Positions 1 to 64,000 of a stretch of 64,000 nt of DNA are shown here, piece after piece. The notes beneath the pieces are model-generated. The model searched no databases. It was not told where the DNA came from and was given only the letters and a program-made list of their open reading frames with translations. Both the position numbers and the translations under genes were made by a program. Source of the stretch: Flavobacteriales bacterium. Lineage in GTDB: Bacteria > Bacteroidota > Bacteroidia > Flavobacteriales > CAJXXR01. Position 1 is the first letter of the stretch; each line of letters opens with the position of its first letter. Where the stretch lies: assembly GCA_025210805.1 (NCBI GenBank), contig JAOAQX010000005.1, positions 62,001 through 126,000 of the forward strand, written 5' to 3'.

Positions 1-1203
1 CCAAGTGAAAGAAAAAGGAGGTGCTCCACCTGTAATAACGGGAGTTATTATGGTGTCGTTACATATCACAATATCATCAGTAAGGTTCAAGTTCATTTCT
101 GTGTATTCTATGACTTTGAATTCATGATCTATGGCAATACATTCATCTTCAACGATTATTTTGTAATCACCTACATCAGAGATAGAAATTGTTGGGGCTG
201 TACTGATGAGCGTACCATTAAAAAACCATTGATATGAATACGTTCCATTTCCGCCAGAAACTCCCGGATCTATCGTAACTTGGTTATTACATTTTACAAC
301 AATATCTTTGTTTTTTAAGGCCATGGTTAGTGGGTTTTCAAACCCAAAAGAACCTTTTTTTAGAAAAACAGCTGAATTGAAATTTTCGTCACTTATATCG
401 GCAATAGCAAGTTTGATATGATAAGTTTTCCCACACTCTAAGGTCGCTTTTGCCTTTAGGGGTTTTGTAAATCCTGTAAACCCTACAGGTGTACTTTGCG
501 GATTATCTACATAGAAAACACTGTTTTGTACATAAGCAGGATCGATGCTTAAACAGTTCGAGTTTGAACCACTACCTCCAGGACTCCCATGGTTAATGGT
601 GTTTATCATTACCGGAACATTCTTAAAAGTGTTTGGGTTTGATGCATTGGGAACTAAGGCAATGTTTTGAGCATTATTAGAATAAGGGCCAGTAATACCT
701 GGACCTGAGATAAAGAAACCAAAAACGTCATTATATTCTGAACAAACATATTCTTTGTATTCATAGGAAGCAAAAATATATTCAAATTCCATTTCGTTGG
801 AAATAGCAACAAAGTCAAACTCTAGTACCACTGAATTTCTAAATGATGCTGCGTTTCCGTTACCATGAGTGATTACGAGTTTTTGTAAATCTAAATCTGT
901 GTTTGAATTATAACCAAAACCTGTGTTTGAGTTCGGATATGCTTTAGATATTCCACCAGTGGAGAGAATCACTCCTTCGTCCATGTTTAGGTTTGTGTTA
1001 AAAGCTTGGAAAGCTCCAATTTGACCTAAACTACCAGCGCTGAGTGTAACATTTGATGCCGTTACAGAGATATTGGTATTCATGAGTTGATTATTTACCA
1101 AATAATTCATTGAGTTGAATGGTGCTTGATTGCTAACAGCCATTTGAGCCAATGAAAACTGAGTAAAAATAAGTCCTAATAATATTGTAAATAGTTTCCT
1201 CAT
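1..1203 (-). CDS. Choice-of-anchor-L surface protein (partial, 3' end outside window)
   Basis: Read on the reverse strand, an ATG at 1203 opens a frame that stays open to base 1, so the C-terminus lies outside the window. The start MRKLFTILLGLIFTQFSLAQ is a clear signal peptide. About residues 25-275 match the choice-of-anchor-L layout: the STGG turn, a LEFDFVA strand, EYNDVFGFFISGPG and a KLAIADISD strand near the domain end. The last visible part begins Ig/PKD-like surface repeats. It is a paralog of the next gene (1261-3843), with the same order of motifs. It is probably exported by T9SS, but its sorting domain cannot be seen here. The substrate and role are unknown; adhesion is a guess from the family. 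Confidence 0.85.
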   Translation of the reverse strand, partial: MRKLFTILLGLIFTQFSLAQMAVSNQAPFNSMNYLVNNQLMNTNISVTASNVTLSAGSLGQIGAFQAFNTNLNMDEGVILSTGGISKAYPNSNTGFGYNSNTDLDLQKLVITHGNGNAASFRNSVVLEFDFVAISNEMEFEYIFASYEYKEYVCSEYNDVFGFFISGPGITGPYSNNAQNIALVPNASNPNTFKNVPVMINTINHGSPGGSGSNSNCLSIDPAYVQNSVFYVDNPQSTPVGFTGFTKPLKAKATLECGKTYHIKLAIADISDENFNSAVFLKKGSFGFENPLTMALKNKDIVVKCNNQVTIDPGVSGGNGTYSYQWFFNGTLISTAPTISISDVGDYKIIVEDECIAIDHEFKVIEYTEMNLNLTDDIVICNDTIITPVITGGAPPFSFTW

Positions 1204-1204
1204 G

Positions 1205-1246
1205 TTCTTAAAAAAAATAAAGCGTATGAATTTCATACGCTTTTAT
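1205..1246 (-). terminator. Intrinsic terminator after the 860-aa surface protein gene
   Basis: A stem AAGCGTATGAA/TTCATACGCTT at 1219-1243 is followed, on the minus strand, by a run of eight or more T (1211-1218). It lies downstream of the minus-strand gene ending at 1261 and finishes only a few bases before the ATG of the paralog at 1203. Confidence 0.8.
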
Positions 1247-1260
1247 ATCAAAATCCATAC

Positions 1261-3843
1261 CTATCTCATAAGCTGGAAGGTTCCTTTTATAATTCTTTCA
1301 TCTTCGTATTTTACAACATAGAAATAAACTCCCTCTGGTGCCTCTTTATCTGTCCCCGGAAGTGTTCCTTCCCAGCAGTTGAGGTTGTCATTATTACAAG
1401 TTTCGTAATTATTACTGCTAAAGACCGATTTTCCCCATCTGTCAAAGATGCTTAGAGAGATGGATGTTTCAATATCTTTTGATTCGAATTTGAATGCATC
1501 ATTTACTCCATCGCCATTTGGCGTGAAAATATTCGGTACTTCACAATGTTCTATTTTTACGATAAAGTTTTTAGATTCTGTATTTCCACAACTGTCTCTT
1601 GCAACTAAAGCGAAATTGTAGATATTTGGTTTGTTTTCACTTATTTCGTACTCTTTTTTGGTAGAAACCGGGATTCCATCTTTTAGCCATGTATAACTTA
1701 TTCCGCCTATTCCACCTTCTACATCAACAGAAAGTGTGAGGTCATCTTTTCTACACATAGTAATATTAGAAGCATACTCACTTGTTAGGCTAAGTTCTAC
1801 ATATTCTGGTACGTCAATGTAAATAGAGTCTTTTACTTGATAGTCACAAGCATCTTTTATTTTTATATAATACATTCCAGATGCATTTGCGGTTTGAGTA
1901 AGATTATTAGAAGTCCAAGCTCCTTGTCCGTTTTTACTCCATTCTACTGCATAAGGCTCTATTCCACCATAGATTTCTGGATCTACGGTAAATTGTTCTC
2001 CTTTACAAGCATACACACTGTCTGGCATATCGGTGCTCAAAACAGGATTAGAAACAATAGTAACCGTGAGAGGGTTGTCTTCTGTAGTACAGGCATCATA
2101 GAATGGGAAATAGAATTGAATATCTTCATCTGTTTCAAAAATTCCATCTACAATGGCTTCTATCTGAATAAATTTTTCAGTTACACCAGCAGGAAAAGTG
2201 ATTGATTTTGGAATCTGATAGAAGTCAACTCCTTCTTCCGCTGATCCTCCAACAATTTGAAAAGCAAATGTGGTATCATTCTCAAAAGCTCTTGGGAGCT
2301 TGATATTTAATTTTCCGTATTCACAACCTTCTACAACTTTGTCTGTTTCAAGATCGAAAAAAGAACTGAGTGATGCTGTAGGTACAGGTGGAATATAGTT
2401 TACATAAAAAGTATCAAACGCTTCGTAATTACAATCTTCAGTGATTTTTACAATGTGCATTCCTGAATCTTGTGGATTTAAAATAATATTTTCTCCTGTT
2501 CCTTCTAGATTTCCTTTGTAAAACCATTCTATATTATAAGGAGTATAACCACCTGAGCCAATAGCATGAACAGGAATAGGGTTACCAGAATTTGCACATA
2601 CTAAGGTGTCATGAGACAGAAGGTCGATAAAAATACTATCGGGATCTGAAATGACAAAAGTATCTTCAGAAAGTATTCCATCACAAATAAAGGTTCTGAT
2701 AATTACCGTTTCATCAAGTTCTAATTGATTATCTACAATGGTAACAACATCTATGGCACCCACAGAATCTCCTGCAGGAATGACTAAAGTATCTACAATG
2801 TCTTGATAATCTACTCCTTCTTGAGCAGTACCCTCTACTTCTACAAAGATTTCGGCATCCGCCACTTGAGAGAATTGATCAAGCTTTACGATTACTTGAC
2901 CTGGATAACATCCTTCAATCAAGATGGAGTCACTTCCTTCTAGTTGTGATTCTAGCTCAGAACTACCCGCTACTACATTGAATGATCCTTCTTTTAGGAA
3001 AACGGCAGAGTTTAGAATTCCATCATGAACATCTGCTATTGCAAGTTTTAGATGATATGTTTCCCCACAAATAGTAGGGGCGACAGCTTTTAAAGGTTTG
3101 GTATAGCCCCCGAAATTAATATTTGAACTTGTTGCTGAGCCTACATTGTCATTGAAAAATATCGAGTATGATTGCCAATTTGGATCAATATTATTGCAAT
3201 TTGGTAAAGAACCGTTACCTCCTACAGTTCCATTGTTTAGTGTGTTTATTATTACAGGTGTATTTGTATAGGTAGTAGGGTTCGAAGGGTCAGGAACTTT
3301 AGCCATATTAATCGCTTGATTTAAGAATGGACCAGTAATTCCTGGGCCAGAGATAAAAAAACCAAAAATATCATTATATTGAGAACAGACGTATGTAGGA
3401 TACTCATGTGACCCAAATACATATTCAAACTCTACACTGGTTCCAGAAGCGATAAAGTCAAATTCAATCACAATTTCATTATTGGTAAGAAGACTTTGTG
3501 CATTTACCATTTGGAGCTGAGCAACCAAATCAGCGTCATCTGCGCAGTTACTGTTTGAAGCTATACCTCCTGATGTAATTTGAGAACTACCACCTGTGGA
3601 CATAAAAAAACCAGATTCCATAAAGATGTCATTCGTGGCATTGTTAAAGTACCCAATCTGGTTAGTGTCACCACAACTAAAAGTTACATTAGAAACTTGT
3701 ATTCCTGTTACACTTGTATTTACAAGTACATTTTCAACAAGGTGTTGGACGATACTATTAGGTTGGTTTTGATCTAACGTAATCTGCCCAAAAGAAAATT
3801 GGAAATAAAAAACTGAAAAAATAAAAAACAAAAACTTCTTCAT
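1261..3843 (-). CDS. Choice-of-anchor-L protein with T9SS type B sorting domain
   Basis: This 860-residue secreted protein has a signal peptide (residues 1-19, ending FSFGQ) and a choice-of-anchor-L domain of roughly residues 25-290 (STGG turn, VEFEYVFGSHEYP, YNDIFGFFISGPG, LAIADVHDG). Calx-beta-like segments follow ('EGVDYQDI', 'EGVDFYQIP', each before an IPAG/FPAG strand), then PKD/Ig-like repeats. The C-terminus, about residues 770-860, is a gliding-motility-associated/T9SS type B sorting domain: IFTPNGDGVND, then SIFDRWGKSVF, NCWEGTLPG, GVYFYVVKY and a final KGTFQLMR. Such domains direct export through the Por/T9SS machine and surface display. It is a tandem paralog of the partial gene beside it. 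The specific ligand is unknown. Confidence 0.88.
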   Translation of the reverse strand: MKKFLFFIFSVFYFQFSFGQITLDQNQPNSIVQHLVENVLVNTSVTGIQVSNVTFSCGDTNQIGYFNNATNDIFMESGFFMSTGGSSQITSGGIASNSNCADDADLVAQLQMVNAQSLLTNNEIVIEFDFIASGTSVEFEYVFGSHEYPTYVCSQYNDIFGFFISGPGITGPFLNQAINMAKVPDPSNPTTYTNTPVIINTLNNGTVGGNGSLPNCNNIDPNWQSYSIFFNDNVGSATSSNINFGGYTKPLKAVAPTICGETYHLKLAIADVHDGILNSAVFLKEGSFNVVAGSSELESQLEGSDSILIEGCYPGQVIVKLDQFSQVADAEIFVEVEGTAQEGVDYQDIVDTLVIPAGDSVGAIDVVTIVDNQLELDETVIIRTFICDGILSEDTFVISDPDSIFIDLLSHDTLVCANSGNPIPVHAIGSGGYTPYNIEWFYKGNLEGTGENIILNPQDSGMHIVKITEDCNYEAFDTFYVNYIPPVPTASLSSFFDLETDKVVEGCEYGKLNIKLPRAFENDTTFAFQIVGGSAEEGVDFYQIPKSITFPAGVTEKFIQIEAIVDGIFETDEDIQFYFPFYDACTTEDNPLTVTIVSNPVLSTDMPDSVYACKGEQFTVDPEIYGGIEPYAVEWSKNGQGAWTSNNLTQTANASGMYYIKIKDACDYQVKDSIYIDVPEYVELSLTSEYASNITMCRKDDLTLSVDVEGGIGGISYTWLKDGIPVSTKKEYEISENKPNIYNFALVARDSCGNTESKNFIVKIEHCEVPNIFTPNGDGVNDAFKFESKDIETSISLSIFDRWGKSVFSSNNYETCNNDNLNCWEGTLPGTDKEAPEGVYFYVVKYEDERIIKGTFQLMR

Positions 3844-3937
3844 AATGTTTATCTGAAATTTAGGGATAACCTAATTTATTGTAAGTTATCAAAAATACTA
3901 CTTTTTCAAAGATAAGTTATTGCTTTTTATTATAAAA

Positions 3938-3979
3938 ACGAAAAAGGGGCAAAGGTGAAAGTATCCACATTTTTGCCCC
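3938..3979 (-). terminator. Intrinsic terminator after the DUF4832-like gene
   Basis: The arms GGGGCAAA (3946-3953) and TTTGCCCC (3972-3979) form a stem that, on the minus strand, is followed by TTTTT and more T-rich sequence. It lies 77 bases beyond the stop of the minus-strand gene at 4056. Confidence 0.6.
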
Positions 3980-4055
3980 GATATATTATTTAATGACTCG
4001 AGTGTTAAGGTGTTGTTTATTAGTTATTAATGATGCTAACTATACTTTGAGTAAT

Positions 4056-6734
4056 CTACTTGATTACCATTTTCTCTGCAAAGTATTTCCCGTCTATATA
4101 ATATTTTACTAAGTAAAATCCGGGTAGAATACCCTCTATACTTATGGTGTTTTGTCTATTTCCTTTTACTAATTTACCTGCTAAAGAATAGATTTCTAGT
4201 TTTGTAGTTTGCTCAGGAGCCAAGATCGTTTTGTTTCTTATTTCTAATAAATTGGTTGTTTTATTGTGAATGTTTTCTTGTTTTGCTACTTCTAGATAAA
4301 AGGGTAAGCTACAATTCGTGTTTGGATTGGTTATAGGGTTTTGGGCAAGTTGTATGGGGTTTAGTGGCGCATTATCATCGCTGTCCATTATTCCATCCGC
4401 ATCTTTATCCGAAAAAGTGTTTGTTCCTGTCCAGAAACTCCCTAAAACAGTAATGGCAGAACATGGAATATACTTAGCTTGGTTGGCAAATCTTACGGCA
4501 TATTTGGGTTTGTCATGCAAAGAGGTTTCGGGATCTGGTAATACGATTCCAAGTTGGTAATAAGCATGAGGTAAACCCGCTAAGTTAAAAGTATCTTTTA
4601 GAGAATAAACAATAGGTTTGTAGCTGGTGTTAATGGGGTTATGATGCCAAGATGTACCTTGGTCTCCAAGCGGAATACCACCAATAACGAGACTATCTAA
4701 TGAAGGGATTCCTGATACGCCCACATTATGATAGTTGAGCATAGGAATGGCAAAGGTATCTGGTTGCCAATTTCTCCAATCATAGTGTGTCTTAGTAGAA
4801 AGCACCACTTCATCGTTTTCATCAAGAATTACAAAATAAAGCGCTCTTTTATTTTGTGGAGCAGCAAAACCTCTATTAATTAGGTCTGTTTTGATCATTA
4901 AGTGATCTGTATTGAAAATGAAATCCGTTTTTTGAAGTTCCAAACGATATCCTAAATGATCTCTAATGTATTCATAAGCACTTCTTGTGGTGTCATTTCC
5001 CGTCTTGTTTTTAAAATATCGGTCGGAAATGGGCATTCCAAATTGCTCAAGCTCTACTTTGCTCAAGGTTCTTTTTTTCCATTGACTAATCGCTGTACTA
5101 TCTTTTTTAGGAATTCCAGCTCCCGTTAAGGCTTGCATATCTAAGGAATCTGGAGGAAGAGTATAACCATCAGGCATTTCATAAGGACTTCTTCCATCAA
5201 GCAGGTTGTTGTGAGTGATATTAAAGCTGGTATAATTGAAATATCTTAGTTTTAGGGCACTGTAAAAACCATCTTGAAGCTTTCCGCTACACATTCCTTC
5301 ATGAGTTTCCCAGTCATATTGTGGGTTTTTTATCCCAGTTGTAGATTCATACCAATGAAAAAGATAGGAGAAATTCCTATTAAAAGACGAAGTAAACCAT
5401 GCCGAAGGATTGTGGGAAACATTATTTATTGGGTCTGGTGTTTCATAAGTAGGCATTTCACCATGCATCCAAAGATTTTGACGATAGTACCTTAAATTAA
5501 AGGCATCTGTATGCGATAAATTATTAGCCCAGTCTATTCCAATAGTCGTAGGCATATCACTGGTCCAGGTTATTTCTTGTGCTTTTCCATTGCAAATCGT
5601 CCAGTAGGAGTCATAAGTATCTCCTCCAAAAGCATGATCATAATAACCAAATCTGAGAAAATTTTGTTCGTCTTTAAGGTTTTTTACACTATCATGTGTT
5701 ATTCCTGTGTTAAAAGGACCGAGCATGGTATTATGCATATTATTTACAGGATATGTCGCTCCATAAGGAACTGTAACTCCTATAGAATTTCCAATATGTT
5801 GTGCGATGGCATAGGTGGATTTTAAGAGTATTTTTTGTGTTGGAAATATGGATAGTGTTTTATTTAAGATATTCTTTTTTAGATGATTGATAGATGATTG
5901 GAACTCCCATGCACTTGCTTCTCCATGCACTTGTCCCCAAGAAGATCTTTGTGTACTTTTTCGTTTTGTACCATGATAGTTTGAATACTCAATATCTCTT
6001 TTTATTTTTCCAATGGGGTAGTTGATTCCCATTTCGAAATTACTTCTTTTCCAGTGTCCACTTAATCGATAATGATTAAAATCCCATGGATGATTGATCC
6101 ATCCTAAATGAACCAGTGCAGTATGCGTGTTTAATTCACTGAATAATGTTTGTGATTCCTGGAGATAAGCAATATTTCTATTGAGCCTCACGCCATTGTT
6201 GCTCAAAACAGAACTTACGCCATCGCTTCCATTTTTTTGATACTCAAAAGAAGAATTTAAAATTAAGTGCATTTTTAATCCATGACTTTCTAGAATGGGA
6301 AGGATTTCGTTTTTAGGTTTCAATAAGTCTGAGCTTGATAAACTTGCAGTATTATTTTGTAAACTGTCTTTATAATGTATATAAAGTTCTGTTTCCACAA
6401 GGCTAATTCCATCATTTTCAAAATTACCGAGATAAGAGTTCAAGGGAATTCTAGGATTTGGATAGTTCCCAGAAATATTTTCAAAATAGTTGCTATCTGG
6501 GAAATCTGTTTGAGAATAAATATCAATCACACCGGCTCTGATACTAAAACCACGTTCGGGATTAGAAATGGCAATATTTCCCAGTTTATTTGTTTGAAAA
6601 GGAGAGATGTCTGCTGGGGCAATTCCAGAATATTGGATACTAAAATTACTTTGAGCTAGGCAGGTTTGGATGGGAATTATTGAAAATAATATTCCGCAAA
6701 AAACCTTGAGGAGGAGTAGGTTAAGAGTCTTCAT
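4056..6734 (-). CDS. Secreted DUF4874/DUF4832-like protein with T9SS type A sorting domain
   Basis: An 892-residue exported protein. The N-terminus is a signal peptide (about residues 1-28, ending CLAQ). A NPERGF motif at residues 58-63 is the usual opening of DUF4874, a TIM-barrel-like domain often paired with DUF4832; a later part (about residues 610-780, with YFVILDENDEV and HYDWRNWQPD) fits DUF4832. A short acidic stretch, DKDADGIMDSDDNAP, resembles a thrombospondin-3-type calcium loop. The last 75 or so residues (LEIYSLAGKLV, LPGFYLVKYY, EKMVIK) are a T9SS type A sorting signal. The domain pair is often found near glycan-degrading enzymes, so a carbohydrate-related role is plausible but not shown. 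The family assignment is from memory of motifs. Confidence 0.72.
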   Translation of the reverse strand: MKTLNLLLLKVFCGILFSIIPIQTCLAQSNFSIQYSGIAPADISPFQTNKLGNIAISNPERGFSIRAGVIDIYSQTDFPDSNYFENISGNYPNPRIPLNSYLGNFENDGISLVETELYIHYKDSLQNNTASLSSSDLLKPKNEILPILESHGLKMHLILNSSFEYQKNGSDGVSSVLSNNGVRLNRNIAYLQESQTLFSELNTHTALVHLGWINHPWDFNHYRLSGHWKRSNFEMGINYPIGKIKRDIEYSNYHGTKRKSTQRSSWGQVHGEASAWEFQSSINHLKKNILNKTLSIFPTQKILLKSTYAIAQHIGNSIGVTVPYGATYPVNNMHNTMLGPFNTGITHDSVKNLKDEQNFLRFGYYDHAFGGDTYDSYWTICNGKAQEITWTSDMPTTIGIDWANNLSHTDAFNLRYYRQNLWMHGEMPTYETPDPINNVSHNPSAWFTSSFNRNFSYLFHWYESTTGIKNPQYDWETHEGMCSGKLQDGFYSALKLRYFNYTSFNITHNNLLDGRSPYEMPDGYTLPPDSLDMQALTGAGIPKKDSTAISQWKKRTLSKVELEQFGMPISDRYFKNKTGNDTTRSAYEYIRDHLGYRLELQKTDFIFNTDHLMIKTDLINRGFAAPQNKRALYFVILDENDEVVLSTKTHYDWRNWQPDTFAIPMLNYHNVGVSGIPSLDSLVIGGIPLGDQGTSWHHNPINTSYKPIVYSLKDTFNLAGLPHAYYQLGIVLPDPETSLHDKPKYAVRFANQAKYIPCSAITVLGSFWTGTNTFSDKDADGIMDSDDNAPLNPIQLAQNPITNPNTNCSLPFYLEVAKQENIHNKTTNLLEIRNKTILAPEQTTKLEIYSLAGKLVKGNRQNTISIEGILPGFYLVKYYIDGKYFAEKMVIK

Positions 6735-7082
6735 GTCAAGGATCTAAACAGAGCGCTGATATGGATATTTGATTTGTGCAAAATTCTAATAAGGACATAT
6801 GCACAAATGGAGATCAAATAGAAAATATCTTTTTCTGTTTAGGATGATTTTTTGTTAGAGTTTTATACGAGTCTTTGCAATATACATTAAATATTTTATT
6901 TAAAAGTATAATAAAAATAAATCACTTAATTATTTATTTTAAAGTTAATTATGGTGCGTTATGTGATATATGTTGGTTTGAAAATATTACAAAAGATACA
7001 TGTTATAGTATTGTTTTGTCTTGATAAATGGTGGTTAATTATAAAATTTTATGCGAATTCCCAGATAGGGAAATAAACGATT
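6735..7082. other. Gene-free AT-rich gap
   Basis: These 348 bases lie between the 5' end of the DUF4832-like gene and the 3' end of the UbiA-type gene, both on the minus strand. The upstream region of the DUF4832-like gene must lie here. I see no open frame of note, no strong hairpin and no repeat copy, only long A/T runs. Confidence 0.6.
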
Positions 7083-7973
7083 TTAGTTTGAAATAAAAAA
7101 AATACCACTGACAATCCCCATAAACATACTTATTTTAAGAGTTAATGAGAGTTTTTTTGCTCCTTTTGTGTCAGAGAGTTTATATAAAAAGGGAAAATTG
7201 AGACTAATGATCAAAGAAAATAAAAGTGCATTGAGCCATTGGTCTTTTGAAACAAAATAAATGATATTGATTAAAATGCAGAGAATTAATATTCCTAAAA
7301 TAATTCCTTTCGATTTTTTTTTGCCTAAAATAATAGGAATTGTACGTGCTTTTTCTTTTTGGTCTCCTTCGATGTCCTCATAATCTTTGATAATTTCTCT
7401 TGCTAAATTTAAAAGAAATGCTAAGGAGCTTAACCAGAAAAGATAGGGAAGAATGACGCTTTGTAGTTTGTTTTGGAAATAAATATCATAAAATGGAATC
7501 AAAAAAATAATCATGAAAGCAATAAGAAAACTCACCGTAAAATTTCCCCAAAAAAAACAGCGTTTTAAACGTGCCGAATAGAGCCAAAGTAGCCAAAGAG
7601 CGAAAAAGTAAACTAGAATAAGTTCAAGATGGTTTTGCTTATGGAGTACCCAAGAAACAAGTAAAATACTTATTGAATTCAGAAAAAACCAATAAAGCCA
7701 AACCACTCGTTTTTGCATTCCAAAAATGAAATTCTTTTGTTTGTTTATTTGGTCTATTTGCTGGTCATAAAAATCATTGATAAAATATCCTGTACCTGTA
7801 CTGAGAATAAATGAAAAAGCGAGTAAGAAAAAATCAAAATCCGTAAAGAAGGAGTGTTCTATAAATTTCGGAAATGCCACAAAATGAAAGGAAATTATAA
7901 AAAACGCCATTAAAGACAAATTTGTCCAGCGCATACTTTTTAGAATATTCAGAAATTGGTTTGAAAATTTCAA
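7083..7973 (-). CDS. UbiA-family prenyltransferase (geranylgeranylglycerol-phosphate geranylgeranyltransferase-like)
   Basis: A 296-residue integral membrane protein with about eight hydrophobic segments. It carries the two aspartate-rich motifs of the UbiA superfamily that bind the Mg-diphosphate of the prenyl donor: NDFYDQQID at residues 66-74, and DYEDIEGDQ near residue 200 followed by KARTIPIILG. Members of this subgroup in Flavobacteriia are commonly named geranylgeranylglycerol-phosphate geranylgeranyltransferase, but the acceptor cannot be read from sequence. A quinone or heme A precursor is an alternative substrate. The gene is divergent from the lipoprotein gene at 8036, with 62 bases between starts. 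Confidence 0.78.
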   Translation of the reverse strand: MKFSNQFLNILKSMRWTNLSLMAFFIISFHFVAFPKFIEHSFFTDFDFFLLAFSFILSTGTGYFINDFYDQQIDQINKQKNFIFGMQKRVVWLYWFFLNSISILLVSWVLHKQNHLELILVYFFALWLLWLYSARLKRCFFWGNFTVSFLIAFMIIFLIPFYDIYFQNKLQSVILPYLFWLSSLAFLLNLAREIIKDYEDIEGDQKEKARTIPIILGKKKSKGIILGILILCILINIIYFVSKDQWLNALLFSLIISLNFPFLYKLSDTKGAKKLSLTLKISMFMGIVSGIFFISN

Positions 7974-8035
7974 ATGTGGATGTTTTTTTTCAAATATAGA
8001 ATTCTTATCTTAACTTGCCAATATAGATGTAAAAA

Positions 8036-10342
8036 ATGATGAAGAAATACCGTTTAGTTTTTTGGGGAATTGTATTGAGTTTATTGTTGTTTGCTTGTAA
8101 AAGTGAACCCATAGCTGACAATGCAAAAATGACAATCAACAAGCAGTGGAATTGTTTACTGGATTCAGATACGTTGATTAATCTAAGTTTGCCATTTTCT
8201 GTGATAGATGAGTTGAATAAGGCACAAGAAATCCCCGAACCTTTTTATGATGACGATATTTCTAAAATACAATACGATATTTCTAAATATCGTTTCGTGA
8301 AAACTTTTCAAATAACTAAAAAACAATTAGCATATCGTTTTATTCGCCTTGCGATGGGGAAAATAAACGGAAAATGCCAAATATTTCTTAATGGGAAACA
8401 ACTACCTTATGGTTTTGATTTTTTGGCAAAAGAAGAAATGGATCTCAAGGATTTTTTACAAGAAGGGAATAATATTCTTGAATTGAACTTTAAAAAAACA
8501 GCGATAGGAGATCATTTTAAAGCACCTTTTTCTGGAGGGAATAATTGGACTCCTTTGATTGAGAATTATGGTGTATTAGATACTTGGGAAATTAAATTTT
8601 CCAACACAGTAAATGCTCAAAAACCATTTTTGAAACTCTTAGAGCAAAAGGAAAATAAGCTTATTGCTCAATGGATGATTCCTTTTGAAAGTTTTAAAAA
8701 TCAAAAACTCGAATTTGTTTGGAAATTTGACGAGAAGGAGTATCGTGCCGAAACTTTTGCTGAAAAAAAAATAGGCTTATATGCCCTACCTTTTCAAATT
8801 GAAAATCCAGAATATTGGTTTCCTTGGGATCATAATACGGCAGATACTGCAAAACTATATCATGGTGTACTTGAAGTGTATGCCAATGAAAAATTGATTG
8901 AAATTAAACCGCTTGATTTTGGTCTAAAGTATCTACAATGGAAAAACAACGATAATCAAATAGAGTTTGTACTCAATGGGAAATCTACACCTGTAAAAGC
9001 CTTGTGGTATGCTCCTTTTTCATGGGTAAAACCCGATACAGAGGAGGAATTCCTATGGCAAATAAAGGAAATAAAAAAATTGGGTTTTAATTGTTTGAGA
9101 ATTTCGTCAAAAGAAGACTATTTAAGAGAGGCGCTTTTAGCCATTGCGGATAAGGAAGGGGTGTTTATTTGGCAAGATATTCCACTAGGAAAACTCCCGC
9201 AGAAATGGACGGCGGCTTATCAAGTTCATCTTAGACAAAATTATACTTCACTTTTAGAAACATATAGAGGACATCCTTCTGTGTTGTCTCTGGGTGGAAT
9301 TTCAGAGAAAGATTATGTTTTAAATGATTCACTATCGGGACTTATTCATTATGAGATTTTTGAACAAGAACTCCCTCGTTTGACAAACATTTTTAGTAAT
9401 CTAGAATATATTCCGAATTCGAGTTTTGTATGGAATGATGCCCCTATTCAATTATCTCATTTTTCTTTTCCCAGTTTTCAAAAACTCCCCGTTTGGACAC
9501 AAGAATCTAAAAGAGATTTGTATGGAAATACATGGTGGACAAGGCTGCCACCATTGGCACTAACGATGGATTCCATGATTCAAACAATCATTAAAGAACA
9601 TCCGCTTCCAAGCGATTTAGAGGGGCTTATGTATTATTCTCAAATACAGCAAGGAACTTTTTTGAAGAACCAAATAGCACAGAAGCTAAAGAAAAATCCA
9701 CATACTTTATTTGTTCCTGTTCATTTAAAAGATACTTGGCCAGCTATTCAATCTAGCTTGATGAGTTATTTTCAAATTCCTAAAATGAGCTACTATATGC
9801 AAAAACGAAAGGGCGTATATATAGAGAAGATTGGAGAAAAGGAAGCATGTGAATATCGTTTGAAAAATCTTGGCGATACAGATTTTGATGACCAAGTAAT
9901 AATCCGATTTTTAGATCAAAAAGGTCATATTATTAATGAAATATCACAAAATATACAGTTGCCAAAAAAACAAGAAGAATTAATTTTAGCATTAACTCCC
10001 GAAGCATTACCAAAAAAATGGGCAGCAATGAGTAATGCCATTCTTGAAATAAATTATGGAGAATCATTGGCTTACAGAGAGGTATTTAGATTTGATTATC
10101 GCCAACTTCCTTTAACAGATTTTTTGTATAAAAAAGAGAAAAACGGAATAAAGATTGTCTCAAATACTTTTATGCCATTTACAGGAATAAAGTGTGATCA
10201 ACAAGGACAATTTACACAAGATTTCTACCATTTATTACCTGGAGATACTTTGTATTTTGAATTTATAAAAGAAAATCCAGAAGATCAATTACAAGTGGAA
10301 GGAGTAGATATATTAAGCTATTATAATACCTTTGAATTATGA
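8036..10342 (+). CDS. Glycoside hydrolase family 2-like lipoprotein (beta-mannosidase fold)
   Basis: A 768-residue protein with a lipoprotein signal (LLFAC lipobox, Cys21), so probably anchored in a membrane facing the periplasm or cell surface. Residues about 80-190 resemble the GH2 sugar-binding jelly roll (FLNGKQLPYGFDF, LQEGNNILEL), about 195-300 an Ig-like domain, and about 310-560 the TIM barrel, with GFNCLRI and FIWQDIPLG as in beta-mannosidases. The segment HPSVLSLGGISEKD (413-426) sits where GH2 enzymes have the acid/base Asn-Glu; here it reads Ser423-Glu424. I find no clear nucleophile motif. It may therefore be a divergent or inactive enzyme. The 3' end overlaps the next gene by four bases (ATGA). 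Confidence 0.68.
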   Translation: MMKKYRLVFWGIVLSLLLFACKSEPIADNAKMTINKQWNCLLDSDTLINLSLPFSVIDELNKAQEIPEPFYDDDISKIQYDISKYRFVKTFQITKKQLAYRFIRLAMGKINGKCQIFLNGKQLPYGFDFLAKEEMDLKDFLQEGNNILELNFKKTAIGDHFKAPFSGGNNWTPLIENYGVLDTWEIKFSNTVNAQKPFLKLLEQKENKLIAQWMIPFESFKNQKLEFVWKFDEKEYRAETFAEKKIGLYALPFQIENPEYWFPWDHNTADTAKLYHGVLEVYANEKLIEIKPLDFGLKYLQWKNNDNQIEFVLNGKSTPVKALWYAPFSWVKPDTEEEFLWQIKEIKKLGFNCLRISSKEDYLREALLAIADKEGVFIWQDIPLGKLPQKWTAAYQVHLRQNYTSLLETYRGHPSVLSLGGISEKDYVLNDSLSGLIHYEIFEQELPRLTNIFSNLEYIPNSSFVWNDAPIQLSHFSFPSFQKLPVWTQESKRDLYGNTWWTRLPPLALTMDSMIQTIIKEHPLPSDLEGLMYYSQIQQGTFLKNQIAQKLKKNPHTLFVPVHLKDTWPAIQSSLMSYFQIPKMSYYMQKRKGVYIEKIGEKEACEYRLKNLGDTDFDDQVIIRFLDQKGHIINEISQNIQLPKKQEELILALTPEALPKKWAAMSNAILEINYGESLAYREVFRFDYRQLPLTDFLYKKEKNGIKIVSNTFMPFTGIKCDQQGQFTQDFYHLLPGDTLYFEFIKENPEDQLQVEGVDILSYYNTFEL

Positions 10343-11160
10343 TGAAGAAAGGAAATATTAGAAAACTAGAAGTGCGCTTGGATGGAAATCAAGTTTGCTA
10401 CTCATTGAGATTGTATGATGTTTTGGATGCTCAAAAAGAAGTTATTGATTTTAATGAATTAGTTTCAAGGAATATAAAAATTAGCTTTACAGGAAATATT
10501 CATTGTGTGATAACTGGTAAAAAGATTCCCAAAGCTTATGGAGAAGGAATGTCTTGGGATGCTTTTCAAACTTCACCTATGGCAGATCAAAGTATTGTAA
10601 AACCAGAACTCTCTACAGCTCATTTAGGAATTCCTCGTCGTGATTATGATTGGGAACTAAAAAATCATGTAGTACCACATTTTGTTTATTTGAGTTTTAC
10701 CTCAGATTTTAAGGTAGGTGTTACAAGGTATTCTCAAATTCCTACCCGATGGATTGATCAAGGTGCAATAGCCGCAGTGAAAATAGCTGAAACACCTTAT
10801 CGTCAGGCAGCAGGGCTTATAGAAGTCGCTTTAAAAGATTTTGTAAAAGACAAAACAAACTGGCGGAATATGATTAAAAACCAGTCTTTTGATCTCAAAG
10901 AAATGGAGGCCATACGTAATAAGTTAATTGCGAAAATACCTTCAGATTTTGAGCCATTTGTATTAAAAAATGAACCGATACAAATACTGGATTTTCCCAT
11001 TTTAACACCTTTACAAAAAGTAAGTTCTATGAAACTCGATAAAACTCCCGTGATCGAGGGGAAATTAATAGGAATAAAAGGGCAATACTTACTTTTTGAA
11101 GACCAGAAAGTAATGAATATGCGTGCGCATACGGCTTATGAAATTGAAATTGAATATTAA
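10339..11160 (+). CDS. DUF2797 family protein, cysteine-depleted
   Basis: A 273-residue cytoplasmic protein. The DUF2797 core is clear: KPELSTAHLG (88-97), HFVYLSFTSDFKVGVTR (114-130), IPTRWIDQGA (134-143) and DKTNWRNM (171-178). The biochemical function of the family is not established; it resembles a treble-clef/GIY-YIG-like arrangement. Relatives that I remember carry CxxC...CxxC before KPEL, while here these positions read C56-V-I-T59 and S72-W-D-A75, so three of four likely zinc ligands are missing. It is translationally coupled to the GH2-like lipoprotein by a 4-base overlap, although the two products have no obvious functional link. Confidence 0.8.
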   Translation: MMKKGNIRKLEVRLDGNQVCYSLRLYDVLDAQKEVIDFNELVSRNIKISFTGNIHCVITGKKIPKAYGEGMSWDAFQTSPMADQSIVKPELSTAHLGIPRRDYDWELKNHVVPHFVYLSFTSDFKVGVTRYSQIPTRWIDQGAIAAVKIAETPYRQAAGLIEVALKDFVKDKTNWRNMIKNQSFDLKEMEAIRNKLIAKIPSDFEPFVLKNEPIQILDFPILTPLQKVSSMKLDKTPVIEGKLIGIKGQYLLFEDQKVMNMRAHTAYEIEIEY

Positions 11161-11174
11161 AAAATCTTTGTAGA

Positions 11175-12464
11175 TTGAATATTCGAGCATTCATAAAGCA
11201 GTTTAGAAACAGGGCAGGAGCTTCTATATTTTCGGCTACAGTTCTTTCTCGTGGATTTTCGTTTTTGGGTTCTTGGATTGCTTATCAATTTATTGATGAA
11301 AAAGAACTTGGAGTTGCGCTCTTTGCCTTCACAATTGTCAATTTTTTGATGCCTTTAACGGGTTTAGGTTTAGAGCAGAGTCTATTGAGATATGCTACCT
11401 TAACAAAAGATCAAGAAGAGAAAGAAAGGCTCTATCATTTTACCGTGAAAAAGGGTGCTTGGTTAGTTGTTTTGCAATATGTTCTCACTGTTTTAATCAG
11501 TTTTCTCATTCCCTTTGAGTTCTCAAACACTCCTTTTTATTTAGCTGTTTTAGGGCTCATATTTATTAGCTATTATTATTTTGAACTCCTACAAATACGT
11601 TTTCGCCTTTTTCATCAAAATGATTTGTTTGCTCAAGCAGAAAAAAGTAGGGCTTTTTTACAAATTCTTTTTATCTCCTTTGGAAGCTACTTTTTTGGGG
11701 CGATTGGTTTTGTGAGTTCGTTTGTTTTATCATCTTTTATTACTTGGTGGATTTTTAAGCAAAAAATAAAAGAAAAGAAAAATAAGAATCAACCAAAAAC
11801 TTTGATCAATAGGAAATATTGGAGTTATGGACTATTTGCAAGTCTTGCAGGTGTTGCTACTCAGCTTATTTTATCAGTAGATATCTTAATGATAGGTGAA
11901 ATACTGAAAGACCCTGAGCAAGTTACCTATTATCGATATGCTATTTTATTGCCATTTAGTCTTATTTTTATTCCTCAAGTGGTTTCCAGTACAGATTTTG
12001 TTTTGCTCACAGAACGAATTCAAGACCGAAAATATATTCGAGGTTATATCCGATCCTTTATGAAACTCATGAGTGGTATTTCCATTGGGGTAATCTTATT
12101 TTTCTTTTTTTTGGGGAGAAAATTATTAGAACTCATCGGTCCAGAAATGCCTCAGTTTTTTCCACTTTTGATGATTATTTCTTTTGGAGTTGTTTCGGTA
12201 CTAATTTTTAGAGTTTTTTTTAGTAATATGCTTTCTGCTTTAGGAAAAATGCATGTGAATTTTTATATCAATATGATCGGAATAGGGATGAATATCATAC
12301 TTAATTTCTTATTGATCCCTAAATATGGAATTCTTGGAGCTTCTATAACTTCAACATCGGTCATGTGGCTAACTTCTCTAATTACCTATTTTTGGTTTAG
12401 AAGAGCTTATGCAAACGGTAGCCAAGGGGCTGAAAGGTTAATGAAGGTAGAAAAAAATGATTAA
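11175..12464 (+). CDS. Polysaccharide biosynthesis/flippase membrane protein (MOP superfamily, Wzx-like)
   Basis: A 429-residue polytopic membrane protein with about 12 hydrophobic helices, starting RGFSFLGSWIAYQFIDEKELGVALFAF as in oligosaccharide flippases of the MATE/MOP superfamily. It would move a lipid-linked glycan across the inner membrane. The only start after the in-frame stop at 11151 and before the first helix is TTG at 11175, so a TTG start is inferred; no ATG fits. It lies 14 bases downstream of the DUF2797 gene, suggesting one transcript. The cargo is unknown, and no full polysaccharide operon surrounds it. Confidence 0.78.
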   Translation: MNIRAFIKQFRNRAGASIFSATVLSRGFSFLGSWIAYQFIDEKELGVALFAFTIVNFLMPLTGLGLEQSLLRYATLTKDQEEKERLYHFTVKKGAWLVVLQYVLTVLISFLIPFEFSNTPFYLAVLGLIFISYYYFELLQIRFRLFHQNDLFAQAEKSRAFLQILFISFGSYFFGAIGFVSSFVLSSFITWWIFKQKIKEKKNKNQPKTLINRKYWSYGLFASLAGVATQLILSVDILMIGEILKDPEQVTYYRYAILLPFSLIFIPQVVSSTDFVLLTERIQDRKYIRGYIRSFMKLMSGISIGVILFFFFLGRKLLELIGPEMPQFFPLLMIISFGVVSVLIFRVFFSNMLSALGKMHVNFYINMIGIGMNIILNFLLIPKYGILGASITSTSVMWLTSLITYFWFRRAYANGSQGAERLMKVEKND

Positions 12465-12486
12465 GAAAGAAAAAAAGAGTAAGTCT

Positions 12487-13308
12487 ATGAAAACTGATAT
12501 CAAAATAATAGGTTTCCCAGACCATGAAGGAGTTCAAAATGTGGGAGGAAGAATAGGAGCCGGTAAGGGACCTTTTTCTTTTGAAATATTTTTTAAGAAA
12601 TTGAATGGAGATAAAAATTTTCAAGAGCTTAAAAATCAAATAAATCATATAGAATTTGAGGGCTTGAACCTTGAAGAAAAACATCAAAAAGTGGTGGAGA
12701 TTATTTCTAAAACTACTCAGGATAACTCTCCAACAATTGCCGTAGGAGGTGGGCACGATTTTATTTATTCTTACACCAAAGGAATTGCTCAAAATAAAAA
12801 AGTATCGGTAATCAATATTGATCCGCATCTTGATATGCGTCCTTATGAGGAATGCTTTACAAGTGGAAGTCCTTTTAGAAGGTTGATTAATGAAGACGTG
12901 TTGGACACACAGAATTTAGTGGAGTATGGAATTCAAACCCAAGCAAACGCACCAGAACTTTTTTCTTATGCCGAAGAGAACTCTGTTGATATTGTAAATT
13001 ACTCAAAGATCTCGGAACAGAATTTTATTCAACTTTTTGAAGAGAAGCTTAATAAACTTTCGGAGTCATCTGATGAAGTAATTTTGAGTTTAGATTTAGA
13101 TATGATCCAGGCGGCATTTGCTCCAGGAGTTTCGGCACCCGCAGTAGAAGGTTTTTCCCCAGAGCAGGTGAGGAAACTCATAGAGAAAGCGCACGAATTT
13201 CCAAAAGTGAAGCATTTAGGGATCTTTGAATTAAATCCAGTTTTGGATATCGATGATCGCACTGCTCGATTAGCAGCATATTTGGCATATCATTTTATTA
13301 TGAATTAA
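12487..13308 (+). CDS. hutG: Arginase/formiminoglutamase-fold enzyme (formimidoylglutamase-like)
   Basis: A ureohydrolase-fold enzyme of 273 residues from the chosen ATG at 12487; an upstream ATG at 12457, overlapping the flippase stop, would add ten lysine-rich residues not expected in the family. The binuclear Mn site is visible: GGGHD, NIDPHLDMRPY (DPHLD replaces the usual DAHxD) and SLDLDMIQ (usually DxDxxD). FELNPVLDIDDRTARLAAYL is the typical C-terminal helix. The likely reaction is hydrolysis of formiminoglutamate or another guanidino compound. No other histidine-degradation gene lies beside it, so substrate assignment is moderate. Confidence 0.75.
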   Translation: MKTDIKIIGFPDHEGVQNVGGRIGAGKGPFSFEIFFKKLNGDKNFQELKNQINHIEFEGLNLEEKHQKVVEIISKTTQDNSPTIAVGGGHDFIYSYTKGIAQNKKVSVINIDPHLDMRPYEECFTSGSPFRRLINEDVLDTQNLVEYGIQTQANAPELFSYAEENSVDIVNYSKISEQNFIQLFEEKLNKLSESSDEVILSLDLDMIQAAFAPGVSAPAVEGFSPEQVRKLIEKAHEFPKVKHLGIFELNPVLDIDDRTARLAAYLAYHFIMN

Positions 13309-13389
13309 GATGGAGATAGGGATATTTAATTTTGACTTATGAGTTTAACAAGAAAAAAGGTATTTTTGTCTAAAACAAATCTAATTACA

Positions 13390-13833
13390 ATGAAGTTAAC
13401 ATCTATTTTATTCATAGTTACCATGCTATTTTCTTTAAACTCTTTTGGACAAGTAGAAGCTGTAGAGGTAGATAATAGAGTCAATCAACTATTGTCGAGA
13501 TATCAAAAACAGAAAAAGAAGAATAACAAAGTAGATGTTTATAGAATTCAATTGTTTTCTGGAGACCGAGCAAAAGCTCAAGCTGTTTTAAGTAAAGCAG
13601 AGAATAGTTTCCCCGAGAAAAAATCGGATATTGTTTATGATCAGCCAAATTTTAAGGTGAAATTAGGAATGTTTCTTTCTAGTAATCAAGCTCGTGCATT
13701 TTTGGATACGATGGGGAAAGAGTATAGAAAGGCTTATGTATTAAAAGAATCCGTATCTTTTAATAAACTCATTGCTCAAAAAGAAATTAAGGAAGAATCC
13801 GAGAACTCAGAGTCTTTTGATTCTGAATATTAA
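13390..13833 (+). CDS. SPOR domain-containing exported protein
   Basis: From the ATG at 13390 the protein has 147 residues: a signal peptide (MKLTSILFIVTMLFSLNSFG), a basic linker (KQKKKNNK), and a SPOR-like repeat (VYRIQLFSGDRAKAQ...FKVKLGMFLSSNQARAFL). SPOR domains bind denuded peptidoglycan glycan strands. A farther upstream ATG at 13339 would bury the signal peptide behind 17 residues and is less likely. The C-terminal tail is acidic and serine-rich. It lies 23 bases before the polysaccharide deacetylase gene, so both may act on the cell envelope. Confidence 0.75.
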   Translation: MKLTSILFIVTMLFSLNSFGQVEAVEVDNRVNQLLSRYQKQKKKNNKVDVYRIQLFSGDRAKAQAVLSKAENSFPEKKSDIVYDQPNFKVKLGMFLSSNQARAFLDTMGKEYRKAYVLKESVSFNKLIAQKEIKEESENSESFDSEY

Positions 13834-13856
13834 GATGATGAAGGAGTTTCTGAAAT

Positions 13857-14489
13857 ATGAATAAACAGAAGATACTTTCGCAAACTCCACTTTTGCTCAG
13901 AAAAATTTATCCAAATCGTATTTGGAGATTAAATAAAAATCAGCCGTCCTTATGTATAACATTTGATGACGGACCCACTGAAGAAATTACCGAATGGGTG
14001 CTTGATGTTTTGGAATCATTCCAAATTCAAGCACTCTTTTTTGTGATTGGTAAAAACGTGCAAAATCACCTGATGATTTACCAAAAAATATTGGATAAAG
14101 GACATCAAGTAGGAAACCATACGATGAATCATGCAGATGGATGGAAAGTGAGCAAAGAAGAGTATGTTAGAGAGGTGGAGGCTTGTAGGAAAATAGTTAA
14201 TTCCACTTTGTTTAGACCACCTTATGGTCATTTGACTAAAAAACAAGAACAGCTTTTAGTTACCATGAATTTTCAAGTGATCATGTGGGATGTTATTAGT
14301 TTTGATTTTGATAATAGTTTGAGTGGCGATCAGTGTTTGGAGATTCTTAAAAATAAAGTCAGAAATGGTTCTGTTATTGTTTTTCACGATTCTCAAAAAG
14401 CATTTGAAAGATTAAAATATTGTTTACCTAAATTCATAGAATGGGCATTATCAAATGGATATCATTTTGTGCCCTATGAGAATGATTGA
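13857..14489 (+). CDS. Polysaccharide deacetylase family protein (NodB domain, CE4)
   Basis: A 210-residue enzyme filled by one NodB domain. The motifs are present in order: TFDDGP (35-40; catalytic Asp37 and metal-binding Asp38), GNHTMNH (metal His pair), RPPYG, MWDVISFDFD and a final VFHDS. CE4 enzymes remove N- or O-acetyl groups from peptidoglycan or other glycans. No signal peptide is evident, so the protein may be cytoplasmic or exported by another route. The short length, close to the minimal domain, is typical of small Bacteroidota members. Confidence 0.88.
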   Translation: MNKQKILSQTPLLLRKIYPNRIWRLNKNQPSLCITFDDGPTEEITEWVLDVLESFQIQALFFVIGKNVQNHLMIYQKILDKGHQVGNHTMNHADGWKVSKEEYVREVEACRKIVNSTLFRPPYGHLTKKQEQLLVTMNFQVIMWDVISFDFDNSLSGDQCLEILKNKVRNGSVIVFHDSQKAFERLKYCLPKFIEWALSNGYHFVPYEND

Positions 14490-14508
14490 GATTTTAGAAA
14501 ATTAATTT

Positions 14509-14537
14509 AAAAAAGGCTCTATGAATAGAGCCTTTTT
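14509..14537. terminator. Bidirectional terminator
   Basis: GGCTCTA and TAGAGCC (14515-14532) form a stem flanked by A6 on one side and T6 on the other. It lies between the convergent stops of the deacetylase gene (14489) and the minus-strand PKD protein gene (14552), so it can serve both. Confidence 0.85.
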
Positions 14538-14551
14538 TAAGTGAGTTAAGG

Positions 14552-16744
14552 TTATCTAAAAAGAGCAACTGTTCCTCTTCTTTTGTATCCGTTTTGTAGT
14601 TCAATAACATAGTAATAGGTTCCCGATTCAAGAAATTCACCATTTTCACTATTTCCATCCCAGCAGTTCGCAGAATTTTGTTCGGTACATGTTTCATAAT
14701 GATCATTTCTAAACACTTTATTCCCCCATCTGTCATAAATTGATAGAATAATATTTGTGTTGTTGTAAGGTTCTATAACGAAAAAATCATTTGTTTTGTC
14801 TCCGTTTGGAGAAAAGGCATTTGGTGGTGAGACAATTCTCGGTCCTACATTTACGATTTTTAAGTTTTCAGATTCACAGTAAACATTGGTTGCTGTTTGA
14901 ATAATTTGGTAATCTCCTTCTGAAAGGAAAGTATATTCAAATGTAAGTGCTGTGTCAAAAGTGTGTATTGGCTGATTCGATCCTGTAGGAGGAATTATTT
15001 TATACTTGATATCATAACCATAATCTTCACCTGTTTCAATTTCTACTGTTTCTTCAAGAGAAATTTTTGTGTCAGAAATATTGTATTCTACCTCAGGTAC
15101 TTTGTATGTCGTAATATAGTTTGGCTCAAAATCTTCTGATGAACAACCATTCGATTTGTCTAAAACTTGTAGCCTTATATCAAACGTACCGATTTTGTTT
15201 TCAGAAAAGTAATAGCTTACTTCTTGCTGTTTAAATATCTGTCCGTCTATATACCAAGTGTATTCATAGTTTGGATTTATAACAGAAGGAGAGAATGTTA
15301 CCTCATTTGGTAAACAAGAGAACTCTGGACCTGTTATTTGAGCGAGATCATCTTCTGTTATGGTTATTTCTGCAAAAGTTTGAGTTTGACATTCTTTATA
15401 AATTGTGGTAAGTGTTATTTGGTGTGTCCCAGCTTGATTAAAAGAAATACCGCTTATATACTTTCCAGTCATAGATGGATTTGTTGCAGCGGGTCCAAAG
15501 TCCCATACGTAGGTTAAGCTAGATTGCCCCGAAGTAGTTATCGCATTAAAATTGAAATTGTTTCTAGAAAGACATTGAGTGGGCTCATTGATGTTGATCA
15601 CACTCTCTACAGGAGCTTCAAGTACTATAGGAAGTATCGTTGTGTCATTACAGTGAATATTATCAGAATAAGAGATTAATTTAACATGATAAGTACCAAA
15701 GCCTGGAAATGTATGTACAGGTGCTTCAATACTCGTGGAGTCTCCATCATCAAAAATCCATGTATAATTCTCTGCGTTAATACTATTATTTGCAAAATTC
15801 ACTATTGTATCACCACAACTAATGGCTTCAATTCCGCCAACTACTCCTGGAATGGCAACATTAATATTACAATCGGCAACAAGATAACGATAAACTCTTT
15901 GTACATATCCAACTGTGTCGTTGTTTGCGTCTATTTGATAGGCCGTTGTTCCAGCCATAAATTTTCCTATTTCTGTTGGAGTTCCCTGCCACAATCCTGT
16001 TAATGTATTATGGTTCATTTGTGGGTTAGAGCCTATTGGGTAAGCAGCTGTATAACCTGTTACAAAAGGCATGGTGTTTAAATACGGAGGAAGACCATTA
16101 TCATTTCTTAGAGGATGATGATAGTTATATCTAAATGCAAAGGCTCCTTCTCCTGAATCGTCTCCCGTGGAATCAGTTACAGATAAGTCTGCAACGGAGT
16201 TCGCATATTCACAAAAGAATGTTGGAGGAGGGTTGTTAAATCGTGGACTATCGTCACAGGAATTAAAGGAGGTTTTAGGAATTTTGGTAACGCAAGCGAA
16301 ATTTATACTATTTGGAGTTTGAATATTGGTGATTTGTGATGAAAGTGTTCCGCTACTATAAGACAGTAAAATTCCGTGCGAAGATGTGGGTAAAAGAACA
16401 TCTTCTATAATATAAGAACCTTTTTGTACACAAACTGTTGGGAATTCTACACAGTCATCCACTTCGGAGAAATCAATATCTTCAATGATATCAATACTTT
16501 TATTGAATGTCCATACAGTCGATGGTGAGGGACCTAGTTTTACTGCTTTTAGGTTGATATTTAAGAAATTAGCAGAAGTGGGTCCACAGTCTTTATACAT
16601 GATTGCTGTGACAGTGTATTTTCTGTTAGTACCTTGTACTCCAGTACACTCATAATAGACTTCACCACCTAATATGTGGGAAGCTTTTGATTCATTTATA
16701 CTTATAATAAATAGTAGAATAAGTAAAGAGATTATTTTTTTCAT
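14552..16744 (-). CDS. PKD-domain surface protein with T9SS type B sorting domain (copy 1)
   Basis: A 730-residue secreted protein. A signal peptide ends at KASHILGG. Residues about 20-300 form a cysteine-containing N-terminal domain (GGEVYYEC, CVEFPTVCVQ, PPTFFCEYAN) that I know only as a recurrent N-terminal region of Bacteroidota surface proteins. A PKD repeat follows (WIFDDGDSTS then VHTFPGFGTYHVKL), then two more Ig/PKD-like repeats. The C-terminal 90 residues are the T9SS type B domain: PNAFSPNGDKTNDFF, SIYDRWGNKVF, NCWDG, GTYYYVIEL, RRGTVALFR. Nearly all features repeat in the neighbouring gene. Binding or adhesive function is inferred from the architecture. Confidence 0.88.
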   Translation of the reverse strand: MKKIISLLILLFIISINESKASHILGGEVYYECTGVQGTNRKYTVTAIMYKDCGPTSANFLNINLKAVKLGPSPSTVWTFNKSIDIIEDIDFSEVDDCVEFPTVCVQKGSYIIEDVLLPTSSHGILLSYSSGTLSSQITNIQTPNSINFACVTKIPKTSFNSCDDSPRFNNPPPTFFCEYANSVADLSVTDSTGDDSGEGAFAFRYNYHHPLRNDNGLPPYLNTMPFVTGYTAAYPIGSNPQMNHNTLTGLWQGTPTEIGKFMAGTTAYQIDANNDTVGYVQRVYRYLVADCNINVAIPGVVGGIEAISCGDTIVNFANNSINAENYTWIFDDGDSTSIEAPVHTFPGFGTYHVKLISYSDNIHCNDTTILPIVLEAPVESVININEPTQCLSRNNFNFNAITTSGQSSLTYVWDFGPAATNPSMTGKYISGISFNQAGTHQITLTTIYKECQTQTFAEITITEDDLAQITGPEFSCLPNEVTFSPSVINPNYEYTWYIDGQIFKQQEVSYYFSENKIGTFDIRLQVLDKSNGCSSEDFEPNYITTYKVPEVEYNISDTKISLEETVEIETGEDYGYDIKYKIIPPTGSNQPIHTFDTALTFEYTFLSEGDYQIIQTATNVYCESENLKIVNVGPRIVSPPNAFSPNGDKTNDFFVIEPYNNTNIILSIYDRWGNKVFRNDHYETCTEQNSANCWDGNSENGEFLESGTYYYVIELQNGYKRRGTVALFR

Positions 16745-17131
16745 GATAGAAAGTATTAAGGTTAATATTAGCGGTAAGGATTAACTTATCTATTCAAATG
16801 TAGTTAATTATTGGTCTGATTTTTAGTTATTTATATAGACAGATATGTGGATGTTTCTGAATTCAACTTACTTAATGTGTTGTTTATGAGGTTCTTGTTG
16901 TTTTTTTAAGAGTTATTGCTTTTCGTGATGATTTTTTTGCAACTAATTATGTTCATTTATGCTGTTGATTTGCTAGATACGCTCTTGTTTCATGATGTTC
17001 ACAAAAGAGTTTTAACACTGTTGTAAATCAACACCGTAAGTGGTGTAAGTTTTTATAAAAAAAATAAGGCTGTCAATTTTATTTTGACAGCCTTATTAAG
17101 GTTAGGTTTGATTTTTCTTAAAGATATATGA
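16745..17131. other. Intergenic region between the tandem paralogs
   Basis: These 387 bases separate two minus-strand paralogs. Near the distal end lies the terminator of the second copy (17063-17097, listed apart). The rest is AT-rich without an open frame and must hold the promoter of copy 1. I see no repeat copy here. Confidence 0.6.
17063..17097 (-). terminator. Intrinsic terminator after PKD protein copy 2
   Basis: The 14-base arms AATAAGGCTGTCAA and TTGACAGCCTTATT (17063-17076 and 17084-17097) enclose a 7-base loop. On the minus strand the stem is followed by a run of T. It lies 35 bases downstream of the stop of the 17132-19324 gene. Confidence 0.9.
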
Positions 17132-19324
17132 TTAGTTAAAGAGATTTACTGTACCTCTTCTTTTATATCCATTTTGTAATTCAACAACATAATAGTAAAT
17201 TCCTGAATCTAAAGAATCACCATTTTGATTAGTTCCATCCCAACAAGTTGAGGTATTATCTGTTGTACAATTTTCATAGTTATTATCTCTGAAAACTTGT
17301 TTCCCCCATCTATCATAAATCGTCAATACAATATTCTTATTGTTGTAAGGTTCAATGAGGAAGAAGTCATTTTCTCCATCTTTGTTAGGTGAAAATGCAT
17401 TTGGAGGAGAAACAACTCTAGGTCCTACATTTACGATCTTTAAGTTTTCAGATTCACAGTAAACATTTGTTGCTGTCTGAATGATTTTATAGTCTCCTTC
17501 TGATAGGAAAGTATATTCAAATGTCAGAGTTGTGTCATAAGTGTATACTGGCTGGTTTGATCCTGTAGGAGGAATGATTTTATATTTAATATCATAACCA
17601 TGATCTTCACCTGTTTCAATTTCCACTGTTTCTTCAAGAGAAACTTTTGTTTCAGAAATGTTGTACTCTACTTCTGGTATTTTGTATGTAGTGATGAAAT
17701 TCGGTTCAAAATCTTCTGAAGTACAACCATTAGTTTTATCTGTAATATGAAGTCGGATATCAAAAGTTCCTATTTTATTTTCTGCAAAATAGTATTTCAC
17801 TTCTTGTTGTTCAAATTTTTGCCCATCAATTGTCCATACGTATTTGTAGTTAGGATTAATTACAGATGGCTTAAAGGTTACTTCATCAGGAAGACAAACA
17901 AATTCTGGACCTTCAATTTGTGCCAAATCATCTGCTGTGATGGTAATTTGGGTTGTAGTTTGTGTTTGACATTCTTTATACGTTGTATATAATGTAATGG
18001 TGTGAGTTCCTGTTTGATTAAATTCTATTCCACTAACATATTTTCCACTAGCATTTTGTTGTGTAGCTGCAGGACCAAAGTTCCATTCGTATGTTAGGTT
18101 TGATTGTCCTGAAGTAGTAACTGCATTAAAGTTGAAGTTATTCATAGATAAACATTGCGAAGGCTCATTCACATTTATTGAACTTTCAACTGGAGCTTCT
18201 AGCTTAATAGGAAGAATGGTGGTATCATTACAGTTTGGATTATCTGAGAAAGAGACTAACTTAACATTATAAGTTCCGAAGTCAGGGAAAGTATGTGTTG
18301 GAGCGATGTCTGTAGTTGTATCTCCGTCGTCGAATACCCAAACATAATTATCTGCATTAATACTGTTGTTTGCAAAGTTTACAGTTGTGTCTCCACAATT
18401 AATTGCTTCAACACCTCCAATTACTCCAGGGATTGCAACGTTGATATTACAATCGGCAACAAGATAACGATAAACTCTTTGAACATATCCTACGGTATCG
18501 TTGTTCGCATCTACTTGGTAAGCAATAGTACCTGCCATAAATTTTCCAGTTTCTGTAGGAGTTCCTTGCCACAGCCCAGTGAAAGTATTGTGAGTCATTG
18601 GCGGATTAGAACCAATAGGGTATGCTGCGGTGTAACCAGGAAGAAAGTTCATGGTATCTACGTAAGGTGGCATTCCTCCATCGTCATCTAAAGGGTGATA
18701 ATAATTATATCTAAAAGCAAATGCTCCTTCACCGGTATTGTCACCTGAAGGGTCACTTACAGATAAGTCTGCAATTGAATTTGCGTATTCACAAAAGAAT
18801 GTAGGAGGTGCATTGTTAAAACGTGGACTGTCGTCACAAGAATTAAAAGATGTTTTAGGAATCTTAGTTACACAAGCAAAACCTGTACTACTTGGGTTTT
18901 GAATATTTGTAATATCAGCTGATAATGCAGAACTACTATATGATAAAAGTATTCCGTGCGTAGAAGTAGGCAATAGGACGTCTTCAATCACATAAGCACC
19001 TCTTTGAACACAAACAGTAGGGAATTCTACACATTCATCAACTTGAGAGAAATCGATATCTTGGATTTCATCAACATCTTTACTAAATGTCCATACTTGT
19101 GAAGGATTTGGTCCGAGTTTTACGGCTCTAAGATTAATGGAAAAAAAATCTACAGATCCTGGGCTACAATCTTTATACATGATTGCAGTAACGGTGTATT
19201 TTCTATTAGAACCTTGTACTCCTGTACATTCATAATATACTTCACCACCCAAAATATGAGATGCTTCTACATGCCCAGAAAAAATGAAAAGAAATAGAAT
19301 AAAAAGTGAAATAAACTTTTTCAT
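17132..19324 (-). CDS. PKD-domain surface protein with T9SS type B sorting domain (copy 2)
   Basis: A 730-residue protein when started at the ATG at 19324; a longer frame from 19390 would place 22 residues before the signal peptide and is rejected. The signal peptide ends near HVEASHILGG. Domain order is the same as in copy 1: Cys-containing N-terminal domain, PKD (FDDGDTTTD, THTFPDFGTYNVKL), two Ig/PKD-like repeats, and a type B sorting domain (PNAFSPNKDGENDFF, TIYDRWGKQVF, TCWDG, GTVNLFN). By eye most aligned residues are identical to copy 1 along the full length, so this is a recent tandem duplication. Each copy has its own terminator, so they can be expressed separately. Confidence 0.88.
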   Translation of the reverse strand: MKKFISLFILFLFIFSGHVEASHILGGEVYYECTGVQGSNRKYTVTAIMYKDCSPGSVDFFSINLRAVKLGPNPSQVWTFSKDVDEIQDIDFSQVDECVEFPTVCVQRGAYVIEDVLLPTSTHGILLSYSSSALSADITNIQNPSSTGFACVTKIPKTSFNSCDDSPRFNNAPPTFFCEYANSIADLSVSDPSGDNTGEGAFAFRYNYYHPLDDDGGMPPYVDTMNFLPGYTAAYPIGSNPPMTHNTFTGLWQGTPTETGKFMAGTIAYQVDANNDTVGYVQRVYRYLVADCNINVAIPGVIGGVEAINCGDTTVNFANNSINADNYVWVFDDGDTTTDIAPTHTFPDFGTYNVKLVSFSDNPNCNDTTILPIKLEAPVESSINVNEPSQCLSMNNFNFNAVTTSGQSNLTYEWNFGPAATQQNASGKYVSGIEFNQTGTHTITLYTTYKECQTQTTTQITITADDLAQIEGPEFVCLPDEVTFKPSVINPNYKYVWTIDGQKFEQQEVKYYFAENKIGTFDIRLHITDKTNGCTSEDFEPNFITTYKIPEVEYNISETKVSLEETVEIETGEDHGYDIKYKIIPPTGSNQPVYTYDTTLTFEYTFLSEGDYKIIQTATNVYCESENLKIVNVGPRVVSPPNAFSPNKDGENDFFLIEPYNNKNIVLTIYDRWGKQVFRDNNYENCTTDNTSTCWDGTNQNGDSLDSGIYYYVVELQNGYKRRGTVNLFN

Positions 19325-19664
19325 ACTTAAAAAATTAGTTAATGTCAATAAAAGACTGAGAGTGAAAAAATATTCTTCTCTGCATAACAAATTTAAAAAA
19401 TGTCTTTAGAATACCCATAAAACCTCTTGGACAAAATTGTGGATGATGAGTTATTGAGTTCTAACCATTTGTTTTTTAAGTGATTTTGGTATTGTTTTTT
19501 TGGGTGGAACTATAAGTAATAAGTGAAGGATTTTTTATTAAAACACTTCAAAAGAGCTTTTGAAGGTTCAAAATGGTTAGGTATTTAGGGTAATTTTTTT
19601 ATGATAATCATTAAAAAAGGCTTTCTGAATGATTCGAAAAGCCTTTTTTAATTTTTGAAAAATG
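19325..19664. other. Intergenic region upstream of PKD copy 2
   Basis: These 340 bases hold the upstream region of the 17132-19324 gene and, at 19611-19651, the terminator of the next minus-strand gene. No other gene or repeat is visible. Confidence 0.55.
19611..19651 (-). terminator. Intrinsic terminator after the 481-residue conserved protein
   Basis: TTAAAAAAGGCTTT pairs with AAAAGCCTTTTTTAA across a 12-base loop. On the minus strand it follows the stop at 19665 by 13 bases and ends in T6. Confidence 0.85.
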
Positions 19665-21110
19665 TTATTTTTCTTCGGTTACAATTTCATCTAGCGGATG
19701 ATCACAAACATAGCCAAAAAGACATTTATCTTTTATAATATTATCTACATATTTCGGAATCATATCTTCCCAACCAGGTTCATTGTTTCTGATCATCGAA
19801 AGTACTTTTCTGGAGAAGATATGTAGAATATCTTGATCAAAATTCTCGATATCAGCAATTCTTTTGTTGTAAACAAAATAGTCATAAAGCGGTCTGTATC
19901 TTGGATGAATATCTAAGTTTTGTGTTGTGAAAAGCTCACCTGTTTTTGGATCTCTAAATGGGTAGAGATATACTTTAAGATCTCTATTAAACATTCTTCC
20001 GAATCCTTCCAAGAGTCCACCAGAAAGGTTGGTGTAGAATTTCTCATTGAAAACATCTTGGAGATTAGGTACTCCAAGTATTACGCCCATTCTTTTCTTT
20101 GTAAATGCTGAAAAATAATCGAGTAGTTTATAGTAGCGTTGATAATTTGAAATCATCACAGTTTGACCTAAAGAACAGAGTATTTTTGCTCTATCTAAAA
20201 AGTCCTGTTCATTTATATCTCCTTCTGCTCTAAGGTTATTCAAGGTAATTTCAAAGAGTACAACAAGTTTTTTCTTTTCTACTTTAGGGTCATTCACAAA
20301 CATTCTATACCCCTTTTTGATCATGTCGATATTCACTTTAGTAACAGGTCTAAAAGACCCTCTAATGGTTAGGATATTCTTTTTGTAAAGTAAATCTGAG
20401 GGTTGAATATTATTTCCGTCGGGACCGAAGATAACCGCATCGGTCATTCCGTTCTTGACTAAAAATAAACTCAAAAGTCTGTTGTCAACTTCTTTAAAGC
20501 AAGGTCCATTCATCTGGATCATGTCAATTTCCACTTGATCTCTTGTGAGGTTGTCATACAAACTTTTGATAAGTTCTTTTGGTTTATCTGCAAGATACAT
20601 ACAACCATACATCAAATTTACCCCTAAAACTCCTACGGTTTCCTGTTGTAATTTAGCATCAGACTCGTGAAGTTTTAAGTGAATGATTACTTCGTTTGGC
20701 GGTTCATTGATATCTGATAGAAATTTAACGCCCATCCAACCATGACCTTTGATTGTTTTAGAAAAATTGATAGTGGCTATGGTGTTTCCATAGGCAAAAA
20801 AACGTTTGTTAGGATGTTTTTCTCTCTCAAGTCTTACTTGAATCAATCCATATTCGTGCTCAATCATTTTTTTGAGACGAGATTCACAAACATACCTTCC
20901 TGAGTGTTCTTTTCCATAGATTGCATCGCTAAAATCTTTGTCATAGGCAGACATTGCTTTGGCAATAGTACCAGATGCTGCTCCAGCTCTAAAGAAGTGT
21001 CTTACAACTTCTTGTCCTGCGCCTATTTCTGCAAATGTTCCATAGATATCTGGATCTAGGTTTATTTGAAGTGCTTTTTGGTCTGGTCTTAATGTAGAAA
21101 AATTAGCCAT
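19665..21110 (-). CDS. Large conserved Bacteroidota protein of unknown function
   Basis: From the ATG at 21110 the protein has 481 residues and starts MANFSTLRPDQKALQINLDP; the longer frame to 21197 adds 29 unlikely residues. I recognise it as a very well conserved, soluble Bacteroidota protein (IYGTFAEIGAGQEVVRHFFRAG near the N-terminus) without an established role. In databases such proteins carry varied names, including nicotinate-nucleotide adenylyltransferase, which I regard as unproven: no HxGH nucleotidyl-transferase motif is visible. There are no signal peptide, membrane helix or repeats. It stands alone with its own terminator and is divergent from the metallo-hydrolase at 21287. Confidence 0.6.
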   Translation of the reverse strand: MANFSTLRPDQKALQINLDPDIYGTFAEIGAGQEVVRHFFRAGAASGTIAKAMSAYDKDFSDAIYGKEHSGRYVCESRLKKMIEHEYGLIQVRLEREKHPNKRFFAYGNTIATINFSKTIKGHGWMGVKFLSDINEPPNEVIIHLKLHESDAKLQQETVGVLGVNLMYGCMYLADKPKELIKSLYDNLTRDQVEIDMIQMNGPCFKEVDNRLLSLFLVKNGMTDAVIFGPDGNNIQPSDLLYKKNILTIRGSFRPVTKVNIDMIKKGYRMFVNDPKVEKKKLVVLFEITLNNLRAEGDINEQDFLDRAKILCSLGQTVMISNYQRYYKLLDYFSAFTKKRMGVILGVPNLQDVFNEKFYTNLSGGLLEGFGRMFNRDLKVYLYPFRDPKTGELFTTQNLDIHPRYRPLYDYFVYNKRIADIENFDQDILHIFSRKVLSMIRNNEPGWEDMIPKYVDNIIKDKCLFGYVCDHPLDEIVTEEK

Positions 21111-21286
21111 TATACAGTCTATTTTGAAAGGGTTGTTTCTAAAACAAATGTAAGAAGAATTGGTAGGTGTAGAAATGTATTTTTGCAAAAAAAACATTAA
21201 AATTATGTTTCGTAATATTGTTTGGAATTGAATAAAATAATCTCTTATTATTTATTCAGTTACCATAGCAAGAAAACATCAAGGAA

Positions 21287-22051
21287 ATGAAAGTAACATT
21301 TTTAGGAACAGGTACATCTCAAGGGGTGCCTGTAATAGCATGTAGTTGTGGAGTGTGTAAGTCTTTAGATATTAAAGATCAACGATTGAGAAGTTCTGTT
21401 ATGATAAGTTATGGGGGACGAAATTATATTATTGATTCTGGTCCAGATTTTAGACAGCAGATGCTCAGGGCGAAAGTTCAAAATATTGAGGCAATAGTTT
21501 ATACTCATGAACATAAAGACCATATTGCAGGAATGGATGATGTGCGGGCATTTAATTTTAAACATCAAAAAAATATGCCTCTTTATGTTTCTGATCTTGT
21601 TGAAAAGGCTTTAAAAAGAGAGTTTCCTTATTGTTTTTCTGAAAACAAGTATCCTGGTGTTCCAGAGATAGTATTAAAAAATATACAGGCTGCATCTTCA
21701 TTTTTTTTGGGTGAAAAAGAATGGATTCCAATTGAAGTAATGCATTATAAATTACCTGTTTTAGCATTCCGAATTGATGATTTTGCATATATAACAGATG
21801 CTAATTATATTTCTGAGAAAGAACTTAAAAAACTAAAAGGGGTAAAAACCTTGGTGATAAATGCGCTAAGGCGTGAAGAACATATTTCACATTTTACTCT
21901 TAATCAAGCGATAGAAAAATCAAGGGAAATAGGAGCTGAAAGAGTATATTTTACTCATATTAGTCATCTACTAGGTAAGCACAATGAAGTCTTAAAGGAG
22001 TTACCTGAAGGCTTTACACTTGCCTACGATGGTTTAGAAATTAGTGTATAA
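21287..22051 (+). CDS. MBL-fold metallo-hydrolase (PhnP-like)
   Basis: A 254-residue metallo-beta-lactamase-fold enzyme. The metal motif THEHKDHIAGMDD (HxHxDH) is at about residues 71-83 and is followed by later ligands near DANYIS and THISHLLG. The N-terminal GTGTSQGVPVIACSCGVCKS, with three cysteines, matches the structural zinc loop of PhnP-type phosphodiesterases, which hydrolyse cyclic phosphate esters. The Bacteroidota members are not part of phn operons, so the natural substrate is unknown. Nothing here suggests phosphonate genes nearby. Confidence 0.82.
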   Translation: MKVTFLGTGTSQGVPVIACSCGVCKSLDIKDQRLRSSVMISYGGRNYIIDSGPDFRQQMLRAKVQNIEAIVYTHEHKDHIAGMDDVRAFNFKHQKNMPLYVSDLVEKALKREFPYCFSENKYPGVPEIVLKNIQAASSFFLGEKEWIPIEVMHYKLPVLAFRIDDFAYITDANYISEKELKKLKGVKTLVINALRREEHISHFTLNQAIEKSREIGAERVYFTHISHLLGKHNEVLKELPEGFTLAYDGLEISV

Positions 22052-22092
22052 CTAAGGTATCAAACATCGAAAATAACGAATGTTTTGAATTG

Positions 22093-22126
22093 TTTGAGTT
22101 AAGTAAAACAATTAACTATCTTTGCT
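22093..22126 (+). promoter_or_regulatory. Candidate Bacteroidota-type promoter for the glycosyltransferase cluster
   Basis: TATCTTTG at 22118-22125 matches the Bacteroidota -7 box TAnnTTTG, with a TTTG at 22093-22096 about 21 bases upstream as a -33 box. The first gene starts about 80 bases downstream. The call rests on motif match alone. Confidence 0.5.
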
Positions 22127-22207
22127 TTTTTAAAAGAAGGGAAATAGTTGTATTAAATTTAAACCTTAATTCAATTAAAGAGAGCGTTACAATTATAAAA
22201 TAATGAT

Positions 22208-23131
22208 ATGGATATTAGTGTTGTTGTTCCTGTTTACAATGGTGAAAAAACAATTCCTGTATTAGTAGAGCAAGTTGCTAATGAGTTGAATAAACTTGAT
22301 TTGAAGTTTGAAATCATACTTGTTGATGATCGAGGTCCTGATAATTCATGGCAGGTGATAGATCAAATTTGTGAAGAGTATAGCTATGTAAAAGGAGTTC
22401 AGTTAAGTCGAAATTTTGGACAGCACCCAGCAATATCTGCAGGTTTAACTTATTGTGAAGGAACTTATATTGTGGTAATGGATTGTGATTTACAAGACAG
22501 ACCTGATCAGATTCCTAAGCTCTATAAACATATTACAAACACCAATAAGGATATCGTACTTGCGCAAAGAGTACAAAGGCAAGATAAGTTTTTTAAACGA
22601 ATGTCCTCAAAATATTTTTATCTAGCTTTAAGTTATTTTACAAATACCAATCAGGATGCTTCTGTAGCTAATTTTGGGATTTATAAGAGAAAAGCGATTG
22701 AAGAAGTGATTAAAATGGGAGACCAAGTAAAATTTTTCCCTTTATTTATTCGTTGGGTTGGTTTTGAAATAGATTATTTAGAAGTTGAGCATTCCTCAAG
22801 AGAAGAAGGGAAATCTAATTATACCTTTAGAAAATTATGGAATTTAGCTTTAGATAATATTATTTCTTTCTCTAACAAACCGCTCTATATGACAGTCAAT
22901 GTAGGTCTATTTGTTACATTTTTATCTTTTCTTGGAATGATTATTATTTTTGCGAAATATGCATTAGGAGAAATAGAAGTGTTGGGCTATACGTCTTTGA
23001 TGGTAACTATTTCATTCTTCCTAGGTATTATCATTTTTATATTGGGGATTATAGGGATATATATCGCTAAGATATTTGACCAAGTTAAGGGGAGGCAAGT
23101 GTATATTGTTAAAGAAGAAAAAAACATCTAG
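22208..23131 (+). CDS. Family 2 glycosyltransferase, polyprenyl-phosphate type (ArnC/GtrB/DPM1-like)
   Basis: A 307-residue protein with a GT-A domain (SVVVPVYNGEKT; VDDRGPDNSW; the metal-binding DCDLQDRPDQIP) and two hydrophobic helices near residues 230-295, as in ArnC, GtrB and dolichol-phosphate mannose synthases. Such enzymes load a sugar from a nucleotide donor onto undecaprenyl phosphate on the cytoplasmic face. The HSSREEGKSNYTF segment before the helices is a family hallmark. The gene is followed one base later by the formyltransferase-like gene and then by a polytopic membrane protein, suggesting a lipid-linked sugar pathway. The sugar is not predictable. Confidence 0.85.
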   Translation: MDISVVVPVYNGEKTIPVLVEQVANELNKLDLKFEIILVDDRGPDNSWQVIDQICEEYSYVKGVQLSRNFGQHPAISAGLTYCEGTYIVVMDCDLQDRPDQIPKLYKHITNTNKDIVLAQRVQRQDKFFKRMSSKYFYLALSYFTNTNQDASVANFGIYKRKAIEEVIKMGDQVKFFPLFIRWVGFEIDYLEVEHSSREEGKSNYTFRKLWNLALDNIISFSNKPLYMTVNVGLFVTFLSFLGMIIIFAKYALGEIEVLGYTSLMVTISFFLGIIIFILGIIGIYIAKIFDQVKGRQVYIVKEEKNI

Positions 23132-23132
23132 T

Positions 23133-24020
23133 ATGCTTACTTTATTTTTAATGACAGAAAAAGGATATGCAGTCCTGAAAGGAATAATAGAAGAGAATCT
23201 ACAAGGCTTGGTGGACTTTGTAGTTGTTGGGGAAGATAAAAATATTCAAGATGATTATTCATTAGAAATCAGGAAGCTTTGTAGAAATTACGATATTAAA
23301 AATTTTTCAAGAAGAGAGCAATTTTCAATAACCTCAGCTTATAGTATCGCAGTCTCTTGGCGATGGATGATAAAACTTAATGACTCTAAATTAATTGTTC
23401 TTCATGATTCAATACTTCCTAAATACCGTGGTTTTGCACCTTTGGTCAATATGCTTATAAAAGGTGAAGAAAAAATTGGAGTAACAGCTTTATTCGCTTC
23501 TGATTTTTACGATGAGGGAGACATAATTGCTTTTGGTTCTGTAAAAGTTGAGCATCCTATTCGGATTAATGAAGCCATAAAAAAGGTGGGTAAAATTTAT
23601 ATCCAGCTTGTGATAGAGATTCTCCATCAACTAAAAAATGGTACAAAACTTATTGCCACACCTCAAAATCATGAGGATGCAACTTATAGCCTTTGGAGAG
23701 ATGAAAATGATTATTTTATTGATTGGGATCAAGATGTTCATACAATATTAAGAACCATTTATGCATTAGGAACACCATATATGGGAGCAGCTGCTTACCT
23801 AAATGGTGAGAAAATTAGAATCATTGATGCCGAAATTATCCCTGAGTTAAAAGTTGAAAATCGTGATGTAGGTAAGGTTATCATGATAAGGGATGGGCAA
23901 CCAGTAGTAGTATGTGGTTCTGGTCTTTTGATGATAAAGGAGGCACACTATGATAGTAGTACACGTGATGTTATTCCTTTGCAAAAATTTAGATCTAGGT
24001 TTACAAGTATCAGAAATTAA
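23133..24020 (+). CDS. Formyltransferase-family protein (methionyl-tRNA/sugar N-formyltransferase-like)
   Basis: The ATG at 23133, one base after the glycosyltransferase stop, gives 295 residues; the upstream in-frame ATG at 23076 lies inside the previous gene and adds 19 basic residues. The Rossmann-like formyltransferase core shows LHDSILPKYRGFAP (90-103), with catalytic-type His91 and Asp127 in DEGDII. The usual Asn two residues before the His is Val89. A C-terminal OB-like domain (VGKVIMIRDGQPVVV, about 245-285) is of the Fmt_C type. Because it sits between a polyprenyl-phosphate glycosyltransferase and a membrane protein, the acceptor is more likely an amino sugar than Met-tRNA. That role is an inference. 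Confidence 0.72.
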   Translation: MLTLFLMTEKGYAVLKGIIEENLQGLVDFVVVGEDKNIQDDYSLEIRKLCRNYDIKNFSRREQFSITSAYSIAVSWRWMIKLNDSKLIVLHDSILPKYRGFAPLVNMLIKGEEKIGVTALFASDFYDEGDIIAFGSVKVEHPIRINEAIKKVGKIYIQLVIEILHQLKNGTKLIATPQNHEDATYSLWRDENDYFIDWDQDVHTILRTIYALGTPYMGAAAYLNGEKIRIIDAEIIPELKVENRDVGKVIMIRDGQPVVVCGSGLLMIKEAHYDSSTRDVIPLQKFRSRFTSIRN

Positions 24021-24038
24021 CATTTTAGTTATACTATA

Positions 24039-25715
24039 ATGAGGAGCAAGTATTTATTCTTATTAGAAAAGAAAAATTATTTATTCTTAGCTTTTGTTTT
24101 ACTTTATTTTCTGCCTTCATTTTTTTTAGGTGAAGATTCCAAGATATTGTATTTCGATAATATGGATTCTAATATTGTTTGGCAAAAAATAGCTTTGTCT
24201 CACAAACAATTATTCTTTTCTCCTGGAGAAAAGGTTCCAAATCTTTTAGGTGGAATTCCATTTTCCAGTATCTATTTTAATTTTGACTTATCTACGATAA
24301 TTTTTGCTTCTTTTGGAATGTATTGGGGGTATGTGGTCAATAAAATTCTCATGGTACTCGTGGCTTATTTAGGTATGAATTTATTACTTTCAAAAAACCT
24401 AAAAGTAAAAAACGAGTGGATTATTTGGGCCTCCTCTGTTGCCTTTGCTTTGCATCCATTTTGGAGTTTTTCAGCACATGTTGCTGGAATTCCACTTGTT
24501 ATTTCTGGTTTTTGGAGTATAATTACAGGGAATAAAAGATGGTACCAATGGGCATTTATAGTTTTGTATGGTTTGTATTCCAATCTATTAATCCCAGGAC
24601 TCTTTGTTATTCTTATCTTGACCATTTTGTGGCTTTTTTATTCTTTTAAGAAAAAAAAGATTATTTGGAGCGGATTTTGGGCTTTGGCATTACTAAGCTC
24701 TATATACCTTTTAACACATTTCCCTACTTTTTATTCTTTACTAAATGTAGGCTTTATATCTCACCGAGTAGAAATGGTTCCTGTGAATATGAACCTTTTG
24801 GATACTATAAGATTTTTAGCAACCATCATTCTGCGTGGTGATGAAATCGATCAAATAGAAGGGGCAAGTGGGTATTTTTATCTTCCAGGTATTTTAATGA
24901 TTGTTTTATATCTAACTTTAGGGATTCGGAAATGTTGGACTATATTATCCTCATTATTTGCGTATCTAGTGATTTCTTATGGTGTTGTTTTTCTTATTAA
25001 TTGGGAATTTACGGCTTCATTTTACCAGCATTTATATAAAGTATTGCCTGTTGATTGGCTCAGATTACTATGGATACATCCAATTATCTGGATGCTGATT
25101 ATGGCAATTATATTAGATCATTTTATGACTAATAACAAGAAGAAACTATTCAAAATTGGATCATTATTATTCTTGGTGCATTTTGCATTAATCTTATCAT
25201 TCCATCCTCAGTGGACAAATAAAAATAGTTTTTCATTCAATGAAATATATAGTGAAAAAGAGTTTCAAAAGTTTAGTGAAAACTCAAATATCCAGATGAA
25301 AGATAAGAAAGTTCTATGTATTGGGTTTGATCCAAGTGTTGTGCAGTATAATGGATATCATACTGTAGGAGGGTTTGCCGTAAACTATCCTTTGGAGTAT
25401 AAGCATCAATTTAATTTAATCATCAAAGATGAATTAGAGTTTCCTCCAATGAACAATTTCTATTACAATTTCTTTCATAAATGGGGGAATAAATGCTACA
25501 CATTTATCCGCACAGCGAAAAAAAAGGATCAAAATGGTTTAGACTATTATGGTGAAGATTTGAAAATTAATTTCCAAGCTGCAAAAAAAATGGGGGCAGA
25601 TTATGTTTTCTCTAATATTAGAATAGAAAAGAAAGGGCTTTCATTAGTGAAAAAACAACCTTTTGAAAATAATCATTTTATAAAGACATTATTTGTTTAC
25701 AAAATAATGTATTAG
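24039..25715 (+). CDS. Polytopic membrane protein, DUF6044/YfhO-like, putative lipid-linked sugar transferase
   Basis: A 558-residue protein with about 11 hydrophobic helices and a soluble C-terminal part (about residues 405-558). The first loop contains DNMDSNIVWQK, an acidic pair after the first helix, as in GT-C-fold enzymes that use polyprenyl-phosphate sugars. The overall layout and the start FLPSFFLGEDSKILYFDNMD fit the DUF6044 group related to YfhO, assigned from memory. With the preceding glycosyltransferase and formyltransferase-like genes it could transfer the lipid-linked sugar onto a surface polymer on the outer face of the inner membrane. The stop overlaps by four bases the stop of the convergent EI24 gene. 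Confidence 0.65.
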   Translation: MRSKYLFLLEKKNYLFLAFVLLYFLPSFFLGEDSKILYFDNMDSNIVWQKIALSHKQLFFSPGEKVPNLLGGIPFSSIYFNFDLSTIIFASFGMYWGYVVNKILMVLVAYLGMNLLLSKNLKVKNEWIIWASSVAFALHPFWSFSAHVAGIPLVISGFWSIITGNKRWYQWAFIVLYGLYSNLLIPGLFVILILTILWLFYSFKKKKIIWSGFWALALLSSIYLLTHFPTFYSLLNVGFISHRVEMVPVNMNLLDTIRFLATIILRGDEIDQIEGASGYFYLPGILMIVLYLTLGIRKCWTILSSLFAYLVISYGVVFLINWEFTASFYQHLYKVLPVDWLRLLWIHPIIWMLIMAIILDHFMTNNKKKLFKIGSLLFLVHFALILSFHPQWTNKNSFSFNEIYSEKEFQKFSENSNIQMKDKKVLCIGFDPSVVQYNGYHTVGGFAVNYPLEYKHQFNLIIKDELEFPPMNNFYYNFFHKWGNKCYTFIRTAKKKDQNGLDYYGEDLKINFQAAKKMGADYVFSNIRIEKKGLSLVKKQPFENNHFIKTLFVYKIMY

Positions 25716-26479
25716 CTATTTGTTTCTTCTAAATACGGTGCTTTTATATTATCGTTTTGTAATACAGAAAGCGTTCCAGCAACTACGCCATAAAGTGGAG
25801 CGACAATTCCTCCTATAATAGGAATGATAAAAAGTAAATTAAACACTAAACCAATTCCAATTGTCAAAGGACGATTTTGCTTTACATAATTACGTCTTTC
25901 TTTAAGGTTCCATTTCTTCCTTTCATTAGTATAATCAATAAACATATATCCCAAAAAGAAACTTTGAACAGAGATGATTATTAGCGGTGTTATCCAGCCC
26001 AGAATAGGAATTAAGCCTAGTAAAATGAGGATAAAAACTAAACTCATCTCAATTAATAGATTCCTTAAAGATAGTATAATACCTCTCCAAACATCCAGTA
26101 AAAATTGTTTCCAACTAAAAGGAAAATCTCGTCCAGTGTATAAGCTGTCAACTTTTTCGGAAATATAAGCGAGAAAAGGAGAGAGAACAGAGAGAAGGAG
26201 TGCACGATATATATAGTAGTAGACTAATAAAAATGCTAAGTAGCTTATAGCCTTAATGAGTACTTCGGTGGCGATAAACCAATTGTTTTTCTCTTCAAAA
26301 TAGCTTTGTAATTTCAGGGAAATATACTCGTTGAGTTCAGAGGCTGTGAAGATGATAATTCCTAAGAAAATTAGTTGTAATATCATTGGTATCAGGGCGT
26401 ACCAAAGTAATCGATGTTTCATGATAAATCGATGGGCTACAAAATAAGAACCAAATGCCAATCTTAGTTGCTTCAACAT
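25712..26479 (-). CDS. EI24 domain membrane protein (CysZ-like)
   Basis: A 255-residue inner-membrane protein with about five hydrophobic helices. The order is that of the EI24/CysZ family: N-terminal FGSYFVAHRFIMKH, paired central helices around LLLSVLSPFLAYISEKVD, a WRGIILSLRNLLIE segment, LGLIPILGWITPL, then a last helical pair (LLFIIPIIGGIVAPLYGVVAGTLSV). CysZ is a sulfate importer in Proteobacteria; sulfate transport is not established for Bacteroidota members. It converges with the sugar-transferase gene and is divergent from purB. Confidence 0.72.
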   Translation of the reverse strand: MLKQLRLAFGSYFVAHRFIMKHRLLWYALIPMILQLIFLGIIIFTASELNEYISLKLQSYFEEKNNWFIATEVLIKAISYLAFLLVYYYIYRALLLSVLSPFLAYISEKVDSLYTGRDFPFSWKQFLLDVWRGIILSLRNLLIEMSLVFILILLGLIPILGWITPLIIISVQSFFLGYMFIDYTNERKKWNLKERRNYVKQNRPLTIGIGLVFNLLFIIPIIGGIVAPLYGVVAGTLSVLQNDNIKAPYLEETNS

Positions 26480-26569
26480 ATTTCTTTAAGAAAATGGATT
26501 TGTTGACCAAAATAGCCAAAATTCTTGAAATCACCGACTTCTTTTTAGGGAAAAACATTCCTAAAAGTG

Positions 26570-26577
26570 TAAATTTG
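26570..26577 (+). promoter_or_regulatory. Candidate -7 box for purB
   Basis: TAAATTTG at 26570-26577 fits TAnnTTTG and lies 26 bases before the ATG at 26604. I do not see a convincing -33 partner. Confidence 0.4.
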
Positions 26578-26603
26578 TGGCTTCTTTAAAAAAAATCAAG
26601 ACC

Positions 26604-27947
26604 ATGACTTGGACGAGCCTAGAGGCAATCTCACCTATAGATGGACGATATGCCAGTAAAACTGCAGATTTTAAAGCTTATTTCTCAGAAAAAGCTTTAA
26701 TCCAGTACCGTATTCGAATAGAAATAGAATATTTTATTGCACTTTCAAAATCTCCTGTTGCTCAGGTTCCTGATTTTTCGGAAGAGCAAGTGAGCTTCTT
26801 GAGAGCGATGTATCAAAATTTCACTTCTGAGGATGCTCAAAGAGTAAAGGATATTGAGGCCGTTACCAATCATGATGTAAAAGCTGTTGAATATTTTATT
26901 AAAGAAAAATTGGCAGGTCATTCTCTTGAAGCACATAAAGAATTTATTCATTTTGGTCTTACTTCTCAGGATATCAATAATACGGCAACTCCTCTAATGT
27001 TAAAGGAAGCAACCGAGGCTGTGTATATTCCCGAGATCGAAAATATCATCCATATTTTGGAAGGCTTGGTAGCCGATTGGAAAGAGATTCCAATGCTTGC
27101 CAAAACTCATGGACAACCAGCTTCTCCAACACGTTTGGGGAAAGAATTGGAGGTTTTTGTAGTTCGATTAAAAGAACAATTAAGACAATTGAAAAACATT
27201 CCTTATTCTGCTAAATTTGGTGGAGCTACAGGTAATTTTAATGCGCATCATATTGCTTTTCCAGAAGTTAATTGGTTGAGTTTTGGAAATGATTTTGTCA
27301 ATAAAACTTTAGGTTTAGATCATTCTTTTCCTACAACACAAATTGAACATTATGATAACCTTGCTTCTTTTTTCGATGCTTGTAAGCGAATCAACACAAT
27401 TTTAATTGATCTCGATCGTGATTTTTGGACGTATATTTCTATGGAATATTTCAAACAAAAAATCAAAAAAGGGGAAGTAGGTTCTAGTGCTATGCCTCAT
27501 AAAGTAAACCCAATTGATTTTGAAAATTCTGAAGGGAATTTAGGAATAGCCAATGCTTTGTACGAGCATCTTTCTGCTAAATTACCTATTTCTCGTTTGC
27601 AAAGAGATTTAACAGATTCTACTGTTCTGAGAAATATTGGAGTTCCTATGGCGCATTCAATGATTGCTTTTCAATCTCTTAAAAAAGGTCTTGGGAAACT
27701 CCTATTAAACGAAGCGGCTTTGAATCAAGATTTAGAAGATAATTGGGCGGTAGTTGCCGAGGCTATTCAAACAGTTCTAAGGCGTGAGGCTTATCCAAAT
27801 CCTTATGAAGCATTAAAAGCTCTTACAAGAACCAATGAAGGTATTACGCAAAATTCTATTTCAGAATTTATAGATACGCTAGAGGTTTCTAATGAACTGA
27901 AAGCTCAGTTGAAAACAATTACGCCACAAAACTATACAGGGATATAG
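26604..27947 (+). CDS. purB: Adenylosuccinate lyase
   Basis: From the ATG at 26604 the enzyme has 447 residues; a GTG at 26577 would add nine residues and lies in the probable promoter. It starts with ISPIDGRYASKT, as in the E. coli-type PurB, and the signature loop GSSAMPHKVNPIDFENSEGN is intact with the catalytic serine. HGQPASPTRLGKE carries the substrate-binding histidine, and THFGLTSQDIN-like HFGLTSQDINNTA is present. It catalyses two steps of purine synthesis: SAICAR to AICAR and adenylosuccinate to AMP. purA, the partner in the AMP branch, is at 46521 in this window but not linked. Confidence 0.95.
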   Translation: MTWTSLEAISPIDGRYASKTADFKAYFSEKALIQYRIRIEIEYFIALSKSPVAQVPDFSEEQVSFLRAMYQNFTSEDAQRVKDIEAVTNHDVKAVEYFIKEKLAGHSLEAHKEFIHFGLTSQDINNTATPLMLKEATEAVYIPEIENIIHILEGLVADWKEIPMLAKTHGQPASPTRLGKELEVFVVRLKEQLRQLKNIPYSAKFGGATGNFNAHHIAFPEVNWLSFGNDFVNKTLGLDHSFPTTQIEHYDNLASFFDACKRINTILIDLDRDFWTYISMEYFKQKIKKGEVGSSAMPHKVNPIDFENSEGNLGIANALYEHLSAKLPISRLQRDLTDSTVLRNIGVPMAHSMIAFQSLKKGLGKLLLNEAALNQDLEDNWAVVAEAIQTVLRREAYPNPYEALKALTRTNEGITQNSISEFIDTLEVSNELKAQLKTITPQNYTGI

Positions 27948-27967
27948 TTGAGTGAAATAAATACCAT

Positions 27968-28007
27968 AAAAAAAGCGAAGAATCAATTTGACTCTTCGCT
28001 TTTTTTT
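27968..28007 (+). terminator. Terminator after purB
   Basis: The arms AAAAAAAGCGAAG and CTTCGCTTTTTTT frame a 13-base centre starting 21 bases past the purB stop and end in T8. Confidence 0.9.
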
Positions 28008-28023
28008 ATATTCAAATAGATGT

Positions 28024-28155
28024 TATATCATTTACGGTGTTAATTTACCCGTAAATTTTAGCTTCTTTTTCGGGTGCGTTTACTTGGTGTAACATCCCCC
28101 TTCCCCCTTCAAAGGGGGCTTAAATAATGAGTAAATTAACACCAGAAATGGCATT
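28024..28155 (+). repeat. Inverted-repeat-ended short element, copy A
   Basis: The left end TATCATTTACGGTGTTAATT (from 28026) and the right end AATTAACACCAGAAATGGCA (from 28134) are imperfect inverted repeats of about 25 bases. The core (28055-28122) contains ATCCCCCTTCCCCCTTCAAA, and is matched in reverse complement at 50351-50415 (copy B). The right end reaches the stop codon of the minus-strand dipeptidase gene at 28154. It has no open frame, so it resembles a MITE or a mobile palindromic repeat. Confidence 0.75.
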
Positions 28156-29533
28156 ATTTCCCAAAATATTCAAAGAAATAGGGAATTGTTTCGATTCCTT
28201 TTAAATAGTTGAAGATTCCATAATGCTCATTAGGTGAGTGAATAGCATCAGTATCTAAACCGAATCCCATAAGAATGGATTTTGCTTGAAGTTCTTCTTC
28301 AAACAATGCAACAATAGGGATAGAACCACCAGAACGTAATGGAATAGGTTCTTTTCCAAAGGTCTTTTTCATAGCATATTCTGCTGCTTGATAACCTTTA
28401 TTGTCTATGGGTGTTACATACGGTTGTCCGCCATGGTGAGGCTTTACGTTTACCTTTACATAATCTGGTGCAATAGTCATAAAGTGCTCAGCAAACAATT
28501 GAGTAATTTTTTCAGGATCTTGTCCTGGAACTAATCTCATAGATATTTTAGCTTCTGCTTTTGATGGTAAAACAGTTTTAGCTCCTTCTCCAATATATCC
28601 TCCCCAGATTCCATTCACATCCAATGTAGGACGAATAGATGCTCTTTCTAGTGTAGAATATCCTGCTTCTCCGTGCACTTCATCAATATTCAACTTTCCT
28701 TTATAATCTTCTAAGTCAAATGGAGCTTGAGCCATTTTTGCTCTTTCTTCTGCCGAAACAGCTTCCACACCATCATAGAATCCTTTTACCGTGATTTTTC
28801 CGTTTTCATCATGCAATGATCCAATCATTTGAGATAAAATATTGATCGGGTTTGCTACCGCTCCTCCATAAAGACCTGAGTGTAAGTCTCTATTAGGTCC
28901 CACTACTTCAACTTCTACATAACTTAGTCCTCTAAGTCCTGTAGTGATTGATGGTTGATCATTTGAAAGAATTCCTGTATCTGAAATAAGAATTACATCA
29001 CAAGCAAGTTTTTCTTGATGATTCTTTACAAACCAAGCTAAGCTAGGTGAACCAATTTCTTCCTCACCTTCTATCATGAATTTTACATTACAAGGAAGTT
29101 CTCCCTCAGAAAGCATATACTCCAAAGCTTTCACGTGCATATAAAATTGTCCTTTGTCATCACAGGCTCCACGAGCAAAAATAGCTCCTTCTGGATGCAA
29201 TTCTGTCTTTTTGATTACTGGCTCAAAAGGTGGAGAATCCCAAAGTTCGATAGGATCTGCAGGTTGTACGTCATAGTGTCCATAAACCAAAACAGTTGGT
29301 TTTGATGGATCGACCATTTTTTCTCCATACACTACAGGATAACCAGGTGTTTCACATATTTCTACAGCATCGGCACCTGCTTTTTTTAAACTGTCGGCTA
29401 CAAAGTCTGCCGTGAGTAAAACATCTTTTTCATAAGCTGAATCTGCCGAAATAGATGGGATTTTCAATAAATCTACCAATTCTTGAAGAAATCGGTCTTT
29501 GTTTTTTTCTATATAATTTTTAATCATAATCAA
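28154..29533 (-). CDS. M20-family dipeptidase
   Basis: A 459-residue metallopeptidase of the M20 (carnosine dipeptidase-like) group. The metal and catalytic residues are visible: YGHYDVQP (His and catalytic Asp), RGACDDKG (bridging Asp), EGEEEIGSP (catalytic Glu), SDTG, and a final DAIHSPNEH (His ligand). The lid domain inserts at HSGLYGGAVANPIN. It likely cleaves dipeptides in the cytoplasm, with no signal peptide seen. The start may be 29533 or the ATG six bases downstream at 29527. It follows the helicase gene with nine bases between, so the two are probably co-transcribed. Its stop overlaps the end of repeat copy A. Confidence 0.9.
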   Translation of the reverse strand: MIMIKNYIEKNKDRFLQELVDLLKIPSISADSAYEKDVLLTADFVADSLKKAGADAVEICETPGYPVVYGEKMVDPSKPTVLVYGHYDVQPADPIELWDSPPFEPVIKKTELHPEGAIFARGACDDKGQFYMHVKALEYMLSEGELPCNVKFMIEGEEEIGSPSLAWFVKNHQEKLACDVILISDTGILSNDQPSITTGLRGLSYVEVEVVGPNRDLHSGLYGGAVANPINILSQMIGSLHDENGKITVKGFYDGVEAVSAEERAKMAQAPFDLEDYKGKLNIDEVHGEAGYSTLERASIRPTLDVNGIWGGYIGEGAKTVLPSKAEAKISMRLVPGQDPEKITQLFAEHFMTIAPDYVKVNVKPHHGGQPYVTPIDNKGYQAAEYAMKKTFGKEPIPLRSGGSIPIVALFEEELQAKSILMGFGLDTDAIHSPNEHYGIFNYLKGIETIPYFFEYFGK

Positions 29534-29542
29534 TGACTTTTT

Positions 29543-31804
29543 TTAGGAATTTACTTTAGTGAGTTTGGCAAATTTGGCAATTAAGGTTTTTACATCTCCA
29601 TTATCAAATCGGATGGTGAGGCGCGAGTTTACTCCTTCATCTGTTTTGTCTACAATAGTTCCATTTCCAAAAGCATGATGATTGACTACCATTCCTGCTT
29701 GGAACTCTTTTAAAACTTCTCCAGAACTTGGAGCATTTCTTCTTACTGTAGTATTAATTTTTTTTAGGTTCCTTCCTCTGGTGAGTTTGGGAACAAATTT
29801 CTTTTTTTCTTCTGTTTTTTCTTTTTTTGAAGAAGGTCTTTTGATGGAAGCAAATTTAAAATCAAGAAATGCTTCATCTATATCATCCAAAAATCTTGAA
29901 GGCTCTGCCATGGTGAGTTTTCCCCAGCGATAACGAGAAAGCGCATAAGACAAAGTCGCCCTTTTTTCGGCTCGGGTAATTGCCACATAAAAGAGTCGTC
30001 TTTCTTCTTCCATTGCTTCTCTAGAATGCTCCGTATTCATAGATGGAAAAAGATCTTCTTCCATTCCTACAATATACACATAAGGAAACTCTAATCCTTT
30101 GGATTGGTGAATGGTCATTAGAGAAATATGATTGGGGTCATCATCTTTTTGATCCGCATCTGTGAGCAAGGCTACATCTTCCAAGAAAGCACTTAAACTG
30201 GTATCTTCGTTATCTTCATTATTACAAAAATCCTGAATTGCGTTTAAAAGCTCTTCCAAGTTTTGAATTTTTGAAATGTTCTCAGGAATTAAATCTTTTT
30301 TAAGGTCTTCCAAAAGTCCAGAACGATTTAAAATATAAGTTGCAGCTCCATAAGCATCCAGTTTTCCAGCTTCAACTTGCATGTTTTTAATCATGAGTAG
30401 AAATTGTTGCATTTTTCTAAGTCCTCCTGAGGCAATTTTGTGCGGATGTAGATGAATGTTTTCAATAGTTTCTAACCAAGAAAGACTGGCTTGATTGGCG
30501 GCAATATTTAATCGATCCTGACTGGTTTGTCCTATTCCCCTTGTGGGGAAATTGATAATTCTCCTTACCGCTTCATTATCTTGTGGATTTATAACGGTTC
30601 GGATATATGCCATAAAATCTTTTATTTCTTTTCTTTGGTAAAAAGAAAGTCCTCCATAAATACGGTAAGGAATATTTTTTTTGCGAAAAGCTTCTTCCAA
30701 AACTCTTGATTGAGCATTGGTACGATACATAATACAATAATCTGAATAAGGAAGTCCATTTCTTTGACTTTCTTCCCAGATAAGATTAGAAACCAAATAT
30801 GCTTCATGATTATCAGACTCTGTTTTATATACCGAAATCAGTTCCCCTTCTTCATTATCTGTCCAAACTTTTTTCTCTAGCTGATCTTGGTTCTTTTTAA
30901 TAACCGAATTAGCAGCATCTACAATAGATTTTGTAGAACGATAATTTTGCTCTAGCTTAATTTTCTTTAAATCAGGATAGTCTTTGTTGAAGTTTAGAAT
31001 ATTGTAAATATTGGCTCCACGGAAGGCATAGATACTCTGGGCATCATCACCTACCACGCAAATATTTTCAAATTTGGCAGCCAAGGATTTTACAATCAAA
31101 TATTGTGAGTGATTAGTATCTTGATACTCATCTACCATAATATATTTAAAACGACCTTGATATTTAGCCAATATCTGAGGTTGAGTCATGAAAAGTTCAT
31201 TGGTTTTGAGTAATAAATCATCAAAATCCATTGCCCCTTGCTTAAAACACTCTGTACAGTATTTCTCATAAATTTCTCCAAAAAAGGGCATTTTCCTCAT
31301 TTGGTCATCTTCAATGAGTTCAGGTTTATTTTTGTAAGCTTTATAGGTTATCAGATTATTTTTTAAAGAAGATATTCTTGATGAAATGGTTCTAGCTTTA
31401 TAATAATCTTTATCTAATTCCATTTCTTTTACAATTCTGTTGATGAGTTTTTTACTGTCATCAGAATCATAAATAGTGAAATGCGAAGGGTAGCCCAAAA
31501 CATCGGCTTCCATTCTTAGTATTTTAGAAAAAACAGAGTGAAAAGTACCCATCCAAAGTCCTTTAGAGTCTGAAGCTCCAATCACATTGGCAATTCTTTC
31601 TTTCATTTCTTTGGCGGCTTTGTTGGTAAAAGTTAAAGCCAAAATATTATAAGGATCGACACCTTGTGCCACTAAATGTGCAATACGATAAGTGAGAACT
31701 CTAGTTTTTCCAGAACCTGCACCTGCAATGACCATCACTGGACCTTCTGTGTGTAAAACTGCTTCGCTCTGAGCAGGATTTAAACCTTCTAAATAATCTG
31801 CCAA
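29543..31804 (-). CDS. UvrD/PcrA-type ATP-dependent DNA helicase
   Basis: A 753-residue superfamily 1A helicase of full family length. The motifs appear in order: Q motif LNPAQSEAV, Walker A GAGSGKTR (about 28-35), LALTFTNKAAKEM (Ia), DEYQDTN (II), VGDDAQSIYAFRGA (III), LEQNYRS (IV), LMTIHQSKGLEFPYVYIVGMEE (V region, around residue 570), VAITRAEKR (VI). The C-terminal KxxG-like tail (VVNHHAFGNGTIV...DNGDVKTL) is the Tudor-like RNA polymerase-binding domain of PcrA/UvrD. It acts in nucleotide excision/mismatch repair and conflict resolution. Confidence 0.94.
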   Translation of the reverse strand: MADYLEGLNPAQSEAVLHTEGPVMVIAGAGSGKTRVLTYRIAHLVAQGVDPYNILALTFTNKAAKEMKERIANVIGASDSKGLWMGTFHSVFSKILRMEADVLGYPSHFTIYDSDDSKKLINRIVKEMELDKDYYKARTISSRISSLKNNLITYKAYKNKPELIEDDQMRKMPFFGEIYEKYCTECFKQGAMDFDDLLLKTNELFMTQPQILAKYQGRFKYIMVDEYQDTNHSQYLIVKSLAAKFENICVVGDDAQSIYAFRGANIYNILNFNKDYPDLKKIKLEQNYRSTKSIVDAANSVIKKNQDQLEKKVWTDNEEGELISVYKTESDNHEAYLVSNLIWEESQRNGLPYSDYCIMYRTNAQSRVLEEAFRKKNIPYRIYGGLSFYQRKEIKDFMAYIRTVINPQDNEAVRRIINFPTRGIGQTSQDRLNIAANQASLSWLETIENIHLHPHKIASGGLRKMQQFLLMIKNMQVEAGKLDAYGAATYILNRSGLLEDLKKDLIPENISKIQNLEELLNAIQDFCNNEDNEDTSLSAFLEDVALLTDADQKDDDPNHISLMTIHQSKGLEFPYVYIVGMEEDLFPSMNTEHSREAMEEERRLFYVAITRAEKRATLSYALSRYRWGKLTMAEPSRFLDDIDEAFLDFKFASIKRPSSKKEKTEEKKKFVPKLTRGRNLKKINTTVRRNAPSSGEVLKEFQAGMVVNHHAFGNGTIVDKTDEGVNSRLTIRFDNGDVKTLIAKFAKLTKVNS

Positions 31805-31876
31805 AATATCTGTTATTAATTTCTAAACAAACAAAGGTAAAATTTATCAAGGAGGTAAAAAAGAGCTATAGCATTT

Positions 31877-31937
31877 TATACCATTTAAGGAGTTAATTTA
31901 CTCATCAGGATTATCCCATTTCTAGTGCAATTTTACA
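31877..31937 (+). repeat. Solo ends of the inverted-repeat element (two tandem, same direction)
   Basis: TACCATTTAAGGAGTTAATT (from 31879) is nearly the left end of copies A and B. About 34 bases later CCATTTCTAGTGCAATTTTA (from 31916) resembles the same end again. The conserved core with the C-rich run is absent, so these look like remnants or solo ends between the helicase and Na/Pi genes. Confidence 0.5.
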
Positions 31938-32008
31938 AGGCAATAAGGTCGACTCGAACATTAACATTAAATTAATGCATTGAGCATATCCTTTCACGGA
32001 GGGTAGTT

Positions 32009-32016
32009 TATTTTTG
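32009..32016 (+). promoter_or_regulatory. Candidate -7 box for the Na/Pi cotransporter gene
   Basis: TATTTTTG at 32009-32016 matches TAnnTTTG, 31 bases ahead of the ATG at 32048. I see no clear -33 box. Confidence 0.4.
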
Positions 32017-32047
32017 TGCTGATTTTAATCTTTTATCGAATTACTTT

Positions 32048-33724
32048 ATGGAATTTGGAATCTGGCAAATCCTCAATATAGTAGGAGCCTTAGGGTTTTT
32101 CATCTACGGGATGAAAGTAATGAGTGACGCTTTACAGCAAGTAGCGGGCTCAAAAATGAGACAATTCCTTAGAAAAATGACTTCGAATCGTTTTTCGGGA
32201 GTGGCAACAGGTTTTTTAATCACTGCCATATTACAGTCATCTTCTGCAACTACCGTAATGACGGTAAGTTTTGTAAATGCAGGATTCCTTTCATTGATGG
32301 AATCTGCAGGTGTGATGATGGGAGCCAATATTGGAACAACAATCACAGGTTGGTTAGTTTCTTTAATCGGTTTTGAGGTAAAAGTGTCTCATTATGCTTT
32401 ACCAATAATCGGTATCGCATTTCCTTTTATGTTTTCATCTAGGCATAACCGAAAGAAATGGGCTGAAGTCGTTGTTGGTTTCGGACTCCTATTTTTAGGG
32501 CTTGGAGAACTAAAAGAAGCTGTTCCAGATATAAAAAACAATCCCGATGTACTTAACTTCTTGAGTGAATTCAAGAACCCGAATATACTTACAAGAATGA
32601 TGTTTGTGGGAGTGGGAACTTTGCTTACAATTATTGTACAATCTAGTAGTGCCGCAATGGCATTAACCATTACGCTTACGGCACAAGGATTACCAATAGA
32701 GATTGCTGCAGCCATGGTGCTTGGAGAAAATATCGGGACAACCATTACGGCAGAGTTAGCCTCTTTGGTAGCAAATGTTCATGCCAAGCGATCTGCAAGA
32801 ATTCACTCTTTGTTTAATGTCATTGGGGTTACTTGGATGCTTATTGCAATGCCTTATGTCTTGGATATTTTGGGAGATCTTTTCCCGCCACCATCCGCAA
32901 CGGAATCCAACGAATTTGCCCTTGCAGCCTTCCATACAACTTTTAACTTCTTAAATGTTCTAATTTGTGTTGGGTTTGTTAAGAAAATAGTGGATATCTC
33001 TATCAAAACAGTAAAATCAAAAGGAGAAGAAGATGAAGTCTTTAAATTAAAACATATTGGTTCTGATATGTTTAGATCTCCAGAATTATCTGTAGAAGAA
33101 GCTGCAAAAGAAGTAGCCCACTGTGGAGAAATTACCAGTAAATTATTCAATATGCTCCCTGGAATTTTGAATGAAGCAGATGAAAAGAAATTTACTGATA
33201 AATTGAAGCGTATTGCTAAATACGAAGAAATTACGGACAGAATGGAAGTAGAGATTTCAGATTTCTTATCTCAAAAATCTCAAAACGAAATGAGTACTAA
33301 AGCAGCGGCAAAAACACGCAGCTTACTCAGTATTGTTAGCGACCTTGAAAGAATTGGAGATTTGGTTTATCAAATAGCCAAGACCATGGAGCGTAGAAAG
33401 GAGAAGAAAGCATATTTCTTACCAGACAATAGAAAAAATATTGAACGTATGATGGAGGCCGTGGGTAAAGGTATGGTGCAAATGCAAAAGCATCTATTAA
33501 ACCCAGAAAGCATCAATATGGAAGAGGCTATAAAACTAGAAAATATTGTTGATGACCTCAGAAATGAATTAAGAGCCTCATACCTCAAAAAAATTCAGAA
33601 AGGAGAATACAAAATTAAATCTGCAATCTATTATAATGATGTCATTCATTCATTAGAAAAAATTGGAGATCACGTAATCCAAGTATCTGAAGCAATTGCA
33701 GGTGATAGACAATTGGTGGAGTAA
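32048..33724 (+). CDS. Na/Pi cotransporter family protein with PhoU-like tail
   Basis: A 558-residue protein. The N-terminal 310 residues form a polytopic domain with the two inverted QSSS repeats typical of NptA/SLC34-type sodium-phosphate cotransporters: LQSSSATTVMTVSFVNAG (about 59-76) and VQSSSAAMALTITLTAQG. GANIGTTITG and GENIGTTITAELASL form the paired motifs. About residues 345-555 are helical and PhoU-like (DRMEVEISDFLSQ, SIVSDLERIGDLVYQIA, LEKIGDHVIQVSEAI). The probable role is phosphate uptake or export at the inner membrane. It stands alone, with its own terminator. Confidence 0.88.
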   Translation: MEFGIWQILNIVGALGFFIYGMKVMSDALQQVAGSKMRQFLRKMTSNRFSGVATGFLITAILQSSSATTVMTVSFVNAGFLSLMESAGVMMGANIGTTITGWLVSLIGFEVKVSHYALPIIGIAFPFMFSSRHNRKKWAEVVVGFGLLFLGLGELKEAVPDIKNNPDVLNFLSEFKNPNILTRMMFVGVGTLLTIIVQSSSAAMALTITLTAQGLPIEIAAAMVLGENIGTTITAELASLVANVHAKRSARIHSLFNVIGVTWMLIAMPYVLDILGDLFPPPSATESNEFALAAFHTTFNFLNVLICVGFVKKIVDISIKTVKSKGEEDEVFKLKHIGSDMFRSPELSVEEAAKEVAHCGEITSKLFNMLPGILNEADEKKFTDKLKRIAKYEEITDRMEVEISDFLSQKSQNEMSTKAAAKTRSLLSIVSDLERIGDLVYQIAKTMERRKEKKAYFLPDNRKNIERMMEAVGKGMVQMQKHLLNPESINMEEAIKLENIVDDLRNELRASYLKKIQKGEYKIKSAIYYNDVIHSLEKIGDHVIQVSEAIAGDRQLVE

Positions 33725-33748
33725 TTCTTTACTAATGTTTAAATAATA

Positions 33749-33787
33749 AAACCTCAAAACCCGAGTATCGAGTTTTGAGGTTTTTTT
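33749..33787 (+). terminator. Terminator after the Na/Pi cotransporter gene
   Basis: AACCTCAAAAC and GTTTTGAGGTT form an 11-base stem, with an inner CGA/TCG, then T7. It begins 25 bases past the stop. Confidence 0.9.
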
Positions 33788-33854
33788 GTGGGAAGTATTT
33801 AGTAAGAATATGAACTTTTCCTAAAACCTACATCACCACCCAAATCCTTTGCTG

Positions 33855-33863
33855 TATATTTGC
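33855..33863 (+). promoter_or_regulatory. Candidate -7 box for the surE-lpxB-grpE-dnaJ operon
   Basis: TATATTTG (33855-33862) followed by C matches the extended Bacteroidota -7 box and lies 45 bases before the surE ATG. The -33 box is not clear. Confidence 0.45.
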
Positions 33864-33907
33864 TTGAGTAAAAAAATGGCGATAAAAACAGCGCGATTAA
33901 ATGCTTA

Positions 33908-34714
33908 ATGAACAGAAAAACAATGGAAGAAGCTAAAAGACCTTTGATATTGGTAGTAAACGACGATGGAATTACGGCCATGGGAATTAGGAATTTGATA
34001 GAAGTTGCTAAAGAGCTTGGAGAAGTATGGGTAGTAGCACCTGATAGTCCACAATCTGGAATGGGGCATGCCATAACCATCAATAATACTTTGAGAGCTG
34101 AACTATTGGACTTTCCTGATGGAGTAAAAAATGAATATTCTTGTTCAGGAACTCCTGCAGACTGTGTGAAATTGGCAATTAATAATTTGCTTCCACGTCG
34201 CCCAGATATTGTGGTGTCGGGAATTAATCATGGATCCAACGAAAGTTGTAATGTGATTTACTCTGGGACAATGTCAGCTGCTGTAGAAGCTGCTATAGAA
34301 GGGATTCCAGCAGTAGGTTTTTCATTACTAGATTATAGCCCAGTAGCAGATTTTACTTATTCTAAAAAAGTAGCCAAAAAAATCATCCAAAATGTATTGG
34401 AAAATGGACTGCCAGAAGATATTTGTTTGAATGTAAATATTCCGAAAGGAAATGAAAATCATATCAAAGGAATAAAAGTATGTCATCAAGCCAGAGGAAA
34501 CTGGCGTGAAGAATTTGATCATAGAATAGACCCAATGGGTAAAGATTATTTTTGGCTTACAGGAAAATTTGAAAATTATGACGCAGACCAAGCTCAAGCC
34601 GACAGTACTGCTTTGGCAGAGGGATATGTTTCTGTAGTTCCTATCCAGTTTGATCTTACGGCTTACCGAGCACTCGAAAAACTCAAAACATGGAACTATG
34701 AATTGGAAGCGTGA
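33908..34714 (+). CDS. surE: 5'/3'-nucleotidase SurE
   Basis: A 268-residue enzyme. The N-terminal ILVVNDDGITAMGI holds the metal-binding Asp pair, then VAPDSPQSGMGHAIT, the CSGTPADCVKLA signature and VSGINHGSN, which complete the active site. SurE dephosphorylates nucleoside monophosphates and related substrates. The alternative start is the ATG at 33923 (five residues shorter), which would match most SurE starts equally well. It is the first gene of a run of six plus-strand genes with overlaps or short gaps. Confidence 0.94.
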   Translation: MNRKTMEEAKRPLILVVNDDGITAMGIRNLIEVAKELGEVWVVAPDSPQSGMGHAITINNTLRAELLDFPDGVKNEYSCSGTPADCVKLAINNLLPRRPDIVVSGINHGSNESCNVIYSGTMSAAVEAAIEGIPAVGFSLLDYSPVADFTYSKKVAKKIIQNVLENGLPEDICLNVNIPKGNENHIKGIKVCHQARGNWREEFDHRIDPMGKDYFWLTGKFENYDADQAQADSTALAEGYVSVVPIQFDLTAYRALEKLKTWNYELEA

Positions 34715-34973
34715 TCAATTTCTTTTTGGCGTTCTTTTAGCGGTCATTTTGCCACTTGTTGTCTTTGGGCTGTTGGAGGTATTCTTACACCTTAGTCACA
34801 AGACACACACTTTGCGTCAATCCACTAAGGAGTTGATTTCTTTAGTGGTCGTTTTACCCATTTTTAGGTACTATATCGTAAAGCTCAAAGCAGAAAAAAC
34901 AGGAAGAGGTATGATGTTGGTTATTTTCGTGTATGCCTTATTCTTTGCACTAAGAGAAACAGGAGTTTTATGA
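34698..34973 (+). CDS. Small membrane protein between surE and lpxB
   Basis: From the ATG at 34698, which overlaps the surE stop by 17 bases, it has 91 residues; the longer frame from 34650 lies inside surE and is unlikely. It has three hydrophobic segments (about residues 7-30, 46-60 and 70-84) separated by charged loops (KTHTLRQSTKE; KLKAEKTGRG). I do not recognise a family. It ends in a 4-base overlap with lpxB, so it is translated with it. Its place before lpxB suggests an envelope role, by inference only. Confidence 0.65.
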   Translation: MNWKRDQFLFGVLLAVILPLVVFGLLEVFLHLSHKTHTLRQSTKELISLVVVLPIFRYYIVKLKAEKTGRGMMLVIFVYALFFALRETGVL

Positions 34974-36058
34974 AGTATTATATCATAGCTGGTGAAGCCT
35001 CTGGAGATCTACATGGATCCAATTTAATAAAGGAATTAAAAAAGAACGACCCCGAAGCTGATTTTCGTGTTTGGGGAGGAGATCTTATGCAAAAACAAGG
35101 GGCAGAACTTGTTAAGCATTATAAAGATCTTGCCTTTATGGGTTTTGCAGAAGTATTGATGAATATCCGAACGATTTTAGGAAATATCAAATACTGCAAA
35201 AAAGACCTATTGGCTTATCAGCCTGATGTTTTGATTTTAATAGATTACCCTGGCTTTAATTTGCGTATTTCGGCTTTCGCCAAAGAACATCATATTCCTG
35301 TTCATTTCTATATTTCTCCGCAAATTTGGGCTTGGAAAGAAAGCAGGATAACAAAAATCAAAAAGACGATTGACAAAATGTATGTCATTCTTCCTTTTGA
35401 AAAAGAATATTACAAAAAACACCATTTTGAAGTCGATTTTGTAGGGCATCCTTTGCTAGATGCCATAGATTTTGAAGCTTTAAAAAGTTTAGAAGCCCGT
35501 AAAAAACAAATAGCATTACTACCAGGAAGTAGAAAACAAGAAGTAAGTAAAATGCTACCAGTGATGGTCGAGGTAGCAAAGAATAATCCTGATTTTCAAT
35601 TTGTTCTTGCTGCTGCACCCAGTCTGAATGATCGATTCCTAAAACCATTTTTAGCAGATACAGATATCCAGATTATTAGAAATAAAACCTACGAAGTACT
35701 TAAAAATAGCCAATTAGCAATTGTTACTTCAGGAACGGCAACACTGGAAACCGCTTTACTAAAAACACCAGAAATAGTGGTGTATAAAACATCCCCCATA
35801 AGCTATTGGATTGGGCGAATGTTAGTGAAAATAAAATATATTAGCCTCGTAAATCTTATTTTAGATAGAAAGGCTGTACCAGAGCTAATTCAGCAAGACT
35901 GTGAAGCTCAAACGATACAAAAACAGATAAATAACCTTATTTCTGGTCCAGAAAGAGTAACCATGATGCAAGACTATGGAGAATTGCATCAAATACTAGG
36001 AGGTCCAGGAGCGTCTAAAAGACTTGCTCAACTCATTATAAAAAACACCAAATCATGA
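34970..36058 (+). CDS. lpxB: Lipid-A-disaccharide synthase
   Basis: A 362-residue GT19 enzyme of usual length. It starts with YYIIAGEASGDLHGSNLI, with the conserved EASGD motif; VWGGDLMQKQGAE, FMGFAEV, DVLILIDYPGFNLRI, ISPQIWAWKESRITKIKK and LLPGSRKQEVSKMLP are all present. A late block, VTSGTATLETALLKTPEIVVYK, is also typical. It joins UDP-diacylglucosamine and lipid X to form the lipid A disaccharide, which shows that the organism makes lipid A. It overlaps its neighbours by four bases on both sides. Confidence 0.96.
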   Translation: MKYYIIAGEASGDLHGSNLIKELKKNDPEADFRVWGGDLMQKQGAELVKHYKDLAFMGFAEVLMNIRTILGNIKYCKKDLLAYQPDVLILIDYPGFNLRISAFAKEHHIPVHFYISPQIWAWKESRITKIKKTIDKMYVILPFEKEYYKKHHFEVDFVGHPLLDAIDFEALKSLEARKKQIALLPGSRKQEVSKMLPVMVEVAKNNPDFQFVLAAAPSLNDRFLKPFLADTDIQIIRNKTYEVLKNSQLAIVTSGTATLETALLKTPEIVVYKTSPISYWIGRMLVKIKYISLVNLILDRKAVPELIQQDCEAQTIQKQINNLISGPERVTMMQDYGELHQILGGPGASKRLAQLIIKNTKS

Positions 36059-36309
36059 CAACACCAAGATTTCTAATGGCTGATAATAGCCAAGACCCCG
36101 AAAGAATTTATGTAGTACATACGCAAGATCCACATTTTGTCTATGATATTATGGCAGAGGATTTTGTATGGATTGAAAATAATCTTTCGGAAGTAATCGG
36201 AAGCGAAGATGAATCTGAAATTACTACTGCATTAACACAACTGATAGAAGATGCATTGGCATTTTGTCGCGATGAAATGAATAATATGCTCGAATATGGT
36301 GAAGAATAG
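36055..36309 (+). CDS. Small acidic conserved protein downstream of lpxB
   Basis: An 84-residue soluble, strongly acidic protein that overlaps lpxB by four bases. Its start, PRFLMADNSQDPERIYVVHTQDPHF, resembles small Bacteroidota proteins of unknown function that I remember as beginning P-x-F-x-MADNS, with a VxHTxxPxF strand. It has no signal peptide, membrane helix or metal motif. Translational coupling to lpxB suggests related expression. No function is claimed. Confidence 0.7.
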   Translation: MTTPRFLMADNSQDPERIYVVHTQDPHFVYDIMAEDFVWIENNLSEVIGSEDESEITTALTQLIEDALAFCRDEMNNMLEYGEE

Positions 36310-36378
36310 TGTCAAGATGTCACAAAACTAGAATTGGCAAATAATTTGAAGAGCTTTTGGCACAAAATTTTGAAAAAA

Positions 36379-36930
36379 ATGAAAGTAGAAAACGAGCAAG
36401 TTCAAGAAGAACAACAAGATAATATCGCCGAAGAATCTCAAGAAGAAACGACGGCTCAAGAAGAAACAATAGAACTTTCAGAGACAGAAAAACTACAAGC
36501 AGAAGTACAAGAGCTTAAAGATAAGCACATGCGACTTTATGCAGAGTTTGAAAACTTTAGAAGAAGATCCCAAAAAGAAAAATTGGACTTAATTTCTAAT
36601 GGAGGAGTTGATATGGTGAAAAATATTCTTCCTGTGTTAGATGATTATGAAAGAGCAAACAAAGCTTTGACAGAATCAGATGATCTTGATGAAATAAAGA
36701 AAGGACAGGAGCTTATTCAAGCAAAGCTTATTCAAATTCTTGAAAATAAAGGACTAAAGGCTATGGAGGATACCATTGGTAAAACCTTTGATACCGATTT
36801 TCATGAGGCTGTTACACAGATTCCTGCACCTACAGAGGAGATGAAAGGAAAAGTGATAGACCAGTTAGAAACAGGGTATTTTTTCAATGAAAAGGTATTG
36901 CGTTACGCTAAAGTAGTGGTGGGGCAATAG
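36379..36930 (+). CDS. grpE: Nucleotide exchange factor GrpE
   Basis: From the ATG at 36379 it has 183 residues; an upstream TTG at 36334 would add 15 residues not expected for GrpE. An acidic, glutamine-rich N-terminal tail leads into a long coiled coil (TEKLQAEVQELKDKHMRLYAEFENFRRRSQKEK) and then the C-terminal beta-wing with FHEAVTQIP and a final GYFFNEKVLRYAKVVV. It releases ADP from DnaK. dnaJ is 21 bases downstream, but dnaK is not in this cluster. Confidence 0.94.
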   Translation: MKVENEQVQEEQQDNIAEESQEETTAQEETIELSETEKLQAEVQELKDKHMRLYAEFENFRRRSQKEKLDLISNGGVDMVKNILPVLDDYERANKALTESDDLDEIKKGQELIQAKLIQILENKGLKAMEDTIGKTFDTDFHEAVTQIPAPTEEMKGKVIDQLETGYFFNEKVLRYAKVVVGQ

Positions 36931-36951
36931 TCGTTCACAAAAAACCAATTT

Positions 36952-38061
36952 ATGGCAAAAAGAGATTATTACGAAATACTAGGAGTTGATAAGAACGCAG
37001 ATGCGAAAACAATCAAAAAAGCTTATCGAAAACTAGCGATCCAATTTCACCCAGATAAAAACCCTGGAGACAAGGAAGCTGAAGATAAATTTAAGGAAGC
37101 TGCAGAGGCTTATGATGTGCTTTCGAACCCAGAGAAGAAACAACGTTATGACCAGTTCGGACATCAAGGAATGGACGGAATGGGAGGTTTCGGTGGCTTC
37201 GGTGGTGGAGGCGGAATGAATATGGATGATATCTTCAGTCAGTTTGGAGATATTTTCGGATTTGGAGGATCCCGCGGAGGCGGAGGAGAAAGACGTGTAA
37301 AAGGGTCCAATCTGCGTATTCGTGTAAAACTTACTCTAGAAGAAATAGCCAAAGGTGTTACGAAAAAGGTTAAAGTAAGAAGAAAAGTACAGGCCGATGG
37401 AGTTACTTTTAATACTTGTAGTGCTTGTCAAGGAAGAGGACAGGTTACGAGAGTGGTAAATACCATGCTTGGACAAATGCAAACTTCTACTACTTGTCCT
37501 ACCTGTAATGGTGCAGGAAAGATGATTGATAAAAAACCTTCTGGTTCTGATCAATATGGTTTGATAGAAAAGGAAGAAGTAGTATCAATAGAAGTTCCTG
37601 CAGGAGTAGCAGAAGGAATGCAGCTCAATGTTAGAGGAAAAGGAAATGAAGGTCCTTTTAACGGTGTAAATGGAGATATGCTCGTGGTTATTACAGAAGT
37701 AGAGCATGAATTTCTAAAAAGGGAAGGAGCGAATCTACATTATGATCTTTATATCAATATTGCAGATGCTGCTTTAGGTTGTTCTCCACAAATTCCAACT
37801 GTAGATGGAAAAGCAAAAATTAATTTGGAAAAGGGTGTGCAGTCTGGTAAAATACTTCGTCTAAGAGGAAAAGGACTCCCTAATATTGAAGGTTATGGAA
37901 AAGGAGACCTTTTTGTACACATCAATGTATGGACTCCAAAAGAATTGACCAAAGAACAAGAAGACTTCTTTAAATCGATGAGAGAACATGATAGTTTTCA
38001 ACCAAAAGATCTTAAAAATGAAAAATCTTTCTTTGATCGAGTAAAAGAAATGTTTAGTTAA
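36952..38061 (+). CDS. dnaJ: Chaperone DnaJ with a two-motif zinc region
   Basis: A 369-residue co-chaperone: J domain with HPD (about residues 30-36 in IQFHPDKN), a Gly/Phe-rich linker ([17 protein letters not shown]), then a substrate-binding part and C-terminal domain. The zinc region shows only two of the four CxxCxGxG motifs (CSACQGRG and CPTCNGAG), so one zinc centre rather than two. From memory this reduction is usual in Bacteroidota DnaJ, not a local loss. It directs substrates to DnaK and stimulates its ATPase. The terminator lies about 50 bases downstream. Confidence 0.95.
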
Positions 38062-38110
38062 ACTATTTTGAATAAATAGGTTTTACTATAAAGAAAATGA
38101 AACGCTATAG

Positions 38111-38142
38111 CTGTCATCAATTGTTTTGGTGACAGTTTTTTT
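38111..38142 (+). terminator. Terminator after dnaJ
   Basis: CTGTCATCA and TGGTGACAG (with one G-T pair) form a stem across a 7-base loop, followed by T7. It probably ends the surE-to-dnaJ transcript. Confidence 0.8.
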
Positions 38143-38557
38143 GTGTTTAATTATCATCATTTGTTATTTGTGTACTGTTTTGGGGTGTTTTTATTGTGTT
38201 TAAAATATTTGTAAATTCATATATAATGTATTTTTAATTAAGTATTTATTGTTTTGATGTGTTTATATCAATAAAAAGATAATGTTGTATAAAATGAAAA
38301 CCTAAATAGTTTTACATCTATGTTGCTGATCATGAGTGTTGTGTGTTGTTTTTTTCTCACCTAAATGAGTCCTTTAGAGCGATAATTTTGTAGTTTTGTA
38401 TTTTGTTAATAACTAAAGACGGTTGTAAAATATTCTTATAGATTTTCAATACAAAAACTATTTGATCAGGAAAGCAACATGCTGGTTACGAAGTTCAACA
38501 ATGGACGCAGTGAAAAAGTGAGTGCTTTAACAATAATCGGAATTAGATGAACTCAAT
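38143..38557. other. Long AT-rich region upstream of the hybrid kinase gene
   Basis: About 415 bases without an open frame of note. TAATTTTG (38383-38390) and TAGTTTTG (38391-38398) are adjacent matches to the Bacteroidota -7 box, so one may drive the kinase gene with a leader of roughly 150 bases. I see no strong hairpin or repeat copy. Confidence 0.45.
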
Positions 38558-40759
38558 ATGATGCGCACAATTTTTATTTTATTGATTTCTTGGTTAGTTT
38601 TTCCCCTTTCTGCTCAGGATTATCAAAAAATACCTCGAGTGGATTCGCTACTAAAGGTATCTCAGAAAAAATATTACCAAGGTGATATTCAATCAACCTA
38701 TACAGTTTTAAGAGATTTATTGGACACTTTAGAGCAGGTAGAAACTGTAGATGTAAGTTATTATAAGGGTTTGACATATTTGTATATGTGTGAATTCAAT
38801 GACGCTAGAAAAGATTCTTTGAGAATGAGCAAATATCTCGAGCAAGCCACTATTTATTATAAAAAAGGAAACTATCCTGAGCTTCAATCTAGAATCGCCT
38901 TAATGGACGCAACCTTAAAAGCAACTTTCTCACAGTTCGATGAAGCCAAAAAACAAGTTTATCAATCTCTGGAAATTTCTAAAAAACATCAATTTGATAG
39001 ATTAATGATTGATGGGTATCAGCTGCTAGCATACATCTCTATTTTGAGTAAAAAAACAGACTCTACTCAAGTCTATATGAATCATCTTTCTTTTGAAGTA
39101 CAGGATTTTATGGATAGTGTTTTGTTATCGAAATCCTATTACTTAAAAGGAATTTATCAAGATGTGATTTTGAAAAAAAATCCGATAAAGTATTTTATAA
39201 AAGCTTATGATATTTCACCAGAAGATGCTTATACCAGGCGGCATTTTTATGCCAGATTTCTGGTTGTTCAATACAAAAAGAGGAAATTATACAAAGAAGC
39301 ACTCAGGTATAAAGACAAGTCATACTTTTATTTGAGTAAAATAGCAGGTAAATCTGTAGGGAATTACCTAACAAGACTTGAGGAAAAAGAAGAAGAATTT
39401 CGAGTAAAAGCTAGACTGAAAGAGGTTGAAATAGAACGTTTAAAAGAACGTCAGAAAATAAAAAACCAACGAATTTTTATTTGGATAGGAGCATTTTTAG
39501 CTTTGGTAATGGCTATTGTAGTGATTGTTTACTACAGAAATTATCAAAGACAAAAAGAATTAACTGCAAAACTGGATAAGCATAACAAAATGCTTGCGAA
39601 AGCTAAGGCAGAAGCAGAAGAATTGGCAAAAATGAAATCGCAATTTAGCGAAACAGTGAGTCATGAACTCAGAACTCCTTTGCATGGTATTATCGGTTTG
39701 ATTTCAATATTAGAATCTGAAGAACGCTTTAAATTATCTAAAACAGGGCAGGAATATCTTGATTCTCTTAAGTTTTCAAGTGATTACTTGTTAAGTTTAA
39801 TTAATGATATCCTTCAAATTAGTAAAATTGAATCTCAGAAAATTGATCTTGAAGAAACCCCTTTTGAAATCGAGTTATTGATTCGAAATTTGTCAAATTC
39901 TTTCCAGTTTCTCATGGATAGAAACAAGAATACATTTGATGTGCAAATTGATGAAGAAATCCCAAAAATACTACTTGGAGATGCCATACGCTTGTCTCAA
40001 GTTTTAATAAATCTTGTGGGGAACGCCATGAAATTCACCAAAAATGGATCCGTATTTTTGAGAGTTGCCACTTTGGACAAAAATGATCAAATGGTTAAGC
40101 TGAGAGTCGAAATTGAGGATACAGGAAAGGGAATTCCACGAATAGAACAAAAGCGAATTTTCGAGAAATTTACCCAGATTAAAAATCAGGCGTCAAACCT
40201 TAATGGAACAGGACTTGGGTTACCCATCGTAAAAGAACTCTTACAACTTTTTGGAAGTGAGATTCATTTGGAATCCGAGGAAGGAAAAGGTGCAAAATTT
40301 TGGTTTGATATTGAGTTTAAAATTTCTAAAATTCAAATAATTTCAAATAATGTACTCCTTGATGAAGATTTTATTTCTAACAAAAAAACGAATCAGAAAG
40401 TTCTTTTAGTAGATGATAATCAGATTAATGTAATTGTAACTCAGAGGATATTAGAAAAAAATCATTTTGAAGTTACAGTTTGTCATAACGGACAAGAAGC
40501 AGTTGATGAGCTAAGAAAAAATGCTGCTTATAGTTTGGTACTCATGGATTATCACATGCCTAAAATGAATGGAGATGAGGCTACTAAAATAATTCGTTCA
40601 GAAGGGATCAATATTCCCATCATATTACTGTCAGCTACCGATATGAAATCTCAACTTCAAAAAGATGATAATCATGGTTTTAATGACTGTATTATCAAAC
40701 CTTATGATCAATATGATTTTTTACAGAAGGTATTTAAATATACTAAGTATCAGAAATGA
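38558..40759 (+). CDS. TPR hybrid histidine kinase/response regulator
   Basis: A 733-residue membrane kinase. Signal peptide (residues 1-20, PLSAQ), a TPR-like helical sensor part in the periplasm (about 25-265), a coiled coil (270-302), one membrane helix (305-327), then HisKA with SETVSHELRTPLHG (phospho-acceptor His369), the N box NLVGNAMKFTKNGS, and GTGLGLPIVKEL. A C-terminal receiver (about 607-730) has VDDNQ, the LMDYHMPKMNG phosphorylation site, and a final KP. It therefore carries out an internal phosphorelay without an output domain, so a separate regulator or Hpt partner must exist. No DNA-binding partner is adjacent. Confidence 0.9.
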   Translation: MMRTIFILLISWLVFPLSAQDYQKIPRVDSLLKVSQKKYYQGDIQSTYTVLRDLLDTLEQVETVDVSYYKGLTYLYMCEFNDARKDSLRMSKYLEQATIYYKKGNYPELQSRIALMDATLKATFSQFDEAKKQVYQSLEISKKHQFDRLMIDGYQLLAYISILSKKTDSTQVYMNHLSFEVQDFMDSVLLSKSYYLKGIYQDVILKKNPIKYFIKAYDISPEDAYTRRHFYARFLVVQYKKRKLYKEALRYKDKSYFYLSKIAGKSVGNYLTRLEEKEEEFRVKARLKEVEIERLKERQKIKNQRIFIWIGAFLALVMAIVVIVYYRNYQRQKELTAKLDKHNKMLAKAKAEAEELAKMKSQFSETVSHELRTPLHGIIGLISILESEERFKLSKTGQEYLDSLKFSSDYLLSLINDILQISKIESQKIDLEETPFEIELLIRNLSNSFQFLMDRNKNTFDVQIDEEIPKILLGDAIRLSQVLINLVGNAMKFTKNGSVFLRVATLDKNDQMVKLRVEIEDTGKGIPRIEQKRIFEKFTQIKNQASNLNGTGLGLPIVKELLQLFGSEIHLESEEGKGAKFWFDIEFKISKIQIISNNVLLDEDFISNKKTNQKVLLVDDNQINVIVTQRILEKNHFEVTVCHNGQEAVDELRKNAAYSLVLMDYHMPKMNGDEATKIIRSEGINIPIILLSATDMKSQLQKDDNHGFNDCIIKPYDQYDFLQKVFKYTKYQK

Positions 40760-40812
40760 TAATATCTAGTGTGAATTTGTAAATAGGTATAATTATAACA
40801 CACCATAAAATC

Positions 40813-40854
40813 AAAATAAGGCTCTTTCGGTTTTCGAAAGAACCTTATTTTTTT
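40813..40854. terminator. Bidirectional terminator between convergent genes
   Basis: AAAATAAGG(C)TCTTTCG and CGAAAGA(A)CCTTATTTT make a long stem with one mismatch, flanked by A and T runs, between the hybrid kinase stop (40759) and the SIMPL protein stop (40858). Confidence 0.9.
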
Positions 40855-40857
40855 GAA

Positions 40858-41814
40858 TTATAAATTGATTTTCTTCAATTGTCCATTCTGGATGATATAA
40901 TATATTTTCTCAATATCCTTTCCTTTCTTTTCATCAGGTTTTTTCTGATAAATCATTTCTAATTGATACACAATCTGAATCACAGGGGTGATCGATCCTT
41001 CATTGAGCACGAAGTCAAAATCACTTGGGATGATTTCATTAAAGTAGCTGGTTCTATTTTTAGATATAGGTGTTTGAATCTCACTTGAAGAAATTTTGTA
41101 TTGGGATTGTGGTTTTGTTTCGAAACTTTCATAATTATCCAAAGGATAATGAAGTTGGAAAGCATCCCTGTGAAAAACATTATAAGTGCTGAAATCTGTT
41201 GATTTTAAAGATTCAATTTCCGCTTTTTTGATTTTTAATTTATTGATGCATTCTGCTTTGAGTTGATTTTTAATGTCTTGAAGCTTTTTTGAGAATGAAT
41301 TTACTTTGATTAAATGATAAATATCTTGCTTGGCAAGAATTTGAAGGATTTTAGCCAAGTGGTTACCCTCAGAAAATTTGATATGGATATTTTTTTTGAT
41401 GTCAAATCCATCAGCTTTTTTGTGGTAAACATCTTTTTTAAACCAGCTTTTGGTAATTTCTACAGAATATTTTGGCATCATTGCCACAAGGTCAATATGG
41501 GATTCTATTTTCATAGATTCTGAGATTTCTTTGAGTGCTTTTTGTATTCTGAGATCTATCGAATGAATCACAGCTTCGCTGTTTTTTCCGCTTTCATGAA
41601 CTTCAAAAATTGCTTTATAATAATCGGGTTCTACATTGGCTAAACCTTTTACTCGTATCAATTTTTGGTCTGGACTAAAAGAGGGCATCGAAATATCCGG
41701 ACGTGTATTTTGCAAAGGGGTAATTCCTCCATGAAGCGTGGCTGTCCCCACGCCTAGTTGAGCATAGTTAAAGGTGCTCAAAATGGTGAATAACAATAAG
41801 AAAGTTTGTTTCAT
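40858..41814 (-). CDS. SIMPL (DUF541) domain exported protein
   Basis: A 318-residue protein with a signal peptide (MKQTFLLLFTILSTFNYAQ). Residues about 50-260 fit the SIMPL/DUF541 fold seen in periplasmic proteins such as E. coli YggE: LIRVKGLANVEPDYYKAIFEV, VIHSIDLRIQKAL, then paired strands. The C-terminal part (QIVYQLEMIY) closes the domain. SIMPL proteins have unclear biochemical roles; YggE is linked to oxidative stress. It lies 3' of the VWA gene on the same strand, with a strong hairpin in the 100-base gap, so the two may share a promoter. Confidence 0.62.
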   Translation of the reverse strand: MKQTFLLLFTILSTFNYAQLGVGTATLHGGITPLQNTRPDISMPSFSPDQKLIRVKGLANVEPDYYKAIFEVHESGKNSEAVIHSIDLRIQKALKEISESMKIESHIDLVAMMPKYSVEITKSWFKKDVYHKKADGFDIKKNIHIKFSEGNHLAKILQILAKQDIYHLIKVNSFSKKLQDIKNQLKAECINKLKIKKAEIESLKSTDFSTYNVFHRDAFQLHYPLDNYESFETKPQSQYKISSSEIQTPISKNRTSYFNEIIPSDFDFVLNEGSITPVIQIVYQLEMIYQKKPDEKKGKDIEKIYYIIQNGQLKKINL

Positions 41815-41839
41815 AATAAAGTTTTTATAAGATATTTTT

Positions 41840-41877
41840 ACTCACTTTTCTTTCTAAATTCAGAAAGAAAAGTGAGT
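41840..41877. repeat. Strong perfect hairpin between the VWA and SIMPL genes
   Basis: ACTCACTTTTCTTTCT and AGAAAGAAAAGTGAGT are perfect 16-base arms around a 6-base loop (AAATTC). No clear T run follows on the minus strand, so it is not a classic terminator for the VWA gene; partial termination or mRNA stabilisation fits better. Confidence 0.7.
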
Positions 41878-41914
41878 GTTTGTTATGATTTGAGTTAAAT
41901 ACAAAGCAAGAGGA

Positions 41915-43075
41915 TTATTTTAGAATAGCTTTTCCTAGTTGAGCTCCTAAAGTTTTCGTAGAGTTTTTTGTTTCTTTTTGCTTTTTTTGAAGGTAATTAC
42001 TTCTTTTTTGTTCTAAAGCTCCCAGTTTTTTGTGGAGTTGATTCCTTTCGGTTTGTAGTTTTTCTATTTCTTTTTTAATTTCTTGGTCACTTTTACCTTC
42101 AAATCTTTTATGCATTTTTCCACTGCTTACTTTCTTTAGAGCGGCAACACTTTTTCCGTTAGCTGAGTAATTATCTACAGCATCCCATCGGTCTTTTTTG
42201 TAAATATTTTTGTTCTTTTTGATTAAAGCTTTTTCAACTAAGCGTTCTTTTTGTAAAGAAGCTTGCTCTTGATCATTCTCTTCCATTTCTACTTTCATCT
42301 CTAGCTGGCTTTCGTAAATAGGAATATAAGTATTGTTGATCGATTGATTAATAGAGAGAATTTCATCATCATAAGGAGTGGGGATTTGATGAACTCGGTC
42401 ATCTTGATTGATTACAAAAAAGCCTCCATTTCCTCTTCTTGCACCATCTTTCCAGTTTGTGCGAATCCCTTCAATACGATTTCCGCAGAATATGGTGTTT
42501 ACTTCAATGCCTTTTGCTACGCCTTCAGAAATGGCTTTTTTATAGGATATTTTACCTTGTGTAAAGGCTTCATTTCCTGCAATTACAATCACTTTTTGTG
42601 TATTCCTACTATACACATCCCAGTCCAGTTCATTGACGGTTTTTTTGATGACTGCTCCACAATATTCGTCTCCACCATTGGTTGTTAGTTTAAAAAGTTC
42701 TCTAGAAACTTTATCTAGGTTATGGGTAAAAGGAAGAATTTGTTCAATATATCCACCATAAGCACTCAGCCCGGAGTTTCCGTATTGATAAAGTGCAATT
42801 TCGATTTCGGCATTAGGTTCCTCTTTGCTCAGGTGTCCTATGGTTTCCCACAACTGATTTTTTGCTTGATTAATAAGTCCATTCATACTCCCCGAGGTAT
42901 CTAGTAATAGAGCAAGTTGAATTTTTTTTATTCCTCTTCGGATACTTTCCTCTTGGTGTACTATTTGTTTTTCTGGCTTGAGTTTCTCTGTCGGATTTTT
43001 AGAAGCATATAGCATTCCGAAGGTGGTAAGTGTAAGAATACCTAATCCAATTTTGTGTAGAAATGTCGTTTTCAT
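41915..43075 (-). CDS. von Willebrand factor A domain protein, membrane-associated
   Basis: A 386-residue protein with an N-terminal hydrophobic segment (about residues 6-24), then a VWA domain with MIDAS DTSGSMNG (59-66), a conserved Thr region (LTTNGGDEYCG), and IVIAGNEAFTQG. The C-terminal third is a basic, lysine/glutamine-rich coiled coil (QTERNQLHKKLGALEQKRSNYLQKKQKE). The VWA probably binds a ligand in a metal-dependent manner outside the cytoplasm. It faces the LytS-like kinase gene divergently, 172 bases away, so the kinase pair may control it, by inference only. Confidence 0.85.
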   Translation of the reverse strand: MKTTFLHKIGLGILTLTTFGMLYASKNPTEKLKPEKQIVHQEESIRRGIKKIQLALLLDTSGSMNGLINQAKNQLWETIGHLSKEEPNAEIEIALYQYGNSGLSAYGGYIEQILPFTHNLDKVSRELFKLTTNGGDEYCGAVIKKTVNELDWDVYSRNTQKVIVIAGNEAFTQGKISYKKAISEGVAKGIEVNTIFCGNRIEGIRTNWKDGARRGNGGFFVINQDDRVHQIPTPYDDEILSINQSINNTYIPIYESQLEMKVEMEENDQEQASLQKERLVEKALIKKNKNIYKKDRWDAVDNYSANGKSVAALKKVSSGKMHKRFEGKSDQEIKKEIEKLQTERNQLHKKLGALEQKRSNYLQKKQKETKNSTKTLGAQLGKAILK

Positions 43076-43213
43076 AATTGTTCTATTTTAATTCTGAGGC
43101 TAATTTCTATTCAAAATAAATCATAAAATTCCTCTATTAAGTTAAGGTCGGTTTTTAGTGAGGGAAGTGCCTTTTTTGTTTAGGGAACCCTTTTTTTAAC
43201 GTAAAACGAACAA

Positions 43214-43243
43214 TTTGAGAGCAATTTTTTTTCTTTAGTTTTG
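43214..43243 (+). promoter_or_regulatory. Candidate promoter with a very short or absent leader
   Basis: TTTG (43214-43217) and TAGTTTTG (43236-43243) are spaced 18 bases apart, the expected Bacteroidota arrangement. The ATG at 43248 comes only four bases after the -7 box, so the transcript would be nearly leaderless. Confidence 0.5.
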
Positions 43244-43247
43244 AGTC

Positions 43248-45146
43248 ATGAAAAGATTCTTAAAGAATATATTATGGTTTGTAGTGGTTTTTGTTTCTCT
43301 CAAAAATTCTTTCGCTCAGTCTGGAGAAACTATTATAAAAAGTGATAGTGCTTCAAAGAATAGAGCAGAAATTTTAGAATTTGAGTTTCAAGATATTCAA
43401 CAAAACCTTGTTCAAAATGTCCAACGCAATCCCATTCAAGAAGCCAATGAGTATGTGCGTTTAGGAAAACTCTTTTTAAAACAAGACGATGCCGAAACTG
43501 CAAAGCAATATTTTCTTAAAGCTATTTCTCAATCAAAATCGAGTAGAAAGAAATCCTTTTCTTTAAAATCAAAGAGTAATGATTTCAAGGATTATGAGGC
43601 ACATTATTTTTTAATCAAAGCATATTTAAAATTAGGAAATACACAACAAGCGGTAAAATACTACCAAAGCAGAAATAAGGATTTTTCTAAAATTGGAGCA
43701 TGGACACTTTTAAATATTGAGATTTTAGAAAAGCAAAAAAAATGGAAAGATTTATATGATTACTGTAGATTTTTAGAGAAAAAACAATTCACAAAAAAGA
43801 CGCTTTTAATCATTAAAGAAAAGAAAATATTGGCAGAAGCCAAAGGTTCTGTGAAATCTAATTTCTCTAACAAAGATCGTGTAATTCGAGTGTCTATTGA
43901 CGATAAAGAGGAAGATTTAGAGAATTTAAGTTATGAAACAAAAAATGAATTAGCCAAGACTTATCAACAAAGTAATCAGATTGAAAAAGAGCTGAATATT
44001 AGAGAGAAACTTACAAAAAGTGCCAAAATAAGTCCAAAACAGAAAGCTGTTCAACAGAAAGAAATTGCCAAAATTCATAAAAAGCAAAAATCAGAAGATA
44101 AAGCACTTCTTATTCTTAAAGAAAGTTTGAAATCTGCTCAAAATACCAGTGATTTTAAACTCCAAAAAGAAATATTAATAGAGCTAACAGCTTTGTTAGA
44201 AAAAAAGAAAAAATATAGAGAAGCCACAAAATATTATCAAAATCTTTTAAGTGTTTCAAAAGCATTAGAAGAAGAAAAAGAAGCTGTTTTTCAAGCAAAA
44301 ATAAAACAAAAAGAAGGAGTTGTTAGACAAAAGGAGAGTTTGAAAAGTATTGATTATCAAAGAGAAATCTTTAAAAAAGATCAAGACATTAGTTCTTATG
44401 AACAAAGGCTTTTTGAAGAAGAAAGTAAATTTCAAAAATCGATTATTCTCTTTATGAGCATTGGGTTTTTGGTGCTGTTTGGAGTGTTAATTTGGTACCA
44501 TAAGCAAAGAAAAAAATTGCAAAAAATAAATTTGCAGTTGGAGTTGAAGAATCTTCGAAGCCAAATGAATCCACATTTTATATTTAACTCCCTCAATGCG
44601 GTAAATCACTTTATTGCTCATAAAAACGAGCTTTTGGCAAACGAATACCTCACAGAATTCGCTCTTTTGATGAGAAACACACTCAGTCAGTCTGATGAAG
44701 ATTTAATTTCTTTAAAAGAAGAAATGGTTTTTCTAAACAGATACTGTGAGTTGGAGAAAATGCGTTTTGAGAACAAATTTGAATTCAAATTTCAAGTAGA
44801 TGATGCCATTCAGCCCGAAGAATATGCCATTCCTCCGCTTTTACTTCAGCCATTTGTGGAGAATGCTGTCTGGCATGGCTTGAGATATCTGGAAGAAAAA
44901 GGGAATTTATTGGTTCAATTTTCTAAAGAGAAAGAGCAGGTAAGAATCATCATTGAGGATAATGGAATAGGGCGTAGGAAGTCTCAAGAATACAAAACTT
45001 CCAACCAGAAAAAACATCAATCTAAAGGAGTCAGTTTGATCCAGAGACGAATAGAGGTGAGTAATCAACTTAGTCATCAAAAAATCCAATGGAGAATTGA
45101 AGATTTAGAGCAAGGTACTCGTGTAATTATTGATCTAAAAAAATGA
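43248..45146 (+). CDS. TPR-containing LytS-type sensor histidine kinase
   Basis: A 632-residue protein with a signal peptide (to about residue 24, NSFAQ), TPR-like repeats (about 60-360), a coiled coil, one membrane helix (about 395-415), then a His_kinase domain of the LytS/YehU class: LRSQMNPHFIFNSLNAVNHF (phospho-acceptor His443). The ATPase part shows PPLLLQPFVENAVWHGLRY, IEDNGIGR and KGVSLIQRRIE. It overlaps by four bases the LytTR regulator at 45143, its clear partner. This class of TPR kinases is common in Bacteroidota; the signal is unknown. Confidence 0.92.
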   Translation: MKRFLKNILWFVVVFVSLKNSFAQSGETIIKSDSASKNRAEILEFEFQDIQQNLVQNVQRNPIQEANEYVRLGKLFLKQDDAETAKQYFLKAISQSKSSRKKSFSLKSKSNDFKDYEAHYFLIKAYLKLGNTQQAVKYYQSRNKDFSKIGAWTLLNIEILEKQKKWKDLYDYCRFLEKKQFTKKTLLIIKEKKILAEAKGSVKSNFSNKDRVIRVSIDDKEEDLENLSYETKNELAKTYQQSNQIEKELNIREKLTKSAKISPKQKAVQQKEIAKIHKKQKSEDKALLILKESLKSAQNTSDFKLQKEILIELTALLEKKKKYREATKYYQNLLSVSKALEEEKEAVFQAKIKQKEGVVRQKESLKSIDYQREIFKKDQDISSYEQRLFEEESKFQKSIILFMSIGFLVLFGVLIWYHKQRKKLQKINLQLELKNLRSQMNPHFIFNSLNAVNHFIAHKNELLANEYLTEFALLMRNTLSQSDEDLISLKEEMVFLNRYCELEKMRFENKFEFKFQVDDAIQPEEYAIPPLLLQPFVENAVWHGLRYLEEKGNLLVQFSKEKEQVRIIIEDNGIGRRKSQEYKTSNQKKHQSKGVSLIQRRIEVSNQLSHQKIQWRIEDLEQGTRVIIDLKK

Positions 45147-45856
45147 AATTAAAAACTGTAATAATAGACGATGAGCAAATGGCGAGAGACGTCATGAAAA
45201 ATTACCTCCAAAATTATTGTGAAGAGCAAGTGGAGCTTGTACAAATTTGTGATGGATTCAAATCTGCCGTTTCCTATCTCAATAAAAACCAAGTAGATTT
45301 AGTTTTTTTAGATGTAGAAATGCCTTTTGGAAACGGATTGGATGTTTTAGAAACTTTAGGCGACTATGATTTTAAGGTGATTTTTACAACAGCTTTTGAC
45401 CATTATGCCATAGAAGCACTCCATGCCCATGCTTTTGATTATCTTCTAAAACCTATCAGTATCAAAAAACTGGTAAAAAGTGTACAAGACGTGCATGATT
45501 TAAAAGAAAAAAATCCCAAAATAGAAAAGCAATCAATCTATCTTAAAATATCTTCACAACGTGGCTTTGAGTTAATTCCCAAGAGCGAGATTATTTTTAT
45601 TCAGGCAGCTGATAATTATTGTGAAGTTCACACTTTAGACTCAAAAAAATATCTACTGAGTAAAACGCTCAAAAAAGTGGAGCAAGAGCTTTTCTCTGAT
45701 GACTTTATTAGAATCCATAAATCGTATTTGGTCAATTGGAATCAAATTCAAAGATATGAAAGACAATATGGTGGGTCTATTTTTTTGAAAAACGGAAAAG
45801 AAATCCCTATTAGCCTCAACGGAAAGAAGCTGCTCAATGAAAGATTGAAATTTTAG
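45143..45856 (+). CDS. LytTR-type response regulator
   Basis: A 237-residue regulator. The receiver domain (1-118) has the acidic pair (IIDDEQ), the phospho-acceptor Asp57 (FLDVEMP), TTAFD and a K in YLLKPI. The C-terminal LytTR DNA-binding domain (about 135-237) has SEIIFIQAADNYCEVHT, KTLKKVEQEL, FIRIHKSYLVNWNQI and LNGKKL. It starts in an ATGA overlap with the kinase gene, so they are coupled. The nearest candidate target is the divergent VWA/SIMPL gene pair. Confidence 0.94.
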   Translation: MKLKTVIIDDEQMARDVMKNYLQNYCEEQVELVQICDGFKSAVSYLNKNQVDLVFLDVEMPFGNGLDVLETLGDYDFKVIFTTAFDHYAIEALHAHAFDYLLKPISIKKLVKSVQDVHDLKEKNPKIEKQSIYLKISSQRGFELIPKSEIIFIQAADNYCEVHTLDSKKYLLSKTLKKVEQELFSDDFIRIHKSYLVNWNQIQRYERQYGGSIFLKNGKEIPISLNGKKLLNERLKF

Positions 45857-46056
45857 AATATCCTGAATCAGGAGTGAAAAATAAACATTGGATTTAGTTT
45901 TCTTTTCCGCTCCTAAAAAGTCTGGAGATACTCTTAGAAGGGGTAATAATACTAGAAAGACTTTTTTTTCAAGCCTCGATTCGCATTTATTAGAAAAAAA
46001 TAAAATGAGCATTGATAAAAAAAGACTAATTTTACCTGTTTTTTGATCCCAATACT

Positions 46057-46512
46057 ATGAGCGAAAATATTCAGCAAGCGGTGAAGAAAGTTTTTACCCA
46101 ATTTTTGGAAAGTAATAAACAAAGAAAAACACCCGAAAGATTTGCTATTTTACGTGAGATTTATAATAGTGATAAGCATTTTGATGTAGAAACCCTTTTT
46201 GAAATAATGAAAGAGGAAAACTACAGAGTAAGCCGTGCAACACTTTATAATACCATAGAATTATTGGTAGATTGTAATTTGGTAAGAAAACATGCATTTG
46301 GAAACGCCACAGCTACTTATGAAAAATCTTTTACCAACAAACAACATGATCATATCATTTTGGAAGACGGAGAGATTATCGAGTTTTGTGATCCAAGAAT
46401 TCAGAGTATTAAAAAGACTTTAGAAGAAGTGTTTGATATAGAGGTTTTTAGTCATTCTTTAAATATCTATGCCAAGAAAAACCCAAAGAAAAAGAAATCC
46501 AACTCAAAATAA
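46057..46512 (+). CDS. Fur-family transcriptional regulator
   Basis: A 151-residue regulator: winged helix ([36 protein letters not shown]) and dimer domain with the His-rich [21 protein letters not shown] region, which carries the regulatory metal ligands. The structural CxxC pairs of many Fur proteins are absent, and the C-terminus is a lysine-rich tail ([12 protein letters not shown]). Whether it senses iron, zinc or peroxide cannot be told from sequence. It lies nine bases upstream of purA. Confidence 0.9.
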
Positions 46513-46520
46513 ACGATTAA

Positions 46521-47783
46521 ATGGCGGTTGACGTACTATTAGGTCTTCAATGGGGAGACGAAGGAAAAGGAAAAATTGTCGATGTTTTAAGTCGTAATTA
46601 CGACATCATTGCCCGTTTTCAAGGAGGTCCAAATGCAGGACACACACTAGAATTTGATGGAATAAAGCATGTATTGCATACTATTCCTTCTGGGATATTT
46701 CATGATGACGTAGTCAATGTGATCGGAAATGGAGTAGTTATTGATCCTGTGATTTTTAGAAAAGAAATCGAGAATCTTCAACCCTTCAATATCGATTTTG
46801 CAAAAAAACTTTTGATTGCCAGAAAGGCACATTTAATATTGCCAACTCACAGATTGCTAGATGCGGCATCTGAAGCAGCAAAAGGAAAAACAAAAATAGG
46901 ATCAACCCTAAAAGGAATCGGTCCTACTTATATGGATAAAACAGGAAGAAACGGACTTCGTGTAGGAGATATAGAACTTCCAAATTTTAAAGAAAAATAT
47001 CAAGCTTTGGTTCAGAAGCATTTAGATATTTTGAAACATTATGATATCCAGTTTGAGCTAGAAGAACTCGAAACACCTTGGATGGAAGCTATTGAATTCC
47101 TAAAGCAAATGATGTTTATAGATTGTGAGCACTATCTTGAAAAAGCCATGAAAGATGGAAAAAAGATTTTGGCGGAGGGAGCACAAGGAACCATGTTAGA
47201 CATTGATTTTGGAACTTATCCTTTTGTAACTTCTTCTAACACAATTACGGCAGGAGCTTGTACAGGTTTAGGAATTGCTCCAAACAAAATAGGGGATGTA
47301 TTCGGAATTTTTAAAGCATACTGTACCCGTGTTGGTTCGGGACCATTCCCAACAGAATTAGACAATGAGCTAGGAGAAAAAATTCGCCAAGCTGGTCATG
47401 AATTTGGAGCCACAACAGGAAGAGAAAGAAGATGTGGTTGGATCGATCTTCCTGCATTAAAATATGCCATAAAAATCAATGGAGTAACTCAGTTGATGAT
47501 GATGAAAGCAGATGTTCTTTCAGGGTTTGAAACACTAAGAGTATGTGATTCTTATCAATACAGAGGTGAAAGAACTGAAGATTTCCCTTATATTATAGAA
47601 GAAACATTGAGTCCAAATTATATTGATTTACCTATCTGGAAAGAAGACTTAACTCAGTCTGAGACAATGGAAGAAATGCCACAAGAACTTTGTGATTATG
47701 TAAGCTATTTGGAAAAAGAACTAGAAACTCCAATAAAAATAGTTTCTGTAGGTCCAGATAGAAAGCAAACGATACACCGTTAA
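46521..47783 (+). CDS. purA: Adenylosuccinate synthetase
   Basis: A 420-residue enzyme of usual length. The P-loop-like GLQWGDEGKGKIVDVLS starts the protein, GGPNAGHTL binds IMP, and PTYMDKTGRNGLRVGDI, EGAQGTMLDIDFGTYPFVTSSN, GRERRCGWIDLPALKYAIKING and VGPDRKQTI follow in order. It uses GTP to join IMP and aspartate, the first step to AMP; purB in this window does the second. It sits in a fur-purA-ostA-like run with gaps of 6-9 bases. Confidence 0.97.
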   Translation: MAVDVLLGLQWGDEGKGKIVDVLSRNYDIIARFQGGPNAGHTLEFDGIKHVLHTIPSGIFHDDVVNVIGNGVVIDPVIFRKEIENLQPFNIDFAKKLLIARKAHLILPTHRLLDAASEAAKGKTKIGSTLKGIGPTYMDKTGRNGLRVGDIELPNFKEKYQALVQKHLDILKHYDIQFELEELETPWMEAIEFLKQMMFIDCEHYLEKAMKDGKKILAEGAQGTMLDIDFGTYPFVTSSNTITAGACTGLGIAPNKIGDVFGIFKAYCTRVGSGPFPTELDNELGEKIRQAGHEFGATTGRERRCGWIDLPALKYAIKINGVTQLMMMKADVLSGFETLRVCDSYQYRGERTEDFPYIIEETLSPNYIDLPIWKEDLTQSETMEEMPQELCDYVSYLEKELETPIKIVSVGPDRKQTIHR

Positions 47784-47789
47784 TAAAAT

Positions 47790-49310
47790 ATGATTTTAGG
47801 GAAAACTACCATAAAATCTGCTATACTATTGCTCTTCATTTTTTTAGTGAAGAGCAATATTTGTTTTGCACAAGAGGAAGAAGCATTAGAAATCCTTTCA
47901 GCCAAAGAAAGTTATCATGTTTCTAATCCTGAAGCAACCCAATTTTCCATTGGGAATATCCAATTATTACACAAGGGAACCCTTTTTTACTGTGATTCGG
48001 CGGTGTATTTTGAAGATAGAAAACTGGCTAAAGCTTATGGTGATATCCATATAAAAAGAGGAGATTCAGTAGATATTTTCTGTAAAGAAATTATTTATCA
48101 TGAAGAAGAACAAAGGATAGAAGCCTATGACTCCGTAGTGCTCAGAAAAGACACCGTGTATCTTTTTACTGATGAAATAGAATATCATATTCAAGAAGAA
48201 CGTGCAGAATATACCAAGGGAGGTCTGGTGGTGCAGAATCAAGATTCGATAAGAAGTACGGAAGGTGTTTTTCTAATGCAAGAGAACTTAATAGAATTCC
48301 AAAAAAACGTAAATGCTAAAAATCCAGATCAAACTTCTGTTTCAGATTTTTTGAGTTACGAAGTGAATACCTCCAATTTAACACAAAACGGAAACATACA
48401 TATATATAATGACAGTTTGGATGCTAAAATGGATTACCTATTTTATGATGCATCTCAAGATCTGATTATCGGAAGAGGAAATATCCAAGCAAAATATGAT
48501 AATTATGATGTCATTTCAGACTCTATTAATATCTTCACAAAAGATAGTATTCTTTATGCCTGGGATAATATATATGTATATGATCGAAAGGAGAACTTTC
48601 ATCTTTATAGCCATTTCTTGAAGTTGAATCAGAAACAAGAAAGTGGAATTGCTTATGAGGATGTATTGTTATATCAAGTGGAAAATATAAAAGATACTAC
48701 TTTTATAAAAGGAGATACACTTTACTTTAACAAAAAAGAAGATATAGAGATCACCTGTTTTCCGAATGTGAAATTACTGAGAGAAGATGTACAATGTATT
48801 GCTGACTCTATGTTTTTGGATAAAAATAAAGAGAAACTGTATCTTCATAAAGATCCAATAGCTTGGATGGATGGGCAGCAAGTGAAAGCTGATCAAATCA
48901 TTTTTTTATTCAAAGAAGAAAAGGTTGATAGTCTATTTTTAGATGGACATGTGTTCTTGATTCAAACAGAAGATTCCTTAAAAGAATTATATTCTCAATT
49001 AAAAGGTAGAATGATGCGAATAGATATGGATAGTAACAGGATTCAATCTTCTTGGGTTTTTGGAAATGTAGAAAGTCTATTTTGTATCAAAGAAAAAGAA
49101 GAAATAACGGGATTACACTACATGTCTGGGGCAGAATTGAACCTATTTTTCGAAGAAAAAGAACTAAAGGAAGCACAAATGCTCATGGAGATTGAAGGGA
49201 AAGTAACTCCAAGTCAAAAAATCAACGAAAAAAACAAATATCTTTCAAAATTTCAATTATTTCCAGAATTACAAGTAAAAAGGCTTGATTTTAAAAGACT
49301 TGAAAAGTAA
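47790..49310 (+). CDS. OstA-like protein (LptA/OstA superfamily)
   Basis: A 506-residue exported protein with a signal peptide (about residues 1-27, NICFAQ). The mature part is a repetitive beta structure with many short strands of type FYCDSAVYFEDRKLAKAYGDIHIKRGD, as in the OstA-like family. In Proteobacteria LptA/LptD members shuttle LPS through the periplasm. The Bacteroidota OstA-like proteins probably act in the same outer-membrane pathway, but this is inferred. The C-terminal end is mixed with acidic helices. It follows purA after six bases. Confidence 0.82.
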   Translation: MILGKTTIKSAILLLFIFLVKSNICFAQEEEALEILSAKESYHVSNPEATQFSIGNIQLLHKGTLFYCDSAVYFEDRKLAKAYGDIHIKRGDSVDIFCKEIIYHEEEQRIEAYDSVVLRKDTVYLFTDEIEYHIQEERAEYTKGGLVVQNQDSIRSTEGVFLMQENLIEFQKNVNAKNPDQTSVSDFLSYEVNTSNLTQNGNIHIYNDSLDAKMDYLFYDASQDLIIGRGNIQAKYDNYDVISDSINIFTKDSILYAWDNIYVYDRKENFHLYSHFLKLNQKQESGIAYEDVLLYQVENIKDTTFIKGDTLYFNKKEDIEITCFPNVKLLREDVQCIADSMFLDKNKEKLYLHKDPIAWMDGQQVKADQIIFLFKEEKVDSLFLDGHVFLIQTEDSLKELYSQLKGRMMRIDMDSNRIQSSWVFGNVESLFCIKEKEEITGLHYMSGAELNLFFEEKELKEAQMLMEIEGKVTPSQKINEKNKYLSKFQLFPELQVKRLDFKRLEK

Positions 49311-49478
49311 ACGAGTGATTGCAAGGTTAATTTATAATCAACGATTTTTTAAAAAAATGGAAATTAAATGAAAGAAAAGTTAGGAAGTTTAAAAAAAAAT
49401 ACTAAATTCACAACTTGAAAAGAGGGAGATAATTTGCTTTATTAACTAAAGAAACTAAACAAAGTATCACATTAAATT

Positions 49479-50192
49479 ATGAAAAAACTAGTTTTATCTA
49501 TTGCTGCCTTGGTAGCATTTTCGTTCTCAGCAGACGCACAAACAAGAAAAGGAACTATCTTGTTAGGTGCAGGAAGTGATTTAGCTGAAACAAAAATTAC
49601 TGAATTGGAGATTTCTCCAAGAATCGGATTCTTCGTGCAAGATGGAGTAGCTATTGGTGCAATAGTTAACTTTTCTAGCAATTCGAGTGAATCAAATGAC
49701 GATCAATCTCAAGCAGGTCCTAACAAAAAATTGAACAATTCTTCATCTACTTTAGGTGCTTTTGTTCGTTACTATGTTTCAAACAACGTATTTGCAGAGC
49801 TTGGTGTTTCAAACACTAACACGAGTAATGAGCATTTAGACTACATTACTAAGTCACGTCAAGTATTAGATGCAAATAACAACCCTGTAAAAGATGCAAG
49901 TGGAAACGATTTGTATGCAGTGTCAAACAAGAAAGAAAAGTTTGACTTGACAAGTTCTGCTATGGATTTAGATCTTGGTCTTGGTTATACTTTGGTATTC
50001 AAAGAGCACTTTGCACTTGAGCCTTACGTAAAGTTTAACCTTCAGTCAGGTACAGAAAAAGTATATGATAGAGATATCAACGTTACCGGAGCTGGAAACG
50101 AAGATGATATTAAGAATACTTATAAAGTAATTGACAGAGATTTCTCTGGAACTAACTTTAGATTAGGATTAAACTTTAGCTTGTTCTTCTAG
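49479..50192 (+). CDS. Outer-membrane beta-barrel protein
   Basis: A 237-residue protein with a clean signal peptide (MKKLVLSIAALVAFSFSADAQ) and alternating beta strands: GTILLGAGSDL, ISPRIGFFV, VRYYVSNNVFAELGVS, LDLGLGYTLVF, LEPYVKFNLQSG, TNFRLGLNFSLFF. The C-terminal aromatic FF suits the BAM signal. It is of the small 8-strand porin-like/OmpW-OmpX size. Its codons look more uniform and less AT-rich than those of its neighbours, as in highly expressed genes, and it has a very strong terminator. Function beyond an outer-membrane barrel is not predictable. Confidence 0.85.
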   Translation: MKKLVLSIAALVAFSFSADAQTRKGTILLGAGSDLAETKITELEISPRIGFFVQDGVAIGAIVNFSSNSSESNDDQSQAGPNKKLNNSSSTLGAFVRYYVSNNVFAELGVSNTNTSNEHLDYITKSRQVLDANNNPVKDASGNDLYAVSNKKEKFDLTSSAMDLDLGLGYTLVFKEHFALEPYVKFNLQSGTEKVYDRDINVTGAGNEDDIKNTYKVIDRDFSGTNFRLGLNFSLFF

Positions 50193-50231
50193 TCTATAGA
50201 AGTTACAAATCTTAAAGAGACCTTTAAAAAC

Positions 50232-50267
50232 AAAAGCCCGAATGCACTGCATTCGGGCTTTTTGCTG
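50232..50267 (+). terminator. Strong terminator after the barrel gene
   Basis: AAAAGCCCGAATGC and GCATTCGGGCTTTT form a 14-base GC-rich stem with a 4-base loop, followed by T. It is 40 bases past the stop. Confidence 0.95.
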
Positions 50268-50321
50268 TTTTATAAATGGTATTGTTTTTTACTAAGGGAT
50301 TATCTAATTCCGTTTACGTTG

Positions 50322-50446
50322 TATATCATCTACGGTGGTATTTTACTCATAAGCCCCCTTTGAAGGGGGAAAGGGGGATGTTGCACAACGAAATACCCCG
50401 AAAAAGAAGCTAAAACAGTGAGTAAGTGAACATCGTAAACGGTATA
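50322..50446 (-). repeat. Inverted-repeat-ended short element, copy B
   Basis: Copy B is the reverse-complement counterpart of copy A at 28024-28155. The ends TATCATCTACGGTGGTATTT (from 50324) and GTAAGTGAACATCGTAAACG (from 50422) are imperfect inverted repeats, and the core holds CCCTTTGAAGGGGGAAAGGG, then CCGAAAAAGAAGCTAAAA. It has no open frame. It lies in the gap between the barrel gene and comEC. Confidence 0.75.
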
Positions 50447-50478
50447 ATTCCCCCTTGGAGAGCTTATTCCAGTGAGTA

Positions 50479-50679
50479 ATACCGATTACTTGCTAAAATT
50501 ACCCACTTATACCGATTATTTGTTAAATAATCACTTACTTCACTTCGTTCGTAATTTATTTTTACCAATATATCGGCATTAGACAAAAAGGTGAAGTCCA
50601 ATTTCACTGCGTTCATAACTGGCTTTTAGCAATGTATCGACATTATACCTATGAGTAAATTAACACCATAAATGGTATA
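50479..50679. repeat. Nested short repeats and a solo element end beside copy B
   Basis: Two tandem units start ATACCGATTACTTGCTAAAA (50479) and ATACCGATTATTTGTTAAAT (50509). Two further units begin CACTTCGTTCGTAA (50540) and CACTGCGTTCATAA (50604), each running into ATATATCGGCATTA or ATGTATCGACATTA. The reverse complement of the last resembles the first unit. The stretch ends with TGAGTAAATTAACACCATAA (from 50652), a solo copy of the element's right end. It is non-coding. Confidence 0.6.
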
Positions 50680-50717
50680 AACTAACACTGCAAGTTATAA
50701 TGTCATAAAAAATATTG

Positions 50718-52619
50718 CTACTCTATATAAATAATAGAATGCTGAGGATTTAATTCTGTGTATCCCCAAGACACCGGAGAGCTTGTTTCTTTGAAGTTCC
50801 AATTTTTTGAAATACAAAATTTTGAATGATTACTCTGGAAAATGATCGGGAAATCTTGTGTCAAATTTTCATTGCAATAGTTGAAAAAATAGATTGTCTG
50901 TGCTTGTTCATCTTGAGAGTTAATTTTGAATTTTTCATATTCAGCAGCTTCTTTCGTACTTTTTAGTTCCTTAAAAAAAGGTGTTCTGTTTTGATAGCGA
51001 GCATAATTCTTAAATTTCTCTTTTTGATTTTTGTCCAATGAATAATTAGAAATTAAAGTCATACTATATTTTTTTTCGATCCCTATAATCAGCCCTTTTT
51101 GATCTAAATAACTAAAATGTAAAGGAATATTACTGTTGAGTTTATCGATAATAGTATGATAACCTATGAAAATAGCAAAAGTAATAATCAGCCATTTTAC
51201 CTTTTTAAAGTCAAATTTGACCAATAATTGAAAAAGTAAAAAAAGAATAAGGTAGTAGAATACTATTGTAAATTCTGATTTGATCCTAAAGTTTAAGAAA
51301 TGTAAAGGAAGTTGTTCACCCAAATGTAATAAAGCCATTAACAGATGAGTAAGTTTATCCAACAAAGTAGAAATTACTCTATCTAAAATGGGTATTTGTA
51401 AGAATAAAATACTCAATACACCACCCACCAGTAGAACGGTAACCAAAAGTAAGGCTGGAATCTGAAAGAGCCAAAACCACAGCGGAAATTGCCCGAAATA
51501 AAAGAGTAAAAGAGGAATTAAAAACAATTGAACAACTAAAGAGATGAGCGTGCTTATCACTAAAAATTTTAGAATTTTATTGGGAATGAGTTTTTCCACC
51601 CTTTTTACAAAAGGTAACGCAATTAGAATTCCAAAAGTAGCCAAATAGCTAAATTGAAACCCCATATCAAAAAGCTGTAATGGATCAAAAAATAGAACAG
51701 TTCCACCACAAATAATTAAGATATAGATGGAGGAAATGGGGCGACGGTGATGAAAGGAATAAAACAAAGCCGAAAACATGAAAATTGCCCTTAGAACACT
51801 GGGTGAAAAATTGCAGAGCCAAGCATAAAACAACAGAATCAGGACAGTGATAAGATGTTTTGTTTTAATCCATCGATATTTGTTACCAAAGAGCCAAGAT
51901 CGAGAAAGAATAAAAATAATCAACTGATAAATAATTGCTACATGCATACCGCTAATTGCAATGAGGTGCATGAGTCCCAGTTTTTGAAAATTGGAAATAC
52001 TCGCTTGATCCATTGCCGATTTATTTCCAAAACAAATTGCTTCAAGAAGTTGAACAGTTTCTGTATGAAGATTTTTTTCCCAAAGAGCGTGAATAAAATT
52101 TTGAATATCCCTTTTGAATGATGCCAGATTTGTTTCACTTTTTACTAAAGCGAACTGAGTAGAATCGTGAATAGTCATTTGATAATAGATGCCTTTTTTG
52201 GTCAAATAATTTTTGAATGAAAATTCATTTGGAAGGTTTCTATTTTTTATTTCACGCTGTTGAGTTGTTATTTGATAGCGTTCCGTGCTTTTTGGTAAAT
52301 GATTTTTCCAATAAATGATTAATCGGGAATCCTCACACTGTGCAAAAGAATAAGTAATCTTTGGTTTGGACACCACTTTTTCAATGGTACAAATACATTT
52401 TGTTTTGGAGGGGATAATGGGTGTTTTTTGTGGAATTGCTAAGCCTGTGTAGAAAAATAAACTGATAAAAAGTATGATAATTTGCTTCGAAAAAACGAAG
52501 AGTACAGTCAAAATGATCAAGAACAAGCCAATCCATACTTGAGGTATTTGCAATGGAAAATTAGTCCAAAATATAATACTAATTGTGTAAAAAAAGATAA
52601 TTTTAAATATTGATGGCAT
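50718..52619 (-). CDS. ComEC/Rec2-family DNA uptake channel protein
   Basis: A 633-residue polytopic membrane protein. The N-terminal part has two or three helices and a DUF4131-like beta domain (about 60-160). The Competence domain (about 185-460) is marked by LMHLIAISGMHVAIIYQLI, FYAWLCNFSPSVLRAIFMF and DMGFQFSYLATFGIL. The last 140 residues form a soluble tail without any HxHxDH motif, so the metallo-beta-lactamase domain of full-length ComEC is absent, as in many Bacteroidota. It would pass single-stranded DNA through the inner membrane during transformation. Confidence 0.88.
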   Translation of the reverse strand: MPSIFKIIFFYTISIIFWTNFPLQIPQVWIGLFLIILTVLFVFSKQIIILFISLFFYTGLAIPQKTPIIPSKTKCICTIEKVVSKPKITYSFAQCEDSRLIIYWKNHLPKSTERYQITTQQREIKNRNLPNEFSFKNYLTKKGIYYQMTIHDSTQFALVKSETNLASFKRDIQNFIHALWEKNLHTETVQLLEAICFGNKSAMDQASISNFQKLGLMHLIAISGMHVAIIYQLIIFILSRSWLFGNKYRWIKTKHLITVLILLFYAWLCNFSPSVLRAIFMFSALFYSFHHRRPISSIYILIICGGTVLFFDPLQLFDMGFQFSYLATFGILIALPFVKRVEKLIPNKILKFLVISTLISLVVQLFLIPLLLFYFGQFPLWFWLFQIPALLLVTVLLVGGVLSILFLQIPILDRVISTLLDKLTHLLMALLHLGEQLPLHFLNFRIKSEFTIVFYYLILFLLFQLLVKFDFKKVKWLIITFAIFIGYHTIIDKLNSNIPLHFSYLDQKGLIIGIEKKYSMTLISNYSLDKNQKEKFKNYARYQNRTPFFKELKSTKEAAEYEKFKINSQDEQAQTIYFFNYCNENLTQDFPIIFQSNHSKFCISKNWNFKETSSPVSWGYTELNPQHSIIYIE

Positions 52620-53025
52620 TGTAATACAGTTATTTGTAAAGTTATGAAATCTACTTTAAAAACGATTCAATGGAGCATGAAAGCAATTTTTAACATTGAA
52701 TTTCAATGTAATGTTATCTATAATAGAGATTCTTCCATAGATTTGTTATGAATAGTTATAGAAAACCATTGTTTTCTTTGTAATAAGTATTTTATAAACC
52801 TGTAGTATTAAACGCTTGATTAAGCGTGTGTATATGCATGTTGAAATAATTTATCACACCTGATAGGATCAGTTTATTTAAGTGTATTTTAGGTTTTGTT
52901 GTTAAGCACTTTTAAAATTCTGCCCCAGGTGTGATTTTTTTTTTAGCTAAATTCTACTGGAAAATATATTTCCTTTTAAATTCTTGTATTTTTGTGCCAT
53001 CCAAATAAAAAAACCTTCAAAAACG
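52620..53025. other. Divergent upstream region of comEC and leuS
   Basis: About 400 bases without a gene between the divergent comEC and leuS starts. TATTTTTG at 52987-52994 matches the Bacteroidota -7 box, 31 bases before the leuS ATG. The rest is AT-rich, with a CACACCTGATAGG/CCCCAGGTGTG pair of weak inverted repeats (about 52856 and 52922) that could form a leader hairpin. Confidence 0.45.
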
Positions 53026-55803
53026 ATGGAGTACAATTTTAGAGAAATTGAAAAGAAATGGTCAAAAACTTGGGAAGAAAACCAAGTTTATCGAGTAGAA
53101 AACCAATCTGATAAACCTAAATTTTATGTCTTAGATATGTTTCCTTATCCTTCTGGTGCAGGATTACATGTTGGGCATCCATTAGGGTATATTGCTTCAG
53201 ATATTTATGCACGTTTCAAGAGACTGAAAGGTTTTAACGTACTTCATCCTATGGGTTATGATGCTTTTGGCCTTCCTGCTGAGCAATATGCTATTCAGAC
53301 AGGGCAACATCCCGCAGTTTCTACCGAAAAAAATACCACAAGATATCGTGAGCAATTGGATAAAATCGGATTTTCATTTGACTGGAGCCGTTCATTCAAA
53401 ACTTGTGATGAAAAATACTACCAGTGGACCCAATGGATTTTTCTTAAACTTTTTGGATCTTGGTATGATGCCAAAGCTAAAAAGGCGAAGTCGATAGGAG
53501 AGCTAATCGCTCATTTTGAAGAGAATGGAAGTGAAGGAATTATTGCTAATGCAAGTTTTGAAGGACAATTTTCTGCCCAAGAGTGGAAATCTATGTCTGA
53601 AAAAGAGCAAGAAGATATTCTTCAGCAGTTCCGACTCGCATTTCGATCTTTGGATTATGTAAACTGGTGTCCTGCTTTGGGAACAGTATTAGCAAATGAT
53701 GAGGTAAAGGAAGGGCTTTCGGAGCGTGGAGGTCATCCCGTTGAAAAAAGAAAAATGTGGGGTTGGTCTTTGAGAGTATCTGCTTATGCTGATAGACTTT
53801 TACAAGGTTTGGATCAAGTAGATTGGACAGATTCACTAAAAGAGCAACAGAAAAACTGGATCGGAAAATCGAAAGGTGCTCAGGTTATTTTTGATGTAGA
53901 TGGACACGAAGATGTACAGATAGAAGTGTTTACTACACGACCTGATACCATTTTTGGAGTGACCTTTATGACTTTGGCTCCTGAAAGCGAATTGGTAGAA
54001 AAAATTACTACCAAGGATTATCAAAAGGAAGTAGAAGCGTATATCACTCAAGCCAAAAATAAATCTGAAAGAGAAAGACAGGCCGACGTAAAAAATATCT
54101 CTGGAGTATTCACAGGGGCTTTTGCTAAGCACCCACTTACGGGTGAAAATATCCCAATTTGGGTAGGAGATTATGTTTTAGGTTCTTATGGAACGGGTGC
54201 CGTGATGGCAGTACCTGCTCATGATTCTCGAGATTTTGCTTTTGCTAATCATTTCAGAATTCCTGTAAAACAAGTTATTTCTGCGGATGGAAGTATTGCA
54301 ACCTTGCTAGAAGAAGCTTTTGAAAGTAAAAATGGAATTTTGGTAAATTCAGGAGATTTTGATGGGCTAAAAGTAAAGGATGGTGCTTCACAAATTGTAA
54401 AGATCTTTAACGAAAAAGGAATTGGAAAATGGAAAACGAATTACCGTTTGAGAGATGCTGTTTTTAGCCGCCAGCGTTATTGGGGAGAACCAATTCCTAT
54501 GTATATTGAAAACGACATGCCTAAGCCATTTCCAGAGGAAGAACTTCCATTGATTTTGGCAGAAGTAGATGAATATAAACCTACTGCTGAAGGACTAGCG
54601 CCTTTGGCTAGAAATAAGGATTGGAAAAGAAACGGACTACCAATAGAGCCGAACACCATGCCAGGTTGGGCAGGTTCGTCTTGGTATTTTTTCCGTTATA
54701 TGGATCCAGACAATACCGAAGAATTTGCTTCAAAAGAAGCTTTGGATTATTGGCAACAGGTCGATCTTTATTTAGGAGGATCAGAACATGCCACAGGACA
54801 TTTGATTTATTCTAGATTTTGGACAAAATTTTTATTTGATTTAGGCTTGGTTCCAATGGATGAACCTTTCAAAAAATTGTTTAATCAAGGAATGATTCTT
54901 GGACGATCAAGTTTTGCTCATCGTATTAAAGGAACCAATCAGTTTGTGTCTTATGATTTAAAGGATGATTACGATACCGCACCCATTCATGCAGATGTGG
55001 CTATGGTGGAGAACGATGTGTTAGACACAGAAGCCTTTAAGAACTGGCGAGAAGATTTGGCAGATGCTACATTTATTCTCAATGAAAAAGGTCAATTCCT
55101 TTGTGGTTCAGAAGTAGAAAAGATGTCTAAATCGAAATACAATGTGGTTAATCCAGACGATATTATTTTCGATCATGGAGCAGACACTTTAAGAATGTAT
55201 GAGATGTTTTTGGGTCCTCTAGATCAATCAAAACCATGGAATACTCAAGGAATCTCAGGAGTTTCAAATTTCTTAAAGAAGTTTTGGAGACTTTATCATG
55301 AAGGTGAGCAATTCCAAGTTTCGGATGCAGAACCTACTGCCGAAGAACTAAAAATACTTCATAAAACCATTGGGAAGATTGAGCAAGATGTTGAAGCTTT
55401 TTCACTCAATACCTCGATTTCTACTTTTATGATCGCCACTAATGATCTTCAGAAATTGAAGTGTAATAAAAAAGCCATCTTAGCACCATTATTAGTCGTA
55501 ATGGCTCCTTTTGCTCCTTTTATTACAGAAGAACTTTGGGCAAAAATGGGAAATACCCATTCTGTTCATCAAGCAGAATACCCAGTGTACCAAGAGGCAC
55601 TCACAAAAGACAGCACAGCAAAATATGCGGTTGCTTTTAACGGTAAAGTGAGGTTTCAGTTAGAAGTGGAAGCTGGATTAAGCAAAGAAGCAGTAGAAAA
55701 ACTCGCTAGAGAACACGAAAAAACTCCAAATTATATTGGCGACAAACAAGTGAGAAAAGTTATTGTTGTACCCAATAAGATGGTGAATATTGTGATTGGG
55801 TAA
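53026..55803 (+). CDS. leuS: Leucine-tRNA ligase
   Basis: From the ATG at 53026 it has 925 residues; the TTG at 52984 would add 14 residues inside the promoter. HIGH-type motif YPSGAGLHVGHPLGY (about 37-51), the editing CP1 domain with TTRPDTIFGVTFM and GTGAVMAVPAHDSRDFAFA, WYFFRYMDP, and KMSKSKYNVVNPDDI are all in place, followed by the anticodon-binding domain (EELWAKMG). An insertion of about 45 residues (KSIGELIAHFEENGSEG...) follows the catalytic start, as I recall from other Bacteroidota LeuS. It charges tRNA-Leu with leucine. Confidence 0.96.
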   Translation: MEYNFREIEKKWSKTWEENQVYRVENQSDKPKFYVLDMFPYPSGAGLHVGHPLGYIASDIYARFKRLKGFNVLHPMGYDAFGLPAEQYAIQTGQHPAVSTEKNTTRYREQLDKIGFSFDWSRSFKTCDEKYYQWTQWIFLKLFGSWYDAKAKKAKSIGELIAHFEENGSEGIIANASFEGQFSAQEWKSMSEKEQEDILQQFRLAFRSLDYVNWCPALGTVLANDEVKEGLSERGGHPVEKRKMWGWSLRVSAYADRLLQGLDQVDWTDSLKEQQKNWIGKSKGAQVIFDVDGHEDVQIEVFTTRPDTIFGVTFMTLAPESELVEKITTKDYQKEVEAYITQAKNKSERERQADVKNISGVFTGAFAKHPLTGENIPIWVGDYVLGSYGTGAVMAVPAHDSRDFAFANHFRIPVKQVISADGSIATLLEEAFESKNGILVNSGDFDGLKVKDGASQIVKIFNEKGIGKWKTNYRLRDAVFSRQRYWGEPIPMYIENDMPKPFPEEELPLILAEVDEYKPTAEGLAPLARNKDWKRNGLPIEPNTMPGWAGSSWYFFRYMDPDNTEEFASKEALDYWQQVDLYLGGSEHATGHLIYSRFWTKFLFDLGLVPMDEPFKKLFNQGMILGRSSFAHRIKGTNQFVSYDLKDDYDTAPIHADVAMVENDVLDTEAFKNWREDLADATFILNEKGQFLCGSEVEKMSKSKYNVVNPDDIIFDHGADTLRMYEMFLGPLDQSKPWNTQGISGVSNFLKKFWRLYHEGEQFQVSDAEPTAEELKILHKTIGKIEQDVEAFSLNTSISTFMIATNDLQKLKCNKKAILAPLLVVMAPFAPFITEELWAKMGNTHSVHQAEYPVYQEALTKDSTAKYAVAFNGKVRFQLEVEAGLSKEAVEKLAREHEKTPNYIGDKQVRKVIVVPNKMVNIVIG

Positions 55804-55863
55804 ACCCATTCTAATAACAATTTAAAAGGTGGAATGAATACCAGTCTATCTTTATTGTATGCT

Positions 55864-55902
55864 AAAACACTTTAAAGTTATTGAATTTTAAAGTGTTTTT
55901 TT
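55864..55902 (+). terminator. Terminator after leuS
   Basis: AAAACACTTTAAA and TTTAAAGTGTTTT pair across a 10-base loop, followed by T. It begins 60 bases past the stop. Confidence 0.8.
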
Positions 55903-55943
55903 ATGCTTTTATCTTTGTAATATCTTTTTTAAAAAATGACCTT

Positions 55944-55951
55944 ATCTTTGA
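55944..55951 (+). promoter_or_regulatory. Candidate -7 box for the TolB-N/AraC regulator gene
   Basis: TATCTTTG at 55944-55951 fits TAnnTTTG, six bases before the ATG. A second TATCTTTG is at 55910-55917, 34 bases upstream. Confidence 0.45.
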
Positions 55952-55957
55952 TAAATC

Positions 55958-57748
55958 ATGGAACAAATCATTTCTATAGTTGTCTTACCTTTTGTGAACT
56001 TGAGTCCAGATGGTCAAAATGAGTCTTTGGTCGATAGTATGACTGGAGACTTAATCATCAATTTGTCTAAAATTAATGGATTAAAAGTAACCTCTAAACA
56101 ATCATCTTTTTATTATAAGAATAGAAATATTCCATTGGATGAAATATCAAAAAAATTGGGGGTAAAGGTTGTACTAGAAGGAAGTATTCAGATTTTAGAC
56201 GGAAGAATTAAAGTGAGTGCTAGTTTGGTACAGGCTTCAGAAGATTTTCTTTTTTGGTCAGATATATGGGAAAGAAAAATAGATGATTTTTTTAGAGTTC
56301 AAGATGAACTGAGTGAAGAAATTGCCCAAAAACTTCAAGAACAAATAGGTCATTTTGAAATTCGAAATAACTTTTTAGAACACCCTGAAAGAGACCTAAA
56401 GTTGCACAAAATCTATTTAGAAGCAAAAAATAAATCCAACCAATGGAACCCACAAGGCGTTTTGGAATCTATTGTGCTCTTTGAAGAAATTTTGGACAGT
56501 AATCCACAATATATAGAAGCTCATATAGGAATTGCTGATGCGTATAGTTTTCTAGCAGTTACTCGGTTTATGAATATCAAAGAAGCTTGGGCAAAGGTGA
56601 ACCTTCATGGGCAAATGGCAAAGCAAATAGATCCAAATCATGCAGGAGTTTATTATATTTTAGCGAATGTGTGTTTTTTCGATAAAATGGATTTTGCTTC
56701 TTCTTTGCGATACGCAAAAAAAGCGGTAAAACTACAGTCTAATCATTCAGAAGCCTTACAATTTTTGGTTTTTTTGTATTCTATTTCAGGAGCATGCGAT
56801 TTGGCATATAAATATTTAGAAAAGGTTCAAGACTGTGATCCATTTAGCTCAGAGAATCTTTTTTATCAAGCATTTTTGCATTACCGAAACAATGAGTTTG
56901 ACAAAGCTTTGAAAGGCTTTAATCAATGTTTGAATGATAATCCTCATAATATTCCAGCTTATTTCCAAAAAGGATTTACACTTTTGGCACTTAATAAAGC
57001 TCAAGAAATGTTGGATTGGATCAATAAAATGCCATCGGAAATACAAGTTTTGGGAGATATAAAAGGACTCAAATGCTTGGCATATATTCTACTGGATGAA
57101 AAAGGAAATACTCAAAAAGCCCTTCAAGAACTCAAAGAGGATTCTCAAAATCATTTGGCTCATCAAGAGCACAGTTATTGGTTTTTGACTGAGGTATTGC
57201 AAGGCTATTATGATGAAGCATTTGATTGGTTGGATCAATTAATAAGGATTCAATCTCCAATTGTTTTGATTTATTTTGGCGATACTTTTGGTAGTCGACT
57301 TTCAGCAGATATACGATATAAAGAGTATCATAAATTGTTGTTCTCTGCGGTGGAGGATTTAGAGAATGAAAAAGTGAAAAAATTGCTTTCTGAATCTGAA
57401 ACAGAAAATGCAAGATTAAAACTGGAGTCCTATCTGCAAGAAGAAGATCCTTTTTTAAATCCAAAAATGTCATTACGTCATACCGCTCAATACATAGGCA
57501 TTCACCCAAACCAATTATCTTGGTTAATCAACAATTATTATGCAAAGAACTTTAATGTATTTGTGAATGAATATCGAATAGAACGATTTATAAAATTGGC
57601 AAAAGATACAAGGAATCAGCATATTTCTCTTTTGGGATTAGCATTTGAAAGTGGATTTAATTCTAAAAGCTCTTTTAATACCTTTTTCAAGAAAATTAAG
57701 GGCTGCACACCAAAAGAATTCTTGATGAATAATAAAAACACGTTTTAG
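55958..57748 (+). CDS. TolB-N-like/TPR/AraC-type HTH regulator
   Basis: A 596-residue soluble regulator. Residues 1-125 (SIVVLPFVNLSPDGQNESLVDSMTGDLIINLSKI...LEGSIQILDGRIKVSASLV) match the TolB N-terminal-like domain found in CadC and adenylyl-cyclase regulators. TPR repeats fill about 150-440. The C-terminal 100 residues form an AraC HTH domain (MSLRHTAQYIGIHPNQLSWLI, VNEYRIERF, LLGLAFESGFNSKSSFNTFFKKIKG, TPKEF). There is no membrane helix or periplasmic domain. It lies 93 bases upstream of the alcohol dehydrogenase gene on the same strand, which could be a target. The effector is unknown. Confidence 0.85.
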   Translation: MEQIISIVVLPFVNLSPDGQNESLVDSMTGDLIINLSKINGLKVTSKQSSFYYKNRNIPLDEISKKLGVKVVLEGSIQILDGRIKVSASLVQASEDFLFWSDIWERKIDDFFRVQDELSEEIAQKLQEQIGHFEIRNNFLEHPERDLKLHKIYLEAKNKSNQWNPQGVLESIVLFEEILDSNPQYIEAHIGIADAYSFLAVTRFMNIKEAWAKVNLHGQMAKQIDPNHAGVYYILANVCFFDKMDFASSLRYAKKAVKLQSNHSEALQFLVFLYSISGACDLAYKYLEKVQDCDPFSSENLFYQAFLHYRNNEFDKALKGFNQCLNDNPHNIPAYFQKGFTLLALNKAQEMLDWINKMPSEIQVLGDIKGLKCLAYILLDEKGNTQKALQELKEDSQNHLAHQEHSYWFLTEVLQGYYDEAFDWLDQLIRIQSPIVLIYFGDTFGSRLSADIRYKEYHKLLFSAVEDLENEKVKKLLSESETENARLKLESYLQEEDPFLNPKMSLRHTAQYIGIHPNQLSWLINNYYAKNFNVFVNEYRIERFIKLAKDTRNQHISLLGLAFESGFNSKSSFNTFFKKIKGCTPKEFLMNNKNTF

Positions 57749-57841
57749 ACGAACTTAAATATATTTTATAAAAACACGTTCACTATTATAATATCACACT
57801 TTGGCGCTTTTATTAATCTCCATATTTGTAAAAAAAAAGAT

Positions 57842-58825
57842 ATGGATATGAAAGCAGTTGTTGCCACAGGTTATGGTTCTCCAGATGTTTTGGAGTGTAA
57901 ATTGATTGCAAAACCACAACCAAAATCTAATGAAATCTTAGTGAAAGTAAAAGCCGCTTGCGTCACAAGAGCTGACACCATGATGCGTACAGGTAAACCA
58001 CTTATTGGTAGATTGTTTACGGGTTTGATAAAACCGAGCAAGTCTGTTCCCGGTGCTGGTTTTTCGGGAGTTATAGAAGCTGTCGGAGATCAAGTTAGCC
58101 TATTCAAAGTAGGCGACGAGGTATTTGGCGAATCTGCCAGTCGATACGATTGTCAAGCCGAGTATTTGTGTACCTCAGAAGATTCTTTGGTGTTAAAAAA
58201 GCCTGAAAATCTTGATTTTTCTGAAGCATCCACTTATGGGGATGGACCTGTTACTTCCTACAATTTTCTAAAGATATTGGGAGAGGTGAATGCTAGCAAA
58301 TCTATCTTAATCAATGGGGCTTCGGGGAGTTTAGGAATGGCAGCTATTCAAATAGGTAAATATTACGGAGCTCATATTACCGCAGTCTGTAGTGCCAAAA
58401 ACAAATCCTTGGTCGTGTCATTAGGAGCAGATGAAGTAATCGATTATCGAAAAACCGATGTATCAAAAATTCTTGAAAAATATGATATTATTTATGATAC
58501 AGTGGGAAATTTGAGTTTTTCGATGATGAAAAACCAATTGACCGATAAGGGAATACTAATGACCCCCGTTTTGGATTTTGGAATTTTGTGTTCCTCTATT
58601 TTGAGAAAAAATCCCAAGAAAAAAAGAGTAATTTTTTCTGCAACAGGACTCAAAAAAGATCGAGAATTAATTTTGTATATGCAGGAAATTGTCAAAATAT
58701 TTGAGGCAAGAAAATTAAAAACCATTATCGATAGACAATACCCAATAGAAAAGATCAGTGATGCCCACCGCTATATTGATACAGGGCGAAAAAAGGGGAA
58801 TGTTGTTTTGTTGCTTGGTAGTTAA
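57842..58825 (+). CDS. NAD(P)-dependent alcohol dehydrogenase, zinc-independent MDR type
   Basis: A 327-residue medium-chain dehydrogenase/reductase. The N-terminal catalytic part (MKAVVATGYGSPDVL, GAGFSGVIEAVGDQVSLFKVGDEVFGES) and Rossmann motif (NGASGSLGMAAIQIGKYYGA, about 158-177) are clear. The metal-binding Cys/His pattern of zinc enzymes is not evident, so it resembles the quinone-reductase branch. It has the normal length and ends at a stop after LLGS. A 37-base stretch of its 3' end is repeated exactly at 62066-62102, where the same frame would end LLPF-stop. The ATG may be 57842 or 57848. Confidence 0.87.
   Translation: MDMKAVVATGYGSPDVLECKLIAKPQPKSNEILVKVKAACVTRADTMMRTGKPLIGRLFTGLIKPSKSVPGAGFSGVIEAVGDQVSLFKVGDEVFGESASRYDCQAEYLCTSEDSLVLKKPENLDFSEASTYGDGPVTSYNFLKILGEVNASKSILINGASGSLGMAAIQIGKYYGAHITAVCSAKNKSLVVSLGADEVIDYRKTDVSKILEKYDIIYDTVGNLSFSMMKNQLTDKGILMTPVLDFGILCSSILRKNPKKKRVIFSATGLKKDRELILYMQEIVKIFEARKLKTIIDRQYPIEKISDAHRYIDTGRKKGNVVLLLGS
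58776..58812 (+). repeat. 37-bp direct repeat, left copy (within dehydrogenase 3' end)
   Basis: This sequence, beginning TTGATACAGGGCGAAAAAAG, is identical over 37 bases to 62066-62102. It encodes residues DTGRKKGNVVL of the dehydrogenase. The match stops abruptly on both sides. Confidence 0.95.
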
Positions 58826-58956
58826 TTGTTGTTTATTGATGCGATATTCTTGTGGTATATCTGATGCTAATTTTTTGATAGGAATAAGTAATACTATTTC
58901 AGCAAGTAATAGGAATAAGTGCATAAAATAGTAAATAATAAGGTGATAATATAAAT

Positions 58957-58988
58957 AAAGTTTATTGAAATTAATTTCAATAAACTTT
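58957..58988. repeat. 32-nt perfect palindrome near the cassette left edge
   Basis: AAAGTTTATTGAAATT is followed directly by its reverse complement, without any spacer (58957-58988). It lies 130 bases past the dehydrogenase stop in a gene-free gap of 343 bases (58826-59168). The gap also holds two copies of ATAGGAATAAGT (58878 and 58909). The palindrome could be a weak terminator for the dehydrogenase gene or a recombination or protein site. Confidence 0.75.
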
Positions 58989-59168
58989 AAGTTTAATCAA
59001 TAAAATCAAGGCTTGCCAATGATTTTACCAAGTATTTTTGACCATTAAACCCATTATTCGAACAGTAAAATATTTGAGTAATGATAGATAGTAAAAGCTT
59101 ATTCTGCTTTTCTTTCTCTTTAGAAAAGAGGAATAAAGCAATTTACACATAGTAATCTTAGTCTAAGT

Positions 59169-60662
59169 CTAGCTATTGTCTGTAGGATTTTCATCATTTT
59201 GTTTTTTTGATTCATCATCGCCTGAACTAACACCCAAAGCTTTCAAAGGACTAAATTTATAAAGCCAGGCCTTAGCTAGTTGCTTAGATGTTATTGGCTT
59301 TAAAAAGAAATTAATAGGTACACCACATTGACCTTCTATAGCTTTTTGAACATAATCATCAAATGCAGTCATCAATGAATTTGTATCAATAACCTTATTG
59401 TTTGCATTCTCAATTTGACCCAAATTGGATACAACACCAGATATGTAACTATTATTGAGTTGCATGAAGCTCTCTCCTGTACGAGCTTTAGCTGCATCAG
59501 AAGAAGTTGTATTAACGTCAGTATCAGTAGCACCTTGAATAGCTGCCAATTGACTCATAACTTCAGTTGCGGATGGCTTTAATGTAGAGACCGTTGTTTT
59601 AATTTCATTTGATTTTATTGAAGGAATTAGCCCCATTGTGATAACGCTAGCATGGGATTGAAGATTAGAAGTGCTCAACAGACTTTTAATTGAATCAGCA
59701 AATGAACCATCAACTCCAAATTTACCACTTTTAGCTGCAAGGAAAGAACCCATTTCAAAAGAAGCCTCAAGATCAAAGGATGTTGAAGAAGATTTTTGAG
59801 AGCTATTTGAATCTTCAGTTTTTAAGATATGAACCATACCTACAAAACTAGATCCGTTTGTTTGACCTGAAAGAATATGTATCCCCACTTTATCTGCATC
59901 CTTCCCTTGAAGGGCTTCATTCATTGATTTTTCGTCATCTGAATTGATTGGGCGATCTTTAACATAAACATTCCATGCCCTTATAGCTTTTTCAGGATCC
60001 AGAACGAAAGGAGCAAACATATCCGATTGTTTATGAGTACAATTGGCTGTGATAACAAGTGTTCCTTGAATGCTGTGTTTTGAAGTTTGAGTAAGAACTG
60101 TATGTTTTGCAGAGCCTCCTAATGACGCTCCATAACTTGGTCCAAATACAGAAGTTACTTGTGCAGAAATATAAGAAGCAATAGCATTAGAATGTGCTTC
60201 ATTTCCATCTTGTTCTTCTTCATTTCTAAAGTATTGGGCATCCATTATCATCGAATCCGAGGATAACCCCATCATTTTTATAGCAGATTTATTGTAATCT
60301 ATCGGACTCTCTACATTTTCAGAAATTTTGATCTGACCAGCAGCTTTTCTTGCTTCTTGTATTGTTTCCTGAGCAGCAACAGATTGTTTTGCATAATCGA
60401 CAGCGGCTTCTGTCATGGCTTTTTTTTGATTATCAATCTGATCAGAAAGTTTCTTTAATTCTTCCTGTCCAACTCCCATGTTTATCATTTCCTGCATTGT
60501 CATATCTAGACTTCGCTTTGATAGAATTAGGGAGTTAAGTTTTTGTTGAGCCAGATCAACTGGCTCTTGGGCAGTGGCTACATTTTTTAGTGCTTCAATT
60601 TTCTTTGGATCTACTACATTACCAAGTACTAAACTTGGGTCGAAAGGTATTGTTGTTGGCAT
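59169..60662 (-). CDS. Unrecognised 497-residue coiled-coil protein
   Basis: I do not recognise the family. The start MPTTIPFDPSLVLGNVVDPK has no signal peptide. Residues about 35-115 are helical, Gln/Glu/Lys-rich and predicted coiled coil by eye (KLNSLILSKRSLDMTMQE, EELKKLSDQIDNQKKAMTEAAVDYAKQSV). Residues about 165-330 alternate short beta strands with small residues (SYGASLGGSAKHTV, KHSIQGTLVITANCTH, FDLEASFEMGSFLAAKSGKFG). The region 330-430 is Ser/Thr-rich and the end is an acidic, hydrophilic tail (GDDESKKQNDENPTDNS). Few cysteines and many Ser/Asn/Gln suggest a soluble or secreted structural protein. A pore-forming or appendage role is only a guess. No immunity gene is obvious. It lies 3' of the GH25 gene on the same strand, with 268 bases between. 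Confidence 0.75.
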   Translation of the reverse strand: MPTTIPFDPSLVLGNVVDPKKIEALKNVATAQEPVDLAQQKLNSLILSKRSLDMTMQEMINMGVGQEELKKLSDQIDNQKKAMTEAAVDYAKQSVAAQETIQEARKAAGQIKISENVESPIDYNKSAIKMMGLSSDSMIMDAQYFRNEEEQDGNEAHSNAIASYISAQVTSVFGPSYGASLGGSAKHTVLTQTSKHSIQGTLVITANCTHKQSDMFAPFVLDPEKAIRAWNVYVKDRPINSDDEKSMNEALQGKDADKVGIHILSGQTNGSSFVGMVHILKTEDSNSSQKSSSTSFDLEASFEMGSFLAAKSGKFGVDGSFADSIKSLLSTSNLQSHASVITMGLIPSIKSNEIKTTVSTLKPSATEVMSQLAAIQGATDTDVNTTSSDAAKARTGESFMQLNNSYISGVVSNLGQIENANNKVIDTNSLMTAFDDYVQKAIEGQCGVPINFFLKPITSKQLAKAWLYKFSPLKALGVSSGDDESKKQNDENPTDNS

Positions 60663-60930
60663 GATATATATGTTTAATATATTCCTTACTCGTATGGCTT
60701 TTCAGGTTTCGCCCCGTTTTTAATTGGTTTCTGGACTCCATAAATTGGGTTTATCACATGGGAAGTCAACCCAGTGGCTTTCGCGGACTTTCTTGGAATT
60801 TATAAATGAAACATTTTTTTTTATTTAGAGAGTACCGATTACTTTCTAAATATTCTCTTATTACCTGTCTGAAAATGATTTGTAACAATTTGTAAGCTAT
60901 TGTCTATCTGTAAATTAATGTTGTGTGGAG

Positions 60931-61692
60931 TTAATTCTTGATATTACTATTTTTTATAAACTCCTTAAATTCTATTTGATTACCATTGAAGATATCAAAA
61001 TCATTCTTTTTATTATTTATTTTGTATGTCTCCGACTTTTGCCAAATTGTCCAACCTTTTTGTGCCCATGCTTTTGGTAGATTCGGTTTTTTTGCTTGAC
61101 TATAATTTGCAATCCACAGGTTGTAATCTGAAAAATTTGAATGGTTTAGGTACCTGTTTCCAACATTAAGATCAGTGTAAATTATTGGTTTACGATTTGA
61201 TTGTGTTTCAATATGATTAAGAAACAATAAAAGTGCGGATTGTACTTTTTCAACTGATTGTGATTCATTAATTCCTCCTTCCTCAAAATCAACTATAGGT
61301 GGAATATCCATAGAGTCAATATTATCTATAGTCTTCAGGAAAAATTTTGCCTGTGTTATTGGGTCGTCTTTTGTTATATAAAAATGATAGGCTCCTCGAA
61401 TGAAGCCGTGATCTTTTATCATTCTCCAGTTTCTTGTGAATTTCGGGTCGATATATGTCATGCCCTCGGTTGCTTTACAGATAATAAAATCCAAACTGTC
61501 ACTATTTTTAATAACCACATCAATTTCATTATTTTGATGATGAGATATATCTATTCCATAAATATTAGGTTTTATATTTGTCACTTTGACGTTTGGTTTG
61601 TCATGGTTTTTGAATTCTGTCTTCATTTGCTCACATGATGAAAAAATGGTAATGAATATTATTGTGTTTAAGAGATGAATGTGTTTGTTCAT
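60931..61692 (-). CDS. GH25 lysozyme-like lipoprotein
   Basis: A 253-residue protein with a lipoprotein-like signal (IFITIFSSC, Cys20), so probably membrane-anchored outside the cytoplasm. The GH25 muramidase fold is marked by YGIDISHHQ, FIICKATEGMTYIDPKF, GAYHFYITKDDP, the catalytic-type PPIVDFEEG (Asp and Glu), KPIIYTDLNVG and NLWIANYS, ending WTIWQKS. It likely cleaves the MurNAc-GlcNAc bond in peptidoglycan. It lies inside the repeat-bounded cassette, upstream of the 497-residue gene on the same strand. Confidence 0.88.
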   Translation of the reverse strand: MNKHIHLLNTIIFITIFSSCEQMKTEFKNHDKPNVKVTNIKPNIYGIDISHHQNNEIDVVIKNSDSLDFIICKATEGMTYIDPKFTRNWRMIKDHGFIRGAYHFYITKDDPITQAKFFLKTIDNIDSMDIPPIVDFEEGGINESQSVEKVQSALLLFLNHIETQSNRKPIIYTDLNVGNRYLNHSNFSDYNLWIANYSQAKKPNLPKAWAQKGWTIWQKSETYKINNKKNDFDIFNGNQIEFKEFIKNSNIKN

Positions 61693-62065
61693 AATTTGTA
61701 CGTTTTAGTATTTCCCCTTTGCACAGAGAAAATAGCTCATGTATATATCAATTTTCAAAAGATGTTTAGATAACTAAAAACACTTGGTGTATGAGTTTTG
61801 TGTTTAAAAATATTTAGTATGTTTTTGATTATCATGGCTCTAAACTACAAAAGAAAACGCAGTAATCCAAAAAATGCAACATTAATTAATTATAAGAAAA
61901 ATATTACAGCTGTTGTTAACTTTTTCAATACCCACCATTTTATAGGGTAATCTGAATTCTCTAGCTTATACATATCCGCTATTTATCAGACTGTATTCTA
62001 TAAAAGAATATAGATCTTAGAATATGAAAAAATTGCAACTTAAATTTTTGTCATAGCATTGTACT
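61693..62065. other. AT-rich gap at the cassette right side
   Basis: These 373 bases separate the GH25 gene start from the right 37-bp repeat. I see no open frame, no hairpin of note and no remnant of the dehydrogenase gene upstream of the repeat. The GH25 promoter should lie here. Confidence 0.55.
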
Positions 62066-62102
62066 TTGATACAGGGCGAAAAAAGGGGAATGTTGTTTTG
62101 TT
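62066..62102 (+). repeat. 37-bp direct repeat, right copy
   Basis: Identical over 37 bases to 58776-58812. The bases after it (TTACCATTCTAA) continue the dehydrogenase frame to LLPF and a stop at 62110-62112, so this may be the original 3' end of that gene. About 150 bases follow before lpdA. Confidence 0.95.
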
Positions 62103-62255
62103 ACCATTCTAATAGCCTTTTTAAAAAGAAAAAAGCAATTGAAAAATGCTAAGAAGACCAAGTTCTACAGCCTCAAAATCTCAAAAAATATCCTTACATT
62201 CGCATATAAATGATTGGAAGAAAAAACAATCATTCAATTATCAAAAAAAAGAACA

Positions 62256-63644
62256 ATGAAATACGACGTAATAGTTATTGGAAGTGGACCTGGAGGATAT
62301 GTAACAGCCATCCGTTCATCTCAATTGGGTCTTAAAACAGCCATTGTAGAAAAAGAAAATCTTGGAGGAGTTTGCTTAAACTGGGGATGTATCCCAACAA
62401 AAGCATTATTGAAATCTGCTCAAGTTTTTGAATATATCAAGCACGCATCAGACTATGGAATCAATGTAGCCGATGCTTCACATGATTTTGGTGGAATCAT
62501 CCAGCGCTCAAGAAACGTAGCGGATGGAATGAGTAAAGGAATCCAGTTTTTGATGAAAAAGAATAAAATCGATGTCATCAATGGTTTTGGGAAAGTACAA
62601 CCGGGAAAAAAAGTTGTAGTGACCGATGCTGATAACAAGGAATCTGAGTACACTGCTGATCATATTATTTTGGCTACAGGAGCTAGATCAAGAGTATTGC
62701 CAAACCTTCCTCAAGATGGAAAAAAGGTGATTGGATACCGTGAAGCACTTACTTTACCAGAACAACCAAAGAAGATGGTTATTGTAGGTTCAGGTGCTAT
62801 TGGGGTTGAATTTGCATATTTCTACAATGCTATGGGAACCGAAGTAACTGTTGTGGAATATTTGCCAAATATTGTTCCTAATGAAGATATTGATGTTTCA
62901 AAACAATTGACCAAAAACTTCAAGAAATCAGGAATAAAAGTAATGACCAATTCAGCTGTGGAATCTGTAGATACTTCAGGTGAAGGATGTAAAGTTTCTG
63001 TAAAAACAAAGAAAGGAGAAGAAATCATTGAATGTGATGTGGTACTTTCTGCTGTAGGAATTGAAACGAACCTAGAAGGAATCGGATTGGAAGAAGTAGG
63101 GATCGCTACAGATAGAGGTCGTGTTTTAGTAAATGATTTCTACCAAACGAATATCCCAGGGTATTACGCTATTGGAGATATTGTTCCAGGACCAGCCTTG
63201 GCTCACGTAGCATCAGCAGAAGGAATTATCTGTGTAGAAAAAATTGCAGGACACCATCCAGAAGCTATGGATTATGGAAACATCCCAGGATGTACTTATA
63301 CTTCACCAGAAATTGCTTCAGTAGGAATGACAGAGGCTCAAGCGAAAGAAGCAGGATATGAAATAAAAGTTGGGAAATTCCCATTCTCTGCTTCAGGAAA
63401 AGCATCAGCTGCAGGGCACAAAGATGGTTTTGTAAAAGTAATCTTCGATGCCAAATATGGTGAATGGTTAGGATGCCACATGATAGGAGCTAACGTAACT
63501 GAAATGATTGCTGAAGCAGTAGTAGCACGTAAGCTAGAAACAACAGGAATGGAAGTACTGAAAGCAGTACACCCTCACCCAACCATGAGTGAAGCCGTAA
63601 TGGAAGCCGTTGCCGCCGCTTATGATGAAGTGATTCATATCTAA
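62256..63644 (+). CDS. lpdA: Dihydrolipoyl dehydrogenase
   Basis: From the ATG at 62256 it has 462 residues; a TTG at 62214 would add 14. FAD motif VIGSGPGGYVTAIRSSQLG, redox-active disulfide GGVCLNWGCIPTKALL, NAD motif VIVGSGAIGVEFAYFYNAMG, second FAD block GYYAIGDIVPG, and HPHPTMSEAVMEA with the catalytic His are all present. It reoxidises lipoamide in the 2-oxo-acid dehydrogenase complexes and glycine cleavage. Codon use looks regular and G-richer than in the flanking cassette, as in highly expressed genes. None of the other complex subunits is adjacent. Confidence 0.96.
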   Translation: MKYDVIVIGSGPGGYVTAIRSSQLGLKTAIVEKENLGGVCLNWGCIPTKALLKSAQVFEYIKHASDYGINVADASHDFGGIIQRSRNVADGMSKGIQFLMKKNKIDVINGFGKVQPGKKVVVTDADNKESEYTADHIILATGARSRVLPNLPQDGKKVIGYREALTLPEQPKKMVIVGSGAIGVEFAYFYNAMGTEVTVVEYLPNIVPNEDIDVSKQLTKNFKKSGIKVMTNSAVESVDTSGEGCKVSVKTKKGEEIIECDVVLSAVGIETNLEGIGLEEVGIATDRGRVLVNDFYQTNIPGYYAIGDIVPGPALAHVASAEGIICVEKIAGHHPEAMDYGNIPGCTYTSPEIASVGMTEAQAKEAGYEIKVGKFPFSASGKASAAGHKDGFVKVIFDAKYGEWLGCHMIGANVTEMIAEAVVARKLETTGMEVLKAVHPHPTMSEAVMEAVAAAYDEVIHI

Positions 63645-63669
63645 GTTCTCAATACAATTTTTATCTACC

Positions 63670-63910
63670 TGTCAGTTCGAGTAATTTCTTTGTAGAGCAG
63701 CGGAAAAGAAATTTTATCGAAAACCCATTGCATTACATCAAAAATCACTCGAACTGACAGAGGAATACAATTTTACCTTCCTATCAGTTCCGTCCCGATC
63801 CATCGGGAAGTGAATTTGCTGCAGAGCAACGAAAAAGAAGTAGAATCGTTGTTGTCAGTTCGAGTGAATTTACTGTAGAGCAACGGAAGTAAATTTTTAT
63901 CGAGAACCCA
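63670..63910. repeat. Composite dispersed repeat with GTCAGTTCGAGT units
   Basis: Three related units start at about 63671, 63783 and 63853. Units 1 and 3 share GTCAGTTCGAGT, then TGTAGAGCA(G/A)CGGAA, then TTATCGA(A/G)AACCC. Between them ACTCGAACTGAC (63747-63758) is the exact inverted copy, giving a 14-base inverted repeat with 63670-63683. Unit 2 has a small hairpin, TCCCGAT-CC-ATCGGGA (63793-63808). Related short repeats are frequent in flavobacterial intergenic DNA. Confidence 0.75.
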
Positions 63911-63916
63911 ACCCTT

Positions 63917-63953
63917 AACCAATCTGAGTTCCACTTAGGTTGGTTTTTTTTTG
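63917..63953 (+). terminator. Terminator downstream of lpdA and the repeat
   Basis: AACCAATCTGAG and CTTAGGTTGGTT (with G-T pairs) form a 12-base stem over a 5-base loop, followed by T8. It could end the lpdA transcript after the repeat region. Confidence 0.75.
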
Positions 63954-63961
63954 TTATTATT

Positions 63962-64000
63962 ATGAAAGATTATTATCCAAAAAGGATTGTTTGCCTTACT
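63962..64000 (+). CDS. 5' end of a gene, possibly a cobalamin/metal-binding protein (partial)
   Basis: An ATG at 63962 opens MKDYYPKRIVCLT up to the window edge, only 13 residues. 'PKRIVCLT' is typical of the first strand in periplasmic-binding-protein-type (BtuF-like, helical-backbone) cobalamin-binding proteins, which I remember as PxRIVCLTEE. With so few residues the call is tentative. The start sits nine bases after the terminator T run. Confidence 0.35.
   Translation, partial: MKDYYPKRIVCLT

Follow-up and report, generated by a model that had tools for sequence, protein, structure and literature searches.

Two genes between duplicate copies of a dehydrogenase 3' end: an insertion with an undescribed cargo family in a Flavobacteriales genome

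Introduction

In a 64,000-nucleotide stretch of DNA from a Flavobacteriales bacterium (positions 62,001 to 126,000 of contig JAOAQX010000005.1, assembly GCA_025210805.1; the whole stretch is referred to below as the window), the last codons of a dehydrogenase gene occur twice, and two genes lie between the copies. How did these genes come to be there? A preliminary description had read them as a cassette that entered at the 3' end of the gene in the manner of a tyrosine-recombinase element, possibly a satellite-like or decayed one. We conclude below that this is a real insertion, of a known but little-studied kind, carrying a protein family that has not been described; the results favor a general mode of DNA capture over a mobile element that brings its own integrase.

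Results

A 37-bp repeat of the dehydrogenase 3' end encloses two genes

The features of the locus are collected in Table 1. The two copies of the repeat were identical at 37 of 37 positions, with a spacing of 3290 and sharp edges, the 60 bases flanking them on each side being only 27-32% alike, i.e., at the background level; the exact repeat and the abrupt divergence reported in the preliminary description were thus confirmed. An exact 37-bp repeat is not expected by chance in 64 kb. Searches of the whole 3.12-Mb genome found the 37-mer at these two places only, and a 27-base core of it, with up to 3 mismatches allowed, also gave two sites and no third; a reversed control pattern gave 0.

The left copy reads DTGRKKGNVVLL, then LGS*, while the flanks joined across the insert read DTGRKKGNVVLLPF*, i.e., the right copy keeps the dehydrogenase frame to its own stop (GNVVLLPF*), as had been claimed. 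Between the copies are two complete minus-strand genes, of 253 and 497 codons, encoding a GH25 muramidase and an unassigned protein, respectively. Neither encodes a recombinase, integrase or transposase, in line with the earlier statement that the cassette contains no integrase. The palindrome within the insert is possibly a two-way terminator.

Table 1. Coordinates of the features of the locus (positions within the window)
Feature	Position	Strand	Basis or remark
Zinc-type alcohol dehydrogenase / quinone reductase, 327 aa; target gene, 3' end duplicated	57842-58825	+	Pfam ADH_zinc_N_2 1.5e-22, ADH_N 1.2e-11
Left direct-repeat copy, 37 bp	58776-58812	.	Final dehydrogenase codons
Inserted segment, 3253 bp, G+C 32.1% (window 33.6%)	58813-62065	.	
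Perfect 17-bp palindrome, TAAAGTTTATTGAAATT/AATTTCAATAAACTTTA	58956-58989	.	
497-residue protein, undescribed family also present in phages	59169-60662	-	No library-model match; relatives and alignments
DUF805 RNA (RF03081), 5' leader of the 497-residue gene	60678-60746	-	Covariance model 73.4 bits vs gathering score 51.1, full-length match
GH25 muramidase, 253 aa, lipoprotein-like signal (IFSSC)	60931-61692	-	Pfam Glyco_hydro_25 PF01183 9.6e-41; GIDIS and DFE motifs in alignment
Right direct-repeat copy, 37 bp	62066-62102	.	
PF stop, where the dehydrogenase probably ended before the insertion	62103-62112	+	Joined reading GNVVLLPF*

The pair formed by a regulator gene and the dehydrogenase gene was kept in two genomes of the same family, G001 and G005, with other genes downstream, and no gene of the 497-residue family was present behind the dehydrogenase relatives in either. 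The relationship is not close (about 50% identity between the window dehydrogenase and a same-family relative), and the target gene is not widely conserved (eight of 60 relatives). Dehydrogenase relatives stop 2-4 residues beyond GNVV/GNIV (with ends LVN*, LTV* and VRF*), and the joined end LLPF* is slightly nearer to these in length than the present end, LLLGS*. This hints that LLPF* may be the ancestral end, and to that extent favors the earlier proposal that the insert displaced the original gene end to beyond the right copy.

The same present-day sequence would also be obtained if the muramidase and 497-residue genes were old residents of the site, and the right-hand copy were a stray dehydrogenase end that arrived later by local duplication or gene conversion. 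We regard this as very unlikely: the reading frame continues through the right copy to a stop that suits the gene, the 497-residue family is absent from the same-family genome compared and from nearly all Bacteroidota sampled, and cargo at other loci is enclosed in the same way.

The cargo belongs to an undescribed family and is foreign to the host lineage

Comparison of the 497-residue protein with Pfam (above the cut-off), PHROGs, NCBIfam and PADLOC gave no match, and a sequence search of the PDB gave nothing usable. Models made with AlphaFold2 had a mean pLDDT of 44 (10 sequences) or 55 (32 sequences), and Foldseek comparison with the PDB and with viral models gave no match with E <0.001, so we make no claim about the fold. 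No signal peptide was evident.

The nearest bacterial relative (80% identity) came from a Calditrichota MAG; others, at 63-64% identity, were from Desulfoluna, a Verrucomicrobiales MAG and an Aquisalimonas MAG, and one Variovorax plasmid encoded a relative with 39.5% identity. No member was found among 50,697 phage records, but viral contigs of IMG/VR contained the family at 42 loci; on one of these contigs, a gene for a major capsid protein of the T4 type (Gp23, 4.3e-100) lies shortly before it. In a tree of the family, the window and Calditrichota sequences pair, and a large viral group is adjacent. We sampled 396 genomes from the order and 395 from the phylum, in overlapping sets, and the only carriers were the window's genome and one other, G205. 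The cargo thus reveals a well-conserved family of about 490 residues, at about 50 loci in phage contigs and bacteria, for which the libraries used hold no model.

The surroundings of the gene vary. In phage contigs (L024:7008-8486, L023:4865-6358, L041-L079) it occupies many different positions, including one near a tubulin-like gene within a capsid module. In Desulfoluna (L022:404-16127, L019:4130-13444) it stands amid genes for GH19 chitinase, glycosyltransferase-like and RING-finger-like proteins, together with a 797-residue protein that looks baseplate-like by eye, although without Pfam support; this is perhaps an injection-system effector cluster.

The second cargo protein contains a GH25 domain scoring 140.5 bits (curated cut-off 27), with the catalytic Asp/Glu motifs present. 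The GH25 family (PF01183) includes bacterial lysozymes as well as endolysins of phages. A GH25 protein also adjoins the 497-family gene in G205, with the gene order opposite, and on the Variovorax plasmid one lies no more than 2 kb from it. Both proteins have a hydrophobic stretch N-terminal to the GH25 domain; given these stretches, and the lipoprotein signal of the window protein, the GH25 partners appear to be envelope-anchored in all three bacteria. Because the pairing recurs in two separate branches of the family, it suggests a functional link between the two proteins, and ties the family to a cell-wall enzyme in three unrelated bacteria. The likely site of action of the cargo is the cell envelope, with the muramidase exported and anchored, and the 497-residue protein is probably its cytoplasmic or phage-like partner.

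The rarity of the 497-residue family in Bacteroidota, its presence in phage contigs, its Calditrichota kin and its pairing with GH25 elsewhere together establish that the gene is foreign to the host lineage and that the cargo was acquired. The earlier claim that the two genes entered as a cassette is upheld by this near-absence from Bacteroidota, and by the absence of the family behind the dehydrogenases of G001 and G005.

A DUF805 RNA suggests a possible kind of donor

The insert also contains a DUF805 RNA, which the preliminary description had overlooked. It sits between the two cargo genes, separated by 15 bases from the start of the 497-residue gene, and was the sole above-threshold match in the genome. 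No such RNA was found beside the relatives of the 497-residue gene elsewhere. Among Flavobacteriales genomes, 66 of 296 contained the RNA, before many unrelated genes (aquaporin, lipoproteins and small beta proteins, for example), so that its name understates its range. From this distribution the leader is a feature of Bacteroidota, which suggests that the cargo came most immediately from such a bacterium and not from a phage.

The same scar occurs at other loci

We scanned stretches totalling 1.99 Mb of the 3.12-Mb genome for similar scars, calling genes as open reading frames only, here as elsewhere in this study. At least five other loci, not noted in the preliminary description, bore this scar, and their repeats (48-71 bp), target genes and cargo were all unrelated. 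These were a MutS2-like gene (repeat of 58 bp, insert of 0.72 kb with a lipoprotein gene), a VanZ gene (48 bp including the stop codon, 1.47 kb with one gene), a DEAD helicase gene (71 bp with 1 mismatch, 0.83 kb with a zeta-toxin-like gene), a gene for a Cys/Met PLP enzyme (68 bp, 4.1 kb) and a DUF3841 gene (60 bp, 9.3 kb). A GNAT gene provided a case at a 5' end (repeat of about 190 bp, insert of 2.9 kb), in which the repeat copies differ in clustered changes. Repeat lengths across the loci therefore ranged from 37 to about 190 bp; the sequences were unrelated, and no core common to the repeats of different loci was seen by eye.

We then counted all pairs of repeats with exactly two copies, sharp edges, a length of 30-260 bp and a separation of 0.3-12 kb. 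Eight of the 21 qualifying pairs lay on a gene 3' end, compared with a permuted mean of 1.9, and 0 of 1000 shuffles reached eight. The test lends support but is not independent, because we fixed the criteria with the first cases already in view and counted the window locus as one of the eight. On inspection, two of the eight pairs lie within arrays of small genes that are themselves repeated, and these pairs may have arisen differently. As controls, 0.4 Mb of E. coli K-12 contained no qualifying pair, and 0.4 Mb of a genome from another family of the same order (G019) contained one, which was not on a gene 3' end. This G019 pair, a 154-bp repeat, was rejected as an example of the scar, because it looks like an hsdS-type shuffle of specificity genes with an integrase. 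A repeat at C3 190429/191508 was also dropped, its sequence resembling other intergenic repeats of the genome.

Some other repeat structures were seen. At G000:C7 118667/120651 (L178, L179), an insert of 2 kb containing a RhuM-like gene lies between two copies (98% identical) of a 43-bp terminator hairpin; it may be an insertion of the kind described here that used a terminator instead of a gene end. An array of small genes at G000:C28 13.8-31 kb (L152, L153) has dispersed intergenic repeats (CCGCTACCGCCAATTTCTAATTTCCCG...) between the genes and holds a protein that, by eye, is like a REP-associated transposase. A repeated unit (TTGACTAAAACCCACGCTGTTGCTTGCG...) separates the small genes of G000:C34 49-56 kb and 95-100 kb (L145, L147), rather like an array of orphan immunity or toxin cassettes. 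Within the window, positions 63656-63910, past a dihydrolipoamide dehydrogenase gene, contain intergenic and inverted repeats (TGTCAGTTCGAGT...) that recur on other contigs.

The scars at other loci bear on whether a tyrosine recombinase acting in trans could have moved a non-autonomous element, the 37 bp being its attachment core. Such elements usually leave just this scar, in which an exact core lies at the 3' end of a gene and the reading frame is restored, and the genome has eight matches to the integrase family; moreover, on the Variovorax plasmid an integrase gene (L038:13552-14571, PF00589, 5.7e-26) lies about 4 kb from the 497-family gene, beside the GH25 gene. However, all eight integrase matches are on other contigs, with none in or adjoining the insert, and the core has no further copy in the genome. 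The module occurs without flanking repeats, at other genes, in G205, in the Calditrichota contig L018 and in Variovorax, and a target with so limited a conservation among relatives would be an unusual choice for an integrase. Finally, repeats that are unrelated in sequence and length, at unrelated genes, would not be the work of one site-specific recombinase. We therefore consider a tyrosine-recombinase element, whether satellite-like or decayed, to be unlikely, and on this point depart from the preliminary description. The recurrence of the scar at five or more other places instead argues for a general mode of capture.

One such mode would be a double-strand break with a stagger of about 37 bp at this locus that was filled in and sealed around captured DNA, giving a target-site duplication of chance length with no need of homology. 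The varying lengths and unrelated sequences of the repeats are as expected from it, as is the finding that most loci have no similarity beyond the repeat. At the Cys/Met locus, however, a diverged similarity extends about 90 bases beyond the repeat and across the terminator, with a score of 47 against a null mean of 16.5 and no random pair scoring as high. Neither this continuation nor the enrichment at gene 3' ends is predicted by a staggered break, and no Ku gene was found in the genome, making classical end-joining unlikely. Such a break therefore seems to us quite an unlikely origin.

Discussion

The explanation that we favor, with moderate confidence, is that a homology-anchored, one-sided illegitimate capture, of the type termed "insertion with long target duplication", placed the cargo behind the dehydrogenase gene. 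By this account, a foreign segment of 3.25 kb carrying the anchored GH25 gene and the 497-residue gene would have been joined on one side by homology inside the dehydrogenase 3' end, while on the other side the far end of the incoming DNA would have made an illegitimate joint upstream of the crossover point. The stretch between joint and crossover would then be duplicated, yielding a direct repeat whose length, with one homologous anchor and an upstream illegitimate joint, is set by chance. The outcome would be one complete target gene and an intact downstream neighbor, and products with a duplication may have survived because both neighbors stay intact. In the empty site predicted by this model, the 37-bp sequence would occur once and the dehydrogenase would read on into TTACCATTCTAA.

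The diverged continuation at the Cys/Met locus fits a donor and a recipient allele of one gene end, and the clustered changes between the GNAT repeats point in this direction too. Likeness of this kind beyond the repeat was clear at that locus only, and none was seen at the window locus. In addition, 37 bp is short for RecA-dependent pairing, which counts against a homologous anchor here. The DNA probably arrived by natural transformation: the genome has a ComEC-like competence gene, within the window itself, although ComEC is widespread, so the gene does not show competence.

A broader reading is possible, although we advance it only tentatively: that the 497-residue family and its envelope-anchored GH25 partner form an undescribed, phage-derived two-part module, used in lysis, release or antagonism, for example, and that this genome gains such cargo by a recombinase-free capture that favors gene 3' ends. 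If true, it would explain much of the gain of small accessory genes in competent Bacteroidota. If capture is the right explanation of the scars, what looks like the scar of an integrase element at a gene end would be a trace left by ordinary capture of DNA, and a count of these scars would directly measure how often a genome gains one to a few genes without any mobile element.

How does the locus compare with known systems? The window protein shares with GH25 muramidases the full domain and the catalytic motifs; what differs is that the GH25 proteins seen here are lipoprotein-like or membrane-tethered and are paired with the 497-residue family in three bacteria. Islands moved by tyrosine recombinases, such as the dusA elements at a gene 5' end (PMC4482086) and the SGI1-like elements at the 3' end of trmE (PMC8409611), resemble the locus in that the insert is flanked by directly repeated copies of a gene end; however, they carry an integrase and use one conserved site, and neither was found at the window locus.

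In homology-facilitated illegitimate recombination there is one anchor, and foreign DNA is joined without homology at the other end (PMC3240628). It is known from laboratory transformation or conjugation and has been proposed for arrays of immunity genes (PMC5361080). One homologous anchor, one non-homologous joint and DNA placed next to the anchor gene would be common to both, but the present case is read from scars, and here it would be duplication, rather than deletion, that was kept by selection.

The closest counterpart is the insertion with long target duplication of Helicobacter pylori (Nobusato, Uchiyama, Ohashi and Kobayashi, 2000), as described in PMC1643837 and PMC3031569. According to those descriptions, the H. 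pylori inserts were found by comparison of two strains and are often restriction-modification genes. Common to both are inserts of one to a few genes with no transposase or integrase, long direct repeats of variable length, and several cases per genome. In the genome studied here, by contrast, the scars are read in one genome, the repeats lie on gene 3' ends, and the cargo consists of a muramidase pair, lipoproteins and a zeta-toxin-like gene.
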